A stretch of 64,000 bases of DNA from Qipengyuania gaetbuli. Lineage in GTDB: Bacteria; Pseudomonadota; Alphaproteobacteria; Sphingomonadales; Sphingomonadaceae. The DNA is taken from NCBI RefSeq assembly GCF_020524765.1, contig NZ_JAIVLR010000001.1, positions 1,240,001 to 1,304,000 on the forward strand, read 5' to 3'. Made by a program: the position numbers and the translations under genes. Positions 1 to 64,000 of the stretch are shown here, piece by piece; position 1 is the first letter of the stretch; the number at the start of each line of letters is the position of its first letter. Under the pieces are notes generated by a model. It was not told the DNA's origin. It ran no database searches and saw only the letters and a list, made by a program, of their open reading frames with translations.

Positions 1-1
1 G

Positions 2-1762
2 GGGCCACGCGACTTTCTGGGATGTTCGGAAGGCGTCCAAGCCGCTCTTACGGGCTGGATCGACAATGCCGACGAAATCGCGGAACTGCTGCACTTGGAA
101 GCGGTCAACCCTGCCGCCCTCTACGCCGCTGCCCTGGCCGCTTGGGGTGAAGACGCCGACCGCCGCATCATCGGAAATTATGCCGCGATCGCTGGATGGG
201 GCGATGGGCGCCTGCGGCTCGCACGCTCGCCGTGGAGCGCACCACCGCTCTATTATCGTCACGCGGACGGGGAGAGCATTGCATCGCCGCTCATGCGCGT
301 GCTTTTCGCCGCCGGCACCCCGCGCGAGCCCGATTACGAGCGGATGGTCGACGAACTGGCCTTCGACTGGCGCTGTATCGAGGAGACTGCTTGGCACAAG
401 GGCGTGTTGAGAGTCCCGTTGGGCGCGACTGTCACTCTCTCGGAAGGAGAGAAAATTCTCGACCGCTGGTACACGCCGCCCGTGCCTTCGGGCGGCGCCT
501 CTTATGACGAGGGCCATGCAGTCGAGAGAGCGAGGGAACTGCTCGACGAGGCGGCTCGCAAGGCTCTTGCCTGGGCGGCGAAACCTGCAGTCACCCTGTC
601 GGCGGGGCTCGATTCCCCGCTCGTTACCGCCTCGCTGCTCGAAAGCCTTCCAGAAGGCCGCAGGCTTCCGGCGATTACCTTCGTCCCGGACCGGGGTTGG
701 GACGGCCGCGACGAGCCCGGCACGTTGGGCGACGAAAGCACCCTTGCCGGGGAATTCGCAGCACAGCAGCCACGGCTCGACTGGCACAGGGCGAGCGACG
801 ATGTCGGCCCCTTCGACCGCCGCGCGCGCGAGGTCTTTGCGGCGAGCGAGGTGTTTGCACAGGGACTTGGCAATGTCGGCATGATGCACTGCGTCTACGA
901 GAAAGCGCGCGAACTGGGCTGCGACACAATGCTGACCGCCGACATGGGCAATGCGACGCTGAGCGATGCGGGCCGCTACGGTTACTGCGAGTATGCGCGA
1001 AAAGGCCGCTGGGGCGAGCTGGTCGGGCTGTTGCGCAACCGGCCGGGCGATACGAGGCCGTTGTGGCGCAAGCTGCTCGCCCTCTCGGTCCTGCCGCATC
1101 TCCCGGCGGCACCGCGCAAGCTGGCACGTCGCCTGGTGCACCCGGCGAGGAGCGACATGACCGCGCTGCTTTCGCCGCTTTCGCCCGGTGCGCGCGCTTC
1201 GCAGGCCTCCCGCGCAAAGTCGCGCGGCACTTCGGGAGAATGGGAGGACTTCACGCACGACCGCAGCCGGGCAGATGCGGTCGCGCGCGAGTTTGCGAAT
1301 GCGGACAGCTCCGCCTTCGACGTCGACCTCGCCTTCGAGCAGCTTTACGGCATCAGGAAGCGCGACGTGATGGCGTACCGCCCGCTCGTCGAATTCTGCT
1401 TCTCCCTTCCGCTGGAGGCCTTTGCCCGCGACGGCGTGGAGCGCCGCCTGGCGCGTCTCGTCGGGAAAGGACGCATTCCCGAGGCGATCCGCACCAATCG
1501 GCTCCACGGCCAGCACAATGTCGACTGGCATGCACGCATGACGCCGGTCCGCGCAGAGATGATCGAGACGCTCGAGGCGGCGCGCGACCACCCGTTCCTC
1601 GGCGAAGCGCTCGATATCGACCGCCTTGTCGGCCTGATCGAGGATTGGCCGCCCGCAACGGACTTCAGCTGGGAGCAGGAGTGGTCGCGTCTCGCCGCCC
1701 TGCCGCGAGCGATCCTTGCGGCGCGCTATCTCGGACACGTCGAAAACCGCAACGACTTCTAG
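2..1762 (+). CDS. Asparagine-synthetase-family protein, lasso-peptide cyclase candidate (5' partial)
   Basis: The reading frame is open to the left edge, so the N-terminus (start codon and the nucleophilic Cys of a class II glutaminase domain, if present) lies outside; 586 codons are visible. The first ~130 residues look like the end of the glutaminase-like domain. The synthetase half carries the ATP-pyrophosphatase P-loop as SAGLDS (canonical SGGLDS) followed by a conserved GDES-type segment. Family members amidate aspartate or, in lasso peptide pathways (McjC), activate an Asp/Glu side chain to close the isopeptide ring. An ABC exporter follows 44 bp downstream on the same strand, the C-D order of mcjABCD. 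The lasso assignment is inference from this pairing; a precursor and McjB-like protein would have to lie to the left. An ordinary asparagine synthetase homologue remains possible. Confidence 0.75.
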   Translation, partial: GPRDFLGCSEGVQAALTGWIDNADEIAELLHLEAVNPAALYAAALAAWGEDADRRIIGNYAAIAGWGDGRLRLARSPWSAPPLYYRHADGESIASPLMRVLFAAGTPREPDYERMVDELAFDWRCIEETAWHKGVLRVPLGATVTLSEGEKILDRWYTPPVPSGGASYDEGHAVERARELLDEAARKALAWAAKPAVTLSAGLDSPLVTASLLESLPEGRRLPAITFVPDRGWDGRDEPGTLGDESTLAGEFAAQQPRLDWHRASDDVGPFDRRAREVFAASEVFAQGLGNVGMMHCVYEKARELGCDTMLTADMGNATLSDAGRYGYCEYARKGRWGELVGLLRNRPGDTRPLWRKLLALSVLPHLPAAPRKLARRLVHPARSDMTALLSPLSPGARASQASRAKSRGTSGEWEDFTHDRSRADAVAREFANADSSAFDVDLAFEQLYGIRKRDVMAYRPLVEFCFSLPLEAFARDGVERRLARLVGKGRIPEAIRTNRLHGQHNVDWHARMTPVRAEMIETLEAARDHPFLGEALDIDRLVGLIEDWPPATDFSWEQEWSRLAALPRAILAARYLGHVENRNDF

Positions 1763-1806
1763 CGCAGGCTTTGATCTGCGGGCCGGCTGACGCATAGACC
1801 CTGCTC

Positions 1807-3468
1807 ATGGGATCACGGCAAGCGCTGCGCGAGGTAATCGCCGCTGGAGGGCAAAGGCGCTTTGCAGCCGTGGTCGCCCTGTCGCTGCTGGCAGCTTTCA
1901 CCGAGGGCGCAGGCTTCGTCCTGCTCGTGCCCCTGCTCGCTGCACTGGGCGGCGCCGACATGCCGCTCGGCCTTGCTCTGCCGCGCTGGCCGATCGAGGC
2001 CCTGCTTGGCGTGTTCGTAATCCTTGTCGCGGTCAGGGCCGCAGTGGAAATCCTGCGCAGGCTGGCCGTGCAGGACTTGCGCATCGCTGTGGTGGACGGC
2101 TTGCGGATTCGCGCGGTCGATGCCGTCCTCGGCGCGGGGTGGCACTGGTCCTCGAGTCTTGCTGAGGGCGAGGCGGAGGCGCTGCTGATTTCCGACATCG
2201 AGCGTTGCAGCTATGCGGTCGAGCTGTGCGGCACTCTCGTGCGCCTCGCCGCCTCGCTCGGCGCGCTTGGCCTTGCCGCACTGGTCATCTCTCCGCTCGC
2301 CGCGCTTGCAGGATTTGGCCTCGGCGCACTCGCCCTCATGTTGCTGTCGCCGATGCGTCGTCGCGCCCGCGAGCTAGGTGAGCTCCTGTCCTCCCGGCAC
2401 GACGAACTTCATGCAAGGCTGGGCGAAAGCCTGCGCGGCCTGCGGGTGATCAAGAGTTTCGGAAGGGAGAGGGCGCAGTCCCGGCGGATCGCCGGCGCGC
2501 TCGGCGAGCTGCGCGCGGTGGAGCGCGGATATGTCCTGTCGAGCGCGCTTGCTCATGCGATGCTGCAACTGTTTGGCGCGGTCCTCGCCGCACTGGGCGT
2601 CTGGGCGGCACTCCAAGTTTTCGCCATGCCGCTTGCCGTGGTCCTCGCACTGGCCGCGCTGTTCGTCCGGGCCTTGCCGCTGGTGGGCGAGCTTCAGGCC
2701 AGCGCACAAGGCTGGGCCCATGCTGCGCCAGCGCTCGACCGCGCGCTCGCCATGACGGAACGCGGGCTGCAACACGCCGAAGCACTCGGCGCAGAGCAAG
2801 CGCCCCGGCTCGGGCGGGTCCTTGCCCTGCAAGGCGTCGGCTATGCCTATCGCGAAGGCCAAAGCGCGCTCGAGCATATCGACCTCGAAATCGCGGCGGG
2901 AACGATGGTCGCGCTCTGCGGGCCGTCGGGTGCGGGCAAAAGCACGCTCGCAGACCTGTGCGCCGGTCTCACCGGCCCCGATGCCGGAGCGATTGCAGTC
3001 GACGGCGTAGCGCTCACCGAGGCCAACCGCATCGCTTGGCGCAGGCGCGTGGCATATGTGCAGCAGGAGCCGGTGCTCTTTTCGGGCAGTGTGAAGGACA
3101 ACCTCCTGTTCGTGGAACCGGAAGCTGACGAGGCGCAAATGATGCAAGCGCTGGAGGCCGCCCACGCCGGCTTCGTGCACTCCCTGCCGGACGGTCTCGA
3201 CTGCGACCTCGGCAATGCAGGCCGAGCCTTGTCCGGAGGCGAAAAGCAGCGCATCGCGCTGGCCCGCGCCCTGATGCGCAAGCCCGACCTCATCATTCTC
3301 GACGAGGCGACCAGCGCGCTCGATGCCGACAGCGAGGAGGCGATTGCGGCGGCGCTACGGGAATTGGCCGGCAAGACCACCGTGATCGCCATTGCGCATC
3401 GCGGTCTGTTGCGCGACATGGCCGACCGGATCGTCACGCTCGAAAATGGCCGGCTAACAATTGGCTGA
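1807..3468 (+). CDS. ABC exporter, fused membrane and ATPase domains (McjD/MsbA-like)
   Basis: A 553-residue half-transporter. Hydrophobic segments in residues ~20-50, 65-85, 140-180 and 250-290 form the membrane domain; the nucleotide-binding domain follows. Walker A (GPSGAGKST) lies near residues 372-380, the Q-loop at YVQQEP, the ABC signature LSGGEKQ at ~475-481, Walker B LIILDE ending near 499-500, then a switch His in AIAHR. All ATPase motifs are intact. Such proteins dimerise in the inner membrane and export lipids, drugs or peptides. Its place directly after the asparagine-synthetase-like gene suggests export of, and immunity to, the same peptide product, as McjD does for microcin J25; that substrate is inferred. 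There is no N-terminal C39 peptidase domain, so it would not cleave a leader peptide. Confidence 0.85.
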   Translation: MGSRQALREVIAAGGQRRFAAVVALSLLAAFTEGAGFVLLVPLLAALGGADMPLGLALPRWPIEALLGVFVILVAVRAAVEILRRLAVQDLRIAVVDGLRIRAVDAVLGAGWHWSSSLAEGEAEALLISDIERCSYAVELCGTLVRLAASLGALGLAALVISPLAALAGFGLGALALMLLSPMRRRARELGELLSSRHDELHARLGESLRGLRVIKSFGRERAQSRRIAGALGELRAVERGYVLSSALAHAMLQLFGAVLAALGVWAALQVFAMPLAVVLALAALFVRALPLVGELQASAQGWAHAAPALDRALAMTERGLQHAEALGAEQAPRLGRVLALQGVGYAYREGQSALEHIDLEIAAGTMVALCGPSGAGKSTLADLCAGLTGPDAGAIAVDGVALTEANRIAWRRRVAYVQQEPVLFSGSVKDNLLFVEPEADEAQMMQALEAAHAGFVHSLPDGLDCDLGNAGRALSGGEKQRIALARALMRKPDLIILDEATSALDADSEEAIAAALRELAGKTTVIAIAHRGLLRDMADRIVTLENGRLTIG

Positions 3469-3483
3469 ACGCGCGGCAGTATC

Positions 3484-3511
3484 GCAATTCAGGCGCAATT
3501 CAGCGCAATTT
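3484..3511 (+). repeat. Three phased GCAATT direct repeats
   Basis: GCAATT occurs at 3484, 3495 and 3505, the first two copies extended to GCAATTCA. Spacings of 11 and 10 bp put them on one helix face, as in response-regulator half-sites of the PhoB/OmpR type. They sit about 80-105 bp upstream of the DUF2141 start at 3590 and just after the ABC transporter stop. Function is inferred only. Confidence 0.4.
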
Positions 3512-3589
3512 GCTAGAAGCATCGCGAAAGATTGTGGCGAGATGCCTTTGCGCCTCGTCCACGTTACGAAGCAATTCACGGGGCCGAAC

Positions 3590-4087
3590 ATGACCGTCCG
3601 ATCCATCGCCATTGCCGGCAGCACCGTTGCGCTGGGCGCGCTTGCGCTCTCTGCACCCGCGCTTGCCCAGACCCGCTACGGCCAGGAAATCCCGCACGAC
3701 CCGGCGCGTTGCCAGGCCGGCAAGCCGGGTGTCTGGGTGTCGATCACCGGCATCAAGGAAAGCCGCGGGACGCTGCGTATCCAGTCCTATCGCGCGACCG
3801 AGCGTGACTGGCTGGAAAAGGGCCGCTGGCTCACCCGCATGGAAGCGCCGGCGACGGCTGGCACCATGCGCTTCTGCATGCCGATTGCGGAGCCGGGCAG
3901 CTATGGCATCGCCGTGCGCCACGATCTCAACGGCAATGGCAAGACCGACATCTTCGGTGACGGCGGAGCGATGTCGAACAACCCTAGCATCAACCTCTTC
4001 AACCTCGGCAAGCCGAACTACAGGAAGGTGGCCTTCAACGTCGGCAATTCGGTCGAATCGATTTCGATCCGGATGCGTTACCGCTGA
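3590..4087 (+). CDS. DUF2141 secreted protein
   Basis: A 165-residue protein. The frame is open from further upstream, but the ATG at 3590 gives a clean signal peptide (MTVRSIAIAG then a hydrophobic stretch ending SAPALAQ), so that start is preferred. The mature part has the DUF2141 pattern: a beta-rich start (VWVSITGIKESRGTLRI), a central FCMPIAEPGSYGIAVRHDLNGNGK segment split by the conserved HD-NGN turn, and a C-terminal SIRMRY strand. DUF2141 proteins are exported and uncharacterised. A shorter paralogue lies at 8007-8459. The 3' end overlaps the convergent gene at 4078 by 10 bp. Phased direct repeats upstream may control it. Confidence 0.8.
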   Translation: MTVRSIAIAGSTVALGALALSAPALAQTRYGQEIPHDPARCQAGKPGVWVSITGIKESRGTLRIQSYRATERDWLEKGRWLTRMEAPATAGTMRFCMPIAEPGSYGIAVRHDLNGNGKTDIFGDGGAMSNNPSINLFNLGKPNYRKVAFNVGNSVESISIRMRYR

Positions 4088-4986
4088 GCTTTTGCCGCTC
4101 GACGGCGCGCCCGCCACAACTCCCATGCCGCGCCCGGCATGGCGAGCAGCGGGTGTTTTTCGCGAAATGGCGTGACTTCCAATTCGATACCCGTGTGACG
4201 GTGCAGCTTCCAGGCACCATAGCGCGCGGCACCTTCGAACGTCGTGGTCGCCTTCGCCAGGCGCAGAATGTTGAGCGGTTTGCCCAGCCGTTCGCGCTCT
4301 CGCCATGCGCTCAGGATATCCCGGCGGATCGCTTCGTCCAGCTTCGGGGCCAAAAGATCGCCTTCCTGCGAAAAAGCGATGCCTTGGGCCTCCCATGCGA
4401 GCGGGAGCAAACCATCGAAATGGTCCCGGTTCACCGACAGGATCGAATCCTCGCGCCCCGGCTTTTCAACCCGGAATTCCGCCCGATAGGTCGCCTGGAA
4501 CAGCGCGCGCCAATACGCCTCGGCCTCGCCCTTTGACGGGCCGAGCGCGGCCGCGAAGCGCGCTGCCGATTTCGCTGCTGCCGCGATTGCCTCGTGGACC
4601 GATTGCCGTGCGGCGTCATCCACCGTCCAGATGAGCGCGCTCGGCTGGACGAACCGCGTCCAGATCGTCGTGTCGCGGCTTTGCCCGCTGGCCGCCTTCA
4701 TAAACTGGGTCAGCGACATGGTGGCGATCTTGGCGCGCAGCGTTTCGCCGCCATATTCCCACTCGCGGTAGCTCACCTTCGGCCAGACGCGTTCGACTTG
4801 GGCGCCTGGCAGCAGGACGTAGAAATCGAGCACGCCCTCGAGCGATCCTGTCCTCAGGTTCGAGCCGTAGAACAGTACGGCGCTGGCGCCCGCTTCCTCG
4901 CCGAGCATCCGTGCATAGGCCGCGACCTCGGGCCGCACCCCAGCGCCAAGCGATGCTGCAATCCGCTGGTCGAGCGCCGCGCTCAC
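4078..4986 (-). CDS. Tam41-like phosphatidate cytidylyltransferase candidate
   Basis: 302 residues, GTG start overlapping the stop of the upstream lipid-kinase gene (GTGA). I read it as a distant Tam41/Mmp37 homologue, the mitochondrial-type CDP-diacylglycerol synthase: a nucleotidyltransferase-like LFYGSNLRTG followed by GVLDFYVLLPG resembles the GSG...DF core, a region around residues 78-125 matches the Tam41 pattern of a Tyr-Gly start, a helical stretch and a WTRF-QP segment, and FQATYRAEFR...NRDHFDGLLP resembles the C-terminal block. The neighbour would make phosphatidic acid, the substrate of this reaction, which supports the idea. No membrane segments are visible, unlike CdsA. The similarity was judged by eye; another nucleotidyltransferase is possible. 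Confidence 0.55.
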   Translation of the reverse strand: MSAALDQRIAASLGAGVRPEVAAYARMLGEEAGASAVLFYGSNLRTGSLEGVLDFYVLLPGAQVERVWPKVSYREWEYGGETLRAKIATMSLTQFMKAASGQSRDTTIWTRFVQPSALIWTVDDAARQSVHEAIAAAAKSAARFAAALGPSKGEAEAYWRALFQATYRAEFRVEKPGREDSILSVNRDHFDGLLPLAWEAQGIAFSQEGDLLAPKLDEAIRRDILSAWRERERLGKPLNILRLAKATTTFEGAARYGAWKLHRHTGIELEVTPFREKHPLLAMPGAAWELWRARRRAAKAQR

Positions 4987-6008
4987 GCCGTCACGAATTC
5001 CATTTCCGGGCCCTGTCCCACGAGATAGCTACCGGCCGGGAAATGCTCGCCGTCGAGGATGAACGGTTCCTCGACGTCGAAAGAGAAGGCTTCGGCAGAG
5101 ATGTGGTGCAGGCCCGCGCCCGCCAGCCATCGCGGATGCCAGCCGGCGAGGATGGCGGGGAGAACCGCGAAAATCCTGCGGCGCGGCCGGTCGAGCACCG
5201 CGAGGCGGATAGGCGCCTGCCGCTTGCCGAACAGCTGGATATTGCCGGGGAGCCGCTCGAAAGTCGAGGCGAGCATAATGTGGCGGCGATCGGGCGCACC
5301 GTGGCGCGAATGCGGCATCGGTTCCCCCGACGGCTCGAACGCCAGTTCCATCCGCGTGCCGCGGCGCCAGCGGTTGTCATTGCCGGAAAAGAGCACCTGC
5401 ATGACGCCCCAGGCCGCGGTCGCGCCGACGGCCAGCGAATTAAAGAACCCCATGCGGTGCGCTTCCTGGCCCGCTTCGATGCCGAGCGTGAATGCGCCCG
5501 CTCCGAGCACGAAGCCCAGCATGGGCGATGCGCCGGTCTCGTCCGCACCGACAACCGTCAGCGCCTTCCTGCGAGCGCGCTTGCCCGACCGATAAGCCGC
5601 TACCGCTTCGGCAAGCCCCCATTGCGCAGGCAAGTCGAGATCGATCTTCAGGGCATTGGTCTTGCCCTGCGGCACGATTGCCAGAACCGGCCAATTCGAC
5701 CCGAAGACCGGCTGACCGAGAGTGAGCACATCGCGGATCGTGCCGTCGCCGCCGCTGATGACGAGCAGGTCGACGCCGCTGCGCGCAAGGTCCGCAAGCT
5801 CTGCCGCCAGCTCTTCCTTGGTGCAGGGCTGCACCAGCCGCACATCGGCGCCCGCGACCGTCTCGGCCGGGCTGCCCTGGTTGCGGTGCGAGCGCGGATT
5901 GTGGATCATGGCGATGCGCGGCGCAGGCGCGGCCTGCGGCTCGATCCCGGACGGAATCTCGCCGGTCGCATCATGCATAGGCCGGTAATCGTGAATGACG
6001 CGCTCCAT
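4983..6008 (-). CDS. Diacylglycerol-kinase-family lipid kinase
   Basis: 341 residues, ATG start. The DAGK catalytic core is clear: IAMIHNPRSHRN near residue 33 (nucleotide-binding strand and loop), LLVISGGDGTIRDVL (the GGDGT motif) and VPQGKTNALK in place of the usual PxGTxN loop. A C-terminal domain follows, ending with FILDGEHFPAG, the typical second-lobe DGE motif. Enzymes of this family phosphorylate diacylglycerol, sphingosine, ceramide or related lipids on the inner membrane face. The downstream Tam41-like gene overlaps it by 4 nt, so both are probably co-translated; the exact lipid cannot be read from sequence. A second DAGK-like gene lies at 53373-54230. Confidence 0.8.
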   Translation of the reverse strand: MERVIHDYRPMHDATGEIPSGIEPQAAPAPRIAMIHNPRSHRNQGSPAETVAGADVRLVQPCTKEELAAELADLARSGVDLLVISGGDGTIRDVLTLGQPVFGSNWPVLAIVPQGKTNALKIDLDLPAQWGLAEAVAAYRSGKRARRKALTVVGADETGASPMLGFVLGAGAFTLGIEAGQEAHRMGFFNSLAVGATAAWGVMQVLFSGNDNRWRRGTRMELAFEPSGEPMPHSRHGAPDRRHIMLASTFERLPGNIQLFGKRQAPIRLAVLDRPRRRIFAVLPAILAGWHPRWLAGAGLHHISAEAFSFDVEEPFILDGEHFPAGSYLVGQGPEMEFVTA

Positions 6009-6087
6009 TGCGGTTCGCCCGTGGAAGGTTCCAGATAGTGTAGGGATGCCGCCGCGACAATGCGAGCGCCGCGCGAACGCACGTCAC

Positions 6088-6164
<77 letters not shown>

Positions 6165-6291
6165 CTGGCCATGACGCGCTAGGCGAGCGGCGCGCTTAGC
6201 AAGCGCGCTGGAAGCGGGCCAGTGAAATTTCCGCGCGGCGGGCCGGCGGTATTAGGAATTTGGCAAGCGGGGCGGCGTTAACCTTGCTCCC

Positions 6292-6690
6292 ATGAACGCG
6301 CTGACCCACGAATTCGACCTGTCGCATGCCATCATGCTGCCGCTTGCAGGCGAAGACCTGCGCCGCGAACAGGACCGCGAAACGCTCGCCGAACAGTGGA
6401 GCGCGGTGCACGATGCCGCTGCGGCCATCGGCGTGCTCGCGCAGCTGGGTCGCCCGGAGGAGGGCCCCGAGGTCACCGGCTTGCCGGAACGAGCAGAGGC
6501 GCTGGCCGGCTTCGAATACGAGTTGGTCCGGCGCGGGGTAGACGACCTTGCCGCCATCATGCAGCCCGGCCTGCGGGCACTCCTTGCGCTGAGTGCGGGT
6601 GGCCAGGACACCACCGTTGCCGCCCTGACGCTGTGGCGCGAATTCCACGTATCGCGCGATGCGATCGTGGCGCTCGTCCCGCACGGATGA
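6292..6690 (+). CDS. Conserved-looking hypothetical protein, 132 aa
   Basis: I do not recognise the family. The protein is soluble, acidic and mostly helical by composition, with no signal peptide, membrane segment or cysteine cluster. Positions ~30-60 form a charged amphipathic stretch and the C-terminus ends TLWREFHVSRDAIVALVPHG. Codon use has the strong third-position GC of its neighbours, which supports real coding. The upstream 30 bp contain TTAACC close to the ATG, a possible CtrA half-site, but that is weak. It precedes the LexA box and mmcB by only ~20 bp, so it could read through into them. Confidence 0.6.
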   Translation: MNALTHEFDLSHAIMLPLAGEDLRREQDRETLAEQWSAVHDAAAAIGVLAQLGRPEEGPEVTGLPERAEALAGFEYELVRRGVDDLAAIMQPGLRALLALSAGGQDTTVAALTLWREFHVSRDAIVALVPHG

Positions 6691-6711
6691 CGCCAGCGGT
6701 GGCTTGACCGC

Positions 6712-6726
6712 GTTCACATTCTGTTC
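6712..6726 (+). promoter_or_regulatory. LexA (SOS) box, GTTC-N7-GTTC
   Basis: GTTC at 6712-6715, seven bases, GTTC at 6723-6726: an exact match to the alphaproteobacterial LexA operator. It lies 12 bp before the mmcB start codon, where bound LexA would block transcription or initiation. Confidence 0.85.
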
Positions 6727-6738
6727 CATCCACGCGGC

Positions 6739-7242
6739 ATGAGTGATTCATCCGCGATCGACCGCAGCGACACCGCGCAATCGGGCGAAACCGCTGTCGA
6801 AGTGGCGCGGGGCATTATGCGCCTGTTTGCCCGCAACGATGTCTGGCTGATGCCGGAGATCCCGCTGCGCAACGGGCGCCGCGCCGATCTCATGGGCCTC
6901 GATCCCAAGGGGCGGGTCGTCATCGTGGAAATCAAGGTCCAGCGCGGCGATCTGCTAGGCGATGGCAAGTGGCCCGACTATCTCGATTTCTGCGACCGTT
7001 TCTACTGGGGCGTGCCGCCGCATCTCGACCGCTCGCCGCTCGAAGGGGACGGCTATCGCCCCGATTGCTGCGGCATCGTCGTGGCTGATGGCTATGACGG
7101 GGAAATCGTGCGCCCGGCCCCGCTCCACCCGCTCGCGGCAGCGCGCCGCAAGGTGGAGGTCGGACGCCTCGCCCGCGCCGCCATGCGCCGCATGACCGTG
7201 GCCGCCGATCCACACTGCAGCCCCTGGGGCACGGCGGAATGA
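6739..7242 (+). CDS. mmcB: MmcB-family DNA repair protein
   Basis: 167 residues, ATG start 12 bp after a perfect LexA box. The protein has the PD-(D/E)XK-like pattern of the MmcB family: RRADLMGLDPKG, then VIVEIKVQRGDLLGD (E-x-K) and KWPDYLDFCDRFYWGVP. Cysteines follow at DCCGIVVAD. In Caulobacter crescentus mmcB is an SOS-induced gene contributing to mitomycin C resistance, presumably in handling interstrand crosslinks. Here the family match and the operator support each other. The enzymatic activity (nuclease or DNA binding only) is not proven by the sequence. Confidence 0.88.
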   Translation: MSDSSAIDRSDTAQSGETAVEVARGIMRLFARNDVWLMPEIPLRNGRRADLMGLDPKGRVVIVEIKVQRGDLLGDGKWPDYLDFCDRFYWGVPPHLDRSPLEGDGYRPDCCGIVVADGYDGEIVRPAPLHPLAAARRKVEVGRLARAAMRRMTVAADPHCSPWGTAE

Positions 7243-7293
7243 AGTAGCGTCTGTGCAGCGGCATCTTCCTGCGGCATAAGTGCAGGCGGGATC

Positions 7294-8010
7294 ATGTGGG
7301 ACGCAATCGCAATATCGGCCGTGGCCATGACGGGCATCATCGCCCTGCGCTATTTCGCGTCCAGCGGCGCCTTCGCGCTCGCCACCAATATCAAGCGGCC
7401 CGGCTATCACGCCAAGCTGGGCGACCAGATCAGGCGGGAGATCGGCTGGTCGCTCGCCTCTGCAGCGATCTACGGCATTCCTGCAGGCGTGGTCGCCTGG
7501 GGCTGGCAGGAACGCGGCTGGACGCTGATCTATACCGAATGGGACGCGATGCCGCTGTGGTACTTGCCGCTGGCGCCTCTCGCCTACCTCGTGCTGCACG
7601 ATGCCTGGTTCTACTGGACGCACCGGCTGATGCACCGCCCCTCGCTGTTCCGCACGATGCATGCCGTGCACCATGCCAGCCGCCCGCCGACTGCCTGGGC
7701 GGCGATGAGCTTCCATCCGTGGGAAGCGCTGACCGGCGCGGTGGTCATCCCGGCGCTGGTGTTCTTCATACCCATCCACATCACGATGCTGGGCCTCGTG
7801 CTGACCATCATGACGGTGATGGGCGTGACCAATCACATGGGCTGGGAGATGTTTCCCCGCCGCCTCGTTCATTCGCGGTTGGGAAGCTGGCTGATAACCG
7901 CCAGCCACCACCAGCGGCACCACGAGGAATACCGCTGCAATTACGGCCTGTATTTCCGGTTCTGGGACCGGCTTTGCGGGACCGACCGGGGACTGAGCGA
8001 ACGCATATGA
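7294..8010 (+). CDS. Sterol-desaturase/fatty-acid-hydroxylase family membrane di-iron enzyme
   Basis: 238 residues with hydrophobic segments near residues 1-20, 45-70, 85-105 and 145-175. Histidine clusters of the family are present: HDAWFYWTHRLMH, then HAVHHASRPP (HxxHH) and, near the C-terminus, ASHHQRHHEEY (HHxxHH). These ligate a di-iron centre that hydroxylates or desaturates lipid substrates in the membrane. The substrate (sterol, fatty acid, hopanoid or carotenoid) cannot be read here; the length and His spacing fit the general sterol-desaturase group better than CrtZ. The stop overlaps the next start (ATGA), so it is translationally coupled to the DUF2141 gene. Confidence 0.85.
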   Translation: MWDAIAISAVAMTGIIALRYFASSGAFALATNIKRPGYHAKLGDQIRREIGWSLASAAIYGIPAGVVAWGWQERGWTLIYTEWDAMPLWYLPLAPLAYLVLHDAWFYWTHRLMHRPSLFRTMHAVHHASRPPTAWAAMSFHPWEALTGAVVIPALVFFIPIHITMLGLVLTIMTVMGVTNHMGWEMFPRRLVHSRLGSWLITASHHQRHHEEYRCNYGLYFRFWDRLCGTDRGLSERI

Positions 8011-8459
8011 CCAACCGCATTCTCATCCTGCCGATCGCGGCGCTGGCGCTGGGCGCCGGGGCTCCGCCGCCTGCCGCGCACGGGTCGAAGATCACGGTGA
8101 CCGTGACCGATGTGCGCAATGGCAAGGGCCTGCTGCGCGCCTGCCTGGTCAGCTCGGAAAGCGATTTTCCCGAGTGCAAGAAGGCCGCAGGGCTCCACGC
8201 CACCAGCGTCGATGCGCATCAGGGCCAAGTGACTTTCGCCTTCGAGCAGGTGAAGCCGGGCAACTACGCAATCGCCCTGCTCCATGACGAGAATGCCAAC
8301 GGCAAGGCCGACCGCGCGCTCGGCATGATCCCCAAGGAGGGCTTCGGCTTCTCGCGCGATGCGCCTGTGCGCATGGGGCCGCCGAAGTTCAGCGAAGCCG
8401 CCTTCGACATGGCCGACAAGGACAAGGCCATAACGATCAGGATGCGTTACCTCCTGTAA
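8007..8459 (+). CDS. DUF2141 secreted protein, paralogue
   Basis: 150 residues; ATG at 8007 overlaps the preceding TGA. An N-terminal hydrophobic stretch (MTNRILILPIAALALGAGA) looks like a signal peptide. The body shows KITVTVTDVRNGKGLLRACL, a two-cysteine loop (ACLVSSESDFPECKK), LLHDENANGKAD (the same HD-NGN turn as the 3590 protein) and a closing ITIRMRYLL strand. It is shorter than its paralogue and is coupled to a membrane hydroxylase, suggesting a shared envelope role; the function of DUF2141 is not known. Confidence 0.82.
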   Translation: MTNRILILPIAALALGAGAPPPAAHGSKITVTVTDVRNGKGLLRACLVSSESDFPECKKAAGLHATSVDAHQGQVTFAFEQVKPGNYAIALLHDENANGKADRALGMIPKEGFGFSRDAPVRMGPPKFSEAAFDMADKDKAITIRMRYLL

Positions 8460-8482
8460 CCGCCTGCAGGGTGAGGCCTGCG

Positions 8483-8494
8483 TTAACCTTAACC
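8483..8494 (+). promoter_or_regulatory. Tandem TTAACC half-sites (possible CtrA binding)
   Basis: TTAACCTTAACC lies in an AT-richer stretch 67-78 bp before the acidic PAS-like gene. It resembles two CtrA half-sites head to tail, but the spacing is not the canonical TTAA-N7-TTAA. Candidate only. Confidence 0.3.
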
Positions 8495-8560
8495 CTATTT
8501 TTACTACGCCTGCCCCATACCCCTTCCCGAATACCGCAACTCGCATTCGGGGGCTTTTGA

Positions 8561-10537
8561 GTGATGGACAGGCTTGGCGGCGCATTTGGCGCGCATGACG
8601 CACAGGACCATCTCGACGATGAGTTCGTCGACGAGGCCGATGCCGACCTCGATCCGCCGCCTTCCCCGGTAGGCCAGGACGAGCGCCGCATGCAGGTGCG
8701 CGCCTACAACCACTGGGCCAGCCTGCTGGGCGATGCCGCTTTCCCGAACATCGAGGATCTCGAGCCCGAACTGCTCGACGATTTCGGTCCCTATTCGGTG
8801 CTGCTCGACTTCTCGACCGGGATCGAAAATCCCGCCGTGCGCTTCGTGGGGGGCGAACTGCGCAAGGAATGCGACGTCGAAGGGCCGCTGGAACATCTCG
8901 ACGATGTCCCGCCGCGTTCGCTGCTGAGCCGCATCACCGACCATTACATGCAGATCCTCGCCAACCAGGCGCCGATCGGCTTCGAGGCGGAATTCGTGAA
9001 CCAGCGCGGTTCGACCGTGCTCTATCGCGGTATCCTGCTGCCCTATTCCAGCGATGATGAGACGATCGATTTCATCTTCGGCGTCATCAACTGGAAGGAA
9101 CTGGCCGACGCCAAGACCGCCGACGAGCTGCTGCTGCAGATCGACCAGGCCCTTGCCGGTGAAACGGTCGAGATCGAGGCGGTCGAGGAAGTCGACGACA
9201 TGCTGGAATTGACCCAGCCGCTCGAAGATCTTTCCGCCGAAGCCAGCGATGACTGGGATAACGGGGAAGACGAGGACGATACCGTGCTCGACCTCGGCAG
9301 TGATGCAGTCATCGAGGACGACGAGGAGCACGAAATCCCTGCCCCGGCCTTCGGCCAGGTCGAGGATGGCGTCGCAGCCTCCGTCCCTGCCCGACGCGAA
9401 CGCGGTGTCGATGCGCTCGGCAATCCGCTCGGCAGCCTTGCCGCCGAATCGCATGACGAGGAAGGCGCCGGCGAGGATGATTTCGACACCGGCATCAAGA
9501 CCGCCGCAGATTATGGCCTGCCCGACTGGGACGAGGAAGATTACGAGGACGACGACGTCGACGATCTCGTCGACCCGCTGGCAGACGACGATGCTGGCAG
9601 CAGCCTGATGTCGCTGGTCAGCCGCGGCGACCGCCAGAAGAAGACGGTCGACCTCTCGGCCCTCGCTTCTCCGGCAGCACCGGCGATCCCGCAGGCCTAC
9701 GAGCCGGAAGAGCCGGTCGAAGACTATTCGAATTACGGCGCCTACGAAGCGGACGAGGAATACGAAGACTTCGAGGACGCTGGCGAGGTTTCGGAAGTCG
9801 CTGCCACAGACGTTGAAGCGGCGAACGAACCAGCCGCCGAACCGGTCGCCGCGGAAGAACTCGCACCGATCGTCGCCGAAGCGGTCGAGGATGCGGAAAT
9901 CATCGCTTCTGCCGAAGAGCAGGCGCCCGAGGGTCTCTACGACTGCCTCGCCGCCGCCCGCGAGCTTGCACAGGCCGCGCAAAACACCGAAGACCGCAGC
10001 CGCAAGGCGCTCTACGCCGCAGTCGGCCTGGCCTACGACTTCAGCCTCGAAGCGCAGGACGCGCCCGAAGACTTCCAGGAAATCATCGCCGACAACGGCC
10101 TGACCATGCAGGACCGCGCGCCGATGACGCCGGTGGTGAAGCTGGTCTTCGGCGCCGATTACGACAAGACGCGCCTCACCGAATATGCCGCCGTCCTGAC
10201 CCATGCGCACCGCGTGGGCGTGGAGCGCGGCAGGCTGGTCGAATTCCTCCGCGCTGCCGAAGGCGGCCTCAAGGGTGTCGTCCAGGCCGAACGCCGTGCC
10301 CGCAAGGAAGAGCAGGGCAAGCCGGTCGAGGACGATGGCACCGGCATCCGTCCGGCGCTGGCGAAGAAGCTGCGCAAGCTCGAGACTGCCGAACTGTCGG
10401 ACGTCGCACTCGACGGTCCGGAATTCGCTCTGGTCATGGTGCGCCGCACCGAGGACGGCGAGCTGGTCGTGGTCGGCGAACTGGCGGAGGATCGCGTGCT
10501 GCTCGAAAAGGCCGCGCGCAAGCTGCTCGCCAAGTAA
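8561..10537 (+). CDS. Large acidic protein with N-terminal PAS-like domain
   Basis: 658 residues from GTG 8561 (an ATG three bases later is equally possible). Residues ~45-200 resemble the PAS_5-type sensory fold (RAYNHWASLLGD, then LLDFSTGIENPAVRFVG and LPYSSDDETIDFIFGVINW). Residues ~215-480 are low-complexity and very rich in Asp/Glu, like a long acidic linker. The C-terminal ~180 residues are folded again, with MTPVVKLVFGADYDKTRL and a basic stretch (VQAERRARKEEQGK). No kinase, cyclase or phosphodiesterase domain follows the PAS part. It may bind a ligand or act as an adaptor; no known function is claimed. TTAACC repeats lie upstream. Confidence 0.75.
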   Translation: MMDRLGGAFGAHDAQDHLDDEFVDEADADLDPPPSPVGQDERRMQVRAYNHWASLLGDAAFPNIEDLEPELLDDFGPYSVLLDFSTGIENPAVRFVGGELRKECDVEGPLEHLDDVPPRSLLSRITDHYMQILANQAPIGFEAEFVNQRGSTVLYRGILLPYSSDDETIDFIFGVINWKELADAKTADELLLQIDQALAGETVEIEAVEEVDDMLELTQPLEDLSAEASDDWDNGEDEDDTVLDLGSDAVIEDDEEHEIPAPAFGQVEDGVAASVPARRERGVDALGNPLGSLAAESHDEEGAGEDDFDTGIKTAADYGLPDWDEEDYEDDDVDDLVDPLADDDAGSSLMSLVSRGDRQKKTVDLSALASPAAPAIPQAYEPEEPVEDYSNYGAYEADEEYEDFEDAGEVSEVAATDVEAANEPAAEPVAAEELAPIVAEAVEDAEIIASAEEQAPEGLYDCLAAARELAQAAQNTEDRSRKALYAAVGLAYDFSLEAQDAPEDFQEIIADNGLTMQDRAPMTPVVKLVFGADYDKTRLTEYAAVLTHAHRVGVERGRLVEFLRAAEGGLKGVVQAERRARKEEQGKPVEDDGTGIRPALAKKLRKLETAELSDVALDGPEFALVMVRRTEDGELVVVGELAEDRVLLEKAARKLLAK

Positions 10538-10565
10538 ACACCTGCGGAATAACCGCTTGAGATAC

Positions 10566-10596
10566 ATGGGCCGCACGCGCTAGCGCTGCGGCCCAT
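10566..10596 (+). other. Perfect inverted repeat covering the App1 start codon
   Basis: ATGGGCCGCA (10566-10575) pairs perfectly with TGCGGCCCAT (10587-10596). The loop holds a further palindrome, GCGCTAGCGC. The start codon of the next gene (10595-10597) begins inside the 3' arm and no Shine-Dalgarno sequence lies between. There is no U-tract, so this is not a classical terminator. Confidence 0.6.
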
Positions 10597-11698
10597 GCCG
10601 TTCCTGCCCACCGCGCCCGTCCGCATCCAGCCCTATTTCGGCTACCGCAACGAAGAGCGGCTGTTCATCACCGCGCGCGCGCTGCGTTCCCGGGAAAGCC
10701 GTTTCGTGAAATCGGGCAAGTGGCGCGCCATGCGCACGATGATGGGCCAGTTCGCCAGCCACGAGGTCGAGGGTCTGCCGGTCGAACTGGAAATTGCCCC
10801 GCCCGGCGGCGAGAGCAGGCGCCACCAGGGCCTCACCGACAAGGAAGGCTTCGTCCATTTCGACATAAGGCTGGAAGGCGACTGGCCCTATGCCGACCTT
10901 CCGGAATGGGAAACGGTCAGCCTCCACTGGTCGAACGGTGAGGGGGAGCACTGCATCGACGGCCACGTCCTTGCCCCCGGCCGCACCACCGCGCTCGGCG
11001 TCATCTCCGACATCGACGACACCATCATCGAGACCGGCATCACCGGCAATTTCCGTGCGGTCATGCGCAACTGGCGGCGCGTGTTGATGGAGATGCCGGA
11101 AGAACGCATCCTCGTCCCCGGCGCGGACCTTTTCTACAATGCGCTGGGAGGCGCAGAGGATTTCCGTGCAGGCGCGGGCCATGCAGGCGACCACCAGCGC
11201 GCCACCCTGCGACCCTTCTTCTACGTCTCGTCCAGCCCGTGGAACCTGTTTTCCTATCTGGTGGCCTACATGAAAGGACGCGGCCTGCCGCTCGGCCCGA
11301 TCATGCTGCGCGATTGGGGCCTCAACCGCGAAACCTTCGGCTCGGCGAGCCACGGGGCCCACAAGCGCGCGGCGATCGACGGCATTCTCGCCACCTATCC
11401 GGACATGAAATTCGCGCTGATCGGCGATGATTCGCAGGGCGACCTCACTGCGTTTGCCGATGTCGCCGCGCACACCCCCCACCGCGTGCGCGCCGTGTTC
11501 ATCCGCAAGGTGGGCGAGGCCATGACCCCCGAGGAACTGGCTGCCGAACAATCGCTGAAGGCAGCGGGCATTCCGCTGTGGATGGGCGAAGGCTATGAAG
11601 AGGGGCGCAAATTCCTTGCCTCCATCGGGCTTCTCGAAGACACGGAAGCCAAGAACATCGTCAAGTCGGTGGGCAAGGCCCGGACGGAGAGCGCGTGA
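10595..11698 (+). CDS. App1-family (DUF2183) phosphatidate phosphatase
   Basis: 367 residues. After a beta-rich N-terminal domain, the HAD-like catalytic block is clear: SDIDDTIIETGIT with the DxDxT motif starting at Asp139, FFYVSSSPWNLFSYL in the middle and KFALIGDDSQGDLTAF near the end. These are the App1/DUF2183 signatures; the yeast member dephosphorylates phosphatidate to diacylglycerol. It would oppose the lipid-kinase genes in this window, though substrate is inferred. No signal peptide is seen. The start codon lies in a strong hairpin, so the true start or its control deserves checking. The stop overlaps the next GTG start. Confidence 0.82.
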   Translation: MPFLPTAPVRIQPYFGYRNEERLFITARALRSRESRFVKSGKWRAMRTMMGQFASHEVEGLPVELEIAPPGGESRRHQGLTDKEGFVHFDIRLEGDWPYADLPEWETVSLHWSNGEGEHCIDGHVLAPGRTTALGVISDIDDTIIETGITGNFRAVMRNWRRVLMEMPEERILVPGADLFYNALGGAEDFRAGAGHAGDHQRATLRPFFYVSSSPWNLFSYLVAYMKGRGLPLGPIMLRDWGLNRETFGSASHGAHKRAAIDGILATYPDMKFALIGDDSQGDLTAFADVAAHTPHRVRAVFIRKVGEAMTPEELAAEQSLKAAGIPLWMGEGYEEGRKFLASIGLLEDTEAKNIVKSVGKARTESA

Positions 11699-12621
11699 GG
11701 ATTGTCATGCTCGTGATCGCAACGCTGGTCGGCATCGGCCTCATCGCAGGCGGAGCGGTGCTGGTCGCCATCAACCGCAACGGCCCGGCCGTGCTCGATA
11801 CGGTCGACCGCATTGCCGGCAAGGAGCGCGGGGTCACGCTCGCGCACCGCGCCAGCCTCGGCCCCGATGCGCGCCAGAAGCTGCTGGTCTACCGTGCTGC
11901 TTCCGGCAACGGCCCTCAGCCGGTCTTCGTCTTCGTGCACGGCGGCAGCTGGGCGAACGGCGATCCCGACGATTATGGCTTCATCGCCCGCAACATCGCG
12001 CCCGAGGGATATGTCGTGGTGCTGGGCGGCTACCGCCTCGGCGAAAGCGGCCGCTACCCCGCCATGCTCGAAGACACGGCGAGCGTGCTGGCCTGGGTCA
12101 CGCAGAACATCGGCGAATTCGGCGGCGACCCGCAGCGTATCGTCATCGCAGGCCATTCGGCAGGCGCGTACAACGTCGCGCAGGTCGCGCTGGAAGAGCG
12201 CTGGATGGTCGAGGCCGGCGTCTTGGCAGAGGGCGCGGTGAAGGGCGTCGTGGGGCTCGCAGGCCCTTATGATTTCTATCCCTATGACAGCGATTCCACG
12301 CGTGCGACCTTCGGCACGGTCGGGGTTGGGGCGGAAAGCCAGCCGGTCAATCATGCCAAGGGGGAAGCCCCGCCCTTCCTGCTCGTCCACGGCGAGGAGG
12401 ATACGCTGGTCAAGCCGCGCAACACCCGCGCGCTGGCCGCGGCGCTGGAAGCACGCGGGGCGCGGGTCGACACGCTCTACCTGCCGGGCAAGACGCATAA
12501 CGACCCGCTGCTTGCGCTCGCCAATCCCTGGCGCCGAGACCCGCGCGTGTTCGATACGGTGAAGGCTTTCCTCAAGGACACCACCGCACTTTCAGTTCCG
12601 GTTCAGGCCGGGAAGCCCTAG
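11695..12621 (+). CDS. Alpha/beta hydrolase (esterase/lipase of the HSL-BD-FAE type)
   Basis: 308 residues from a GTG overlapping the previous stop; an ATG at 11707 is an alternative. An N-terminal hydrophobic segment anchors or exports it. The oxyanion motif is FVHGGSWANGD, the nucleophile elbow is GHSAGAYN, the acid is probably in HGEEDTLVKP and the catalytic His in GKTHND, so the triad looks complete. The HGGS oxyanion sequence places it with carboxylesterases of the prolyl-oligopeptidase/HSL-like fold. Coupling to the App1 gene suggests a role in lipid turnover, but the substrate is unknown. Confidence 0.8.
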   Translation: MRIVMLVIATLVGIGLIAGGAVLVAINRNGPAVLDTVDRIAGKERGVTLAHRASLGPDARQKLLVYRAASGNGPQPVFVFVHGGSWANGDPDDYGFIARNIAPEGYVVVLGGYRLGESGRYPAMLEDTASVLAWVTQNIGEFGGDPQRIVIAGHSAGAYNVAQVALEERWMVEAGVLAEGAVKGVVGLAGPYDFYPYDSDSTRATFGTVGVGAESQPVNHAKGEAPPFLLVHGEEDTLVKPRNTRALAAALEARGARVDTLYLPGKTHNDPLLALANPWRRDPRVFDTVKAFLKDTTALSVPVQAGKP

Positions 12622-12632
12622 AAGGGCAGCCG

Positions 12633-14015
12633 ATGCGCCTGCTTTCCCATGTTCTCGCCTTCATCGCGATGGCCGTGCTGGTCGTGCAGCCGGCGGCTGC
12701 GCAATCGGTCCTGCGCGATGCGGAGACCGAGGCCTTCCTCAACGATATCTCGAACCCGCTGGTCGAAGCCGCAGGCCTTGCGCCCGGCAATGTCGAAATC
12801 GTCCTTATCAACGATCCCAGCATCAACGCATTCGTGGCAGGCGGGCAGGCCGTCTATATCCATAGCGGGCTGATCGACGCTGCCGACACGGCCAACGAGG
12901 TGCAGGGCGTGATCGCGCACGAGCTGGGCCACATCACCGGCGGGCACATCGTGCGCATCGGCGAAGGCTATCGCAAGGCGCAGGGCTTTTCGCTGCTGTC
13001 GATGATCGCGGGTATCGGTGCGGCGCTGGCAGGTGCGGGCGATGCCGCCATGGGCCTGATGATGGCCGGCCAGTCTGCCGCGCTGAGCTCGATCCTTGCC
13101 TTCACCCGCACACAGGAAGCCAGCGCCGACGCGGCGGGCGCGGAATACCTCTCCAAGGCCGGCATCTCGGGTCGCGGATCGCTCACCTTCTTCGGCAAGC
13201 TCCTCAACCAGGAAGTGCGGCGCGGCTACAGCCAGGACGAAGAGGCTGGCTTCTGGCGCACCCACCCCCTGTCGGGCGACCGCATCAACAACCTGCGCGA
13301 AACCTACGAAAAGGATCCCGCCTGGGACCGCCCGAGCGATCCGGCGATCGAGGCGCGCTTCCAGCGCATCAAGGCGAAGCTCGCCGGCTATGTCGACAAG
13401 CCGGAAAACACGCTGCGCGACTATCCGGAAGAGGACCAGTCGACCCCCGCCCTCGTTGCCCGCGCCTATGCCTATCACAAGCAGGCCAGGATGGACCTGG
13501 CGCTGGAGGCGGCCGATACGCTGATCGAGCGCGCGCCGAGCGATCCCTATTTCCTCGAACTGAAGGGGCAGGTGCTGCTCGAATCGGGGCGTCCGGGCGA
13601 AGCGATCGACCCGCTGCGCAAGGCGACGCAGTACAGCCGCTCGCAGCCGTTGATCGCGTCGCTACTCGGCCACGCGCTCATCGCGACCGAGGACAAGGAT
13701 AATTACGAGGAAGCCGAAAGGGTGCTGCGCGCCGCCGTCGCACGCGACCGCTACAATCCTTTCGCCTGGTACCAGCTCGGCGTGGTCTACGCAGCGCGCG
13801 GCGATATCCCGCGCGCGCGCCTCGCCAGCGCGGAACAGCAGGTCATGAACCGCCAGTACGCGCTTGCCATGCGCAGCGCGCAGGCAGCGGAAGCAGGCCT
13901 GCCCGTCGGCTCGCCCGATTGGCTGCGCGCGCAGGACATCGGCATGCAGGCACGGGCGCTAATCGAACAGGAATGCGAGGCCCGCGGCGACAGGTCTTGC
14001 GGCGGTCGCAGGTAG
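12633..14015 (+). CDS. M48-family metalloprotease with TPR repeats (BepA/YfgC-like)
   Basis: 460 residues with a signal peptide (MRLLSHVLAFIAMAVLVVQPAAAQ). The zinc motif is HELGH at residues 96-100, and a downstream Glu (QEASADAAGAEY) supplies the third ligand. A glycine/alanine/methionine-rich hydrophobic stretch lies just after HELGH, as in BepA. The C-terminal half (~275-440) contains TPR-like helices (LVARAYAYHKQARMDLALEA and similar). BepA-type proteases degrade or help assemble outer-membrane proteins such as LptD in the periplasm. The next gene encodes a DsbA-like protein, fitting an envelope quality-control unit. Confidence 0.88.
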   Translation: MRLLSHVLAFIAMAVLVVQPAAAQSVLRDAETEAFLNDISNPLVEAAGLAPGNVEIVLINDPSINAFVAGGQAVYIHSGLIDAADTANEVQGVIAHELGHITGGHIVRIGEGYRKAQGFSLLSMIAGIGAALAGAGDAAMGLMMAGQSAALSSILAFTRTQEASADAAGAEYLSKAGISGRGSLTFFGKLLNQEVRRGYSQDEEAGFWRTHPLSGDRINNLRETYEKDPAWDRPSDPAIEARFQRIKAKLAGYVDKPENTLRDYPEEDQSTPALVARAYAYHKQARMDLALEAADTLIERAPSDPYFLELKGQVLLESGRPGEAIDPLRKATQYSRSQPLIASLLGHALIATEDKDNYEEAERVLRAAVARDRYNPFAWYQLGVVYAARGDIPRARLASAEQQVMNRQYALAMRSAQAAEAGLPVGSPDWLRAQDIGMQARALIEQECEARGDRSCGGRR

Positions 14016-14037
14016 TATCGGAACAGGGAAGGTGGGC

Positions 14038-14718
14038 ATGAAACAGCATCTGGCAACGGCAGCGATCGCGTTGGTCGGCGGCTTTGCGGGCGCAGCGATC
14101 TGGTCGCTTTCCGGCCTCGGCCATTCGCAGACGCGCGACTATCTCGTTTCCAATCCGGGTATCCTGCCCGAAATGGCCGACGCCTGGCAGGCCGAGCAAT
14201 CGCGCGAACAGCTGGCACAGGTTGCCGACGAAGTGCGCAAGCCCTTCCCCGGCGCGGTGCTCGGCAATCCCGACGGCACGCGCACGCTGGTCAAGTTCAC
14301 CGACTATGCCTGCGGCTACTGCCGCATCAGCGTGGCCGACGTGGACCGGCTGATCGCGGAAAACCCCGACGTGCGCGTGGTCATTCGCGAATTCCCGATC
14401 TTTCAGGGCAGCGACGTTCCGGCGCGCATGGCCCTGGCCGCAGCCAAGCAGGGCAAGTACAAGGCCTTCCACCACGCCATGTTCGAGCTCGGCAGCCCGA
14501 CAGCGGAAAACGTCATGCTGGCGGCGCAGCAGGCCGGGCTAGACCTTGATGCGGCGCGCGAATACGGCGCTTCGGAGGAAGTGACGGCGGAACTCGCGCG
14601 CAACCAGGAACTGGCCCGCAGCCTCGGTTTCACGGGGACGCCCAGCTGGGTCGCGGGCGACAAGGTCATGGAAGGTGCGATCGGCTTCGACAGGCTCGAA
14701 GCCGCGCTTGGCAGCTAG
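14038..14718 (+). CDS. DsbA-family thiol:disulfide oxidoreductase
   Basis: 226 residues from ATG 14038, five bases after GGGAAGG; an in-frame GTG at 14032 is less likely. An N-terminal hydrophobic segment (ATAAIALVGGFAGAAIWSL) exports or anchors it. The thioredoxin-fold active site is CGYC at residues 92-95, and the cis-Pro region is GTPSWV near residue 200. A helical insertion between them matches the DsbA/DsbG-like family used in alphaproteobacteria. It likely oxidises or isomerises disulfides of exported proteins. It follows the M48 protease by 22 bp and is probably in the same operon. Confidence 0.87.
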   Translation: MKQHLATAAIALVGGFAGAAIWSLSGLGHSQTRDYLVSNPGILPEMADAWQAEQSREQLAQVADEVRKPFPGAVLGNPDGTRTLVKFTDYACGYCRISVADVDRLIAENPDVRVVIREFPIFQGSDVPARMALAAAKQGKYKAFHHAMFELGSPTAENVMLAAQQAGLDLDAAREYGASEEVTAELARNQELARSLGFTGTPSWVAGDKVMEGAIGFDRLEAALGS

Positions 14719-14719
14719 C

Positions 14720-15328
14720 CTATTCTTCCAGCGCCTTGGCGTACATCGACGCCAGCGGCTTCGCCATCACGCGGCGTACCATCGGTTCGAAGAACTCCAG
14801 CGGCTCGCTCTCGTAATCGGGATCGAAGGCGGCCTGGTCGTATTTCTCGCAGAATTCCGCGCAGGCCGCATAGTGCGGGCTCTCGGCGAACTTGTCGCGG
14901 ATATTCCGGTCCATGCCGAGGTGGTGGAAATAGTAATAGCCCTGGAAGGCGCCGTGGTTCTGGCAGATCCAGTGGATTTCCTCGGTCACGAAGGGCTTGA
15001 TGATCGCCGCGGCCACTTCGGGGTGGTTGTAGCTCCCCAGCGTATCGCCGATGTCGTGCAGCAGCGCCATGACCACATATTGCTCGTCACGGCCGTCGCG
15101 GTGCGCGCGAGTCGCGGTCTGGAGCGAGTGTTCGAGGCGGCACACCGGAAAGCCCCCGAAATCGCCATCCAGCAAGCGCAGGTGTTCGAGCACGCGATCG
15201 GGCAAGTCCTTGGCAAAGGCCATGTATTCCGCGCCGATGATAGCCCAGTCTTCCTGGGTACCTTCCTTCATTTCGCGGAACTTGGCGCGTTCCTCGATCG
15301 AATGGGTCAGGTTCTCGGGCTTGTTCAT
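14720..15328 (-). CDS. HD-domain protein
   Basis: 202 residues from the ATG at 15328 (the frame is open further up, but MNKPENLTHSIEERAKF is a natural start). Metal-binding motifs of the HD superfamily are present: EHSLQTATRAHRDG, MALLHDIGDTLG (HD), and NHG/HHLG histidines around residues 115-130. The C-terminal DPDYESEPLEFFEPMVRRV is characteristic of a group of small HD proteins related in layout to PhnZ and myo-inositol oxygenase, so it could be an oxygenase rather than a phosphohydrolase. Its 3' end lies one base from the convergent dsbA-like gene. No pathway partner is evident nearby. Confidence 0.72.
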   Translation of the reverse strand: MNKPENLTHSIEERAKFREMKEGTQEDWAIIGAEYMAFAKDLPDRVLEHLRLLDGDFGGFPVCRLEHSLQTATRAHRDGRDEQYVVMALLHDIGDTLGSYNHPEVAAAIIKPFVTEEIHWICQNHGAFQGYYYFHHLGMDRNIRDKFAESPHYAACAEFCEKYDQAAFDPDYESEPLEFFEPMVRRVMAKPLASMYAKALEE

Positions 15329-15411
15329 CGCATCTCTCTCTACCAGCGTCCCTCTGCCAAGCATCCTAGCGTCTGGCGCAGCGCGCGGCAATTGGGCTAG
15401 GGGGGTTGGAC

Positions 15412-16629
15412 ATGGCCGTATTGCCTTTCCGACCAACGCCGTTCTTCGAGAACAAGAACCAGGCGTTCTGGAACCTCCAGCTGATGGGCTGGGGCGGGTC
15501 GGCGCTGCTGCGCGCGATGTCGGCTTTCGCCAACGGCCAGGAACTGCAGTTCTTCTTCGTGATCCTGATCGCGACGATCACCGGCTTTTCGATCAGCCTG
15601 ATCCTGTCGGTCATCTACAACCATCTGATCAAGCAGAAGCCGCTGCTCACCTGGGGCGGAACGGCGGTAGTACTGACGGTGGCGGTTGGCCTTTACGCCT
15701 TCATCGACAGCTGGGTGCTCGACCTCACCCGCCCGACCAGCGAGACGGGTTTCGTCCGCCTGTTCATCGGCATCTACTTCTTCGACCTGACGCTGCTCGG
15801 CGCATGGTCGGCGCTCTATTACGCGATCAATTTCTTCCTCCAAGTGGAAGAACAGTCGGACCGGCTGGAACGGCTCGAAGCGCAGGCGACCAGCGCGCAG
15901 CTTGCCATGCTGCGCTACCAGCTGAACCCGCATTTCCTGTTCAACACGCTCAATTCGATCAGCACGCTGGTGCTGCTCAAGCAGACCGAGCCGGCCAATG
16001 CGATGCTGACCCGCCTGTCCTCCTTCCTGCGGCACACGCTGGTCACCCAGCCGGGCGGCAAGGTCACGGTGGCGCAGGAGGTGGAGACGCTGCAGCTCTA
16101 TCTCAGCATCGAACGGATGCGTTTCGAGGACCGGCTGCGCACCGATTTCCGCGTCGAGGAACGGGCCGCCAAGGCACAGATCCCCTCCATGCTGCTGCAA
16201 CCCCTGATCGAGAACGCGATCAAGTACGGCGTCAGCCCGCTCGAAGAAGGCGCGCAGATTTCGCTGCTCGCACAGATCGTCGGCCCGCGCCTGCGCATCA
16301 CGGTCTCTGATACCGGTCCCGGCGTGGATGTGAGCGGCGTCGCGGACGATCTTCCGGCGGTGATGGCCACACATAAGCGGCGCGATTCGACCGGTGTCGG
16401 CCTCGCCAATATCCGCGACCGACTGGCGCAGGCCTATGGCGATGACCACCGTTTCGAAATCCGCTCGCCCGAAAGCGGCGGTTTCACCGTGCTGATCGAG
16501 ATTCCGCACGAACTCGCCGACGAGGAGGAGCCGCTTGCCGCAGGACGGGCGACAGGCACGGCGAAACCAGCCACGGCCTTGTCCGTTAATCCTCCGGATG
16601 CCCCCCAGAAGGTAAGTACCAAGCCATGA
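15412..16629 (+). CDS. LytS-type sensor histidine kinase (pair 1)
   Basis: 405 residues from ATG 15412. Transmembrane segments lie near residues 48-70, 83-100 and 116-145. The His_kinase domain has YQLNPHFLFNTLNSIS with the phospho-acceptor His174, and the ATPase part has ENAIKYG, DTGPGVD and GVGLANIRDRL. There is no separate periplasmic sensor domain, so it may sense through the membrane segments. It overlaps the following LytTR regulator by 4 nt (ATGA), making a two-component system. A second pair of the same type, also with a 405-residue kinase, lies at 55158-57105. Confidence 0.88.
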   Translation: MAVLPFRPTPFFENKNQAFWNLQLMGWGGSALLRAMSAFANGQELQFFFVILIATITGFSISLILSVIYNHLIKQKPLLTWGGTAVVLTVAVGLYAFIDSWVLDLTRPTSETGFVRLFIGIYFFDLTLLGAWSALYYAINFFLQVEEQSDRLERLEAQATSAQLAMLRYQLNPHFLFNTLNSISTLVLLKQTEPANAMLTRLSSFLRHTLVTQPGGKVTVAQEVETLQLYLSIERMRFEDRLRTDFRVEERAAKAQIPSMLLQPLIENAIKYGVSPLEEGAQISLLAQIVGPRLRITVSDTGPGVDVSGVADDLPAVMATHKRRDSTGVGLANIRDRLAQAYGDDHRFEIRSPESGGFTVLIEIPHELADEEEPLAAGRATGTAKPATALSVNPPDAPQKVSTKP

Positions 16630-17423
16630 CCATTCGCACGATCCTCGTCGACGACGAGAAGCTCGCCATCCAAGGCCTCCAGCTGCGCCTCGAACCCTTC
16701 GACGACGTCGAGGTGATCGAGACCTGCCAGAACGGACGCGAGGCGATCCGCGCGATCAAGACGCTGAAGCCCGACCTCGTTTTCCTCGACATCCAGATGC
16801 CCGGCTTCGACGGCTTTTCCGTCGTGCAGGGCGTGATGGAAATCGAACCGCCGCTGTTCGTTTTCGTCACCGCGTTCCAGGAACACGCCATCCGCGCTTT
16901 CGAGGCCAATGCGGTCAACTATCTGATGAAGCCGGTCGACGAGGACAAGCTGGCCGACACGATCGAACGCGTGCGCCAGCGCCTCGCCGAAAAGAAGAGC
17001 AGCGACGAGGCCGACCGCCTGCGCGGCGTATTGTCCGAAGTCGCGCCCGAAGCGGTCGACGAGATCGACGCCGACGATTCCGAAGCGGCAGGCCGTTATG
17101 AAAAGCTCATCAACGTGAAGGACCGCGGCCAGATCTTCCGCGTCGAAGTCGACACGATCGAGCATATCGAGGCTGCCGGCGACTACATGTGCATCTACAC
17201 CGGCGACAATTCGCTGATCCTGCGCGAGACGATGAAAGACCTCGAGCGCCGCCTCGACCCGCGCAAGTTCCAGCGCGTGCACCGCTCGACCATCGTCAAT
17301 CTCGACCAGGTCCGTCAGGTCAAACCGCACACCAATGGCGAATGCTTCCTCGTGCTGGATAGCGGCGCGGAAGTGAAGGTGTCGCGCAGCTACCGCGACG
17401 TCGTGGCGCGCTTCGTTCACTAA
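16626..17423 (+). CDS. LytTR-family response regulator (pair 1)
   Basis: 265 residues. The receiver domain has the acidic pair VDDE near residues 9-11, the phospho-acceptor Asp55 in FLDIQMPG and a Lys in LMKPVDEDKL. After an acidic linker (residues ~125-160), the LytTR DNA-binding domain spans ~165-265 with INVKDRGQIFRVEVDTIEHIEA split around a conserved GDYM and ending RVHRSTIVNLDQV and VSRSYRDVV. It should be phosphorylated by the overlapping kinase. The target genes are unknown; LytTR proteins bind short direct repeats. Confidence 0.9.
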   Translation: MTIRTILVDDEKLAIQGLQLRLEPFDDVEVIETCQNGREAIRAIKTLKPDLVFLDIQMPGFDGFSVVQGVMEIEPPLFVFVTAFQEHAIRAFEANAVNYLMKPVDEDKLADTIERVRQRLAEKKSSDEADRLRGVLSEVAPEAVDEIDADDSEAAGRYEKLINVKDRGQIFRVEVDTIEHIEAAGDYMCIYTGDNSLILRETMKDLERRLDPRKFQRVHRSTIVNLDQVRQVKPHTNGECFLVLDSGAEVKVSRSYRDVVARFVH

Positions 17424-17430
17424 TGTTTTG

Positions 17431-17452
17431 CGAAGCCGCCTCCGCGGCTTCG
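17431..17452 (+). terminator. Hairpin after LytTR gene
   Basis: CGAAGCCGC and GCGGCTTCG form a perfect 9-bp stem with a CTCC loop, eight bases after the stop codon. No U-tract follows, so Rho-independent termination is doubtful. Confidence 0.35.
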
Positions 17453-17541
17453 TCCTCGGCGCAGTTCCTCCCTTCGGTCGGGCGCCTGCGGGCGCGCGGT
17501 CGCGCTTGCCGGGCCTCCATTGGCCCGGTTAAAGGCTCCAC

Positions 17542-18405
17542 ATGACCCATTTCGATTTGCCCGGCTTCGATCTCGACCGGTTCGTGCGCGAAACGCTGGC
17601 GGAAGACCTTGGCGAAGGGCTTCCCGGCGGCGGGAGGGACGTCACCAGCGAGAGCGTCATCCCGGCCGAAGCGCGCTTCTCGGGCGTGATGGATACGCGC
17701 GATGCAATCCGCGTCGCGGGGCTCACCGTGGCCGAGGCGTTCTTCCGCGCACTCGACCCTGAAATGACGGTCGAGATACTGGTCGAGGATGGGGCGAGCG
17801 TTCCTGCAGGGACCGACCTGATGCGGCTCGAGGGCAATGCCCGCGCCATGCTGACGGCAGAACGCAGCGCCCTCAACACGGTCCAGCACCTTTCGGGCAT
17901 CGCCACCATGGTCGCGCAGTACGTGGCCGCAATGGACAATCCCGATTGCACCCTGCTCGACACGCGCAAGACCATTCCCGGCCTGCGCCACCTCGAAAAA
18001 TACGCGGTCCGCATGGGCGGCGGGGCGAACCACCGCATGGGCCTGTGGGATGCCGCCATGATCAAGGACAACCACGTCCTTGTCGCAGGCTCTGTCGGAG
18101 AGGCGGTGCGCCGCGCCGTCGACGCAGGGGTGAAGGACATCATCTGCGAGGTCGATCGGATCGACCAGATCGAACCCGCGCTGGCCGCCGGTGCAACCCG
18201 CCTGCTGCTCGACAACATGGAGCCTGACACCCTGCGCGAAGCATTGGCGCTGGTGGCAGGCCGCGTCCCCACCGAAGCGAGCGGCGGGATCAATCTCGAC
18301 ACGATCAAGGCCAAGGCCGCAACCGGCGTAGACTACGTCTCGGTCGGCCGGCTGACGCAGAGCGCGCCTGCCGCTGATATCGGTCTGGACTTTACCCCGC
18401 TGTAA
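17542..18405 (+). CDS. nadC: Nicotinate-nucleotide pyrophosphorylase (carboxylating)
   Basis: 287 residues, normal length. It converts quinolinate and PRPP to nicotinate mononucleotide, CO2 and pyrophosphate in NAD synthesis. Family features: EDLGEG followed by GRDVTSES near the N-terminus, NTVQHLSGIAT, LDTRKTIPGLRHLEKYAV (substrate-binding Arg/Lys), GGGANHRMGL, IKDNHV, EVD at the barrel strand, LLLDNM and ASGGI near the end. The barrel is complete. nadA and nadB are not in this window. The gene stands in a 120-bp gap after the LytTR regulator. Confidence 0.95.
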   Translation: MTHFDLPGFDLDRFVRETLAEDLGEGLPGGGRDVTSESVIPAEARFSGVMDTRDAIRVAGLTVAEAFFRALDPEMTVEILVEDGASVPAGTDLMRLEGNARAMLTAERSALNTVQHLSGIATMVAQYVAAMDNPDCTLLDTRKTIPGLRHLEKYAVRMGGGANHRMGLWDAAMIKDNHVLVAGSVGEAVRRAVDAGVKDIICEVDRIDQIEPALAAGATRLLLDNMEPDTLREALALVAGRVPTEASGGINLDTIKAKAATGVDYVSVGRLTQSAPAADIGLDFTPL

Positions 18406-18444
18406 ATTCAGGGCATCTCTCTCCCACCACGGGGAGGGACCACG

Positions 18445-18861
18445 ATGAAACCTGCATCGATCAAGAAATTCGACATGCTCTATCTCGGCTCGATCGTCGT
18501 CGGGCTCATCGGCTTCGCGTTCAATTATGGCGACCTGGTCGAAACCACCAATGCCGAACTGGCCGCCGCCGGTGTCGAAGGCATGGGCGGAGGCATCATG
18601 ATCGGCAGCCTCATCTTTGGCATCGTCATCAATCTGGCGCTGTGGTTCCTCATCTCGGGTCTGCGTATCGAGTTCGTGAAATGGATCCTGGTGCTCTTTG
18701 CCGCCTGGGCGATCTTCTCGCTTGCGACGACCTTCGGCCTGCTGTCGGGATTGAACCTCGTGTTCACGCTGGTCGGCAACCTGATGACGCTGGCTGCAAT
18801 CTATTTCCTGTTCCAGCCCGACGCGAAGGCGTGGTTCGCCGAGAAGCGTGGCGGCAACTGA
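18445..18861 (+). CDS. Four-helix hypothetical membrane protein
   Basis: 138 residues with four probable transmembrane segments (about residues 12-28, 48-70, 76-92 and 96-118) joined by short loops, ending in a basic tail (KAWFAEKRGGN). A glycine-rich loop (EGMGGGIMIG) precedes the second helix. I recognise no family or catalytic residues. A good Shine-Dalgarno (GGGAGGGA) lies before the ATG. The next gene starts inside its last codons, so the two are probably translated together, but a small membrane protein and a secreted RNase have no obvious common task. Confidence 0.65.
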   Translation: MKPASIKKFDMLYLGSIVVGLIGFAFNYGDLVETTNAELAAAGVEGMGGGIMIGSLIFGIVINLALWFLISGLRIEFVKWILVLFAAWAIFSLATTFGLLSGLNLVFTLVGNLMTLAAIYFLFQPDAKAWFAEKRGGN

Positions 18862-19561
18862 CCGCGGGCTTTGCGTAGCGCTCGCCGCCGTCACGCTGGC
18901 GAGCGGCGGGGCCGCGCAGGCGCAGGCTTACCAGTGCCGTATCCCTGGAGAGGTCCGGATTCCCGCTGTGCAGGCGGATTCGGCCCCGCGCGACCTGCCC
19001 GTGACGGGCTATACGCTGGCGCTCAGCTGGAGCCCGGAATTCTGCCGCTTCCGAGAAGACGAACGGCGCCACGCGCGCCAGTGCTCGGGCAGGGACGGGC
19101 GGTTCGGCTTCACCGTGCACGGGCTGTGGCCCGATAGCGGCCGCAGCTGGCCGCAATGGTGTGCCGGTACGAAACCCACCGCTTCCGCTGTCCGGCAGAA
19201 CCTCTGCATCAGCCCCGATGCCGCGCTCATGGCCCGCCAGTGGGCCAAGCACGGCAGCTGCATGACGAGGCGGCCCGAAACCTATTTCAAGGTCACGCGC
19301 ATCCTCTATTCCGGCCTGCGCTGGCCCGATTTCGTGCGCATCAGCCGCGAGGATAACCTGACCGCAGGCACGATCCGCACCCGCTTCGCCGATGCGAACG
19401 AGGGTTGGCCGAAAGAGGCGGTGGGCGTCCATCTCGACCGCAAGGGTTGGTTGGAGGAACTGCGCCTTTGCTACGACAAGCGCTTCATGCCGAAGCCTTG
19501 CGACAAGGAGCGGTTCGGCGCCAAGGATGGCGAGCCGGCGAAGATCTGGCGGGGGCTATAG
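18848..19561 (+). CDS. Ribonuclease T2 family protein
   Basis: 237 residues from a GTG that overlaps the previous gene by 14 nt. It has a signal peptide (VALAAVTLASGGAAQAQA), so it acts in the periplasm or outside. Both conserved active-site segments are intact: FTVHGLWP (CAS I His) and ARQWAKHGSC (CAS II, with Glu replaced by Gln/Trp context and the catalytic His). Cysteines at several positions would form the usual disulfides. RNase T2 enzymes cut single-stranded RNA to 2',3'-cyclic phosphates and are used for scavenging. The CAS II segment lacks the usual Glu (here Gln-Trp-Ala-Lys-His), which may reduce activity. Confidence 0.87.
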   Translation: MAATDRGLCVALAAVTLASGGAAQAQAYQCRIPGEVRIPAVQADSAPRDLPVTGYTLALSWSPEFCRFREDERRHARQCSGRDGRFGFTVHGLWPDSGRSWPQWCAGTKPTASAVRQNLCISPDAALMARQWAKHGSCMTRRPETYFKVTRILYSGLRWPDFVRISREDNLTAGTIRTRFADANEGWPKEAVGVHLDRKGWLEELRLCYDKRFMPKPCDKERFGAKDGEPAKIWRGL

Positions 19562-19626
19562 GCGGAGCGTCGATGCCGGATAAGGGCTGGCGAGCAGCCT
19601 AGCTTCCGCGTCCACGACCGGAAATA

Positions 19627-20469
19627 TCAGGTAACCTCGCCCGGCGGCTGAAGAACCTGCATGGGCTTTCCCGCAATCGCTGTCCGGGCCTTGGCTGCCG
19701 CCCACAAGACCGGGTGCGGTTCTGCCGCGAACGCGCTCGGTGTCGTATCCATGAACCGGCGGAAGTCGCGAATGAAATGGGGCTGGTCGACATATTGGGA
19801 ATCGAGTGTGTCGATCCACGAAAGAGAGGGGTCGAGCATGAATTGGCTGAGGCTCCGCAGGAAACGCTGGCGGCGCAACAGCAGGCTGGGGCTGAACCCG
19901 AAGGCCGATAATGACAGTCTTTCGAGCGCACGCACGCCAATGCCCGCCCGTGCGGCGAAGTCTTTTACCGACGCCACCTTGGGATCGAGCAGGGCGCAAT
20001 GGACGTTGAATATCGCGTCTTCCCTGGTTCCCGGCTGAGCCAGCATCCTGAGCAGATATTTGTCAATTTGCGCGGTTACCTCGGAAAAATCCGGCGCGCC
20101 TCTCTCGCAAGAGAGCAGTGCTGCGAACTTGGCGAGAGGGCTGTCGCGGTCGAGGATCTCCCAGTGATCTGCGAAATCGCATGCGCGGATTCCCACGAAT
20201 CTGGCCCAACCGAGCGGCAGGAGGCTGATCGTCCAATAGCGGCCCGGTTCAAGCGAAAAGCGTGTCGCGTGGCTGGTAGGCCCAATCGCGCAAATCGGAT
20301 TGCAGGCCCTCAGGGGACCGATGCCGGTGCAGGCAGCCATATCTCCCCCAACCGTCATGCGAATGTTGGGCCATTCGGGATAGACCTGATCAAAGACCGT
20401 GGGCGTCTTCTTGTCCACAAGGGTCAAGGAATAGGTGGAGACGTAAGGGCGCAATCGCTCGGCGGGCAA
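19627..20469 (-). CDS. AraC-family transcriptional regulator
   Basis: 280 residues. No ATG or GTG exists between the upstream in-frame stop (20560-20562) and the TTG at 20469, so TTG is taken as start. The N-terminal ~170 residues are an unclassified effector domain; the C-terminus holds the double helix-turn-helix, ending YVDQPHFIRDFRRFMDTTPSAF, the classic AraC second-helix pattern. It resembles in layout the regulator at 39878-40795. The gene lies in a patch of lower GC than its neighbours together with the LysR gene, which may mean horizontal acquisition. Targets are unknown. Confidence 0.75.
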   Translation of the reverse strand: MPAERLRPYVSTYSLTLVDKKTPTVFDQVYPEWPNIRMTVGGDMAACTGIGPLRACNPICAIGPTSHATRFSLEPGRYWTISLLPLGWARFVGIRACDFADHWEILDRDSPLAKFAALLSCERGAPDFSEVTAQIDKYLLRMLAQPGTREDAIFNVHCALLDPKVASVKDFAARAGIGVRALERLSLSAFGFSPSLLLRRQRFLRSLSQFMLDPSLSWIDTLDSQYVDQPHFIRDFRRFMDTTPSAFAAEPHPVLWAAAKARTAIAGKPMQVLQPPGEVT

Positions 20470-20638
20470 AGCGTAGCGAACGGTGACGCCCTGATTTCCG
20501 CTGTTCGACCTATCGAAGATTGCGGGATTCCCTGTCTGCGGCCCTCTTGTTGTGAACGTTTACATGAGAGGAAGCCCTAGCGGCAATAGATGATTACCCG
20601 GCGATCCAGCTGGCGGGTTCGCGGTGCAATATCGAGCC

Positions 20639-21520
20639 CTAAATTGCCTTCATGCAGTCGATGAAGTGGTTCAACGCGGGCTCCAGGGCGGCGTTATCGT
20701 GAATTGCGGCACTGATCGCGAAGCGGAAATCGGCGGGAAGGGGAATGGCCGAGAGCTCTCCTCGAGCTACGAGGCCATCGGCGAGGCTCCCTGGAAGCAC
20801 GCTCAACAGGTCGCTCTGTTTCACAAGCTCTATACAGGCTGTCTGGTTCGCAAGGCGGTACCGGGGCGCAGCTTCATTCTTCAGGAAAGTGCGCAACTTC
20901 GCCGGCAGGAAATCTTCGAACGTCCGGCTCACCGGCAGTGCCCAGTCATAATGAAGCAGAAGATCGCCTAGCGAGCTGTTTCGTAAATCAGAGGAAAATT
21001 CAGGGCGATAGACAATGAGATAAGGTTCATCGACCACCTTGGTCAGCCGCATCTGGTTCTTGTGAGGCATCACGGCGAAGCTGGTGTCATGATAAACAAG
21101 GATATCGGTCCGGCGCTGGAGCAGCTCGTCTGCTGCCAAATGCGCCTGCATCGTCGCAACGTTGATCCTGGCCTCAGGATACCGGCGCGCGAACTTCAGA
21201 ATGGCAGGGTGGATGTATCCTTCGATCGCACCCGCCCCGCTCAAGATATTTATCTCGATTTGTTCCGTCGCAACGGACCTCCGCACGCTCGCCGCGAAGG
21301 CCAGGAGCTCGACTGCTTGCGGATAGAGTTTCTTGGCGGCTTCCGTGGGAATCACGCTGCGGGTGGTCCGGTTGAATAGCTGGGCCTCCCAGCCATCCTC
21401 CAGCGCCTTGATGCTCTTCGTTATCGCAGAATGCGTCAGCCTCAATTCCCTGGCTGCAGCCGAAAAGCTCGATAGCCGGTAAACGGCTTCAAAATGCCGC
21501 AGGAGACGCATCTCATCCAT
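20639..21520 (-). CDS. LysR-family transcriptional regulator
   Basis: 293 residues, ATG start. The N-terminal winged helix-turn-helix is typical (LLRHFEAVYRLSSFSAAARE, LTHSAITKSIKALE, FNRTTRSVIPTEA), followed by a periplasmic-binding-like effector domain from ~residue 90 to 290. Local GC is around 52-55 percent in parts of the gene (counted in two 60-base lines), well below the flanking genes. It is divergent from gene 21846, so that gene or an unseen one across the 325-bp intergenic gap is a candidate target. No enzyme cluster sits beside it. Confidence 0.88.
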   Translation of the reverse strand: MDEMRLLRHFEAVYRLSSFSAAARELRLTHSAITKSIKALEDGWEAQLFNRTTRSVIPTEAAKKLYPQAVELLAFAASVRRSVATEQIEINILSGAGAIEGYIHPAILKFARRYPEARINVATMQAHLAADELLQRRTDILVYHDTSFAVMPHKNQMRLTKVVDEPYLIVYRPEFSSDLRNSSLGDLLLHYDWALPVSRTFEDFLPAKLRTFLKNEAAPRYRLANQTACIELVKQSDLLSVLPGSLADGLVARGELSAIPLPADFRFAISAAIHDNAALEPALNHFIDCMKAI

Positions 21521-21630
21521 ATGTTCGCGCAGGTAACAAGTGTAGGCATTTTATTCAATATTATTCCAGGGCCCCTCCGAGTATGGCCGCGTGGAAGGGT
21601 TTCCAACCGAGCCTTTCGGGTACGCACCCA

Positions 21631-21665
21631 GGTCGCCGGGCTACGGATCTCCTAGCCCGGCGACC
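21631..21665. repeat. 13-bp perfect inverted repeat in a divergent intergenic gap
   Basis: GGTCGCCGGGCTA (21631-21643) and TAGCCCGGCGACC (21653-21665) are perfect complements around a 9-base loop. The element lies between two divergent genes, so it cannot terminate either, and no U-tract follows. The rest of 21521-21845 holds AT-rich sequence near the LysR start and no convincing gene. Confidence 0.6.
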
Positions 21666-21780
21666 TTACACCCGTCACAGCAGGGCAAGACTGCAGCACT
21701 TGGCCCGGCTCATCATTCCCTCTCAATGCTCTCCCGGCAAACAGCACGGGCAAGCAGCACACCCCGCCCGTCCTAATTCG

Positions 21781-21828
21781 TTGACATATCATGCTTTTTC
21801 CGTGTAGTGTTCTACATACATAGAACAC
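21781..21828 (+). promoter_or_regulatory. Promoter-like TTGACA with overlapping operator palindrome
   Basis: TTGACA at 21781-21786 matches a sigma-70 -35 box; the -10 region is poor. GTGTTCTA (21807-21814) and TAGAACAC (21821-21828) form a perfect 8-bp inverted repeat with a 6-base spacer, placed where a repressor would cover the -10 and start site of gene 21846. A smaller TGTAG/CTACA palindrome overlaps it. Confidence 0.5.
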
Positions 21829-21845
21829 CAAAGCAGGGTAATACG

Positions 21846-22496
21846 ATGGCATATTGGCATGGTCTGATTACGGGCGCCGCACTGGTCGGCATGGCAATCT
21901 CGCTCGTCGCGGCAGCGCGCCCCGACACGATGAAGACGCTCGACGTCGAGCGGATCAACATTCGCGAGCCCGACGGGACATTGCGGATGGTCATTTCCGG
22001 CCGTGACCGTTTCCCCGGCGCGTTTCACAAAGGGCAGGAAATCGACCGTCCCGACCGCCGCTTTCCCGCCGGCATGCTGTTCCTCAACGACGAAGGGACC
22101 GAGAACGGCGGGTTGATCTGGGCGGGCAAGTCCGAAGGCGGCAAGACCAATGCCGGGGCCAGCCTGACCTTCGACCGCTATGAAAACGACCAGACGCTTC
22201 AACTGCTCCAGACCGACAATGGCGAGCGCGACATGGCCGCGGCCATCATCTCGGACCGCCCCGGCGAATCGATGTTCGAGAGCAAGGACGGCAAGGCAGC
22301 GGTGCGCGAAGGAAGTGCCGGCGGCGCGCCGCGCCTGTTCCTCGGCAAGTCGCGCGACCGCGCGTCGGTGCTGATGTTGCAGGACGGCTCGGGCGTGCCC
22401 CGCATGATGCTGCGCGTCGAAAAGGACGGGGCCAGCGCCATCGACTTCCTCGACGAAAAGGGCGCAGTCATCCGCTCGATCGGGCCCGACGCTTGA
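21846..22496 (+). CDS. Hypothetical membrane-anchored protein
   Basis: 216 residues from ATG 21846, preceded by CAGGG. An N-terminal hydrophobic segment ([18 protein letters not shown]) is probably a membrane anchor. The rest is a repetitive beta-rich domain with [36 protein letters not shown] and [16 protein letters not shown], ending [12 protein letters not shown]. Short motifs of the type DG-x-x-RMxL recur at least twice, suggesting an internal beta repeat. I do not recognise a named family. A strong palindromic operator and a TTGACA box lie just upstream, so expression is likely regulated. Confidence 0.7.
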
Positions 22497-22530
22497 TCCG
22501 CTATTTCGGGAGCGGCGCGCGGCGCGAGGC

Positions 22531-22986
22531 TTAGCGCCGCTGCCTGAAGAACCCGCGCAGCATTTCCGCCGCGCGTGCCTCGCCCATGCCGGAATAGACC
22601 TCAGGCTTGTGCAGGCATTGCTCCTGCTCGAACACCCGTGCGCCGTGTTCGACCGCGCCGCCTTTGGGGTCGCTGGCGGCGTAATAGAGCTTGGCGATGC
22701 GGGCATGGACGATGGCGCCGGCGCACATGGCGCATGGCTCCAGAGTTACCCAGAGCTCGCAATCCGTGAGCCGTTCGTCCCCCAGCACCTCTGCCGCGCG
22801 GCGGATCGCCAGGATTTCGGCATGGGCGGTCGGATCGTGCGTTTCGCGCGGGGCATTGTGTGCCTCGGCGATGATCGCCCCGCCGCGCGTCACGACCGCG
22901 CCGACCGGCACCTCGCCCACACCGGCAGAGGCCTCCGCCAGTTCGAGCGCGCGCTGCATGGGTTGCGGGAGGGTCCACGAGGTCAT
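22531..22986 (-). CDS. tadA: tRNA-specific adenosine deaminase
   Basis: 151 residues. It deaminates adenosine 34 to inosine in the tRNA-Arg(ACG) anticodon. The zinc deaminase signature is complete: HAE at residues 55-57 (zinc His and catalytic Glu) and PCAMC at 84-88 (two zinc Cys), with the TadA-typical VPVGAVV near residue 26 and [17 protein letters not shown] loop at the C-terminus. Length is normal. It stands alone and is convergent with gene 21846, 34 bp apart. Confidence 0.93.
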
Positions 22987-23029
22987 AATGCGGCCTCGCT
23001 AGCCCCCGGCTTCGCCTCGCGCAACGTGC

Positions 23030-23058
23030 TTGACGATTCGGCTACCCGCCGCTATGCG
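23030..23058 (+). promoter_or_regulatory. Sigma-70-type promoter for rpmB
   Basis: TTGACG (23030-23035), a 17-base spacer and TATGCG (23053-23058), about 85 bp before the rpmB start. A TTGACG box also precedes rplM at 51052. Confidence 0.5.
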
Positions 23059-23142
23059 CGCCGCTTTCCGGGATTAATGAGCCCCCGCCCCGCTCACCGC
23101 GGCCAAGGGAACTCGCCCAGCCATTCGAACGAGAGACGTATC

Positions 23143-23433
23143 ATGTCGCGCATTTGCGAACTCACCGGCAAGGGCCGCCAGGTCGGCCACAATGTGAGCC
23201 ACGCCAACAACAAGACCAAGAAGGTCTTCCTGCCGAACCTGCAGAACGTCACGCTGATGAGCGAGAAGCTGGACCGCAGCTTCAAGTTCCGCGTTTCGAC
23301 CCAGGGCCTGCGCTCGGTCGAGCACAACGGCGGTCTCGACAACTGGTTGCTCAAGACCAATGACGAGAAGCTGTCGGCGCGCGCACTCAAGGTGAAGCGC
23401 GAACTGAAGAAGGCTGCCGTCGAAGCCGCCTGA
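23143..23433 (+). CDS. rpmB: 50S ribosomal protein L28
   Basis: 96 residues from ATG 23143, which opens the standard [20 protein letters not shown] sequence; the longer upstream frame is not coding. It contains [12 protein letters not shown] and [21 protein letters not shown], typical of the alphaproteobacterial L28. L28 is a basic component of the large ribosomal subunit. It is monocistronic here, with its own promoter and a terminator just after the gene; rpmG is not adjacent. Confidence 0.96.
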
Positions 23434-23468
23434 GGCTTCGCGCACTTCTCCTTTACGACTCAAGCAAG

Positions 23469-23496
23469 GGCGCGCGGGTTTACCTGCGCGCCTTTT
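23469..23496 (+). terminator. Intrinsic terminator after rpmB
   Basis: GGCGCGCGGG and CCTGCGCGCC form a 10-bp stem with one G-T pair around TTTA, followed by TTTT (23493-23496). It overlaps the last codons of the convergent gene at 23480. Confidence 0.75.
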
Positions 23497-24472
23497 GTCG
23501 TGTCCGGGTCCGATAATTCTCCCAGACGAGCTTGAGCAGCAGTGTCTGCTGGTAGCTATTGAAATTGTCGTCGGAGATCAGCCAGATGGCGAGGCTCTCG
23601 TCCGCCTCCTCCATCACCGCCAGCCCTTCGAAATTGTCGCTCGGCAGTGGCTCCTCAATGCGCGCCAGTTCCCGCATGGGCATCACACCGCCCTCCACGA
23701 TACCGGAAGGATCGGCGACGGCCAGCATGGCCGGGAAACTCGGCGGGAAGCCCCAATCGACCCCGCGCAGGAGGAACAGCAAGCGTCCGTCGGGCAGGAG
23801 AGCCGCATCGGACGGCCGGTAGTCCTCAGGGGCTTCGACGAGGAAGCGCACAGGCGCTGCAGGGCCGCCCACCCCGCTAGGAAACAGCACGGCATCGTGC
23901 CGTCCCTTTGCAACGGCCGTTTCTGCGACGACCAGCAGCCTGCCATCGGGAAAGCGGACAAGCGATTCGGGGCCGGCATTGGCGGGCCAGTCGGCCATCT
24001 CGGGCGGGCTGAAACTTTGCACCGGTCGAAGCGGGCGGACGATCCGCACGACCGAGTTCGACCTTTCAAAGCCTGCCCAAAGCTCGTTGGTGACCGGATC
24101 CCGCGAAAGCGATTCGAGATCGACATCGCGCTTTTCCTGCGGGCGCGCCCACGAAATTGCACCGAGACGCGGTTCCTCCATCCCCAGGTCGGGGCGTTTA
24201 AGGACCATGACGCGTGCAGCATCGCTGCCGACGAGCAGGCTGTCGTCGATCCAGTCGACCATTGCCGACCATCCGCCGAACAGGTCGTTATCGCTTTCCA
24301 GCAGCCAGCCGGCCTCCAGTTGCAGTTCCCCGACCGCCTGCGGCTGCAACGCGAGGGGGCTTATGGTGACTGGCGAGGTGAAGTCGTGCGGCGGGACCGC
24401 CGAGCGCACGAAAGTGCCCGGCGCAAGGCAGATCGCCACGGTGGCGGCAAGAAGCAGGCGGACAGGACGCAA
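23480..24472 (-). CDS. Esterase-like phytase-family secreted protein
   Basis: 330 residues from a TTG at 24472 that gives a good signal peptide (LLLAATVAICLAPGTFVRS). The body has the pattern of the family named for esterase-like activity of phytase: WSAMVDWIDDSLLVGSD, DLESLSRDPVTNELWAGFER, ESLVRFPDGRLLVVAE, and the closing NFEGLAVMEE...IWLISDDNFNSYQQTLLLKL. This suggests a beta-propeller in the periplasm that may bind metals and hydrolyse phosphate esters; enzymatic evidence for the family is thin. It follows the M23 gene by 6 nt, so both are co-transcribed. No Shine-Dalgarno is visible, leaving the start uncertain. Confidence 0.75.
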   Translation of the reverse strand: MRPVRLLLAATVAICLAPGTFVRSAVPPHDFTSPVTISPLALQPQAVGELQLEAGWLLESDNDLFGGWSAMVDWIDDSLLVGSDAARVMVLKRPDLGMEEPRLGAISWARPQEKRDVDLESLSRDPVTNELWAGFERSNSVVRIVRPLRPVQSFSPPEMADWPANAGPESLVRFPDGRLLVVAETAVAKGRHDAVLFPSGVGGPAAPVRFLVEAPEDYRPSDAALLPDGRLLFLLRGVDWGFPPSFPAMLAVADPSGIVEGGVMPMRELARIEEPLPSDNFEGLAVMEEADESLAIWLISDDNFNSYQQTLLLKLVWENYRTRTRQKARR

Positions 24473-24478
24473 GGCGGG

Positions 24479-25348
24479 TCAGGACATTGGCGGCAGGAAC
24501 AGCAGCGGGTCGAGCCGGGCATCGCGCCACTTGAGGCTCCAGTGCAAATGCGGACCCGTTGCGCGGCCCGATGCACCGATGCGGCCGAGCGGCTGGCCCT
24601 GCTCGACCTTGTCGCCTTCCTTCACGAACAGTTCGGATGAATGGAGGAAGGCGCTGTTCAGCCCCTGGCCGTGATCGATGATCAGCAGATTGCCTTCGAG
24701 GCTGAAGCCGCGCACCGCCAGCACCACCGTCCCGGCAGCAGGCGCGACATAGGTCGTGCCATCGCCGCCCGCGATATCGAGGCCGGAATGATAGCTGCCG
24801 GGCTGGCCTTGGTAGATCCGCTGCGACCCGAAGCGCCCAGAAATGCGGCCCTTTGCCGGCCAGATGAATTCCTGTCGCCAGCCCTCGCTTTGCGTATCCT
24901 TCTCGCGCGCTGCCCAGATCGCTTCAAGTTCTGGCCTGCGACGCTCCATGAAGGCTTCGGACGAACTGCGGGGCCGAAGCGGCACGTTGACGCGCTCGAT
25001 GTTCCAGTCGCGGGGCTTTACCGAGAGATCGCGCGCGACGACCTGCCCGTCCTGCCTCGTTGCGCTGAGGCGGAGCGATCCGTCCTGGTCGCGGTCGAAG
25101 GCGGCGAAGAAATTGCCGCTCTCGTCGAAGGCAAGCGGGGTCGAACCCAGTGCCGCAGCCACCGTGCCTGCGGGCAGGCGGCCGCGGATCCAGCCGCCCT
25201 GCTCCAGCTCGCCGCGAATGGCGAAATCGGCGGCCACGGGCTGCGCGAGCGGCGCCGCACCGGAGGGCTGCGCGGGCGCAGGTTCGGCCTGCGCGGCAGG
25301 GGCTATTGCAAGGAGAGTGAGAAGCGGTGCGACCCTTGCGAGGTTCAC
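24479..25348 (-). CDS. M23-family metallopeptidase (LytM domain)
   Basis: 289 residues from GTG 25348, overlapping the DUF2093 stop (GTGA). A signal peptide (LLTLLAIAPAAQAEPA) exports it. The N-terminal half is beta-rich; the LytM domain spans about 165-285 with GRISGRFGSQR, YHSGLDIA (zinc His and Asp) and GPHLHWSLKW (HxH), so the zinc site is complete. Such enzymes cut peptidoglycan cross-links or, when degenerate, activate amidases; this one retains the catalytic ligands. It probably remodels cell wall together with the downstream envelope protein. Confidence 0.88.
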   Translation of the reverse strand: MNLARVAPLLTLLAIAPAAQAEPAPAQPSGAAPLAQPVAADFAIRGELEQGGWIRGRLPAGTVAAALGSTPLAFDESGNFFAAFDRDQDGSLRLSATRQDGQVVARDLSVKPRDWNIERVNVPLRPRSSSEAFMERRRPELEAIWAAREKDTQSEGWRQEFIWPAKGRISGRFGSQRIYQGQPGSYHSGLDIAGGDGTTYVAPAAGTVVLAVRGFSLEGNLLIIDHGQGLNSAFLHSSELFVKEGDKVEQGQPLGRIGASGRATGPHLHWSLKWRDARLDPLLFLPPMS

Positions 25349-25554
25349 GGCTTCAGCCGCTCGGTCGCCAGCTGCGGCGTTGCGTAGGCTTCCTGGTATT
25401 CGACCGACCAGTAGCGCAGTTCCTCCAACGCGATCGGCACGCCCGATGCCGCGCAGAAGACGTGCTGACCCGCGCGCAGGACGCGGAAACCGTTGGGGCC
25501 GTACTGCAGCTTTGCCTCGCCCGAAGACGGGCCGGAATTCTTGTTCATCAACAT
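25345..25554 (-). CDS. DUF2093 protein
   Basis: 69 residues from ATG 25554, preceded at 8 nt by AGGA; an ATG at 25563 lacks ribosome-binding sequence. It contains AKLQYGPNGFRVLRAG, a CAASG loop and PIALEELRYWSVEYQEAY, the DUF2093 signature of small alphaproteobacterial proteins. Function is not known. It overlaps the M23 gene by 4 nt and lies 24 nt downstream of xseA, so the order xseA-DUF2093-M23-phytase-like may be one transcript. Confidence 0.8.
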   Translation of the reverse strand: MLMNKNSGPSSGEAKLQYGPNGFRVLRAGQHVFCAASGVPIALEELRYWSVEYQEAYATPQLATERLKP

Positions 25555-25578
25555 GGACGCCATCCTAGCATTTCGCGC

Positions 25579-27045
25579 TTAACCGAACAAATCATCCTGT
25601 TCAGGCGTCGTTCCCTTGGCGCGGGGCTTGGGCGCAGGCTTGCGCGGCGGCGGCGAAGGAGCACTCTCGCCCGGCACGACGGCGAGGTCGCCGTCCCGGA
25701 ACTTTAGCGTGAGCGCGGCTTCGGCTGCCGCTGCATCGCGGCTCGTCACGGTCTGTCCGCCTGCACCCGTCACGCGGACATAACCGCGTTCGAGCGGGCG
25801 GTCGGGGTGCAATTGCTCGGCCAAGCGCGCGATTGCGGCAAGCTTTTCGCGCCGCTCGGCCAGCGGGCGCTCGACCAGCGAGGGCACGAGCCGGATGTTG
25901 CCGAGCGCCTTGCGGCCATCGCGCAGGTTACGCTCCAGCATAGCCGGTGAAAGGCGCAGCTGTGCCAGCCGCTCGCGCCCGCGCGCCGCCCGGTCGGTGA
26001 GGCCGCGCCGCAACCGTTCGGTCATCTCGTCGAGCGCCAGCGCGCTCGGTTGCAGGATCGCCTCGGGCCCCGGCAGCCGCTGCACGCGCGCTTCCAGCCG
26101 TTCGCGCCCCAGCTGCACCGGTCGCAGGATCGCCCGCTGGTTGCGCGCTGCGAAATCGCGCAAGGTCGCGGCCAGTTCCGCGCGCACCGGCACGGCAATC
26201 TCTGCCGCCGCAGTCGGCGTCGGCGCGCGCCGGTCGGCCGCGAAATCGGCCAGCGTGGTATCGGTTTCGTGCCCGACCGCGCTGATCGTGGGGATCGAGC
26301 AATCCGCAATCGCGCGGACCACGACTTCCTCGTTGAAGCTCCACAAATCTTCGATCGAGCCGCCGCCGCGCGCCACGATGACGAGGTCGGGGCGGTCGGG
26401 ATGGCCCTCTGGCATTCCGGAAAAGCCGCGCACCGCGCCCGCAACCTGTTCGGCCGCGCCCTGCCCCTGCACCAGCACCGGCCACACGATCACCCGGCTG
26501 GGGAAACGGTCGGCCAAGCGGTGGAGGATGTCGCGAATCACCGCGCCGGTGGGCGAAGTGACCACGCCGATCGTGCGCGGCAGGAAGGGGAGCGGACGCT
26601 TGCGTGCCTCGTCGAACAGCCCTTCTGCCGCCAGCCGCGCCTTGGATTTCTCGAGCAGGGCCAGCAGCGCGCCTTCGCCTGCCAGTTCCATCCGCTCGAT
26701 CACGATCTGGTACTTGGAGCGCCCGGGATAGGTCGTCAGCTTGCCGCTGGCGACGACCTCCAGCCCGTCTTCGGGGCGGAAGGGCAGCCGGTCGACCTGA
26801 CCGCGCCACATCACCCCGTCGAGCACCGCCTTCTCGTCCTTGAGCGCGCAGTAGAGATGCCCGCTGGCCGCACGCTTCACGCCCGACAGTTCGCCGCGCA
26901 GGCGCACGAAGCCGAAGCGGTCCTCCACCGTGCGCTTCAGCAGGTTGGAGATTTCGCTGATGGAGAGCGGGGCGGCATTGTCGCCTGCGCGCCCCTTCGC
27001 TACCAAGCCTTCATCTTCGGAATCTGACGGGAAATCGGCGGGCAT
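25579..27045 (-). CDS. xseA: Exodeoxyribonuclease VII large subunit
   Basis: 488 residues from ATG 27045; the open frame upstream is antisense to purD and not coding. An N-terminal OB-fold follows ([44 protein letters not shown]), then the nuclease core ([69 protein letters not shown]) and a long coiled-coil C-terminus ending in a basic Pro-rich tail. With XseB it digests single-stranded DNA from both ends in repair. xseB is not in the window. The start codon shares CATG with the divergent purD. Confidence 0.95.
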
Positions 27046-28318
27046 GAATATCCTTTTGCTGGGCAGCGGCGGCCGCGAACATGCGCTTGCGTGGAAACTG
27101 GCGCAATCGCCGGCCTGCGACAAGCTGTGGGCGAGCCCGGGCAATCCCGGAATGGCCGAATGTGCCGAGTGTATCGACCTCGATGCTACCGACCATGCAG
27201 CACTGGAACGCTTCTGCCGCGACAATGGCATCGGGCTGGTCGTGATCGGCCCGGAAGCGCCGCTGGTGGACGGCCTTGCCGACAGCCTGCGCGCCGCCGG
27301 CATCCCCGCATTCGGCCCGTCGAAGGCCGCCGCACAGCTCGAAGGGTCGAAGGCCTTCACCAAGGAGCTGTGCGAGCGGGCCAATATCCCCACTGCACGT
27401 TTCGTGCGCTGCACCTCGCTCGAAGCGGCCTGGGGCGCGCTCAAGAAATTCGACGCGCCCTTCGTGCTCAAGGCCGACGGGCTTGCAGCAGGCAAGGGCG
27501 TGGTCATCGCTGAAACGCGCGAGGACGCGCAGAACGCGCTGTCCGACATGTTCGAAGGCAAGTTCGGCAGCGCGGGCAGCGAAGTCGTGATCGAGCAGTT
27601 CCTCACCGGCGAGGAGGCGAGCTTCTTCGCGCTCACCGATGGCGAGACGATCGTCCCCTTCGGCAGCGCCCAGGACCACAAGCGCGTGGGTGAAGGGGAT
27701 ACCGGCCCCAATACCGGCGGCATGGGCGCCTATTCGCCCGCCCCCGTCCTCACCCAGGCGCTGCAGGACCAGGTGATGCGCGAAATCGTCGGGCCGACCG
27801 TGCAGACCATGCGCGAGGAAGGGCATCCCTATTCGGGTGTGCTCTACGCCGGCCTCATGCTGACGAAGGACGGGCCGCAGCTGATCGAATACAACGTCCG
27901 GTTCGGCGATCCGGAATGCCAGGTGCTGATGATGAGGCTGGAAAGCGACCTCGTCGAAATCATGCTCGCCTGCGCCGAAGGCCGGCTGGGCGAGATCGCG
28001 ACGCCGAAGCTGTCGGACGATTTCGCCCTCACCGTGGTCATGGCCGCAGAAGGCTATCCCGACACGCCGAAAAAGGGCGGGGCGATCCTTATTGGCGAGG
28101 CGGAAGCAGGCGGGGCCAAGGTCTTCCACGCAGGTACGAAGCTGGACAGCGGCCAACTGGTCGCCAACGGCGGGCGCGTGCTCAACGTGACGGCCCGCGG
28201 CGCCAGCGCGACCGAGGCGCAGCGCAACGCCTATGCCGCAGTCGACGCGGTCGATTTCCCGGAAGGCTTCTGCCGCCGCGACATCGGCCAGCGCGAGGTC
28301 AGGCGCGAACGCGGCTAG
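27044..28318 (+). CDS. purD: Phosphoribosylamine-glycine ligase
   Basis: 424 residues, normal length. It makes glycinamide ribonucleotide, the second step of purine synthesis, in the cytoplasm. ATP-grasp features are complete: [83 protein letters not shown] and [14 protein letters not shown]. The ATG shares its CATG with the xseA start on the other strand, and the stop shares CTAG with the convergent hydrolase stop, so its promoter must lie inside xseA. Confidence 0.97.
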
Positions 28319-29841
28319 CCGTTCGGTTCGACGATATTGTTGAGCAGCACTTGCTGCACCACGCCGCGCAGGAAGGTGCAGCCGGGGCCCACGGGCGAAT
28401 TCACCAGCAGCGCCATCTCCATGTTGTCGGGCATGAGCAGCAGCAAGCTCTGCTCCTGGCGCTGTCCGGCGGGGCAGTCGGCCTGTTCGCTCCAGATGCC
28501 GTTCTTGTGATAGACCGAACCCCAGTTGGTCGCCCAGCGCCCGTCGAGCCCGTAGCGGCTCGAAATGGCCGATGCCGCCTTGGCCTTGGACACGATCTTG
28601 TCGGTGTACCGGAAAGTCCCCGCGACATCGAGGATCTCGTCTACCGAGAGATGCCAGCCGCCCGAACCGGCACGCCATGACAGGTCACCCGTGTTCCAGC
28701 CGCTGCCACCATTGAAGGCATAGGCGAGGGCGATGTCGGCATTCTTGCCGAAGCCCGCATTGGTCACGCCTGCCGGGGCGAAGACGTTTTTCTCGACATA
28801 ATCGTCGTAGGCCGCGATCGTGGTCGCATTCCAGATGGCATCGTTCATGCCGGTGTTGCCGAGATTGAGATTGCGACCGACATAGCCGCCAAGCGTTGCG
28901 ATCAGGATGCGCTGCAAGCCGAAATTCGTGTTCTCGTAGGTGAAACTGGTCGGCAGGTTCGGCGTAACGCCCGCCGCGATCATCTGACGCATGGTCCCGA
29001 AATCGGTGGAGCCCGAGTTCGCCAGCCCCGAGGAATGCGTCATCAGCATCTCGAAAGTGATGTCGTCGGCATTCGGTCCGAGATTCCAGTAGGCTGGCAG
29101 CCACTGCGCGATCGGCGTGGCCGGATCGATGTTCCGGCGGTCGAGCAGGTCGAACATCGCCACGGCCGTGATAAATTTCGACACGCTGGCGATATTCATG
29201 CGCCGGTCGGGATTCCATCCGCGCTGGCCGTCGCTCGGACGCCGGGCCCAATTCCACTGGAGAGTGTAGATGGTTTGCCCATTGCGCCGCATGCGCATGG
29301 TGTAGCCCTGCACGCTGCCGCTGAGAGCCTGGTGCAGGTCCTCGCCGAAGCCGTTCACGTCGAGCGTGGGACGGGGCGGGGCGGCGAGCTGGGTTCCGCC
29401 AGCGGGCGCAGGGCGGGCCGTCCCGGGCTTGATCGTCGCGCGCGCCGGGGGCACGATGCTTTCGGGCGAAGGTTCCACCCGCGAAGTCGCGGCCATGCGC
29501 GCTAGAGTGGCGAGCTGCGCCTTTCCGACCGCATCTCCGGCGTTCTCACGCGCTTCGCGCCGTTCCCTGCTCGCTGCATCGGCAGGGGCCCGTTCGACCC
29601 GTGCCGCGACCTCCAAGACCTGGTCCACCGAAATTCCCTTGAGCTCGGCTGCCAGCTTCGACCGGGCCGCGCCATCGCGCAACTGGACCTGAAGACTCGG
29701 AGGATCGACCTGGGTCATCGTTGCCGCGCGTGCTGGTTGTGCACGCTGGGGCGCGCGTTCCTGCGCGGTTACCGAACTTGCCACCAGGCTGCCCAGGCAA
29801 GTCGCCAGAGCGAGGCCTCGGACTGACGCGGTTCGAAGCAT
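28315..29841 (-). CDS. Serine hydrolase, beta-lactamase/penicillin-binding-protein fold
   Basis: 508 residues from ATG 29841, close behind GGAGG; a GTG at 29856 is less likely. It has a signal peptide ([18 protein letters not shown]), a ~150-residue N-terminal region rich in Ala, Arg and Pro, and a class C-like hydrolase domain from ~200. The nucleophile motif is SVSK ([14 protein letters not shown]); YEN in [10 protein letters not shown] fits the second catalytic Tyr motif. Members include esterases, D-amino-acid peptidases and beta-lactamases; the substrate cannot be assigned, and a lactamase role is not implied. It is convergent with purD and shares the CTAG stop. Confidence 0.8.
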
Positions 29842-29977
29842 ACTTCCCTCCTCCACTTTCGCGGACCCGGCGCAAGACTACACCAATCGGGCTCGGATGG
29901 CGATTAAGGGCGCCGGGATGGTGAAATGGAGATGTTTTTCCTTGTCAGGGAAGGAAGAGCAGAGGCACAATCCGAGC

Positions 29978-30370
29978 ATGACACGAACCGGATCGCCGCT
30001 GCGCTTCGCCCTTCCCGCCATCGCCCTTGCCGGGCTCGCCGCCTGCCAAACGGCCTACGGGGAGGAGGAAACCGCGATCGCCATGCCGACCGATGTCGCG
30101 CACGACAATCCGCTGGCCTTTGCACAAGGTGCGTGCGGCGGATGCCATGCGGTGGAAAAGCCGTGGCTGTCGCCCAATCCGGCCTCGCCCACCTTTGCCG
30201 ATATCGCCAACCGGGAAGGCGTGACCGAGGATACGCTGCAGGCCTATCTCACCGATGCGCACAATTACCCGATGGTGATGGATTTCGACCTCGACCCCGA
30301 GCAGGCCAAGGAACTGGCGCACTACATCCTGACCTTGCGCGACCCGGAATACCGCAAGCCGGTATCCTGA
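29978..30370 (+). CDS. Small c-type cytochrome, probable lipoprotein
   Basis: 130 residues from ATG 29978. The N-terminus is a lipoprotein signal (PAIALAGLAAC, lipid Cys23), so the protein is probably tethered on the periplasmic face. One haem c site, CGGCH (residues 53-57), is present; a candidate axial Met lies in NYPMVMDF. The single ~80-residue domain is class I cytochrome c in size. It should carry electrons between respiratory complexes or act as a diffusible donor on a tether. It is followed after 7 bp by the convergent adenosine kinase. Confidence 0.85.
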   Translation: MTRTGSPLRFALPAIALAGLAACQTAYGEEETAIAMPTDVAHDNPLAFAQGACGGCHAVEKPWLSPNPASPTFADIANREGVTEDTLQAYLTDAHNYPMVMDFDLDPEQAKELAHYILTLRDPEYRKPVS

Positions 30371-30377
30371 GCGCCGG

Positions 30378-31373
30378 TCAGCCGAGTTTTTCGGCAACCA
30401 GCGCCTTCAGGTCCTTTTCGCTGCGTGCACCGATGTGGCTGATGATCTCGGCTGCGCAGATGGCGCCCATGCGCAGGCACCGCTTGAGGCTTTCGCCGCG
30501 CGCATGACCCGTCAGGAAGCCGGCAGCGAAGAGATCGCCCGCACCGGTCGTGTCGACCACCTTGTCGATCGGCTCCGCCTCGATATCGACGCGCTCGCCA
30601 TAGGCGATGCCGACCGCGCCCCTGGCGCTGCGCGTGGCGACGAGGACGGGCACCTTGCCCGCAATCTTGGCGAGACCGGCTTCGAAGTCGGCTTCGCCGG
30701 TTAGCGTCGCAAGCTCGTGCTCGTTGACGAAGAGGATGTCGATCAGCCCCTCGTCGATCATCTGGCGGAAATCGTCGCCGTGGCGGTCGATCACGAAGCT
30801 TTCCGACGCGGTGAAGGCGACCTTGCGGCCAGCGGCGCGGGCGACTTCCATGGCCCGGCGCATGGCGCTGCGCGGCTCTTCCGGATCCCAGAGATAGCCT
30901 TCGAGATAGAGAATGCCGGCGCTGGCGATCAACTCGTCGTCAAGCGCGGCGGGCGGCAGGAACTGGCTGGCGCCGAGGAAGGTGTTCATCGTGCGCTCGC
31001 CATCGGGCGTCACGAAGATGAGGCAGCGCGCGGTCGGCGGGTCGCCGGCGCGGGGCGCGGTGTCGAAATCAATGCCGACGGCGCGGATGTCATGGCTGAA
31101 GATCTCGCCCAGCTGGTCGGCCGCCACCTGGCCAATGAAGGCGCACTGTGCGCCCAGCGAGGACATGCCGGCCAGCGTATTGGCCGCGGAACCGCCCGAA
31201 ATCTCGGTCGCGCGGCCCATGGCGTCGTAGAGTTCCTTCGCCCGCTCGGTGTCGACCAGGGTCATCCCGCCCTTGGCAAGGCCCAGCTCCTCGATCAGAT
31301 CGTCTGCACAGGGTGCCATCACATCGACAATGGCATTGCCGATGGCGAGGACGTCGTAACGGGGCTGGGACAT
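30378..31373 (-). CDS. Adenosine kinase (PfkB family)
   Basis: 331 residues, ATG start. It is a ribokinase-fold sugar kinase: GNAIVDVMAPC near the N-terminus, SGGSAANTLAGMSSLG (substrate-binding lid), TMNTFLGAS, NEHELATLTGE and the catalytic DTTGAGDLFAAGFL with the anion hole and base Asp. The N-terminal YDVLAIGNAIVD and the TFLGAS segment match the bacterial adenosine kinase group used in rhizobia and sphingomonads, giving AMP from adenosine for purine salvage. Substrate choice among PfkB kinases is inferred from these motifs and may be wrong. Confidence 0.85.
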   Translation of the reverse strand: MSQPRYDVLAIGNAIVDVMAPCADDLIEELGLAKGGMTLVDTERAKELYDAMGRATEISGGSAANTLAGMSSLGAQCAFIGQVAADQLGEIFSHDIRAVGIDFDTAPRAGDPPTARCLIFVTPDGERTMNTFLGASQFLPPAALDDELIASAGILYLEGYLWDPEEPRSAMRRAMEVARAAGRKVAFTASESFVIDRHGDDFRQMIDEGLIDILFVNEHELATLTGEADFEAGLAKIAGKVPVLVATRSARGAVGIAYGERVDIEAEPIDKVVDTTGAGDLFAAGFLTGHARGESLKRCLRMGAICAAEIISHIGARSEKDLKALVAEKLG

Positions 31374-31489
31374 GGGTACTCCGGGAAGGTCTGGTAACGA
31401 GTTGTCGGGCGCGGTTAGCGGTTCGTCGGGCCTAGGCCAAGGGCAACATTGACTTGCCGCGGCGGCGCGCGCATTCCCCGCCCCCTGTC

Positions 31490-32188
31490 ATGGTTTCGCT
31501 ACCCCGCGCCCTTGCCCTGTCGCTGAGCCAGTTGGGCGATCCCGCCATTGTGGAAGTGCTCGTCAAAAGCGTGCTCGTCACGCTGGCGATCTTTGCCGTG
31601 CTCGGCATCGGTCTGTGGGCTGCTCTCGATTCGGCGATCGAGACCTGGCTCGCCGCCAACATGCCCGAAGATTACAGCGATACTCTCGCCGCCGTCGCTG
31701 CGCTGACCATCGGCCTTGTCGCCGGCTGGCTGCTGTTCCGCATCGTGGCGCTGTTCGTCCTCCAGTTCTACGCCGACGAGATCGTGCGAGCGGTGGAGGC
31801 GCGGCACTATCCGCACGCCGCCAAGGTCGCCGGCCTGCCGTTCCGCGAGGAACTGGGCAACAGCCTGCGCTCAGCCTTTCGCGCGGTGCTGGTGAACCTC
31901 GTCGCCCTGCCCTTTGCTATCGCGCTGCTCGTAACCGGCATCGGCACCGCAGTCCTGTTCTGGGCGGTCAACGGCTGGCTGCTGGGCCGCGAATTGCAGG
32001 ACATGGTCTGGCTGCGCCACCGCAGCGACAAGGCGGAAATCGCCCCGATGAGCGCGGGCCGGCGCTTCCTTCTCGGCGGGACTGTCGCGGGCATCATGCT
32101 GGTGCCGTTCGCCAACCTGATCGCCCCCGTGCTCGGCGCGGCGAGCGCAACCCACATGGTCCACCGCGCAAGAGGCGCCCATGCGTAA
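31490..32188 (+). CDS. EI24/CysZ-like membrane protein
   Basis: 232 residues from ATG 31490. At least four strongly hydrophobic segments lie near residues 25-45, 60-82, 130-155 and 190-215, with the EI24-type core YADEIVRAVEARHYP and a NGWLLGRELQDMVWLRH segment. The family includes CysZ, a sulfate uptake protein, and eukaryotic EI24; most bacterial members outside cysteine clusters have no tested role. No sulfate-assimilation gene is adjacent. The next, lipoprotein gene overlaps it by 8 nt. Confidence 0.78.
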   Translation: MVSLPRALALSLSQLGDPAIVEVLVKSVLVTLAIFAVLGIGLWAALDSAIETWLAANMPEDYSDTLAAVAALTIGLVAGWLLFRIVALFVLQFYADEIVRAVEARHYPHAAKVAGLPFREELGNSLRSAFRAVLVNLVALPFAIALLVTGIGTAVLFWAVNGWLLGRELQDMVWLRHRSDKAEIAPMSAGRRFLLGGTVAGIMLVPFANLIAPVLGAASATHMVHRARGAHA

Positions 32189-32612
32189 CATCGCCCTCGT
32201 CGTGATTGCCTCCGCGGCCCTGTCAGCCTGCGTGAGTTCCTCGCCGCCGACCTACTGGCCGCCTCAGCAGCAGCGCCCGGCAGCCACGACCCCGCCGCCG
32301 CAGACGCAAGTTCGCCCGGCGCCCTCGACCGGTGGATTCAAGGCGCCGCAGGTGATGAACCTGCCCGGCCTCGAAGGCGTGATCGGCAAGAACGCGACGG
32401 CGCTTGCCAACCTGTTCGGCCCGCCGCGCCTCTCGGTGCGCGAAGGCGATGCCTACAAGCTGCAGTTCACCGGCGAGGCCTGCGTGCTCGACGTCTATCT
32501 CTACCCGCTCGCCCCCGGAGCGGAGCCGAGCGCGACCTATGTCGCCGCGCGCCGTGCCAGCGATGCGCTGGACGTGGACCGGGCCGCCTGCGTGCGCGCC
32601 CTGCGTCGCTAA
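32181..32612 (+). CDS. Hypothetical lipoprotein
   Basis: 143 residues. The signal ends in a lipobox (IASAALSAC, lipid Cys17). A Pro/Gln-rich spacer follows (residues ~22-50), then a compact domain with LPGLEGVIGKNATALANLFG and LQFTGEACVLDVYLYPL and a disulfide-capable Cys pair. This layout resembles small outer-membrane lipoproteins of the SmpA/BamE type in placing a short folded domain after a flexible tether, but I see no clear family match. It overlaps the EI24-like gene by 8 nt. Confidence 0.7.
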   Translation: MRNIALVVIASAALSACVSSSPPTYWPPQQQRPAATTPPPQTQVRPAPSTGGFKAPQVMNLPGLEGVIGKNATALANLFGPPRLSVREGDAYKLQFTGEACVLDVYLYPLAPGAEPSATYVAARRASDALDVDRAACVRALRR

Positions 32613-32623
32613 CCTGGTCTTAA
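32609..32623 (+). promoter_or_regulatory. CtrA-like box, CTAA-N7-TTAA
   Basis: CTAA at 32609-32612, seven bases, TTAA at 32620-32623: one mismatch from TTAA-N7-TTAA. It lies about 50 bp before the start of gene 32674 and overlaps the stop codon of the lipoprotein gene. Confidence 0.4.
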
Positions 32624-32673
32624 GCAAACCGTCCTAGGTTCTCCCGCGCCTGTAATTGTGGGGTAGGACGAGC

Positions 32674-33603
32674 ATGAGCGTGCATTTTTCGGATCTGGCC
32701 AAGCGTGTCTCGGCCAATGGCGAGGTTTCGGCGGAGGAAGTCCTTTCGCTGCGACGCGAAGCATGGCCGGACGGGCGCATCTGCCAGAACGAAGCCGAAG
32801 CGATCTTCGCGATCAATGCGCAGCTTGGCGAGCGCGGCCCCGAATGGACCGATTTCTTCGTCGAGGCTCTGGGCGAATACGTGGTCAACCAGCGCGCGCC
32901 GCGCGGCTATGTCGACCAGGAAAATGCCGACTGGCTGGTGAGCCAGATCGATGCCGACGGGCACCTGTGCTCGATGGCTGAACTGGAACTGCTGCTGCGC
33001 GTCTTCGAACGCGCGCACAATGTCCCCGTCTCGCTCAAGGATTTCGCGATCGCCAAGGTCGAACACGCCGTGCTGCACGGCACCGGCCCGACCCGCTGCG
33101 GCGGCGAGCTGGAAGCAGGCAACGTCAATGCAACCGAGGCCGCCCTGCTGCGCCGCGCAATCTTCGCGCCTGCCAGCGAACGGCCTGCAGCCGTCGGCCG
33201 CAAGGAAGCCGAAATGCTCTTCCGCCTGAAGGACGCGACGCTGGACGGCGACAATGCGCCAGAATGGAAGCAGCTGTTCGTGCAGGGCGTGGCGAATTAC
33301 CTGCAGGGCCATGCCCATGCCAATGCGCAGATCAGCCGCGAGCGTGCGGAGGAACTGCAGGCCTTCATGCACGACACCTCGCACGGCGTCGGCTCGTTCC
33401 TGGGCCGGATGGCGAAGGCTTCGCCCAATGCGTTCGGCAAGGTGTTCGGCCGCAAGGCGAGCGGCGTCTCCTCCGCAGAAGCCGCCGCCGATGCGCACGC
33501 TGTGACGGATGGCGAGAAGGAATGGCTCGACGCGCAGATCGCCGCCGACGGACGGGTAGACGAATTCGAGGAAGCGCTGCTCGCCTTCCTCGCGGAAGGC
33601 TAG
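32674..33603 (+). CDS. Hypothetical soluble protein with internal duplication
   Basis: 309 residues from ATG 32674, nine bases after GGTAGGACG. Two halves repeat: EAEAIFAIN...GPEWTDFFVEALGEYVVNQ (~residues 36-70) and EAEMLFRLKDATLDGDNAPEWKQLFVQGVANYLQG (~180-215), each a pair of helices around a conserved PEW. A third partial copy (EKEWLDAQIAADGRVDEFEEALLAFLAEG) closes the protein and mirrors ADWLVSQIDADGHL in the first half. The IDADG-type loops resemble EF-hand or TerB-like turns but lack a full calcium loop. No signal peptide. Function unknown; a CtrA-like box lies upstream. Confidence 0.72.
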   Translation: MSVHFSDLAKRVSANGEVSAEEVLSLRREAWPDGRICQNEAEAIFAINAQLGERGPEWTDFFVEALGEYVVNQRAPRGYVDQENADWLVSQIDADGHLCSMAELELLLRVFERAHNVPVSLKDFAIAKVEHAVLHGTGPTRCGGELEAGNVNATEAALLRRAIFAPASERPAAVGRKEAEMLFRLKDATLDGDNAPEWKQLFVQGVANYLQGHAHANAQISRERAEELQAFMHDTSHGVGSFLGRMAKASPNAFGKVFGRKASGVSSAEAAADAHAVTDGEKEWLDAQIAADGRVDEFEEALLAFLAEG

Positions 33604-33604
33604 G

Positions 33605-33790
33605 TCAGTCGAAAACCAGCGGGGCTTCGGCGCCGCCCTGCTTGGGCAGCGGGCCCTTGGGAGGAATAGCGGGAACGGAAATACCCGATTCGGGCGGTTT
33701 TCTGCGCCAGCGCTTTGCGATGCGCTCCATGAGCCGGCGTTCCGGCCCGTGCAGGGAGGCAATAAGCCTGGCTATTTCACGCTCTTCCAT
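33605..33790 (-). CDS. Small basic hypothetical protein at the end of the SUF operon
   Basis: 61 codons from ATG 33790, eight bases after the sufA stop, with AAGGCAGG just before the start. It reads MEEREIARLIASLHGPERRL then RKPPESGISVPAIPPKGPLP to a VFD end: an N-terminal amphipathic helix, a basic patch (ERIAKRWRRK) and a proline-rich tail. A longer open frame upstream overlaps sufA and is probably not coding. Position and spacing suggest co-translation with the SUF genes. No family is recognised. Confidence 0.55.
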   Translation of the reverse strand: MEEREIARLIASLHGPERRLMERIAKRWRRKPPESGISVPAIPPKGPLPKQGGAEAPLVFD

Positions 33791-33798
33791 GCCTGCCT

Positions 33799-34158
33799 TT
33801 ATACCATGAAGCTCTCGCCGCAGCCACAAGCGCCCTTGGCGTTGGGATTTTCGAACACGAAACCGGCGGAGAAATCGTCCTCCACCCAGTCCATCGTGCT
33901 GCCGACGAGGTAGAGCACGCTCGCCCCGTCGATGTAGAAGACACCGCCGGGCGTTTCGATCTTCTCGTCGAACTTGGCTTCCTCGGTCACGTAGTCGACC
34001 GAATAGGCAAGGCCCGAACACCCGCGGCGCGGGGTCGACAGCTTCACGCCTATGGCCCCTTCGGGTGCCTTCGACATGAGCTCGGCGATGCGCGCTTGCG
34101 CACGCTCGGTCAGGATGACGGCCGCCTTGGGCGCGGGACGGGTAGCCTGATCGCCCAT
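33799..34158 (-). CDS. sufA: A-type Fe-S carrier (SufA/IscA family)
   Basis: 119 residues from ATG 34158, which overlaps the preceding stop by one base. The three ligand cysteines of the family are present: RRGCSGLAYSVDY and, at the C-terminus, GACGCGESFMV. The HesB fold pattern (LTERAQARIAELM, GVKLSTPRRGC) is complete. A-type proteins receive [2Fe-2S] or [4Fe-4S] clusters from the SufBCD scaffold and pass them to target enzymes in the cytoplasm. It is the second-to-last gene of the operon. Confidence 0.92.
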   Translation of the reverse strand: MGDQATRPAPKAAVILTERAQARIAELMSKAPEGAIGVKLSTPRRGCSGLAYSVDYVTEEAKFDEKIETPGGVFYIDGASVLYLVGSTMDWVEDDFSAGFVFENPNAKGACGCGESFMV

Positions 34159-34661
34159 CACAGCATCCCCAGTTCGAGACGCGCCTCGTCGGTCATCTTG
34201 TCCGGTCCCCACGGCGGGTCCCAGACGAGGTTGACCTCGGCATCGCGCACGCCCGGCACGCTGGCGGCGCGCAGTTCGACTTCGCCCGGCATGGTTTCGG
34301 CCACGGGGCAGTGCGGCGTGGTCAGCGTCATGGTGACGACCACGTCGGCCTCGTCGGACACCTCGACGCCGTAGATCAGGCCGAGGTCGTAGATGTTCAC
34401 CGGGATTTCCGGGTCGTAGATTTCCTTCAGCGCGTCGATGACCGCCTCGTAAAGCGCGCCGCCGGGCGATCCGGCAGGCACGTTCTCCGGCTTCTTCTGC
34501 AGGAAGCCTTCGAGATAGTCGCGCTTGCGCTCCAGCTTGGCGCCGGCCGTCTCGTCGGGATCGACCGCGTCGGACACGCGCGCACGCGGCGGCTTGCCGA
34601 CTACCGTGTCGGCAGGCGAGGGAGCGGCAATGAAATCATTCTCGTCAGAGGGCTTGTTCAT
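34158..34661 (-). CDS. DUF59 SUF-system assembly protein (SufT-like)
   Basis: 167 residues, ATG 34661 overlapping the sufS stop by 4 nt. The first ~60 residues are a charged, probably disordered N-terminus. The DUF59/MIP18 domain follows: VIDALKEIYDPEIPVNIYDLGLIYG, VVTMTLTTPHCPVAETMP with the conserved Cys, and VNLVWDPPWGPDKMTDEARLELGML. Such proteins help mature Fe-S proteins, especially [4Fe-4S] enzymes. Its place between sufS and sufA is typical of alphaproteobacterial SUF operons. Whether it is orthologous to SufT is not settled by sequence alone. Confidence 0.87.
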   Translation of the reverse strand: MNKPSDENDFIAAPSPADTVVGKPPRARVSDAVDPDETAGAKLERKRDYLEGFLQKKPENVPAGSPGGALYEAVIDALKEIYDPEIPVNIYDLGLIYGVEVSDEADVVVTMTLTTPHCPVAETMPGEVELRAASVPGVRDAEVNLVWDPPWGPDKMTDEARLELGML

Positions 34662-35875
34662 CCGAAGATCCTCCGGGTCCTTTCGATGCCGCGCATCAGG
34701 GCGGCGATGTCGTTTTCGTCACTGTAGAGGCCGAAGCTGGCGCGGGCCGTGGCCGGGACGCCCAGATGCTCCATCAGCGGCTGCGCGCAGTGGTGGCCTG
34801 CGCGGATCGCCACGTTTTCCTCGTCCAATATGGTGCCGAGATCGTGCGGATGCACCCCTTCGAGCGCGAAGCTGACGATGCCGGCGCTTTCCTCCGGCCC
34901 GAACAGCGTTACGGCATTGGTGCGGCGCAGTTCCTCGCGCAGCTGCGCGGCCAGCGCTGCCTCGTGCGCGAACAGCGCGTCGGGCCCGATCGCATCGACG
35001 TAATCGATGGCTGCGTGGAGCGCGACGGCCTCGGTAATCATCGGCGTGCCCGCTTCGAACCGCTGCGGGGGCGGGGCATAGGTCGTACCCTCGAAGCTCA
35101 CCTTCTCGATCATCGCGCCGCCGCCCTGGTAGGGGGGCATGGCATCGAGAATGTCCTCGCGCGCCCAGAGCACGCCGATACCGGTCGGCCCGTAGAGCTT
35201 GTGGCCGGAGAAGGCGTAGAAGTCGCAATCGAGCGCGGCCATGTCGAGCGTCATGCGCGGCGCGGCCTGGCACCCGTCGAGCAGGATCTTCGCGCCGACC
35301 GAATGGGCAAGGTCTGCCGCCGCGCGCGCGTCGAGCACGCTGCCGAGCACGTTGGAGACATGGGCCAGCGACACCAGCCTCGTGCGCGGGGTCAGCATGG
35401 CCTCGAGCGCGCCGAGGTCGATCCGGTGATCCTCGGTCAGCGGGCACACGTCGATGACCGCACCGGTGCGTTCGGCGACCATTTGCCAGGGCACGATGTT
35501 CGAATGGTGTTCAAGCGTGGACAACACGATGCGGTCGCCTGCCGTCAGGCGCGTCATGCCCCAGCTCGATGCGACGAGGTTGATCGCCTCGGTCGCGCCG
35601 CGCACGAAGACGATCTCGTTTTCGGAAGCAGCGCCGATGAACTGCGCAACGCGCCTGCGGGCGGCCTCGTAGGCCAGCGTCATCTGCGCGCTGCGGCCAT
35701 AGACGCCGCGGTGCACGGTTGCGTAATCGCGACCCAGCGCGCGGCTCATCGCGTCGATCACCGCCTGCGGTTTCTGCGCCGTCGCCGCCGTGTCGAGATA
35801 ATGCCACGGCGCGCCGTCGCCGGTCAGCAGGCCGGGAAAATCCGTCTTGCGGGAAAGGGTCGCCACCTCGCTCAC
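34658..35875 (-). CDS. sufS: Cysteine desulfurase SufS
   Basis: 405 residues. A PLP enzyme that takes sulfur from cysteine, leaving alanine. The Schiff-base Lys is Lys226 in YAFSGHKLYGPTG; HHSNIVPW and DGCQAAPRM are cofactor contacts; the persulfide Cys is in GHHCAQPLMEH near the C-terminus, in the class II desulfurase context. The active site is complete. No sufE or sufU homologue is present in this operon, so the sulfur acceptor must be encoded elsewhere or SufB must accept directly. Overlaps both neighbours by 4 nt. Confidence 0.95.
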   Translation of the reverse strand: MSEVATLSRKTDFPGLLTGDGAPWHYLDTAATAQKPQAVIDAMSRALGRDYATVHRGVYGRSAQMTLAYEAARRRVAQFIGAASENEIVFVRGATEAINLVASSWGMTRLTAGDRIVLSTLEHHSNIVPWQMVAERTGAVIDVCPLTEDHRIDLGALEAMLTPRTRLVSLAHVSNVLGSVLDARAAADLAHSVGAKILLDGCQAAPRMTLDMAALDCDFYAFSGHKLYGPTGIGVLWAREDILDAMPPYQGGGAMIEKVSFEGTTYAPPPQRFEAGTPMITEAVALHAAIDYVDAIGPDALFAHEAALAAQLREELRRTNAVTLFGPEESAGIVSFALEGVHPHDLGTILDEENVAIRAGHHCAQPLMEHLGVPATARASFGLYSDENDIAALMRGIERTRRIFG

Positions 35876-36633
35876 AGGTGCTTGTCCAGCTTGTCCAGCG
35901 CGACCTGCAGCAGGCGCTCATGCTCGCCCTCGTCGTCCAGCGCCACCAGCGCATCGCCGATGAAGGCCTGCACCAGCAGGCGGCGCGAGAGTTCGGGCGA
36001 AAGGCCGCGCGCAGCCATATAGAAGCGCGCGTTCTCGTCCATCTGACCGACGCTGGCACCGTGGGCGCACTTCACGTCGTCGGCAAAGATTTCCAGCTGC
36101 GGCACGGCATTCACGCTCGCGCCCTTCTCCAGGAGCAGACCCTTGAAGCTTTGCGCGGCGTCGGTCTTCTGCGCGTGGCGCACGACCTCGATATTGCCGA
36201 GAAAATTGCCCGTGCCCTGACCCCAGTGGACGCTGCGCACCACCTGGTTGCTGGTGGCGTGCGGCTGCGCATGCACCACGCGGGTGACGAATTCGCGCAC
36301 CGTGTCGCGCCCGCCGACGGTGATCCCGCCCATTTCGAAATGCGCGCCTTCGGCCAGCGTCACTTCGACTTCCACGCGGCCGAGATGCGCGCTGGCGATC
36401 ACGCCGAACAGTTCATACCGCGCCCCCTTGCCGATCGAGACGCGCAGGCGCGTCAGGCGCGTGCCGTCGGCATTGCCGTTCTCGTCCTCGATCACCAGCG
36501 TTTCGCGAACGGTCTCGCCCGGCGCGACATCGACCGCGCGCCAGTTGCCAAGGTCGACACCTGCGAGCGCATCCGTATCGGAATAGCGCCAGGCCTCGTC
36601 CCTGCGGGTAGGTAGGATTGCGGCCTCGCTCAT
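35872..36633 (-). CDS. sufD: Fe-S scaffold subunit SufD
   Basis: 253 residues, shorter than the ~420-residue E. coli protein because the N-terminal domain is reduced, as is common in sphingomonads. It retains the SufBD beta-helix core: VTLAEGAHFEMGGITVGG, HWGQGTGNFLGNIEVV, QSFKGLLLEKGASVNAVPQLEIFADDVKCAHGASVGQ and LSPELSRRLLVQAFIGDAL. The conserved His in the KCAHGASVGQ block is present. It pairs with SufB and SufC in the SufBC2D scaffold. Start and stop overlap sufC and sufS by 4 nt each. Confidence 0.93.
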   Translation of the reverse strand: MSEAAILPTRRDEAWRYSDTDALAGVDLGNWRAVDVAPGETVRETLVIEDENGNADGTRLTRLRVSIGKGARYELFGVIASAHLGRVEVEVTLAEGAHFEMGGITVGGRDTVREFVTRVVHAQPHATSNQVVRSVHWGQGTGNFLGNIEVVRHAQKTDAAQSFKGLLLEKGASVNAVPQLEIFADDVKCAHGASVGQMDENARFYMAARGLSPELSRRLLVQAFIGDALVALDDEGEHERLLQVALDKLDKHL

Positions 36634-37382
36634 GCCGGCTCTGCCATCACCGCGTCATAGCCTTCGTTCTCGAGGCGCAGAGCAAGCTCGGGCCCGCCGG
36701 TCTTCACGATGCGGCCCTTGCTGAGGATCGACACGCGGTCCGGTTTCACCACGTCGAGCAGGCGCTGGTAGTGGGTGATCAGCAGCACCGCCTTGTCGGG
36801 CGCGCGCATGATGGCGTTGATGCCCTCGCCCACCACGCGCAGCGCGTCGATGTCGAGGCCGCTGTCGGTTTCGTCGAGGACGGCGAATGCGGGATCGAGA
36901 ATGCCCATCTGGACCATCTCGGCACGCTTCTTCTCGCCGCCCGAAAAGCCGACGTTCACATTGCGCTTGAGCATGTCCATGTCGAGGCCGAGCAGGCCGG
37001 CCTTGTCCTTGGCAAGCCTGAGGAATTCGCCGCCCGAAAGGGCTTCCTCGCCGCGTGCCTTGCGCTGCGCATTCAGCGCCTCGCGCAGGAACTGGACGTT
37101 CGACACGCCGGGGATCTCGACCGGATACTGGAAGCCAAGGAAGAGGCCCGCAGCCGCACGCTCGTGCGGTTCGAGACCCAGCAAATCCTGCCCGCGAAAC
37201 GTAACGCTGCCGCCGGTTACTTCATAGCCGGGGCGTCCGCCCAGAACGTAGGACAGGGTCGACTTGCCCGCGCCGTTGGGGCCCATGATCGCATGGACCT
37301 CGCCGGCCGCCACTTTGAGGCTCAGGCCGTTGAGGATGGTCTTGCCGTCGATCTCGGCAGTGAGGTTTTCAATCTTGAGCAT
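36630..37382 (-). CDS. sufC: Fe-S assembly ATPase SufC
   Basis: 250 residues from ATG 37382, the usual start ([16 protein letters not shown]). ABC-type ATPase: Walker A GPNGAGKST (residues 34-42), Q-loop in LFLGFQYP, signature VGFSGGEKKRAEM, Walker B FAVLDETDSGLD and the switch His in LLITHYQRLL. It is soluble and drives conformational change of SufBD during cluster assembly. It overlaps the end of the DUF559 gene by 14 nt and the sufD start by 4 nt. Confidence 0.95.
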   Translation of the reverse strand: MLKIENLTAEIDGKTILNGLSLKVAAGEVHAIMGPNGAGKSTLSYVLGGRPGYEVTGGSVTFRGQDLLGLEPHERAAAGLFLGFQYPVEIPGVSNVQFLREALNAQRKARGEEALSGGEFLRLAKDKAGLLGLDMDMLKRNVNVGFSGGEKKRAEMVQMGILDPAFAVLDETDSGLDIDALRVVGEGINAIMRAPDKAVLLITHYQRLLDVVKPDRVSILSKGRIVKTGGPELALRLENEGYDAVMAEPA

Positions 37383-37893
37383 TGTCTTTCCTGCTGTGAC
37401 GCGGACGCGGGGTGCTGCTGCGCTGGTGTTCGCGCCGCGCAGCCTGCTTGTCGGCAATGCGGCTGCGCATGCCGAGCGTGATGCGCTGGAGCACCTCGTC
37501 CATGTTTTCGAGAATGTCTTTCGCGGCGATGCGCATCACGCGGATGCCGACCGCCTCGAGGCTCTTGTCGCGGCGTTTGGCCAGCGTTTCGTCCTGCCCC
37601 TCTTCGTCGATCATGATCGCCATGCCGAGGTTGTGGCAGTTGAAATCGACGATCGCGCTGCCAACCACGGCGTGGCGCTTGAAGGTGTAGCGGCCCATGT
37701 CGGCCTTGGCGAAACGCTCTGCCAGCGCCTTGTGCGCCTCCGAGGAATGGCGGCGCATCTCGCGCGCCTGTTCGTGCAGCGCATCGAGGCGCTTTTCCGA
37801 AATCTCCCACCCGCGGCCCTTTTTCTTGAGGGCCGGAGCGGCATCGTCGGTCTCCGCGGGATCGCGAAGCTGGAGGGTCTTGCGGTCGGTCAT
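37369..37893 (-). CDS. DUF559 endonuclease-like protein inside the SUF operon
   Basis: 174 residues, ATG 37893 overlapping sufB by 4 nt. Residues ~85-150 match the DUF559 fold related to very-short-patch and restriction-like endonucleases: [21 protein letters not shown] (the Asp strand), then [31 protein letters not shown]. In active DUF559 proteins the second strand reads IE-x-DG; here it is IMIDEEG, so the catalytic Glu appears to be Met. The N-terminus (~1-60) is charged and helical, the C-terminus basic. It sits between sufB and sufC and must be co-translated with them. No role in Fe-S assembly is known. Confidence 0.8.
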
Positions 37894-39371
37894 CCAACGC
37901 TTCCTTCAAGCGAGATCGCCAGCAGCTTCTGCGCTTCCACGGCGAATTCCATCGGCAGTTCCTTGAGCACGTCCTTGGCGAAGCCGTTGACGATCAGCGC
38001 CACCGCCTCTTCCTCGTCCAGCCCGCGCTGCATGGCGTAGAACAGCTGGTCGTCGGAAATCTTGCTGGTGGTCGCCTCGTGCTCGATCTGCGCGCTCGGG
38101 TTCTTCACCTCGATGTAGGGCACGGTGTGCGCGCCGCACTGGTCGCCCAGCAGCAGGCTGTCGCACTGGGTGAAATTGCGCACGCCGTCGGCATTGGCCG
38201 CCACCGCGACCCGGCCACGATAGGTGTTGTTCGACTTGCCCGCCGAAATGCCCTTGGAGATGATGGTTGAACGACTTCCACGGCCGTTGTGGATCATCTT
38301 CGTGCCGGTATCGGCCTGCTGGTAATTGTTCGTCACCGCGACCGAGTAGAATTCGCCCACGCTGTCTTCGCCATTGAGCACACAGCTGGGATATTTCCAT
38401 GTCACCGCGCTGCCGGTCTCGACCTGCGTCCAGCTGATCTTGGACCGCGCGCCTTGGCACAGGCCACGCTTGGTGACGAAATTGTAGATCCCGCCCTTGC
38501 CGTTCTCGTCGCCCGGATACCAGTTCTGGACGGTCGAGTACTTGATCTCCGCATCTTCCAGCGCGACCAGTTCGACCACGGCTGCGTGGAGCTGGTTTTC
38601 ATCGCGCATCGGCGCGGTGCAGCCTTCCAGGTAGCTGACGTAGCTGCCCTTTTCGGCGATGATCAGCGTGCGTTCGAACTGGCCGGTGTTCTCTGCATTG
38701 ATGCGGAAATAGGTCGACAGTTCCATCGGGCAGCGAACGCCCTCGGGAATGTAGACGAAGGTGCCGTCCGAAAAGACCGCGCAATTGAGCGTCGCGAAGA
38801 AGTTGTCCTTCTGCGGCACCACCTTGCCGAGCCACTTCTTCACCAGCTCCGGATATTCGCGGATCGCCTCGCTGATCGAGAGGAAGATGACGCCCGCCTT
38901 CTTCAGCTCCTCGCGGAAGGTGGTGGCGACCGACACGCTGTCGAACACGGCATCGACCGCGACCTTGCGCGCGCCTTCGACCCCGGCGAGCACTTCCTGC
39001 TCCGCCACGGGAATGCCGAGCTTGTCGTAGACCGCCTTGATCTCGGGATCGAGCTCGTCAAGGCTGGCGAGCTTTTCCTTCTTCTTGGGCGCGGCGTAGT
39101 AATAGGCGTCCTGGTAATCGATCGCCGGATATCCGAGCTTGGCCCAGTCGGGCTCTTCCATGGTCTGCCATAGGCGGAAGGCCTTGAGGCGCCATTCGAG
39201 CATCCATTCCGGCTCGTTCTTCTTGGCCGAAATGAAGCGCACCGTGTCTTCGGTGAGGCCCTTTTCGGCGAATTCGGTCTCGATGTCCGCCGACCAGCCG
39301 TGTTCGTACTCGGCCGCCTTGGCAGCAGCTTCCCTCGCCTCGCGGTCCTGGATGTCTACGTCTTCGCTCAC
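37890..39371 (-). CDS. sufB: Fe-S scaffold subunit SufB
   Basis: 493 residues from the GTG at 39371, which overlaps the sufR stop (GTGA); the longer upstream frame lies within sufR and is not used. It has [58 protein letters not shown], the core [26 protein letters not shown], and [41 protein letters not shown] with the cysteines proposed to hold the nascent cluster. Length is typical. SufB is the main scaffold of the SufBC2D complex. Confidence 0.96.
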
Positions 39372-39778
39372 GCGATTTCCTTTTCCTGCGCCAGCTGAAC
39401 CAGGCTGATATTCGCCAGGGCGCCGCGCAAAGCTTCGTTCACCAACGGCCAGTGGGGCCGCACGCGGCATTCGTGATCGACCGAGCAATCTGTTCCTTCG
39501 ACACAGGCCGTCAGCGCGATCGGGCCCTCGACCGCCTCGACGATATCTGCGAGGCTGATCGCGGCTGCCGGACGGGCCAGCTGCAGTCCACCGCCGGCCC
39601 CGCGCACCGAGCGCAGCAGGCCTGCGCCGACCAGCTTGCTGACCAGCTTCTGCACCGTCGGGGCAGGCAGGCCGGTTTCAGCCGCAAGGTCGGACGCACT
39701 GACCCTGCCCCCGCCGCAATGGCGGGCTGCCTGGCTCATCGTGACGACAGCGTAATCTGCAAGGTTCGAAAGGCGCAT
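39368..39778 (-). CDS. Rrf2-family SUF regulator (IscR/SufR type)
   Basis: 136 residues, ATG start. The winged helix is [19 protein letters not shown] followed by [24 protein letters not shown] and [13 protein letters not shown]. Three cysteines, Cys92, Cys98 and Cys104 ([14 protein letters not shown]), have the IscR spacing for an Fe-S cluster, so it probably senses cluster status. It is the first gene of the SUF operon and should autoregulate through the palindrome just upstream (39785-39807). Confidence 0.92.
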
Positions 39779-39784
39779 GGTCTA

Positions 39785-39807
39785 AATCGGACGAATCCGC
39801 TCCGATT
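39785..39807 (-). promoter_or_regulatory. Palindromic operator candidate of the SUF operon
   Basis: AATCGGA (39785-39791) and TCCGATT (39801-39807) are perfect complements with a 9-base centre. The site begins 7 bp before the sufR start, where an Rrf2 dimer would block initiation. Confidence 0.6.
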
Positions 39808-39877
39808 AGCCACGTATGAGCGCAAACCCGCGGTTTCAACGGATTTCCGCTTGTTGCGAGTCGTTAGCAGTTAGCCC

Positions 39878-40795
39878 CTAGACGGGCTTGCGGCCCAGTT
39901 GCCGGTCCTCGCTTCCGCCGAACAGGTCGACCGAGGAATAACCGTCGGGACCGAGCATGTCGCGAACCGGGGTCCCGTCGTTCTTTTCGATGCGCCGCGG
40001 GGTTTTCCCGGTGAAGGCGCGTATCTCCTTGATCATATGCGCCTGGTCGTAAAACGCGTCGCGGATCTCGGCCTCGATCTCGAGCGGGAGTTCGGGCAGC
40101 GAGAGCAAGGTCGCCGCGCGCACCGCGCGATAGCGCCGGATCAGGCGGACGGGTGGCTGGCCGAAGAAACGCGTCACCAGCCGCTGCACTTGCCGTTCGG
40201 AATAGGGCAGCTTGTCCTGCAGCACCTCGATCTCGGGCTTGAAGGAGGAGGACAGCCATTCCAGCGTCGTGTCGATAACCTGGACGTGGCGCACCGACAG
40301 CTCGCTCAGCCCGTCGCGCACGACCGCTGCCATTGCGTCCAGTGCCCCGCGTTCGTCGATCTCTCCGCTCCGCAGGGCATCTGGCAGGGCGGCGAGGCGC
40401 GCCAGCAGGTCGGGCGACATGGCCGTCGCCGGATCGAGGAATGCATCGTGGTTCTCGTTGACCGGCAGCCCAGTGAACGCCGCCCAGCCGCGAAAATTGA
40501 GCGACACGCCGAGCATCAGCATCGGGCCATAGATCTTGAACGGGCGCGCTTTTACCAGCGGACCCATCAGCGTGACTTCGGAAGTCCGGCCCACCACGCC
40601 CTTGTCGAAGGGCATGTCAGCATACCCGCTCGGCACGACGGCCAGCTGTCCCGAATAGGCAGGCAGCCAGTCTTCGTATCCGGCCTCCGAGGCGCGGAAA
40701 ATATACAGCGAATTGCAATAAGGCCTGAGGTCAGCCGGCGCTTCGATGAACTCGAAGCTGAAGGGCAGCCCGCCTTGTTCTTCGATCTTGCCCAA
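39878..40795 (-). CDS. AraC-family transcriptional regulator
   Basis: 305 residues. The only in-frame start after the stop at 40796-40798 without losing the N-terminus is TTG 40795, so the true start is uncertain. The N-terminal ~170 residues form a ligand domain with YCNSLYIFRASEAGYEDWLPAYSG split over two strands; the C-terminus has the double helix-turn-helix ending DAFYDQAHMIKEIRAFTGKTPRRIEKN. Its layout matches the regulator at 19627-20469, though the two are not close copies. Targets are unknown. A possible promoter (TTGCCA, 17 bases, TACAGA on the minus strand) lies at 40836-40864. Confidence 0.8.
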   Translation of the reverse strand: MGKIEEQGGLPFSFEFIEAPADLRPYCNSLYIFRASEAGYEDWLPAYSGQLAVVPSGYADMPFDKGVVGRTSEVTLMGPLVKARPFKIYGPMLMLGVSLNFRGWAAFTGLPVNENHDAFLDPATAMSPDLLARLAALPDALRSGEIDERGALDAMAAVVRDGLSELSVRHVQVIDTTLEWLSSSFKPEIEVLQDKLPYSERQVQRLVTRFFGQPPVRLIRRYRAVRAATLLSLPELPLEIEAEIRDAFYDQAHMIKEIRAFTGKTPRRIEKNDGTPVRDMLGPDGYSSVDLFGGSEDRQLGRKPV

Positions 40796-40929
40796 TTAGG
40801 TCCCCGCGCCCGCGTTTCCTCACGAAACACCCGATTCTGTAGACCGCGGGACTGCAAGTGGCAATTCTGCTGTCACATTTGCCTTGGCGAGACGGGGTCC
40901 GCGAAGAGCCCCTACTTCGTGCGCCATGG

Positions 40930-40959
40930 AAAAAAAGGGCGGCTCGTGAAGAGCCGCCC
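40930..40959 (-). terminator. Strong intrinsic terminator, minus strand
   Basis: Read on the minus strand: GGGCGGCTC (40959-40951), loop TTCAC, GAGCCGCCC (40945-40937), then seven T (40936-40930). The stem is perfect over 9 bp. It faces away from pyrD and has no protein-coding gene upstream on its strand. Confidence 0.88.
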
Positions 40960-41036
40960 TCTATAGTTGAGAACTCGTTGCAAAGCTGCTCCGAGCCCTT
41001 CGGGTCGCAGGGGTTAGATAAGACGAGTCGGGCAAA
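40930..41036 (-). ncRNA. Candidate small RNA with intrinsic terminator
   Basis: On the minus strand, TACAAT (41047-41042) could be a -10 box giving a start near 41036. The transcript would contain GACTCGT (41028-41022) paired with ACGAGTT (40976-40970), with CTGC/GCAG and CCC-GAA-GGG pairs inside, and ends in a strong terminator. No open frame of useful length and no minus-strand gene exists between 40960 and pyrD. No good -35 is seen. It could instead be the attenuated leader of the AraC gene 134 bp downstream. The rest of 40796-41151 holds no gene I can support. Confidence 0.5.
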
Positions 41037-41151
41037 TTTTGATTGTATGCATGCGACACAGCCGCCCCTTCCCCTTCATTTTGGCGGAAATTTACAAAGG
41101 GAAGCAGGCCCCGCTCGACACCGAAACCGTGCTGGGCCATATCGCCGCGCC

Positions 41152-42180
41152 ATGCTGTTCGACCTTGCCCGGCCCGCCCTCTTCGCCCTCGACCCGGAGC
41201 GCGCTCACCGCCTTACGGTAGCCGCCCTGAAGGTCTCGCCGGTGCGTGCGGCAGGCAAGGCAGGTACGCTGGCCACAAGCGTCTCGGGTATCGACTTTCC
41301 CAACCCGTTGGGCATGGCGGCAGGATTCGACAAAGATGCCGAAGTACCCGACCAACTGCTTGGGCTCGGCTTCGGATTCGCCGAAGTCGGCTCGATTACC
41401 CCGCGCCCGCAGGCCGGCAATCCCAAGCCTCGCCTCTTCCGCCTCGTGAAAGACCGCGCGGTCATCAACCGGATGGGGTTCAACAATGGCGGGGCACAGG
41501 CGGCTCTTGCCCGGCTCGAGGCCCGCAAGGGACGCCCCGGCGTGCTCGGCATCAATATCGGCGCGAACAAGGACAGCGAGGACCGGATCGCCGATTACGC
41601 CGAAATGACGCGGCTGATGGCACCTCATGCAACCTATCTGGCCGTCAATATCTCCAGCCCGAACACGCCGGGCCTGCGCGCACTGCAGGACGAGGGTGCG
41701 CTTGTCTCCTTGCTCGATGCGGTGCTCGACGCACGCGGGAAGGACGGTCCGCCCGTATTCCTCAAGGTCGCACCCGATCTGGAGCCGGCGGATATCGATG
41801 CGATTTCCCGTATCGCTCTCGACAAGGAACTGGGGGCCCTGATCGTCTCGAACACCACCATTTCGCGCCCCGCGCTCCGTTCGAGCCATGCTGACGAGAC
41901 AGGCGGCCTGTCGGGCGCACCCTTGCGCAATCTGGCCCAGCAAAGGGTGGCGGACTTCCGCAAGGCAACCGGCGGCCAGCTTCCGCTTGTCGGCGTCGGC
42001 GGGATTGCCACGGCCGAAGACGCCTGGGCGCGCATCCGGGCAGGTGCCAGCCTGGTCCAGCTTTACAGCGCCATGGTCTATGAAGGACCGGGCCTGCCCC
42101 GGCGCATCCTGCGCGGTCTTGAACGCCTTATGCGCCGCGACGGATTTTCCTCGATTGCGGAGGCGGTCGGAACCGCATAG
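41152..42180 (+). CDS. pyrD: Dihydroorotate dehydrogenase (quinone), class 2
   Basis: 342 residues from ATG 41152 (MLFDLARPALFALDPERAH is the standard start; the longer frame includes intergenic sequence). It oxidises dihydroorotate to orotate at the inner membrane, passing electrons to quinone. Class 2 features are the N-terminal amphipathic helices, GMAAGFDKDAEVP, GSITPRPQ, NRMGFNN, INIGANKDSED, VNISSPNTPGLRALQ (catalytic Ser), LKVAPDL, SNTTISRP, LSGAPL and VGVGGI for FMN. The active site is complete. The gamma-glutamyltransferase gene follows after 11 bp. Confidence 0.96.
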   Translation: MLFDLARPALFALDPERAHRLTVAALKVSPVRAAGKAGTLATSVSGIDFPNPLGMAAGFDKDAEVPDQLLGLGFGFAEVGSITPRPQAGNPKPRLFRLVKDRAVINRMGFNNGGAQAALARLEARKGRPGVLGINIGANKDSEDRIADYAEMTRLMAPHATYLAVNISSPNTPGLRALQDEGALVSLLDAVLDARGKDGPPVFLKVAPDLEPADIDAISRIALDKELGALIVSNTTISRPALRSSHADETGGLSGAPLRNLAQQRVADFRKATGGQLPLVGVGGIATAEDAWARIRAGASLVQLYSAMVYEGPGLPRRILRGLERLMRRDGFSSIAEAVGTA

Positions 42181-42191
42181 CGTCCCGCGCC

Positions 42192-43901
42192 ATGACGAGG
42201 ATTGCCACCGTTTCGCTTGTCGCGCTCGCCCTTGCCGGCTGCGCGACCCTTCCTGCCACCCAGCCCGCCGCATCGGCGCAGGCAAGCGTCGGTGCGGTCA
42301 GCGCCGCCGATCCGCGCGCGCAGGAGGCGGGCGAGGAAATCCTGCGCAAGGGTGGCAGCGCCACCGATGCGGCCATTGCCGTGATGCTCGCGCTTACCGT
42401 GGTCGAACCGCAAAGCTCGGGCATCGGCGGGGGCGGCTTCCTGGTGCGCGGCGAGGCCGATGGCGACGTGACCACTTTCGACGGGCGCGAGACCGCACCG
42501 GCAGGCGCGACGCCCGACTGGTTCCTCGCCGGGGACGGTAGCGTACCGCCTTTCATCGAATCGGTCCGCAGCGGGCTGAGCGTCGGCGTGCCGGGCAACA
42601 TCGCGCTGGCTGCCAAGGCGCATGGCGAACACGGCCGCCTTGCCTGGGCGGAACTGTTCAAGCCGTCCATCCGGCTGGCGCGCGAAGGCTTCCGGATCAA
42701 TCCGCGGATGCACGATGCGCTGGGCCGCTCGCGCACGACGGCAGCCCATTCGGCCGCAGCGCAGGCGATGTACTACAATGCATCGGGCGAGCCGCTCCCT
42801 GCCGGTACGTTGGTGCGCAACGAGGAACTGGCGCGCACTTTTGAAAAGATCGCCGCGGGCGGTGCCGAAGCATTCTACAAGGGTGAACACGCTCTTGCGA
42901 TCGCGACCACTGTCGCCGCCGACACGCCCAAGCCGGGCGCGATGACCTATTCGGATGTGACGGGATACGAAGCCAAGGTACGGGGCGCGGTGTGCAGCAG
43001 CTACCGCGCCTATCGCATATGCTCCATGGGCCCACCGACTTCAGGCGGTATCGCCGTACAGCAAATCCTCGGCCAGCTCGAACGGTTCGACCTGCGCGCG
43101 CTGGGGGCGGACAACCCGGTAACCTGGCACCTCTTCGTGGAGGCCCAGCGCCTCGCCTATGCCGACCGCGAGCTCTATCTCGCCGACAGCGATTTCGTCA
43201 GCGTGCCCGTCGCGGGCCTGCTGGAGAAGAGCTATCTGGCGCAGCGCAGCGCGCTTATCTCGCCCGACCGGTCGATCGAAGTGGCCGAGGCAGGAAGGCC
43301 GCGCGGCGCGCCCATCGCACTGGCAGACGGCGACGAGCCGGAAGAACACGGCACCTCGCACCTCGCCGTGGTCGATGGCGAAGGCACGATGGTGTCCTAC
43401 ACCTCCACCATCGAAAGCGCCTTCGGCTCGGGGCTGATGGTGGGTGGCTACTACCTCAACAACGAGCTGACCGATTTCAGCCGCAGCCCGCAGGTGAACG
43501 GACGTCTGGTCGCCAACCGCGTGGAAGGCGGCAAGCGCCCGCGCAGTTCGATGTCGCCTACCGTGGTCTACGATCCGCAGGGCAATGCCTTCATGGTCGT
43601 GGGTGCCGCCGGCGGCAGCACCATCCCGATCACCACGACGCGCGCCATCATCGGCGCCATCGATTTCGGGCTGGATGCGGAAGAAGCGCTCGGCCTGCCG
43701 TTCCTCATGGCGTTCGGCGAGCGCGTGCTGCTGGAAGAGGGAACCTGGCTGGAAGAGAAGGCCGACGCTTTCCGCGCGCTGGGCCATACGCAGCTGATGA
43801 TCCGGCCTGCGCCGATCAAGGGCGGGGCGCTGGTGAAGCGCGACGGCCGCTGGCAGAGCGCGCGCGACCCGCGCCTCGAAGGCCAGCTCGATATGCCCTG
43901 A
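42192..43901 (+). CDS. ggt: Gamma-glutamyltransferase, lipoprotein type
   Basis: 569 residues with a lipoprotein signal (LVALALAGC, lipid Cys17). The Ntn-hydrolase pro-enzyme should cleave before Thr388 in EEHGTSHLAVVD. Substrate residues are visible: GSATDAAIAVMLALTVVEPQSSGIGGGGF near the N-terminus, FDGRETAP, and SGLSVGVPGNI; in the small subunit SYTSTIESAFGSGLMVGG and PRSSMSPTVVYD. It transfers or hydrolyses gamma-glutamyl groups of glutathione in the periplasm. The lid-loop region is present in part. It lies 11 bp after pyrD; a functional link is not evident. Confidence 0.92.
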   Translation: MTRIATVSLVALALAGCATLPATQPAASAQASVGAVSAADPRAQEAGEEILRKGGSATDAAIAVMLALTVVEPQSSGIGGGGFLVRGEADGDVTTFDGRETAPAGATPDWFLAGDGSVPPFIESVRSGLSVGVPGNIALAAKAHGEHGRLAWAELFKPSIRLAREGFRINPRMHDALGRSRTTAAHSAAAQAMYYNASGEPLPAGTLVRNEELARTFEKIAAGGAEAFYKGEHALAIATTVAADTPKPGAMTYSDVTGYEAKVRGAVCSSYRAYRICSMGPPTSGGIAVQQILGQLERFDLRALGADNPVTWHLFVEAQRLAYADRELYLADSDFVSVPVAGLLEKSYLAQRSALISPDRSIEVAEAGRPRGAPIALADGDEPEEHGTSHLAVVDGEGTMVSYTSTIESAFGSGLMVGGYYLNNELTDFSRSPQVNGRLVANRVEGGKRPRSSMSPTVVYDPQGNAFMVVGAAGGSTIPITTTRAIIGAIDFGLDAEEALGLPFLMAFGERVLLEEGTWLEEKADAFRALGHTQLMIRPAPIKGGALVKRDGRWQSARDPRLEGQLDMP

Positions 43902-43997
43902 GGCGGCGGCCCATCCATCTTGCCGCCAGCGCTGGAGGGGCCTAAGCCCCTGCCAACGTTGCAACAGACGACGAAGTTTTTCGCGAGGAGCCTGCCT

Positions 43998-45800
43998 GTG
44001 CTGTCGGACATCGATTCCGCCAACAATCTGGTCGAACTATTCCTGAAGCGCGCCGACGAGAAGTCCGGCCAGCCGTTCTTCGGCTGGAAGGAAGGCGGCA
44101 GCTGGCAGACGATGACCTGGGGCGAGGCGGCCGACCGCGTCTGCCTGCTGGCCGAAAGCCTGCGCGGCCTCGGCCTCGTCGATGGGGACCGGGTGTGCCT
44201 CGTGTCCGAAAACCGGCCGGAATGGTGCATCGCCGACCTCGCCATCATGGCGGCGGGCTGCATCACCGTGCCGGCCTATGTCACCAATACCGAACGCGAC
44301 CACGTGCACATCCTCGACAATTCGGGCTCGCGCGCGGTCATCGTTTCCGACGAAAAATTGCTCAAGCCGCTCCACGGGGCGCTGCAGGCCTCCGGTATCG
44401 CCGAGCACGTAATCGGCATTGAGGACTTGCACCGCCAGCAGTCGGGCAGCTTCACCTTCCACGACTGGGACAAGCTGACCACGGGCGATGCTGAGGCAGC
44501 GCGCAAGGCAGTAGACGAACGGATCGCCAAGATCGGGCGCGGCGATACCGCCTGCATCATCTACACCAGCGGCACCGGCGGCGCTCCGCGCGGCGTGCTG
44601 CAGCACCACGGCGCGATCCTGTGCAACGTCGCAGGGGCCGCCGAAATCCTGATCGAGGATTTCGGGATTGCCGACGACGAACGCTTCCTGTCGTTCCTCC
44701 CGCTGAGCCACGCCTACGAGCATACCGGTGGGCAATTCCTGCCGATCAGCGTGGGTGCGCAGATCTATTATTCAGAAGGCCTCGAAAAGCTCGCCAGCAA
44801 TATCGAGGAAACCCGCCCGACCATCATGGTCGTCGTGCCGCGCCTGTTCGAAGTGCTGCGCACGCGCATCATGAAGCAGGTCCAGAAGCAGGGCGGCCTG
44901 GCAGAAAAGCTGATGAACACCGCGCTCGAAGTCGGTGCCCGCCGCGCCGAGGGCAAGCGCCAGTTCGGCGACGGCCTGAAGGACGCAATGGTCGGCCGGC
45001 TGCTGAAGCCCAAGATCCGCCAGCGTTTCGGCGGCCGCATCAAGGCGATGGTGTCGGGCGGCGCGCCGCTCAACCCCGATGTCGGCGTCTTCTTCGAATC
45101 GATGGGCCTGACCATGCTGCAGGGCTACGGCCAGACCGAAGCCGGTCCGGTGATTTCCTGCAACCGACCTGCCGCAGGCATCGCCATGCACTCGGTCGGT
45201 CCGGCCATGCGCGGGGTCGAGATCAGGATTGCCGAGGACGGCGAGATCCTGTGCCGCGGCGAGCTGGTGATGCACGGCTACTGGCAGAACGATGCGGAAA
45301 CCGCGCGCACGATCAAGGACGGCTGGCTGCACACGGGCGACATCGGCCATCTCGACGAGAAGAACCGCATCGTCATCACCGACCGCAAGAAGGACATGAT
45401 CGTCAACGACAAGGGCGACAATGTCGCCCCGCAGAAGATCGAGGGCATGCTGACGCTGCAGCCCGAAATCGGCCAGGCGATGGTGGCGGGTGACAAGCGG
45501 CCCTACATCGTCGGGCTGATCGTGCCCGATGCGGAATGGGCGGTCGAATGGGCACGCGCCCATGGCAAGAAGTTCGACCTCAAGGCGTTGCAAGACGATC
45601 CGGAATTCCGCACCGCCGTGCGCGGCGCGGTCGACCGGGTGAACAAGGATCTCTCGGTCATCGAAAAGGTCCGCCAGTTCGCCTTCGCGGACGAGGCCTT
45701 TACGATCGAGAACGAGGAAATGACCCCCTCGATGAAAATCCGCCGCCACAAGATCCGCGAACGCTACGCGGACCGGCTGGACGGGCTTTATCGCAGCTAA
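43998..45800 (+). CDS. Long-chain acyl-CoA synthetase (AMP-forming)
   Basis: 600 residues from GTG 43998, preceded by GAGGAG; the frame is open upstream to 43920, but that part is weak. It activates fatty acids to acyl-CoA via an acyl-adenylate. Motifs: YTSGTGGAPRGVLQHH (ATP loop, with GG where most have TT and Arg for Lys), SFLPLSHAYEH, MLQGYGQTEAGP, GWLHTGDIGHLDEKNRI and TDRKKDMIVNDKG, and the C-terminal TPSMKIRRHKI with the catalytic Lys. The ~600-residue size fits the FadD15/ACSBG-type long-chain group. The aquaporin gene follows after 6 bp. Confidence 0.88.
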   Translation: MLSDIDSANNLVELFLKRADEKSGQPFFGWKEGGSWQTMTWGEAADRVCLLAESLRGLGLVDGDRVCLVSENRPEWCIADLAIMAAGCITVPAYVTNTERDHVHILDNSGSRAVIVSDEKLLKPLHGALQASGIAEHVIGIEDLHRQQSGSFTFHDWDKLTTGDAEAARKAVDERIAKIGRGDTACIIYTSGTGGAPRGVLQHHGAILCNVAGAAEILIEDFGIADDERFLSFLPLSHAYEHTGGQFLPISVGAQIYYSEGLEKLASNIEETRPTIMVVVPRLFEVLRTRIMKQVQKQGGLAEKLMNTALEVGARRAEGKRQFGDGLKDAMVGRLLKPKIRQRFGGRIKAMVSGGAPLNPDVGVFFESMGLTMLQGYGQTEAGPVISCNRPAAGIAMHSVGPAMRGVEIRIAEDGEILCRGELVMHGYWQNDAETARTIKDGWLHTGDIGHLDEKNRIVITDRKKDMIVNDKGDNVAPQKIEGMLTLQPEIGQAMVAGDKRPYIVGLIVPDAEWAVEWARAHGKKFDLKALQDDPEFRTAVRGAVDRVNKDLSVIEKVRQFAFADEAFTIENEEMTPSMKIRRHKIRERYADRLDGLYRS

Positions 45801-45806
45801 TCCGAC

Positions 45807-46493
45807 ATGACCGCCCGAAAGCTCGCCAGTGAGTTTCTAGGCACGCTGCTGCTCGTCGCCACGGTCGTTGGGTCGGGCATCATGGCAGAGACCTTGTCGG
45901 GCGATAATGCCGGCGTGGCCCTGCTCGCCAATGCGATTGCGACCGGCGCGATCCTCTATGTCCTGATCACCATGCTGGGGCCCGAATCGGGCGCGCATTT
46001 CAATCCGGTCGTCACCCTCGTTTTCCTGCTGCGGCGCGACATGTCCGTTCTGCTCGCACTCGCCTTCATCGCAGCGCAGGTGGTAGGGGGGCTGGGGGGC
46101 TCGGTAGTGGCGCATGCAATGTTCGATCTCGACCTTGTCCAATCTTCCGGTCGCGTGCGGAGTGGATCGGCTCAATGGCTGTCCGAAGGGGTCGCGACCT
46201 TCGCGCTGGTGTTTACAATCATCGGCACCCTGCGGGCGCGCCCCGAGGTCGTGCCCACTGCGGTCGCGCTGGTCATCACCGCAGGCTACTGGTTCACTGC
46301 GTCCACATCGTTTGCAAATCCGGCAGTCACGATCGCACGCGCAATCACCGACACGTTCTCGGGCATCTCACCGCCCGACGTCCCGGCATTCGTGGCGAGC
46401 CAGATCGTGGGGGGAGTTGTCGCCTGGGTCGTCGCCGAACGGATTTTCGGCTGGCGGGCTACGAGTGGTGAAGAGGCGAGTCTTGCCCCGTAA
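45807..46493 (+). CDS. MIP-family aquaporin/solute channel
   Basis: 228 residues with six hydrophobic segments. Two half-helix signatures are present, HFNPVVT (first, with Val) and FANPAVT (second). The GSGIMAETLSGDN start and the NPV first box resemble the AqpS-type channels of rhizobia, which can carry arsenite or methylarsenicals. No arsenic genes are adjacent, so the substrate is open. It begins 6 bp after the acyl-CoA ligase stop. The Val in the first box may widen the pore; that is inference. Confidence 0.85.
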   Translation: MTARKLASEFLGTLLLVATVVGSGIMAETLSGDNAGVALLANAIATGAILYVLITMLGPESGAHFNPVVTLVFLLRRDMSVLLALAFIAAQVVGGLGGSVVAHAMFDLDLVQSSGRVRSGSAQWLSEGVATFALVFTIIGTLRARPEVVPTAVALVITAGYWFTASTSFANPAVTIARAITDTFSGISPPDVPAFVASQIVGGVVAWVVAERIFGWRATSGEEASLAP

Positions 46494-46496
46494 GCC

Positions 46497-47024
46497 TCAG
46501 GCCGCCACTTCCTCGATGAACTCCGGATAGAAGCTGGGCGCGCGGTCGGACCAGCCGGGTGCGGTCGCGGCGGCTTCGCTCAATGACTGGAGCAGCATCT
46601 TGCGGCGTTCTGGGCGGATCTGCGGCAGGGCGGCAGCGGCGCAGAAGGCGCTCGGCAGCCAGGGGCGAACGTCCGCCCCGAGCAGGCGTTCATAGAGGAA
46701 CCGGAAGGCGGAAAAGCAGTCGATCCGCTCCTGTGCGAGGTCGAAGGCAGCGACGCGCGTCAGCTTGCCGACGAAGCCCTCGATCCGCTCGAAGCTGGAG
46801 TCCACGGGGATCGAACCGCGCAGGACCTTGAGTTCCTGGTACGTGACGTACTGGCTGCGGATGGCGGCGTTCTCGCCCGCACTCCGGCCCCAGATACGGA
46901 ACGCGTCGCAGCGGCCGAGGCCGATATCGAGGCTGCGGCGGATATAGCGCTGCTCTGCTGCGGTGAAGCTGGCAAACTCGCGCATTTCCGCAATGGTCAT
47001 CGCGGCGGTATTCGTAACGGCCAT
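46497..47024 (-). CDS. Hypothetical protein, 175 aa
   Basis: Start ATG 47024 is preceded by GGGAG; a GTG at 47033 is less likely. The protein is soluble and helical, with MREFASFTAAEQRYIRRSLDIGLGRCDAFRIWG, a central VTYQELKVLRGSIPVDSSFERIEGF segment and two cysteines. I recognise no family. The 70-bp region upstream holds TTAACCAT (47071-47064 on the minus strand), a CtrA half-site, and an 11-base string TGTTACAAGGG that recurs before merC. It is convergent with the aquaporin gene (3 bp apart). Confidence 0.62.
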   Translation of the reverse strand: MAVTNTAAMTIAEMREFASFTAAEQRYIRRSLDIGLGRCDAFRIWGRSAGENAAIRSQYVTYQELKVLRGSIPVDSSFERIEGFVGKLTRVAAFDLAQERIDCFSAFRFLYERLLGADVRPWLPSAFCAAAALPQIRPERRKMLLQSLSEAAATAPGWSDRAPSFYPEFIEEVAA

Positions 47025-47096
47025 GATCGGCACTCCCCTGTTACAAGGGAAGTGTCGCGCAATATGGTTAACGCGAGGTAAGCATGATCCGCGAGC

Positions 47097-47393
47097 CTAG
47101 AGTTCGACGACGTCCTGCCATTCCTCATGGCGCTGCGCCTGCGCCTTGAAAAACGGACAAAGGGGGATGATCTTCTCCCCCTTTGCCCTGGCATCGGCCA
47201 CCACATGGGCGGCAAGTTTCGCGCCGACGCCTTGCCCTCGCATGCTGTCTGGCACGCCGGTGTGATCGACGATGATCCGCGTCGGGCTGACCCGCGAGAA
47301 AGTGATCTCGGCTTCGTCACCGCCACCTTCGGGCCGGTAGACATATCGCCCCTTGCTGCCTGTTTCTTCGAATTTGATGTCGAGATCGGCCAA
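47097..47393 (-). CDS. Small GNAT-fold acetyltransferase (YjdJ-like)
   Basis: 98 residues from TTG 47393, behind AAGGAA; an ATG at 47450 would add a 19-residue tail that overlaps the thiSG stop. The compact GNAT core is visible: YVYRPEGGGDEAEITFSRV, IIVDHTGVPDSMRGQGVGAKLAAHVVADARAKG (the acetyl-CoA loop RGQGVG) and IIPLCPFFKAQAQRHEEW. These minimal GNATs of the YjdJ group have no known substrate. It lies just downstream of thiSG on the same strand and may be co-transcribed. Confidence 0.8.
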   Translation of the reverse strand: MADLDIKFEETGSKGRYVYRPEGGGDEAEITFSRVSPTRIIVDHTGVPDSMRGQGVGAKLAAHVVADARAKGEKIIPLCPFFKAQAQRHEEWQDVVEL

Positions 47394-47412
47394 GGGGAAT
47401 TCCTTTCGTGGG

Positions 47413-48393
47413 CTAGATGAGTCCGGCGAGCGGGCTCGACGGGTCGGCATATTTGCGCGTCGCCATGCGCCCGGCGAGATAGGCGTCGCGGCCGGCCTCG
47501 ACCGCCAGTTTCATCGCGCGGGCCATGCGGATGGGGTCCTTCGCCTCGGCAATGGCGGTATTCATCAGTACGCCGTCGCAGCCCAGTTCCATCGCCACCG
47601 CGGCATCGGAAGCCGTGCCGACACCGGCATCGACTAGCACCGGCACGTTCGCGCCTTCCTTGATGAGGCGGATGGTCACGCGGTTCTGGATGCCGAGGCC
47701 CGAGCCGATCGGCGCGCCCAGCGGCATGACCGCGACGGCACCTGCATCTTCGAGCTGCTTGGCCGCAATCGGATCGTCGACACAGTAGACCATCGGAAGG
47801 AAGCCCTCCTTGGCCAGCGTCTCGGTCGCGACCAGCGTTTCGCGCATGTCGGGATAAAGCGTCTTCGCCTCGCCCAGCACCTCCAGCTTGACCAGGTCCC
47901 AGCCACCCGCCTCGCGCGCGAGGCGCAGCGTACGGATCGCTTCGTCGGCCGTGAAACAGCCCGCCGTGTTCGGCAGGTAGGTGATCTTCTTCGGGTCGAT
48001 ATAATCGGTCAGCATCGGCGCCTTGGGATCGCTGACATTGACCCGGCGAACGGCGACCGTGACGATTTCCGCACCCGAGGCCTCGAGCGCGGCGGCGTTC
48101 TGTTCGAAATCCTTGTACTTGCCCGTGCCGACGATCAGGCGGCTGCGGAAAGTACGGCCCGCGACGGTCCAGCTGTCGTCCGATGCAGCGCCTTCGCCCC
48201 CGCCGACGAAATGGACGATTTCCAGCACGTCGCCGTCGGACAGCGCATGGCGTTCCAGCTCGCTGCGGGGCGCGATGGTGCCATTGTGTTCGACCGCAAC
48301 CTTGGCAGGGTCGAGCTCCAGCTCGCGCACGAGATCGGCGATGGTGGAAGCGGCGGTGCGGCGGGTATCGCCATTTACGGTCAGCGCAATCAT
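47413..48393 (-). CDS. thiG: Fused sulfur carrier ThiS and thiazole synthase ThiG
   Basis: 326 residues. Residues 1-66 are a ThiS ubiquitin-like domain ending in VGGG; residues ~75-326 are ThiG, with [36 protein letters not shown] (the Schiff-base Lys), GLPMVYC-like [22 protein letters not shown] and [28 protein letters not shown]. ThiG makes the thiazole half of thiamine from deoxyxylulose phosphate, dehydroglycine and ThiS thiocarboxylate. Free ThiS normally ends Gly-Gly with an exposed carboxylate; here about eight residues connect it to ThiG. Start is ATG 48393; the frame upstream is unused. Confidence 0.93.
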
Positions 48394-48403
48394 GCGCCCC
48401 GAC

Positions 48404-48808
48404 TTAGTCTCCGCAGCGCTCCTTGCAAGCGGCGGAATGGCAATGGCGCATATTGAGGATGTGGCCGAGCGAGACGAGCGCAACCCCGATGATCGTCAGC
48501 ACCGCTTCCTTGACCCCGTGCGGCACGGCCAGCGCGCCGCCCATGAAGGTGAGGCCGGTCATGGCAATGACGAAGGGCGCGGCCATGCGGTGGCGCAGGG
48601 CGCCCCAGCCGATCGCCACCGCCGCAACCAGCGTCGCGACGACCAGTCCGTAACGGTGGATGTCGGGCGACAGGAAGAACTCTCCGCCCACGCCCAGGCC
48701 GGACACCAGCACGATCGAGGCGAGGCAATGAATCGCGCACAGGCCCGAGAGGCCGATCCCGACGCGGTCGAGTCGACGCCGAATCGGAGAGATGGCGCGT
48801 TGCAACAT
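48404..48808 (-). CDS. MerC-domain membrane protein
   Basis: 134 residues with four transmembrane segments (about 15-37, 50-70, 76-93, 100-118). The MerC signature is present as [12 protein letters not shown] with two Cys in the first helix; a His/Cys-rich C-terminus ([14 protein letters not shown]) may bind metal. MerC of mercury operons takes up Hg2+; chromosomal MerC-domain proteins outside mer operons may handle other metals. No merA or merR is nearby. Palindromes overlap the presumed promoter. Confidence 0.82.
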
Positions 48809-48815
48809 GACATGC

Positions 48816-48845
48816 GAGATATGTGATAGTATCTCTTGTTACAAG
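48816..48845 (-). promoter_or_regulatory. Two palindromes before merC
   Basis: GAGATA (48816-48821) and TATCTC (48830-48835) form a 6-bp inverted repeat with an 8-base centre; CTTGTTACAAG (48835-48845) is a perfect 11-base palindrome abutting it. Both sit 8-37 bp before the merC start codon and could be metal-regulator sites. Confidence 0.35.
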
Positions 48846-48949
48846 GGCGGTGAGTGCATTTTACGACGAATGCCACGTTGCAGTGACCGGAATGCCGCTT
48901 GCTCGATTCGCACTTGCACTTGGCGCGCGGCGCGGCAAACAGGCGCACC

Positions 48950-49975
48950 ATGGTTGCCAGCCCCGACAAAATCCGCCCCATCGCGCTCGCCAATTGGCTG
49001 TTTGCCGTGGCCGTGATGGTTATCGTCATGGTTGCCGTCGGCGGGATCACCCGCCTGACCGAAAGCGGCCTTTCGATCACCGAATGGAAACCCATTACCG
49101 GCGCGATACCTCCGCTGAGCGAAGCGGCCTGGCAGGCCGAGTTCGATCTGTACAAGGCAACCGGCGAATACAAGAACGTGACCGGCCCGGCCGGCATGGA
49201 CCTGGCCGCCTTCAAGTTCATCTACTTCTGGGAGTGGTTCCACCGCCTGTGGGGACGGCTGATCGGCCTCGCCTTTGCGCTGCCCCTCGCGTGGTTCTGG
49301 GTGCGCGGTGCTATTCCGCAGGGGTACAAGCTGCGCCTCGTCGGCCTGCTCGCACTGGGCGGGCTGCAGGGCGTGTTCGGCTGGTTCATGGTCAAGAGCG
49401 GCCTCAATGAGACCATGACCGACGTGAGTCATTTCATGCTCTCGCTGCATTTCATGACTGCGATGATCACGCTGGCGGCACTCGTCTGGACCGCGCTCGA
49501 CTTCCGCCGCCTTGCTGCCGGACACACTGGGAAGGCGCGCTGGACGGCGACGGCAAGTTGGGTGGGCGCGCTGCTCTTCATCCAGCTGGTGCTGGCGGCG
49601 TGGGTGGCCGGCCTCAACGCTGGCCTTGCAAGCGACAGCTGGCCGCTGATGCAGGGCCGCTTGATCCCCGAATTCGACGCTTCACGCGGTCTGTTCTACG
49701 CAATGACTCACGACCCATATCTCGTCCACTGGCTACACCGCTGGTGGGCGTGGGTTGTCGTGGCGGCCCTGATCGTGATGGCGCGGAAGGTCAAACCGAT
49801 CGAGCGTCGCGCTTCGGTCGCGATCCATTCGGCCTTCGGAACGCAAATCCTGCTCGGCATCGCCACGGTCATGACGGGCGTCGCGCTTTGGCTTGCGGTG
49901 GCGCACCAAGTCGTGGGCGCACTGCTCGTCGCCAGCTTCACCTGGGCCGCCCATCTGCTCGGCAGGAAAGCGTGA
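48950..49975 (+). CDS. ctaA: Heme A synthase (COX15/CtaA)
   Basis: 341 residues from ATG 48950. Eight transmembrane segments in two four-helix halves. Conserved histidine motifs: GGITRLTESGLSITEWKP after helix 1, FWEWFHRLWGRLIG, SHFMLSLHF, VHWLHRWWAW and VAHQVVGALL, supplying the four haem-ligand His. It converts haem O to haem A for cytochrome aa3 oxidase in the inner membrane. Cox operon genes are not adjacent. It overlaps the cutA start by 4 nt. Confidence 0.94.
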   Translation: MVASPDKIRPIALANWLFAVAVMVIVMVAVGGITRLTESGLSITEWKPITGAIPPLSEAAWQAEFDLYKATGEYKNVTGPAGMDLAAFKFIYFWEWFHRLWGRLIGLAFALPLAWFWVRGAIPQGYKLRLVGLLALGGLQGVFGWFMVKSGLNETMTDVSHFMLSLHFMTAMITLAALVWTALDFRRLAAGHTGKARWTATASWVGALLFIQLVLAAWVAGLNAGLASDSWPLMQGRLIPEFDASRGLFYAMTHDPYLVHWLHRWWAWVVVAALIVMARKVKPIERRASVAIHSAFGTQILLGIATVMTGVALWLAVAHQVVGALLVASFTWAAHLLGRKA

Positions 49976-50301
49976 CCGCGCTCGTCTACTGCCCCTTCCC
50001 GGACGCAGAGACGGCACAGCGGATCGGGGGCCAATTGCTAGACGAAGGCCTTATCGGTTGCGTCAATATAGGTAGCTCCATCACCTCCATGTTCATATGG
50101 GATGGAGAGCGTGGGAGCGCGAAAGAGATTCCCGCCCTGCTCAAGACGGACGTTTCGCTTCTCGATCAGGCGATTGCGCGACTGGAAACCTTGCACCCCT
50201 ACGAAAGCCCGGCGATACTGGGCTGGCCTTGTCAGTCGGGCGCGGCGACGCGCAGCTGGCTGGGCGAACTGGCTACGGGGGGTCGCAATGCCGGGAAGTG
50301 A
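49972..50301 (+). CDS. cutA: CutA-family divalent cation tolerance protein
   Basis: 109 residues from GTG 49972 (GTGA with the ctaA stop). CutA trimer signature: VYCPFPDAETAQRIGGQLLDEGLIGCVNI, then SSITSMFIWDG and KEIPALLKTDVSLLDQAIARLETLHPYESPAILG. The LHPYE(S/V)P motif is complete. CutA was linked to copper tolerance, but its exact role is unclear. The position after ctaA is common in sphingomonads. The next gene starts inside its last codons. Confidence 0.9.
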   Translation: MTALVYCPFPDAETAQRIGGQLLDEGLIGCVNIGSSITSMFIWDGERGSAKEIPALLKTDVSLLDQAIARLETLHPYESPAILGWPCQSGAATRSWLGELATGGRNAGK

Positions 50302-51013
50302 TCGCAGGTCGGTGGTGCGCGCGCTGGGCGCGCTGGCAGTCCTGCCCATGCTTCCGGCGCCGCTCGCCGCCAAGGCCCGGGCAAGGCCCGCATTCCCGAG
50401 CGCTGCTCTCGTTCTCGAGCGCACGCTCGACCGGTACCTTGCGGACAATGCTCTGATCCGCGTGACCCGCAGCTGGTCCTGCACGTTCAGGGCGCTGGGC
50501 GCGGGTGCAGTGGTGGATGCCTCGCAAATCTCCGCCAAAGTTGAGGCGCCGCCATCGCTCGCAGGTTTCGCGCGCATGGAAGAGGCCCGCGATGCCAGCG
50601 CGATCTTCCCGTTGCAGCTCGACCGCTCCGGCCTGATCGTCGGTTGGGACGAGGAGACAGGTCCCGACATCAGCGCGGCTGTCGCGCGCGCAATGGATGT
50701 CATCGAAGCGGCAGTGGCCAACCCCGGGGAGCGACAGGAAGCGCGATCCTTTATCTCTTCTATCGGCAATGCCGCGTCCGGGATCGTGAGCCAGGTGCCG
50801 CGCGATCTGTTCTTTCCCGCGACCGGCCAAAGCGTCGAAACACAGCCCGTGGCGCTTGCGGGCGGATTGCAGGGCTCTTTCGAAGTCGCCATCGCAGCGA
50901 GCGCCGATCCGCAGACCGGCCTGCTGCGGCAGAGCGAGCGGCGCGTGACCACCCGTATCGGGGACAGCAGACGGGAGACGCGCGAAGCCTGGCGCATCGT
51001 CCCGGCAAGCTAG
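50288..51013 (+). CDS. Hypothetical exported protein with Tat-like signal
   Basis: 241 residues from ATG 50288, overlapping cutA by 14 nt. The N-terminus has a twin-arginine (DRRSVVRALGALAVLP) followed by a hydrophobic stretch and APLAAKA, suggesting Tat export. The remainder is a beta-rich domain with ALVLERTLDRYLADNALIRVTRSW, FPLQLDRSGLIVG, and an acid stretch; no catalytic motif is recognised. It might be a periplasmic protein cofolded with a cofactor before export. Function unknown. Confidence 0.68.
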   Translation: MPGSDRRSVVRALGALAVLPMLPAPLAAKARARPAFPSAALVLERTLDRYLADNALIRVTRSWSCTFRALGAGAVVDASQISAKVEAPPSLAGFARMEEARDASAIFPLQLDRSGLIVGWDEETGPDISAAVARAMDVIEAAVANPGERQEARSFISSIGNAASGIVSQVPRDLFFPATGQSVETQPVALAGGLQGSFEVAIAASADPQTGLLRQSERRVTTRIGDSRRETREAWRIVPAS

Positions 51014-51051
51014 GCGTATTATTTTACCCCACCGCAGACCCGCGGATTTGC

Positions 51052-51144
51052 TTGACGAATCGCACTTTGGCCGCCATTTGGCGCGCGCTCAGCGGCCCCG
51101 TCTGCACGGATCCGCAAGGTAAGTTCGTACTGTCAGGCAGTACG
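51052..51144 (+). promoter_or_regulatory. rplM promoter box and leader hairpin
   Basis: TTGACG at 51052-51057 is a -35 candidate with a weak -10 region. CGTACTG (51126-51132) and CAGTACG (51138-51144) form a perfect 7-bp stem with a TCAGG loop, 28 bases before the rplM start, where an autoregulatory L13 or S9 leader could lie. Confidence 0.45.
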
Positions 51145-51172
51145 GTGAACTCGAGAAAACGGACACAAAGCC

Positions 51173-51652
51173 ATGAAGGCTCTCACCAAGGCCACCCGGT
51201 CGATCAAACCGGCAGAGGTCGAAAAGAACTGGCACATCGTCGACGCCGAAGGGCTCGTCGTCGGTCGCCTCGCGGCAATCGTCGCCAACATCCTGCGCGG
51301 CAAGCACAAGCCGAGCTTCACGCCGCACGTCGATTGCGGCGACCATGTCATTGTCATTAATGCTGACAAGGTGGTGTTCACCGGCAAGAAGATGAACGAC
51401 AAAGTCTATTACAAGCACACCGGTCACCCGGGCGGCATCAAGGAAACGACTCCGGCGAAGGTCCTCGAAGGCCGCTTCCCCGAGCGCGTCCTGGAAAAGG
51501 CCGTGCAGCGCATGATCCCGCGCGGCCCGCTCGGCCGTGCGCAGATGAAGGCGCTCCACCTCTATGCCGGCACCGAACACCCGCATGACGGCCAGAAGCC
51601 GCAGGTGCTCGACGTTGCCTCGATGAACCGCAAGAACAAGGCTGCTGCATAA
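51173..51652 (+). CDS. rplM: 50S ribosomal protein L13
   Basis: 159 residues. Standard L13: [48 protein letters not shown] is broken across the N-terminal half, then [25 protein letters not shown] and [32 protein letters not shown] primary assembly protein of the large subunit. Its stop TAA overlaps the rpsI ATG (TAATG), so rplM and rpsI are co-translated, the conserved order. Confidence 0.97.
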
Positions 51653-52176
51653 TGGCCGACGAACAGAAGAACGAAACCGTCTCGGATCTCGCCGATCTGA
51701 AGAACATCGCCGGCGATGCCCCCGAGGGTGACGCTGCCGAGATCGCTGCCAAGGCCGACGTTCCCCTGCGCGAGCAGGAACTCGATGCCCAGGGCCGCGC
51801 CTATGCGACCGGTCGCCGCAAGGACGCCACCGCACGCGTCTGGCTGAAGCCGGGCACGGGCAAGGTCATCGTCAACGGCCGCGACCAGGAAGTGTATTTC
51901 GCACGTCCGACGCTGCGTCTCGTCATCGACCAGCCGTTCGCCATCACCGAGCGCCAGGGCCAGTACGACGTCGTCGCCACCGTCAAGGGCGGCGGTCTTT
52001 CGGGCCAGGCCGGTGCGGTCAAGCACGGCATCTCGCAGGCTCTCGCCAAGTACGAGCCGGCCCTGCGTTCGACGGTCAAGGCCGCCGGCTTCCTCACCCG
52101 CGACAGCCGCGTGGTCGAGCGTAAGAAGTACGGCCGTGCCAAGGCACGTCGCAGCTTCCAGTTCTCGAAGCGCTAA
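51652..52176 (+). CDS. rpsI: 30S ribosomal protein S9
   Basis: 174 residues, about 45 longer than E. coli S9 because of an acidic N-terminal extension (residues 1-45) common in this order. The S9 body is intact: [71 protein letters not shown] and the C-terminal [15 protein letters not shown] that reaches the P site. A terminator follows. Confidence 0.97.
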
Positions 52177-52213
52177 TCCGCTTCCAGACGATCTTTACCG
52201 ATCACCGAGGAAA

Positions 52214-52240
52214 GGCGGCTCCGCGAGGGGCCGCCTTTTT
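52214..52240 (+). terminator. Intrinsic terminator after rpsI
   Basis: GGCGGCTCC, loop GCGA, GGGGCCGCC (nine pairs, one G-U), then TTTTT (52236-52240). Confidence 0.88.
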
Positions 52241-52252
52241 CTTTGCGCCGCC

Positions 52253-52450
52253 TCAGCGCTGCAGCATCATGATGCCCCAGGCGAGCGCGCTGCCCGCGAA
52301 GAACAGCGGCCAGCTCCACCAGAGCTCGTATTCGAACATCTCGGCGCGGTAGATCGACAGGAACCCGCCGCGCGAGCCCTGCGAGCCGATCACCAGCGAC
52401 ACGACGTAAGTCAGGATGCCGCCGAGCGGCACGGCCTTGAAGAATTCCAT
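52253..52450 (-). CDS. Small membrane protein
   Basis: 65 residues from ATG 52450 (MEFFKAVPLGGILTY); the longer upstream frame adds a non-conserved-looking basic tail. Two hydrophobic helices (about 6-25 and 42-62) are joined by a charged loop (SQGSRGGFLSIYRAEMFEYE). The end SALAWGIMMLQR is basic, giving an N-in/C-in arrangement by the positive-inside rule. No family known to me. It is convergent with rpsI and lies 73 bp before the phosphoesterase stop on its own strand. Confidence 0.6.
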   Translation of the reverse strand: MEFFKAVPLGGILTYVVSLVIGSQGSRGGFLSIYRAEMFEYELWWSWPLFFAGSALAWGIMMLQR

Positions 52451-52522
52451 CGCGACTTTCCCCTTATTCGGGGCCCAGCCTCGCACGCGACGGTAAAAAC
52501 GGAGTTAATCGCGCGTACGCGC

Positions 52523-53383
52523 TCAATGGACGGGCGGATCGACGCGCGGGACCTGGCGGACGGGCGCAACCGGTTCGCCCGGTTCGCGCGGAGGCATGGC
52601 ATTTTCCGGAACGTCGTCGATCTGCATGTCGCAGGTTTCCACGTCCTGCAGGTTGCGTACTGTCACATGGAGCGTCTCGCCGTCCCACTGGATGTCGTTG
52701 AAGCTGGGCGGCGTCGAGCGCGTGCGCTGCGACAGCGTGCCTGCGCCGATCATGCGCACCGGGCCTTCGCTGGTCTCCTCCATGATGTCAAAGGCATCGT
52801 GGACATGGCCGGACAGTACCGCGACGACGGGGCGCTTCGCCAGTTCGCGCAGCGCCTTGTCGCCATTCTTGGTGAGAGCAGTGCCCTGCGTCCCCACTTC
52901 GCGCAGCGGGTGGTGCACGGCAACCAGCGCGCGCTCCCCATCCGGCAAGGCATCGATCGCGGCGAGGCATTTCTCCAGCGCGGCATCGGTGACCCAGCCC
53001 TTAGACCAGTTGAGGCGCGGCTGTGCGCGAACCGCGGTTTTCAGGGGAACGATGGCAAGGCAACCGAGGTCGATTTCCTTCTCGACCTTCTCGCTCATTC
53101 CGCGGAACCGGCGGTACGGATCGACGAACCGCTCGATCGGGTTGAAATAGGGCATGTCGTGATTGCCGACTTCGACCGTCACTGGCGCGTCCAGCGAGTT
53201 GATCCAAGATGTCGCCGCAGCAAACTCGCGGTGGCGTGCGCGCATGGTGAGGTCGCCGGTAATGGCCACGGCATCCGGCCGCTTCTCGGCAATTTCCTGC
53301 TGCACCCAGTCGAGCGCGCGATTGTCCTCGAGCCCGAAATGGATGTCCGAAAGGTGGAAGATGCGCCGCGCGTCAGTAGCCAT
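52523..53383 (-). CDS. Metallophosphoesterase
   Basis: 286 residues, ATG start. Calcineurin-like metal site complete: FHLSDIHFG (D-x-H), AITGDLT (GD), EVGNHDMPY (GNHD), VAVHHPLREV (His) and VLSGHVHDAF (GHxH). No signal peptide, so cytoplasmic. Candidate substrates include cyclic nucleotides or phospholipid head groups, as in the CpdA/YkuE groups, but cannot be chosen. The start overlaps the end of the lipid-kinase-like gene by 11 nt, so they are probably one operon. Confidence 0.85.
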   Translation of the reverse strand: MATDARRIFHLSDIHFGLEDNRALDWVQQEIAEKRPDAVAITGDLTMRARHREFAAATSWINSLDAPVTVEVGNHDMPYFNPIERFVDPYRRFRGMSEKVEKEIDLGCLAIVPLKTAVRAQPRLNWSKGWVTDAALEKCLAAIDALPDGERALVAVHHPLREVGTQGTALTKNGDKALRELAKRPVVAVLSGHVHDAFDIMEETSEGPVRMIGAGTLSQRTRSTPPSFNDIQWDGETLHVTVRNLQDVETCDMQIDDVPENAMPPREPGEPVAPVRQVPRVDPPVH

Positions 53384-54230
53384 GGTGGGTCGCTAGCAGA
53401 TCGACCTCGCATGCAGCCACAGTGAATATCGCACCCGATTCCACTTCGCCCGGCTCGCCATCGACGAGGACCGGCAAGGCACTGCCATCGGCAGAGACGA
53501 AGCGCGCCTCGTCCAGCAGCCCCAGTCTCTCGTGCGGCCCTTCGCGAAACCGGCGCCGCAGGAGGGCAAAGCCCTGCTGGACATATTCGCCTGCCTCGTC
53601 CGCATAAAAGGCATCGACCTGCATCCCGCGATGCGACGGAGTGATCTCGATCAGCGGATAGCCATCATTCCGGCCGCGCTCCGGTTCCGCGCACCGGACC
53701 ATGATGCCGCCTGCAGTTTCGCCGACCGCCTCACCGGTGCCTTTCAGGATTGCGGGAATGTCGAGATCGCGCATCGCTTCGCGGACATGGGCCCAGCTCG
53801 TGCCCGGCCCGACGAGCAAGCCGGCCAGTGCGTCGCCTGCGTTGCAGCGTGCGACCGGCAGGCGGACCGTGATGGCAACACCCGAGGCAACGCGCTCGAT
53901 GATGTCCCCTGCCTGAGCATCATCGCCGTGGAGGCGCTTGCACAGCAGGTTCATTGTCCCGCCGGGCAGCACCAGGATCTGGCCGCTCCAGCCATAGAGG
54001 CCCGTGATCGCGGCATTGAGCGTACCGTCGCCGGTAAAGACGGCCAGCAGGCCCACGCCCGCAGCGTCCAGTTCGCCTGCCGTCGGCATATCCTCGTCCG
54101 GGAAGCAGATCCGGCGGGCGACGGTCAGGCCGTGGGCGGAAAAGGTGTCTTCCACTGCCTTCACAGCGGATTCGCTGAAGCTGCCGCTGTGCGAATTGAC
54201 CAGCAGCCAGAGGGGAGAGTTCGCTGTCAT
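53373..54230 (-). CDS. Diacylglycerol-kinase-family protein
   Basis: 285 residues from ATG 54230. The DAGK core is LWLLVNSHSGSFSE, LLAVFTGDGTLNAAI (FTGDGT, Thr/Phe for the usual GGDGT) and VLPGGTMNLLCKRLHG (PGGTxN), with a closing VLVDGEPGEVESGAI (DGE). It phosphorylates a lipid, or in related YegS enzymes phosphatidylglycerol or diacylglycerol. The order lipid kinase then phosphoesterase suggests a make-and-break pair for one phospholipid, which is inference. It differs clearly from the DAGK protein at 4983. Confidence 0.8.
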   Translation of the reverse strand: MTANSPLWLLVNSHSGSFSESAVKAVEDTFSAHGLTVARRICFPDEDMPTAGELDAAGVGLLAVFTGDGTLNAAITGLYGWSGQILVLPGGTMNLLCKRLHGDDAQAGDIIERVASGVAITVRLPVARCNAGDALAGLLVGPGTSWAHVREAMRDLDIPAILKGTGEAVGETAGGIMVRCAEPERGRNDGYPLIEITPSHRGMQVDAFYADEAGEYVQQGFALLRRRFREGPHERLGLLDEARFVSADGSALPVLVDGEPGEVESGAIFTVAACEVDLLATHHGY

Positions 54231-54269
54231 ACCTGCCAAGCGCCCGTCGGCAGGGGCGGTTCCCGCGCG

Positions 54270-54536
54270 TCAGATGCGCCCGGTCAGGACCAGCCAGGCC
54301 GTGCCGAAATTGAGCAGGCTGTAAACGGCATAGGCGGTCGCAGCACCGGGCCACCCGTTCGCGGCAAGGAGCATGGCAACCAGCAACACCAGGAACTCGA
54401 AAATGAGCGACAATCGTCCGCCGGCGCTGCGGTAGAACGAGGGCAGCGCGTCCAGCATCGGGTGGCCGCTGTTCAGCACTGCCTTGTGCACCGCGAAGTT
54501 CGCGACTCCGAGAAAGAAGAGCAGGATTACCGGCAT
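54270..54536 (-). CDS. Small hypothetical membrane protein
   Basis: 88 residues from ATG 54536 (PVILLFFLGVANFAV); an in-frame TTG at 54611 would extend it by 25 residues. Three hydrophobic segments: residues ~2-18, 45-62 and 65-83. The loop AVLNSGHPMLDALPSFYRSAGGRL precedes the second helix. It is 39 bp upstream of the lipid-kinase gene on the same strand and may be cotranscribed. No family recognised. Confidence 0.6.
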   Translation of the reverse strand: MPVILLFFLGVANFAVHKAVLNSGHPMLDALPSFYRSAGGRLSLIFEFLVLLVAMLLAANGWPGAATAYAVYSLLNFGTAWLVLTGRI

Positions 54537-54741
54537 GGCCCTGAAAACATAGGCTTGCCGTTCGCAGATTGCGAATCGCGTTTCGTCGGTTGCCGCCAGC
54601 ACATCGTCCAAATCGCCTCGCCGCCGGTCGAAGGTCGCGTGCGATTACAGTTGTAGCTGGGTAATACGGTTCTCAGCGGCGGACCTCACGTACCCCAGTC
54701 CCCCTAGAACACCGGGGTCCGCCGCAACCCGGAGAAGACCC

Positions 54742-55047
54742 ATGAAGACCCCCATTATCATGATCGCCATGCTCTCGCTTTCCGCCCCCGCTCTTGCGGG
54801 CGGCGACATGCCGGTGAAGACGAGCACCGAGGTTGCCTACCAGGACCTCAACCTCGCCACGGCACAGGGCCAGAAGAAACTTTCCGACCGGATCGACATC
54901 GCGGCGCGGCGCGTCTGCAAGCTCGACAATTCGATCACCGGCACGCGCATTCGCGACCGTGATGCAGAGCGCTGCTACGTCGCCGCCAAGGAGCGCGCCA
55001 ACCAACAGTTCGCTGCTGTCGTAGAACAGCACGCCAAGGGCGGCTGA
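54742..55047 (+). CDS. UrcA-family secreted protein
   Basis: 101 residues with a signal peptide (PIIMIAMLSLSAPALAGG). The mature protein shows the UrcA pattern: TSTEVAYQDLNLATAQGQKKLSDRIDIAARRVCKLD and RDAERCYVAAKERANQQF, with two Cys that would form a disulfide. UrcA proteins are small periplasmic proteins of sphingomonads and caulobacters with unknown function. A ribosome-binding GGAGAAG lies before the ATG, and a terminator follows. Confidence 0.87.
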   Translation: MKTPIIMIAMLSLSAPALAGGDMPVKTSTEVAYQDLNLATAQGQKKLSDRIDIAARRVCKLDNSITGTRIRDRDAERCYVAAKERANQQFAAVVEQHAKGG

Positions 55048-55071
55048 TACCCCCAGCCCGTCAAACTTCTG

Positions 55072-55114
55072 GACCCCGGCCGGAATGCAGTCCCCCGGTC
55101 GGGGTCCTCCCTTT
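55072..55114 (+). terminator. Terminator after urcA
   Basis: GACCCCGGCCGG pairs with CCGGTCGGGGTC (one G-U pair) around an unpaired loop, followed by CTCCCTTTT. The U-run is short. Confidence 0.6.
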
Positions 55115-55157
55115 TCCAGCGCTGTACTGATTTGAAGCGGACCCGGGCGAGGCAGCC

Positions 55158-55895
55158 TCAGCGCCCGGCCATCGCCTTGACCTTGGGCAAATAGGTGCGC
55201 CCGATACGCAGCGCCTCGCCATCGTCCATCTCGACCGACCATACGCCCAGCCCGTCATGGCGCAGGCCCTTGATGTGTTCCTTGCGCAGGATGGTGGAGC
55301 GGTGGATGCGGATGAACTTCGCCGGGTCGAGACGCTTTTCGAGGCCCGCAATGGTCTGCAGCAGCAGGTAGGAGCGATCGCCCACGTGGAGGCGGACATA
55401 GTCGCGCTCCGCATCGATGCGGCTGACCTCGTCGGTCTCGATCCGGATCAGCTCGCTGCGGTGCGGGATCCACAGTTCCTCGAGCCACTTGCTCTCGGTG
55501 CGGCCGCCTTCCGAGCGGCGCGAGAGCGCGCGCTGGATGGCCCGCTCCAGCCGGTCGGGCTTGACCGGCTTGAGGACGTAATCGACCGCGTCGAGATCGA
55601 AAGCCTCGACCGCGTAATTGTCATGCGCGGTCACGAAGACCACGGCGGGCCGCTCTTCCTGGCCCGCCAGTTCGCGGGCGACCGACAGGCCGTCCACTTC
55701 GGGCATGGTCATGTCGAGCAGGATGAGGTCGGGGCCCAGTGCCTCGATCAGGCGAAGGGCCTGCGCCCCATCGCTCGCCGTGCCGACCACGTGAAGGTCG
55801 TCCATCTTGGAACAGATTACCTGCATCCGTTCGACCGCGAGCGGCTCGTCATCGACGATCAGCGTGCGCAGCCGGTCTCCGTTCTCGTCAGCCAT
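55158..55895 (-). CDS. LytTR-family response regulator (pair 2)
   Basis: 245 residues. Receiver: VDDEPLA acidic pair, phospho-acceptor Asp61 in LLDMTMPEVDG, Lys in VLKPVKPDRL. LytTR domain from ~145: IPHRSELIRIETDEVSRIDAERDYV, IRIHRSTILRKEHI and GRTYLPKVKAM. It is shorter than the pair-1 regulator because the linker is reduced. It overlaps the kinase gene by 8 nt, so kinase and regulator are co-translated. The target genes are unknown. Confidence 0.9.
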   Translation of the reverse strand: MADENGDRLRTLIVDDEPLAVERMQVICSKMDDLHVVGTASDGAQALRLIEALGPDLILLDMTMPEVDGLSVARELAGQEERPAVVFVTAHDNYAVEAFDLDAVDYVLKPVKPDRLERAIQRALSRRSEGGRTESKWLEELWIPHRSELIRIETDEVSRIDAERDYVRLHVGDRSYLLLQTIAGLEKRLDPAKFIRIHRSTILRKEHIKGLRHDGLGVWSVEMDDGEALRIGRTYLPKVKAMAGR

Positions 55896-57105
55896 GTTTC
55901 ACCATCGGAAGCCTGAGTTCGGTTTCGTATCCGTCGAGCGCGGGGCCGGAACTGATTGACGCCTCGTTGCCGAAGCGTGCCTCCAGTCGGTCACGCACAT
56001 TGGCAAGCCCGATGCCGAAACCGCCCTTGTGACCCGGGGGCACGCCGGGGCCATCGTCGCTGACCCTCAGCACCAGCCGCCCGTATTCCTCGCGCGCGAC
56101 AATGCTGATGGTCACGGGCCGATTGCTGGCGGAGACGCCGTATTTGACCGAGTTTTCGACCAGCGGCTGCAGGATCATGCCCGGCACCTTGAGGTTGGCA
56201 AGCTCGTGCGGCAAGTCGACCCTCACCCGCAGGCGGTCGGGGAAACGGACGGATTCGATTTCCAGATAGTGCTCCTGCAGGTCGATCTCGTCCTCGAGGC
56301 TCACATCGCCGGTGGAATCATCGGCCAGCGAGTGGCGATAGAAACGCGAGATCGACTGGATCATCTGTTCCGCCCGGTCTTCCTTGCCGGTCATCACCAG
56401 CGCGGAGAGCGAGTTGAGCGTATTGAACAGGAAATGCGGGTTCACCTGGTAGCGAAGCGAGCGCAGCTCGGCCGCCTTGGCCGCCGTGCGGAACCGTTCG
56501 CCGCGACGCTCGGCAACTTGCGCGCGAACGCCGGCAAGCAGGGCGAGGTAAAGCGCCGACCACGCGAGCAGCAGGAAATAGCGGTCGAGGCCCATCTCGA
56601 TCAGCTGCAGCCAGCGATCTTCGGCCCGGTCGTCCGGCAGGACGACCTGTGCCGTGCCGGTGGTCGGCGTTGCCGTTCCCAGCGGTCCGCCTATCTGCGG
56701 TTCGACCGGCGTGGGGCCCTCGATGATGAGATTGCCATTGTCGTCGCGCCGCAGCGAAATGCCGCGTTCCTCGGCGATCTTGGCTTCGTAGCGTTCCTGG
56801 ATGGGGGCGAAGAACCACTGCTGCGATTGCGCGATCAGCAGCGCGGCAGGCATCGCGAAAACCAGCGATACACTTATCTGTGCGGCGAGCGAGCGATTGT
56901 CGAACAGCCGCACGATCAGCCACAGGACAAAGGTCACGCCCATGGCCGCGACCGTAACGGCGACGCGCCGCCAGATCAGGTCGAATTCGAAGTCGAGGCC
57001 GATCAGCCAGCCACGGGCGGTGATCAGCAGGAAATAGGCGCACCACAGGCCGACGATCGACACGGAAACCGTGCGGACCGGGACGTTGACTGTTTCCGGG
57101 TTCAT
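55888..57105 (-). CDS. LytS-type sensor histidine kinase (pair 2)
   Basis: 405 residues from ATG 57105. Four transmembrane segments (about 13-36, 48-68, 74-92, 175-195); between the third and fourth a ~75-residue polar loop (residues ~98-170) would be the sensor, with EERYEAK, a Pro/Thr-rich part and QVVLPDDRAED. The kinase core has YQVNPHFLFNTLNSLSAL (His224), ENSVKYG, SDDGPGVPPG and GIGLANVRDRLEARFG. It differs from pair 1 in having this extra loop, so the signal is likely different. Confidence 0.88.
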   Translation of the reverse strand: MNPETVNVPVRTVSVSIVGLWCAYFLLITARGWLIGLDFEFDLIWRRVAVTVAAMGVTFVLWLIVRLFDNRSLAAQISVSLVFAMPAALLIAQSQQWFFAPIQERYEAKIAEERGISLRRDDNGNLIIEGPTPVEPQIGGPLGTATPTTGTAQVVLPDDRAEDRWLQLIEMGLDRYFLLLAWSALYLALLAGVRAQVAERRGERFRTAAKAAELRSLRYQVNPHFLFNTLNSLSALVMTGKEDRAEQMIQSISRFYRHSLADDSTGDVSLEDEIDLQEHYLEIESVRFPDRLRVRVDLPHELANLKVPGMILQPLVENSVKYGVSASNRPVTISIVAREEYGRLVLRVSDDGPGVPPGHKGGFGIGLANVRDRLEARFGNEASISSGPALDGYETELRLPMVKHG

Positions 57106-57204
57106 CTGTCGTTCAGCGTTCAAAACGGGTTTTATCTGCCCGTTCCAAGGCCCGCTGGGAAGTCCGGCGGTCGGACTACCCACGCGGTTTGTCGAAGATC
57201 AACG

Positions 57205-58731
57205 TCATTCGGCGGGTTCGAGATCGCCTTCCGCAATCCGGCGCCGCCATTCGGCAGGCGCCAGCGTGTGGACATTGTTGCCCGCACTGTCGACGGCAAC
57301 CGTGACCGGCATGTCCTGCACCTCGAATTCGTAGATGGCTTCCATCCCGAGATCCTCGAAGGCGAGCACCCTCGCGCCCTTGATCGCGCGGCTGACGAGA
57401 TAGGCAGCGCCGCCCGTCGCCATCAGGTATGCGACCTTGAAGCGGCTGATCACCTCCACCGCATTGTGCCCGCGTTCCGCCTTGCCGATCATGGCAAGCA
57501 GGCCGAGGTCGAGCATCATTTCCGTGAACTTGTCCATCCGCGTGGCGGTGGTGGGGCCGGCTGGGCCGACCACTTCGCCCATCACCGGATCGACCGGGCC
57601 GACGTAATAAATCGCGCGGCCGCGGAAATCGACGGGCAGTTCCTCGCCCGCATCGAGCATGTCCTTGATACGCTTGTGCGCCGCATCGCGCCCGGTCAGC
57701 ATCTTGCCCGACAGCAGCAAGCGGTCGCCGTGCTTCCAGCTCGACACCTCTTCAGGTGTGAGTGCGTCGAGGTTGACCCGCCGCGCTGCCACATCGGGCT
57801 TCCAGGTCACCTGCGGATATTCGTCGAGCTTCGGCGGCTCGAGATAGGCGGGGCCCGATCCGTCGAGCGTGAAATGCGCATGACGGGTCGCCGCACAGTT
57901 CGGGATCATCGCCACCGGCTTGCCTGCGGCGTGGCACGGCGCGTCCATGATCTTCACGTCGAGCACGGTCGAAAGGCCTCCAAGGCCCTGCGCCCCGATA
58001 CCCTGCGCATTGACCGCATCGAAGATGTCGATCCGCAATTGCTCGAGATCGGTCTGCGCGCCGCGCTGCTTCAGCTGGCCCATGTCGATCGGGTCCATGA
58101 GGCTGAGCTTGGCGAGCTTCATGCAGTGCTCTGCCGTACCGCCGATACCGATGCCGAGCATGCCGGGAGGGCACCAGCCGGCGCCCATGGAGGGCAGCTG
58201 TTCGACGACCCAGTCGACGATGTTGTCCGAGGGGTTCATCATCTTGAACTTGGACTTGTTCTCGCTGCCGCCGCCCTTCGCCGCGACATCGACGCTGACG
58301 GTGTTGCCTGGGACCATCTCGACCGAAAGGACGCTCGGCGTGTTGTCGCGCGTGTTGCGGCGAGTGAATGCCGGGTCGGCCAGGATCGAGGCACGCAGCT
58401 TGTTGTCCGGGTGGTTGTAAGCCCGGCGCACGCCTTCATCGACGACTTCCTGCAGGCTCCGCTTGCTTTCAAGGCGGCAGTCCATGCCCCACTTCACAAA
58501 GACGTTGACGATGCCGGTGTCCTGGCAGATCGGCCGGTGGCCTTCGGCGCACATCCGGCTGTTGGTCAGGATCTGGGCGATCGCATCCTTCGCTGCGAGG
58601 CCCTTCTCGGCCTCGTGGGCTTCGCCAAGGGCCCGGATGTAGTCCATCGGATGGTAATAGGAGATGTACTGGAGAGCGTCGGCAACGCTCTCGATCAGGT
58701 CCTCTTCCGTGATGGTCGTCATGTCGCTCAT
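57205..58731 (-). CDS. Fumarate hydratase, class I
   Basis: 508 residues from ATG 58731. A [4Fe-4S] class I fumarase: N-terminal alpha part with ICQDTGIVNVFVKWGMD, NTRDNTPSVL, KGGGSENKSKF, GIGIGGTAEHCMKLAK (cluster Cys region) and GAQGLGGLSTVLDVKI, and C-terminal beta part with LTGRDAAHKRI, YYVGPVDP, GPTTATRMDKFTE and ARVLAFEDLGMEAIYEFEV. It hydrates fumarate to malate in the TCA cycle. A single-chain fusion of both halves, the FumA/FumB type. Cluster repair depends on the SUF system also in this window. Confidence 0.94.
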   Translation of the reverse strand: MSDMTTITEEDLIESVADALQYISYYHPMDYIRALGEAHEAEKGLAAKDAIAQILTNSRMCAEGHRPICQDTGIVNVFVKWGMDCRLESKRSLQEVVDEGVRRAYNHPDNKLRASILADPAFTRRNTRDNTPSVLSVEMVPGNTVSVDVAAKGGGSENKSKFKMMNPSDNIVDWVVEQLPSMGAGWCPPGMLGIGIGGTAEHCMKLAKLSLMDPIDMGQLKQRGAQTDLEQLRIDIFDAVNAQGIGAQGLGGLSTVLDVKIMDAPCHAAGKPVAMIPNCAATRHAHFTLDGSGPAYLEPPKLDEYPQVTWKPDVAARRVNLDALTPEEVSSWKHGDRLLLSGKMLTGRDAAHKRIKDMLDAGEELPVDFRGRAIYYVGPVDPVMGEVVGPAGPTTATRMDKFTEMMLDLGLLAMIGKAERGHNAVEVISRFKVAYLMATGGAAYLVSRAIKGARVLAFEDLGMEAIYEFEVQDMPVTVAVDSAGNNVHTLAPAEWRRRIAEGDLEPAE

Positions 58732-58881
58732 CGCCGCGCATTCCCATGTTGCAGATTTGCGCTCCCCGATAGGCGCGGAACAGGCCATCGGTCAAAGCGC
58801 TTGGAAGCAACGGGTCTTGCGCCTAAGGCAACGGGAGCTTGCAAAGCCGTGTTATCGATGTAATACAGCCCCCGGATTATC

Positions 58882-59481
58882 ATGACTACTCAAACTCAGA
58901 CCCGCCCCGACTATGCCGCCGCCCGCAAGGCGATGATCGACAGCCAGCTGCGCACCAGCGGCGTGAACGAAGCCTTCGTTCTCGAACGCATGGGCACTGT
59001 CGCGCGCGAAGATTTCGTGCCGGATAGCGCCAAGGGCACCGCCTACATGGACCGGGCCATCCGCCTCGCTGATGGCGGCTTCCTGCCGGCGCCGCTGTTC
59101 CACGGCGCGATGCTGGCCGAAGCCCGCCCGACGAGCGAGGACAAGGTGCTCGTGGTCGATGCCGGCAGCGGCTACCTGCCCGCGCTGGTAAAGCCGCTGG
59201 TCGCTTCGCTCGACGTGACCAGCCCCGACAAGGCCGCAAACGCCAAGAAGAAGGGCGAGTACACGCTCGTGCTCGTCGACGGGGCTATCGAACACGTCCC
59301 CGCCGGCCTCGCCAAGCTGGTGGCCGACAATGGCCGCATCGTGACCGGCCTGGTCGAACGCGGCGTCACGCGCCTCGCCACCGGTCGCAAGGCAGGCAAG
59401 GCGCTGGGCCTGCTGCCGCTCGCAGAGATGGGCATTCCGCGCCTCGGCGCATTCGACAAACCGGCAAGCTGGAGTTTCTGA
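58882..59481 (+). CDS. Pcm-like methyltransferase fold, probably divergent
   Basis: 199 residues. The N-terminus matches protein-L-isoaspartate methyltransferase (MIDSQLRTSGVNEAFVLERMGTVAREDFVP), but the SAM-binding region is shortened: VLVVDAGSGYLPALVKPLV keeps GSGY yet lacks the usual LEVGTGSGYQ context, and the following motif II and III segments are largely missing. It lies directly before tolC with the ATG of tolC right after its stop, the conserved alphaproteobacterial order. It may therefore have lost enzyme activity or do something specific for TolC; both are inference. Confidence 0.75.
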   Translation: MTTQTQTRPDYAAARKAMIDSQLRTSGVNEAFVLERMGTVAREDFVPDSAKGTAYMDRAIRLADGGFLPAPLFHGAMLAEARPTSEDKVLVVDAGSGYLPALVKPLVASLDVTSPDKAANAKKKGEYTLVLVDGAIEHVPAGLAKLVADNGRIVTGLVERGVTRLATGRKAGKALGLLPLAEMGIPRLGAFDKPASWSF

Positions 59482-60984
59482 ATGGCATTGGGAGGGTTTC
59501 GGGCAGGACTGGCTATTTCGGCGAGCATCGCCGCAATCGCTTTTCCGCAGGGGGCGGCGCATGCCGACACGCTGCAGGAAGCGCTGACTGACGCCTATCT
59601 CAACAATCCCACGCTCGAAGCCGCGCGCGCCCAGTTGCGCGCCGCCGACGAGAACGTCCCGATCGAGAAATCGGCGGGCCTTCCCTCGGTCGACGGCACG
59701 GCGACCGTGACCGAATTCCTCAAGCAGAACTCCACCAGCTTCTTCGCGCCTGCGCGAGCACTGGTCGCAGGCGTCGACCTCGGCGTTCCGATCTATTCGG
59801 GCGGTGCGGTGAAGAATTCCATCCGCGCCGCCGAAGAGCGCGTGCAGGCCGGCAGGGCCGATCTGCGCGCGACCGAAAGCGCCATCTTCTCGCGCGTCGT
59901 TGCCGCCTACATGGACGTGCTGCGCGGGCAGGCGCTCGTTGCGCTTTCGTCCAACCAGGTCGATGTGCTGTCGGTCAATGTCCAGGCAACCAGCGACCGC
60001 TTCGAAATCGGTGACCTGACCCGCACCGACGTTGCCCAGTCGCAGGCACGCCTGGCCGTGGCGCAGGGCGATTTCAGGACCTCGCAGGCAAACCTGATCG
60101 CTGCGCGCGAGAACTATATCGCGCTGGTCGGCGATGCGCCGAACGACCTTGCCCCTCCGCCGCCCCTGCCGGGCCTTCCCGGCGATGTGGAGACTGCGGT
60201 AGATGTGGCACTGGAACACAATCCCGACCTGATCGCCGCGCAGGAACGTGCCGCGGCGGCAGGCTACGACATCAATGTCGCCGGATCGGGCCGCCTGCCG
60301 CGCGTCTCGATCTTCGCGGGCTACGACTACCAGAACTTCCTCGGCAGCATTCCCGACGGATTCGAGGATCCGCAGGATCCGACCAGCCCGCGCATTCCCA
60401 GCGACCAGACCGCGACCGCCGCGTCGGCCGGTGTCTCGCTGCGCCTGCCGATCTTCCAGGGCGGGCGAACGGCTGCGCTCCAGCGCCAGGCACAGGCCCG
60501 CGCCTCGGCTGCGCTCGAAACCGTGATTGCGACCGAGCGGGACGTGATTGCGCAGGTCCGTTCCGCCTGGTCGAGCTGGCAGGCCTCGCTCGCCATCATC
60601 GAAAGCTCGCAGAGCGCGGTTGCCGCTGCCGAACTGAGCCTCGAAGGCGTGCGCGCGGAAAACTCCATCGGCAATCGCACCATCCTCGACGTACTCAACG
60701 CCGAACAGGAATTGCTGCAAAGCCGCGTCCAGCTCGTGACTGCACGCCGCAACGCCTATGTGGCGGGCTTCTCGCTGCTGGCCGCAATGGGCCGTGCCGA
60801 GGCACGCGATCTTGGCCTCGGCGACGAGGGCGTGCTCTACGATCCGGTCGCCAATTACGACCGCGTACGCGGCAATATCTGGGACTGGAGCCGCGATCCG
60901 GATCCGGTCACCAAGTCGCCGCGCACGGTGGAAGTGCCCGCACCGACTGCACAAATTCCCGAATCTGCTGACTCTGGCGAATAG
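59482..60984 (+). CDS. tolC: TolC-family outer membrane channel
   Basis: 500 residues with a signal peptide (LAISASIAAIAFPQGAAHA). Two OEP repeats form the trimeric barrel-tunnel: TLQEALTDAYLNNPTLEAARAQLRAADE, NQVDVLSVNVQATSDRFEIGDLTRTDVAQSQARLA, then the second repeat VALEHNPDLIAAQERAAAAG and ENSIGNRTILDVLNAEQELLQSRVQLVTARR. It provides the outer-membrane exit for type I secretion and RND or ABC efflux. It is coupled to the Pcm-like gene without spacing. Confidence 0.93.
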   Translation: MALGGFRAGLAISASIAAIAFPQGAAHADTLQEALTDAYLNNPTLEAARAQLRAADENVPIEKSAGLPSVDGTATVTEFLKQNSTSFFAPARALVAGVDLGVPIYSGGAVKNSIRAAEERVQAGRADLRATESAIFSRVVAAYMDVLRGQALVALSSNQVDVLSVNVQATSDRFEIGDLTRTDVAQSQARLAVAQGDFRTSQANLIAARENYIALVGDAPNDLAPPPPLPGLPGDVETAVDVALEHNPDLIAAQERAAAAGYDINVAGSGRLPRVSIFAGYDYQNFLGSIPDGFEDPQDPTSPRIPSDQTATAASAGVSLRLPIFQGGRTAALQRQAQARASAALETVIATERDVIAQVRSAWSSWQASLAIIESSQSAVAAAELSLEGVRAENSIGNRTILDVLNAEQELLQSRVQLVTARRNAYVAGFSLLAAMGRAEARDLGLGDEGVLYDPVANYDRVRGNIWDWSRDPDPVTKSPRTVEVPAPTAQIPESADSGE

Positions 60985-61084
60985 GCTGGGCTATAGCGAG
61001 CGTCCCGATTCGGGATTCCAGTGAGGTTGCAGGGGTAGGCATGGGACAGCAGGGCGAACCATCGGTCGAAGAAATCCTCGACTC
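60961..61084 (+). promoter_or_regulatory. Cluster of five GANTC methylation sites at popZ
   Basis: GANTC occurs at 60961, 60970, 61007, 61014 and 61080, four in the 80 bp before the popZ start and one in its first codons. GANTC is the CcrM methylation sequence of alphaproteobacteria and is used for cell-cycle timed transcription. Confidence 0.5.
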
Positions 61085-61547
61085 GATCAAGAAGGTCATT
61101 GCGCGCGACAGCGAACAGCGCGGCGAAATGATCGCCGACCGCCGCAAGCGCCGCGGCCTCGTGACCGAAGCGGCCGAACCTGCCGATGCCGAAGAAGCGG
61201 AAGAAGTACTCGAACTGGGTGCAGACCTGGGCGAGGAACTGGTGGTCGAGGCTGACGACGTCGAAGCCTCTGCCGCAGCCGTTTCGGACGATGACGACGA
61301 TGAGGAAGATGCCCTGACCCGCGGCGACACGCGCGAAGCCATGCGCCAGAACTTCGCCGCGCTCGCCATGCTCGCCCAGCCGGGCAAGCAGCCGCAGATC
61401 GTGCGCCAGGGCGAAACCTCGCTCGAAGGTCTGACCCGCGAATTGCTGCGCCCGATGCTGGCCGAATGGCTCGACAAGAACCTGCCCGGCATGGTCGAAG
61501 AGCTGGTCAAGGCCGAGATCGCGCGCATCGCCGGCAAGAAGAGCTAA
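61041..61547 (+). CDS. popZ: Polar organizing protein PopZ (DUF2497)
   Basis: 168 residues. The conserved N-terminal helix (PSVEEILDSIKKVIARD) recruits client proteins; residues ~40-95 form an acidic, disordered spacer (strings of Asp/Glu); the C-terminal oligomerisation part (~127-165) reads SLEGLTRELLRPMLAEWLDKNLPGMVEELVKAEIARI. PopZ forms the polar condensate that anchors the chromosome origin and ParB. The spacer is similar in length to the Caulobacter one. Five GANTC sites around the start suggest cell-cycle control. Confidence 0.93.
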   Translation: MGQQGEPSVEEILDSIKKVIARDSEQRGEMIADRRKRRGLVTEAAEPADAEEAEEVLELGADLGEELVVEADDVEASAAAVSDDDDDEEDALTRGDTREAMRQNFAALAMLAQPGKQPQIVRQGETSLEGLTRELLRPMLAEWLDKNLPGMVEELVKAEIARIAGKKS

Positions 61548-61590
61548 CCCCCCTACCCTTGCCAGAATTGTCGCGCTACACCGCGCGGCC

Positions 61591-63711
61591 ATGACAGCAC
61601 GCATCCGGGCCGCATTCCCGCTCGCCAGCGCCTTTGCGCTTCTCGCCACCCCGCTCGCCGCGCAGGACGCGCGCGCGCCGATGAGCGCCGAAGACCTCGT
61701 CACCATGCCGCGTCTCGGCAGTCCCACGGTCAATCCGGAAGGGACGCTCGCGGTCTATTCGGTCACGACGACCGATCCGGAAGGCTACAAGCGTTCGGGC
61801 AAGCTCTACCTGCGTTCGCTTGCCGACGTGGACAGCGCGCCTATCGAGCTCGACCTCGAAGGATCTTCGGCGAGTTTTGGCAACGACGGCTGGCTCTACT
61901 ACATGGCCGATGGTGCCGGCGACGATGCCACGACGCAGGTCTGGCGCGCCCGCATCGGTTCCGACGGCTCGGTATCGAACGCGGCACAGGTCACCGCCCT
62001 CCCCCGCGCGGTCAATGGCTACAGCGTCGCGCGCGACGGCAGCCGGATCGCCATCTGGACCGACATCGCACGCAGTTGCACGCGTATCGATTGCGATGAC
62101 AGCGCGAAGAAATACCTGCCCGGCCCCGGCGACGGTCGTCTCTACGAAGGCGATGGCGGGTTCTACCGCCACTGGGACAGCTGGGAGACACCGGGTACGC
62201 TCAGCCGCGTATTCGCTTTCCCGCTCGAAAACGGCATCGCCACCGGCACGGGCACGCCCGTGGACGGGCCGCTCGGCGTAGGCGGGCCGAATGGCGACAC
62301 GCCGACCATGCCCTTCGGCGGCGGCGAGGATGTTGCTTGGGCGGCCGATGGCAAGGGCGTGTTCTTCACCGCGCGCGAAGCCGATGCGAAGGAGCCCTAT
62401 TCGACCAATCTCGACATCTGGTTCTCCGACCTGTCGGGCAATGCGCCGGTCAATCTGACCAAGGCCAACGAGGCGCTCGACGCGCTGCCGACCCCTTCGC
62501 CCGATGGCCAGTACCTCGCCTATGTCGCCATGGAACGGCCCACTTACGAGGCGGACCGGCAGGTCATCATGCTGCGCGACCTCAAGACCGGCGTCACCAC
62601 GCCGCTGACCGCGAGTTTCGACCGAAGCTTCGGCAGCATCGCCTGGACCCCGGATTCGCGCTGGATCGTGGCGAGTGCGCAGGACGTCCTCGATACGCCG
62701 GCCTTCCGCATCGATCCGCGGACCGGCGCGGTCGAACGGCTCGACCTGATGGCCGGTAACGAGGCCCACATCGGCAATATCGTCCCGCTGCATGGCGGCG
62801 ACCTGCTGTTCACCCGCGATTCGATCGGCGCGCCGGCCGAGCTGTACCTGTCGCGCGACTGGGCGCAGGCCAAGCCGCTGACGCAGGTCGCCTCGCAGGT
62901 CGTCGGCAAGCTCGCGCCGGTCGTGGTCGAACGTTTCAGCTTCAAGGGCGCGAACGGCAACACCGTCTGGGGCCAGATCACCAAGCTCGACGGGTATGAC
63001 GGCAAGATGCCCGCTATCCTTTACGTCCATGGCGGCCCACAGGGCTCGTTCAACGACGGTTGGTCGAGCCGCTGGAACCCGCGTGTTGTCGCCAGCCAGG
63101 GCTATGCGGTCATCTCGGTCGATTTCCATGGCTCCACCGGATACGGTCAGGCCTTCACCGACGCGATCCGCAACGACTGGGGCGGTAAGCCGCTCGAAGA
63201 CCTCCAGCTTGGCCTTGCCGCCGCGCTCGAGCGGGACAAGCAGATCGACGGCACCCGCGCCTGCGCCATGGGGGCAAGTTACGGCGGCTACATGATGAAC
63301 TGGATTGCCGGGAAATGGCCCGACCGGTTCGACTGCCTGGTGCAGCACGACGGCCTCTTCGACATGCGCAGCTTCTATTACACCACCGAGGAACTGTGGT
63401 TTCCCAAGTGGGAATTCGGCGGAAACTATGCGGAGAACAGCGAGGAATACGAGCGTTGGAACCCGGTCAACCACGTCGACAAGTGGCAGACCCCGATGCT
63501 GGTGATCGCGGGCGAAAAGGACTTCCGTGTGCCCTACACGCAGGGCCTTGCCAGCTTCACGGCCCTGCAGGAGCGCAACATCCCGAGCCAGCTGCTGGTC
63601 TTCCCTTCGGAAAACCACTGGGTGCTGGGCGCCAAGAATTCGCTGCAGTGGCACAACACCGTGTTCGCCTGGCTTGACCGCTGGCTGAAGCCGGACGGCG
63701 CGGGTGAGTAA
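61591..63711 (+). CDS. S9-family prolyl oligopeptidase-type peptidase
   Basis: 706 residues with a signal peptide (LASAFALLATPLAAQD). Residues ~30-420 are a beta-propeller with repeated FGN-like and DGS-like strands; the alpha/beta hydrolase domain follows. The triad is Ser563 in GASYGGYMM, Asp644 in GEKDFRVP and His676 in SENHWV. The YVHGGPQGSFNDGW oxyanion loop is present. The likely cleavage is of short peptides, often after Pro or Ala (dipeptidyl or acylaminoacyl peptidase). Its stop lies inside the next gene's first codons. Confidence 0.9.
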   Translation: MTARIRAAFPLASAFALLATPLAAQDARAPMSAEDLVTMPRLGSPTVNPEGTLAVYSVTTTDPEGYKRSGKLYLRSLADVDSAPIELDLEGSSASFGNDGWLYYMADGAGDDATTQVWRARIGSDGSVSNAAQVTALPRAVNGYSVARDGSRIAIWTDIARSCTRIDCDDSAKKYLPGPGDGRLYEGDGGFYRHWDSWETPGTLSRVFAFPLENGIATGTGTPVDGPLGVGGPNGDTPTMPFGGGEDVAWAADGKGVFFTAREADAKEPYSTNLDIWFSDLSGNAPVNLTKANEALDALPTPSPDGQYLAYVAMERPTYEADRQVIMLRDLKTGVTTPLTASFDRSFGSIAWTPDSRWIVASAQDVLDTPAFRIDPRTGAVERLDLMAGNEAHIGNIVPLHGGDLLFTRDSIGAPAELYLSRDWAQAKPLTQVASQVVGKLAPVVVERFSFKGANGNTVWGQITKLDGYDGKMPAILYVHGGPQGSFNDGWSSRWNPRVVASQGYAVISVDFHGSTGYGQAFTDAIRNDWGGKPLEDLQLGLAAALERDKQIDGTRACAMGASYGGYMMNWIAGKWPDRFDCLVQHDGLFDMRSFYYTTEELWFPKWEFGGNYAENSEEYERWNPVNHVDKWQTPMLVIAGEKDFRVPYTQGLASFTALQERNIPSQLLVFPSENHWVLGAKNSLQWHNTVFAWLDRWLKPDGAGE

Positions 63712-64000
63712 GCTAGAGAAGGCGCAAAGGGCCTTTGCGAAGATCGGCGCTTCAGGGCTGGAGCGCCAGATCTTCCTTTGCGCGGTCAGCGAGAAGCAGA
63801 AATGCTGCTCGCGCGACGAGGGCAAGGCGGCCTGGAACTATCTCAAGAAGCGGCTGAAGGAGCTGGGTCTCGCCGGGCCTGGCGGCAAGGTCCAGCGGAC
63901 CAAGGCCGACTGCCTCCAAGTCTGCGCCAAGGGGCCGATCGCCGTCGTCTGGCCCGATAACGTCTGGTATCATTCGTGCGATGAAGAGGTGCTGGAAGCG
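63704..64000 (+). CDS. Thioredoxin-like [2Fe-2S] ferredoxin protein (3' partial)
   Basis: The frame runs from GTG 63704 (overlapping the previous stop by 8 nt) to the window edge, 99 codons. Cysteines fit the thioredoxin-fold [2Fe-2S] ferredoxin group: IFLCAVSEKQKCCSRDEG (Cys and a second Cys after ~8 residues) and DCLQVCAKGPIAVVWPDNVWYHSC (C-x3-C). Such proteins are ~110-120 residues, so most of it is visible. It may carry electrons or a regulatory cluster. The distal end and any downstream gene lie outside. Confidence 0.82.
   Translation, partial: MSKLEKAQRAFAKIGASGLERQIFLCAVSEKQKCCSRDEGKAAWNYLKKRLKELGLAGPGGKVQRTKADCLQVCAKGPIAVVWPDNVWYHSCDEEVLEA

Follow-up and report, generated by a model that had tools for sequence, protein, structure and literature searches.

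The window, that is, the whole stretch of 64,000 nucleotides from Qipengyuania gaetbuli that was analyzed, contains two divergent units. On the plus strand lies pyrD (41154..42180; PF01180, 1.3e-82; start codon chosen by us), while the minus strand carries an AraC-family gene with an HTH_18 domain (39878..40795; PF12833, 1.1e-9), the gene of an Rrf2-family, sufR-like regulator (39368..39778; PF02082, 4.1e-32) and then sufB (PF01458, 1.2e-79). Between pyrD and the AraC-family gene we located a terminator stem-loop on the minus strand (40934..40962), GGGCGGCTC-TTCAC-GAGCCGCCC, with a perfect 9-bp G+C stem that extends to 12 pairs (40962 to 40934) once the flanking A-U pairs are counted. It runs into a U7 tail (40930..40936, minus strand; seven T at 40936 to 40930). 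A preliminary reading of the same DNA, made from the sequence alone (the sequence-only reading), had proposed that this stem and the seven U end a minus-strand transcript with no gene upstream on that strand. Both observations were confirmed: the stem and the tail lie at 40962-40930, no recognizable gene precedes the unit on the minus strand, where the neighbor is pyrD diverging on the plus strand, and a long minus-strand frame antisense to pyrD gave no Pfam match. A crude pattern scan found four terminator-like sites in 3 kb compared with 2.2 ± 1.5 in shuffled sequences, and the terminator at 40934..40962 had the most pairs of the four; by the pattern scan alone it is not exceptional. The fold of the 114-nt minus strand reached z = –3.56, with 1 of 200 shuffles being equally good. 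Decisive for the reality of the predicted minus-strand unit is its conservation.

In a BLASTN search with the 146-nt region, 55 of the 59 same-genus genomes gave a best match at E ≤ 1e-5 (counted by hand), and G004, G009, G039 and G048 gave weaker ones. For wider searches we used two covariance models, R1, trained on 30 same-genus copies, and the broader R2. In the family sample, R1 matched 217 of 298 genomes at E ≤ 0.01, many of the weak matches probably being terminators. At ≥40 bits, 131 matches remained in 117 of the 298 genomes, 12 of which held two or more (hand count). In the order sample, R1 gave only weak matches outside the family; the best of them, at 34.9 bits, was rejected as a terminator in AT-rich sequence. 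R2 matched 3 of 289 genomes of the class sample, all from the same family, in a search that left at least one family genome (G188) without a match and whose stricter filters can lose weak matches. Beyond the family, no convincing homologue was found in the order and class samples. Phage contigs yielded 14 pattern matches, which we took as chance (best 21 bits), and plasmids yielded none. An exact scan of GTDB species genomes for the core-and-operator pattern described below found at least 119 stretches. Among the matches listed were erythrobacters and other sphingomonads, a few metagenome-assembled genomes whose names stop at class or phylum level, and a record titled 'Actinobacteria bacterium' (L207), which we took for a mislabelled metagenome-assembled genome. 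Records carrying the element are assigned to Erythrobacter, Qipengyuania, Novosphingobium, Blastomonas, Sphingobium and Sphingomonas. Qipengyuania belongs to the Erythrobacteraceae, Sphingomonadales, in the NCBI taxonomy; GTDB merges the Erythrobacteraceae into the Sphingomonadaceae.

For comparative analysis, 180 distinct promoter-bearing homologues were aligned on the motif GCGACC, and 102 of them, with spacers less than 60% identical, were treated as diverged. To enter this set, a copy needed a TGTCG-like element at a permitted spacer (20–48); the pool of the set comprises 119 loci among the matches listed of the core-and-operator scan (spacer 22–45). The invariance of the GCGACC core and of the operator is therefore partly built in, since the homologues were collected by these motifs, while the TA, GANTC and spacer-length features discussed below were unselected apart from the permitted spacer range. 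A structural alignment, A3, was obtained from 75 representatives (<80% identical), which were reduced to 60 and supplemented with the window copy to give 61 rows; rows that an internal T run had shortened were left out, as were a few more.

The conserved block starts at G 41008, and the 5' end of the transcript thus very probably lies near this position, as judged from the alignment. The predicted RNA of about 79 nt (40930..41008, minus strand) begins with GCGACCCGAAGGG, includes GCGACCCGAAGGGCTCGG, and continues through a hairpin into the terminator with its seven U. The length of 105 nt proposed in the sequence-only reading is consequently probably wrong. R2 scored the stretch 41008-40930 with 85.1 bits, the window copy being part of its training set, and the 79-nt RNA has a predicted fold of –37.7 kcal/mol, in which GCGACCCGA is unpaired and is followed by hairpin 1 (8 + 3 bp), a 7-nt linker, the terminator and the U tail. 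Across the A3 rows, the predicted length varied between 75 and 91 nt, and a 3' hairpin of 9–18 pairs was present in 61/61 rows, so that the terminator also passed the conservation check suggested at the outset. The 5' segment GCGACCCGAAGGG (40996..41008, minus strand), the presumed seed, carries 1.8–2 bits per position in the 102 diverged homologues, a value that is high in part because the homologues were collected by that motif. Its first 9 nt are mostly unpaired, with at least six unpaired positions in 52 of 61 single-sequence folds of A3.

Hairpin 1 (8 bp + 3 bp) lies at 40970..40999 on the minus strand. In A3, 94.7% of its cells were paired among the 61 diverged members, both sides had changed in 6 of 11 pairs (a number reached by 1 of 500 shuffles), and the covariation score of 0.177 was reached by none of 500 shuffles (0.118 ± 0.007). 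Controls slid by 1–3 columns were 30–45% paired and scored ≤0.061, with up to five pairs changed on both sides. The lower stem was less regular, its top pair being unpaired in 17 of 61 rows. A covariance check in relatives had been recommended beforehand, and hairpin 1 does covary, scoring above 500/500 shuffles; a conserved structure with covariation, as looked for in trans-encoded sRNAs, is thus present. The 'closing 7-bp stem' GACUCGU:ACGAGUU of the earlier reading fared differently: all of its pairs were present in just 8 of 30 genus homologues, the window's among them. Taken as a whole, the alignments argue strongly for a conserved sRNA at 41008 to 40930.

Upstream of the presumed start, an element of the form TGTCGN7MCAAT precedes the sRNA in the 180 distinct homologues. 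In the window it reads TGTCGCATGCATACAAT (41042..41058, minus strand) and occupies positions –50 to –34, centered at –42. The distance from TGTCGN7MCAAN to GCGACC was 32 nt in 119, 33 nt in 60 and 34 nt in 1 of the 180 homologues. The intervening sequence was nearly random save for two features, a TA at –12/–13 and a GANTC. TA occurred at –12 or –13 in 172/180 homologues and in 95/102 diverged ones; elsewhere between –4 and –29, no offset had it in more than 9/102 diverged homologues. A constant spacer length combined with a lost sequence is what would be expected of a promoter spacer rather than of a transcribed leader. We assigned the presumed –10 element to TATCTA (TANNNN; 41015..41020, minus strand), followed by the 6-nt discriminator ACCCCT and +1 at G 41008. 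Zymomonas mobilis, which belongs to the same order (Sphingomonadales) as the window's genome, uses sigma-A promoters described in the text cited as TTGNNN / TANNNN with no conserved base at –7 and a discriminator that is most often 6 bp (PMC7566282). TATCTA and the 6-nt discriminator fit this consensus as given there. Further support comes from a paralogue in the window's own genome (G000:C1:1536489-1536589; L087:1490-1590, plus strand; 36.5 bits with R1), which lacks TGTCGN7ACAAT and keeps TATCAG-CGACTT-GCGACCCGAAGGG with a 6-nt discriminator. Together with the constant spacer and the TA, this copy led us to place the start at 41008. Hence TACAAT would probably be part of an operator and TATCTA the –10 element, and we infer that TGTCGCATGCATACAAT serves as an operator or activator site in place of a –35 box. 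The unit would thereby combine its own intergenic promoter with a rho-independent terminator, as is typical of trans-encoded sRNAs. A conserved TACAAT at such loci also carries a warning, namely that it need not be a –10 box.

The second spacer feature is represented in the window by GACTC (41025..41029, minus strand; –21 to –17), a GANTC and hence a CcrM methylation motif. A GANTC was present in the spacers of 93/180 homologues and 42/102 diverged ones, compared with 4.1% of 26-mers drawn at random from these loci. The motif is about ten times more common there than in random stretches and is the commonest word of the form XYNZW in the spacer. The middle base was A in 41, C in 36, T in 16 and G in 2 cases, and the first-base positions clustered at –21/–20 and –28. 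In 37/180 homologues a GANTC was found inside the operator itself, and 62/180 had one in neither operator nor spacer. The window's genome encodes GcrA (82 bits) and a protein with a RAMA domain (77 bits), a domain that we take to mark CcrM. For GcrA/CcrM-regulated promoters, a GANTC within –40..+40 of the start site has been used as a criterion in the passage cited (PMC7987155). The GACTC at –21 lies within this range of the predicted start site in the window. Based on these motifs, a CcrM/GcrA input to the sRNA promoter appears possible, if slightly short of probable.

The operator is also found elsewhere. In the window's own genome, TGTCGNNTNCATACAAT matched exactly only at the sRNA operator; two copies with one mismatch lie at mucR, and four more sites have two mismatches. 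The two mucR copies stand back to back upstream of the gene (L227; G000:C1 around 375550-375587), which encodes a MucR protein (PF05443, 2.6e-49) and has a fur-type gene downstream of it. Among 30 mucR loci, one of which (L253) runs into its contig end, the 260 nt preceding mucR contained the operator in 26 at ≤3 mismatches and in 24 at ≤2, and the motif was absent in 4; the corresponding control gave 196 of 3000 random 260-nt windows from the other loci, the majority of which carry the operator of the sRNA itself. Allowing one mismatch, the operator pattern produced 100 matches in 23 of 25 genus genomes, compared with 4 for the reversed control. In eight of 32 examined operator loci (eight genomes: L302, L307, L316, L322, L324, L325, L326 and L337), the operator lies about 216 nt upstream of one and the same gene. 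The first 220 residues of the one such gene scanned gave a DUF5930 match; we presume that the gene belongs with the M23 peptidases. At some of these loci the operator is followed by a stretch resembling TAAACCACNNTTTA(A), a putative CtrA-type site. Two of the 32 loci have in common a gene with bacterial SH3 domains (one scanned), and several other matches fell inside or ahead of frames that look unrelated. A further operator copy was located 158–206 nt downstream of the sRNA's own, just past the terminator, in six genomes (G002, G003, G005, G018, G021 and G023).

The motif common to the mucR promoter points to MucR itself as a candidate for the operator-binding protein. In Caulobacter, MucR is described in the text cited as occluding GANTCs from CcrM methylation and repressing nearby promoters (PMC5172544). 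Sinorhizobium MucR, on the other hand, needs AT-richness and no consensus according to the excerpt cited (PMC10572780), which speaks against MucR as the binder of a specific 17-mer. We thus regard MucR as a tentative candidate that is somewhat less probable than the CcrM/GcrA input. A promoter that often carries a methylation site and has a motif in common with a regulator gene suggests that the RNA may link gene regulation with the cell cycle. The 62/180 homologues free of GANTC and the four mucR loci lacking the motif count against such a circuit.

The surroundings of the homologues showed both conserved synteny and independent copies. A divergent pyrD was found at 151 of the 174 loci whose upstream sequence extended for 700 nt or more. 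Downstream, 93/180 loci have an AraC gene (in 85 of them within 250 nt), and 50/180 have sufR but no araC (49 within 400 nt). In the window, inspection by eye revealed TTGAAA-17-TACGTG and the palindrome AATCGGAGCGGATTCGTCCGATT just upstream of sufR (39779-39840, minus strand). At 12 araC-less loci, TTGNNN (mostly TTGAAA), TANNNN and ATCGGA..TCCGAT follow the terminator with varying quality, again by eye. The palindrome AATCGGAGCGGATTCGTCCGATT could possibly represent a SufR operator. On the other side of the unit, upstream of the sRNA operator at 41080-41103, lies TGTAAATTTCCGCCAAAAT, which reads ATTTTGGCGGAAATTTACA towards pyrD; it is kept in about half of 30 genus loci and is possibly part of the pyrD promoter. 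The own-genome paralogue mentioned above is flanked by a groEL-type (chaperonin) gene and the gene of a LuxR-type regulator. Furthermore, 9/180 loci had no pyrD, araC, suf or GGT match. Seven of these (L069, L091, L124, L161, L180, L206 and L224; L180 is titled Erythrobacter litoralis) have a common upstream sequence, about GCGTAYCTATTCGGGCC, and form, together with L089, a second paralogue group with other neighbors. Independence from the pyrD–suf surroundings is thus evident from copies at other loci, namely these 9/180 and the groEL-side paralogue.

These data allowed us to weigh other explanations of the locus. If a sigma-70 start about 7 nt after TACAAT (41047-41042) were used, as the sequence-only reading had suggested in taking TACAAT for the –10 box, the product would be an sRNA of 105–110 nt whose first 30 nt or so form a variable leader. 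TACAAT is strongly conserved and resembles a –10 box, and the GACUCGU:ACGAGUU stem is able to form fully in the 8/30 genus rows noted above, the window's included. The would-be leader, however, measures 32–34 nt in 180/180 homologues, where 20–48 was allowed, and yet is variable in sequence, and the own-genome paralogue without TACAAT keeps the downstream –10 element and the 5' end. With TA fixed at –12/–13 as described, TACAAT was probably misassigned and this start appears unlikely. The unit might also be viewed as a cis-acting leader or attenuator of the araC–sufR–suf unit in which alternative folding controls read-through; the attenuated leader of the AraC gene that had been offered beside the free sRNA is of this type. 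AraC or, in its absence, sufR is indeed next on the same strand at the loci counted above. An attenuator would call for a dependent downstream gene following in all homologues, and such a gene was not found: araC is missing in many of them, copies exist away from suf, and sufR has a promoter-like sequence and the palindrome-like ATCGGA..TCCGAT of its own beyond the terminator. In addition, the hairpin arm upstream stays constant although the terminators differ in sequence (by eye), and thus no conserved antiterminator is apparent. The AraC-leader proposal is therefore unsupported, AraC lying downstream in barely more than half of the homologues and some copies lying elsewhere, and we consider a cis leader of the whole unit improbable.

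A third possibility is that a mere terminator and promoter insulate pyrD from the suf side and that the transcript is non-functional. A strong terminator between two divergent units would suit this role, and no target was found (see below), but insulation would not require the degree of conservation seen in the covarying hairpin and the 13-nt 5' end, and both recur at other loci, which makes insulation very unlikely. As to known families, the best Rfam match of a 401-base search was suhB (RF00519) with 26.2 bits and E 0.002, raising the question of a divergent suhB/MmgR (alpha-r8) sRNA. This score falls below the gathering score of 41 and stems mainly from the terminator (by eye), the suhB consensus CUCCCU differs from the sRNA seed, and a true suhB with 55.2 bits is present elsewhere in the genome (C1:1522929-1523007; L038). 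Membership was rejected because of the score under the RF00519 threshold and the genuine suhB, and a divergent suhB is the most improbable of these explanations. By comparison, the free sRNA of the earlier reading is well supported by the promoter pattern, the terminator, the covarying hairpin and the copies elsewhere.

With respect to function, the sRNA is probably trans-acting. A GU-tolerant 14-nt search for seed complements in eight genomes showed no excess over the reversed control (37 matches compared with 55), and the 37 include antisense strands of sRNA genes. Duplex energies with the leaders of pyrD, araC, sufR, mucR and gcrA were all inside the null distribution from 1777 ATG sites; the best, gcrA, reached –20.5, the 5% quantile being –20.9. 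The repeated placement beside pyrD and suf could point to a cis role.

The interpretation that we favor, and hold to be probable on sequence grounds, is a free-standing, trans-acting sRNA of about 79 nt made from a promoter wired to the CcrM/GcrA/MucR cell-cycle circuit. RNA polymerase with sigma-70 would start at about 41008 on the minus strand, at a promoter that has no TTG –35 box and would need a protein binding near –42. The cell cycle would gate the promoter through GcrA at the methylated GANTC and possibly through MucR. The RNA would be stabilized by its terminator, probably with the help of Hfq, and its 5' GCGACCCGAA segment would base-pair with mRNAs and thereby block or destabilize them. 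It is more doubtful, although conceivable, that the RNA represents a family-wide sphingomonad cell-cycle sRNA, an RNA arm of the circuit gated by CcrM methylation/GcrA and a regulator; the regulator may be MucR or another protein that also controls mucR and the DUF5930-domain gene. If expressed, the sRNA would belong to the core riboregulators of a large group of bacteria. As the 5' seed, the promoter and the operator are sharply defined, the start site, the regulator and the methylation dependence are directly testable.

Rfam had been named at the outset as a database to consult. The window copy belongs to no Rfam 15 family at the gathering score, and nine loci holding other members gave 0 gathering-level matches. 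A tRNA gene at 6091-6164 (minus strand) is the only gathering-level match in the window. In open-access text, CGACCCGAAGGG or GACCCGAAGGGC occurred in one unrelated paper on peroxidase crystallography, and no description of the sRNA was recognized in the open-access literature searched on sphingomonad, Erythrobacter, Sphingopyxis and Zymomonas sRNAs. Being absent from Rfam 15 and from the open-access text searched, the candidate is rated as a new sRNA family, though of a known kind, whose promoter is unusual and can be tested. It may already have been detected without a name, for example among the Zymomonas Zms RNAs or by dRNA-seq of Sphingopyxis TFA.

Several known sRNAs offer points of comparison. 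The suhB/MmgR RNA (RF00519) is likewise a short trans-encoded alphaproteobacterial sRNA with a GC-rich terminator and is present in the same genome; in Sphingopyxis granuli TFA it is given, in the text cited, as a 61-nt Hfq-dependent sRNA (PMC6563040). It differs in its locus and in its conserved motif, and the window's sRNA stays below the RF00519 gathering score. GsrN, as far as the source is cited here, resembles our candidate in being an alphaproteobacterial sRNA whose C-rich 5' region is conserved and exposed (PMC5869019). The same passages describe GsrN as sigma-EcfG-dependent and report no apparent gsrN-like gene in Erythrobacter litoralis (PMC5869019), while the present sRNA has a promoter of the type TGTCGN7ACAAT / TANNNN and the neighbors pyrD, araC and suf. 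Links to the cell cycle are known from EcpR1 of Sinorhizobium meliloti, a cell-cycle-connected sRNA (PMC4414408), and from CcnA of Caulobacter, which is cell-cycle-linked and, in the text cited, modulates CtrA and GcrA (PMC8959179). Both are likened to our sRNA by description alone, and its own link to the cell cycle is suggested by promoter motifs. In Caulobacter, the promoters of cell-cycle ncRNAs were screened for DnaA, GcrA, CtrA and CcrM sites (PMC5988900). The common idea is control through promoter CcrM sites, which in the portion cited is a prediction there as well, and the likeness is one of description. A further comparison is with the Caulobacter promoters whose GANTCs are occluded by MucR (PMC5172544, text as cited): there, as at the putative sRNA promoter, a GANTC stands beside a site linked to MucR, which in our case is a putative assignment based on the motif.
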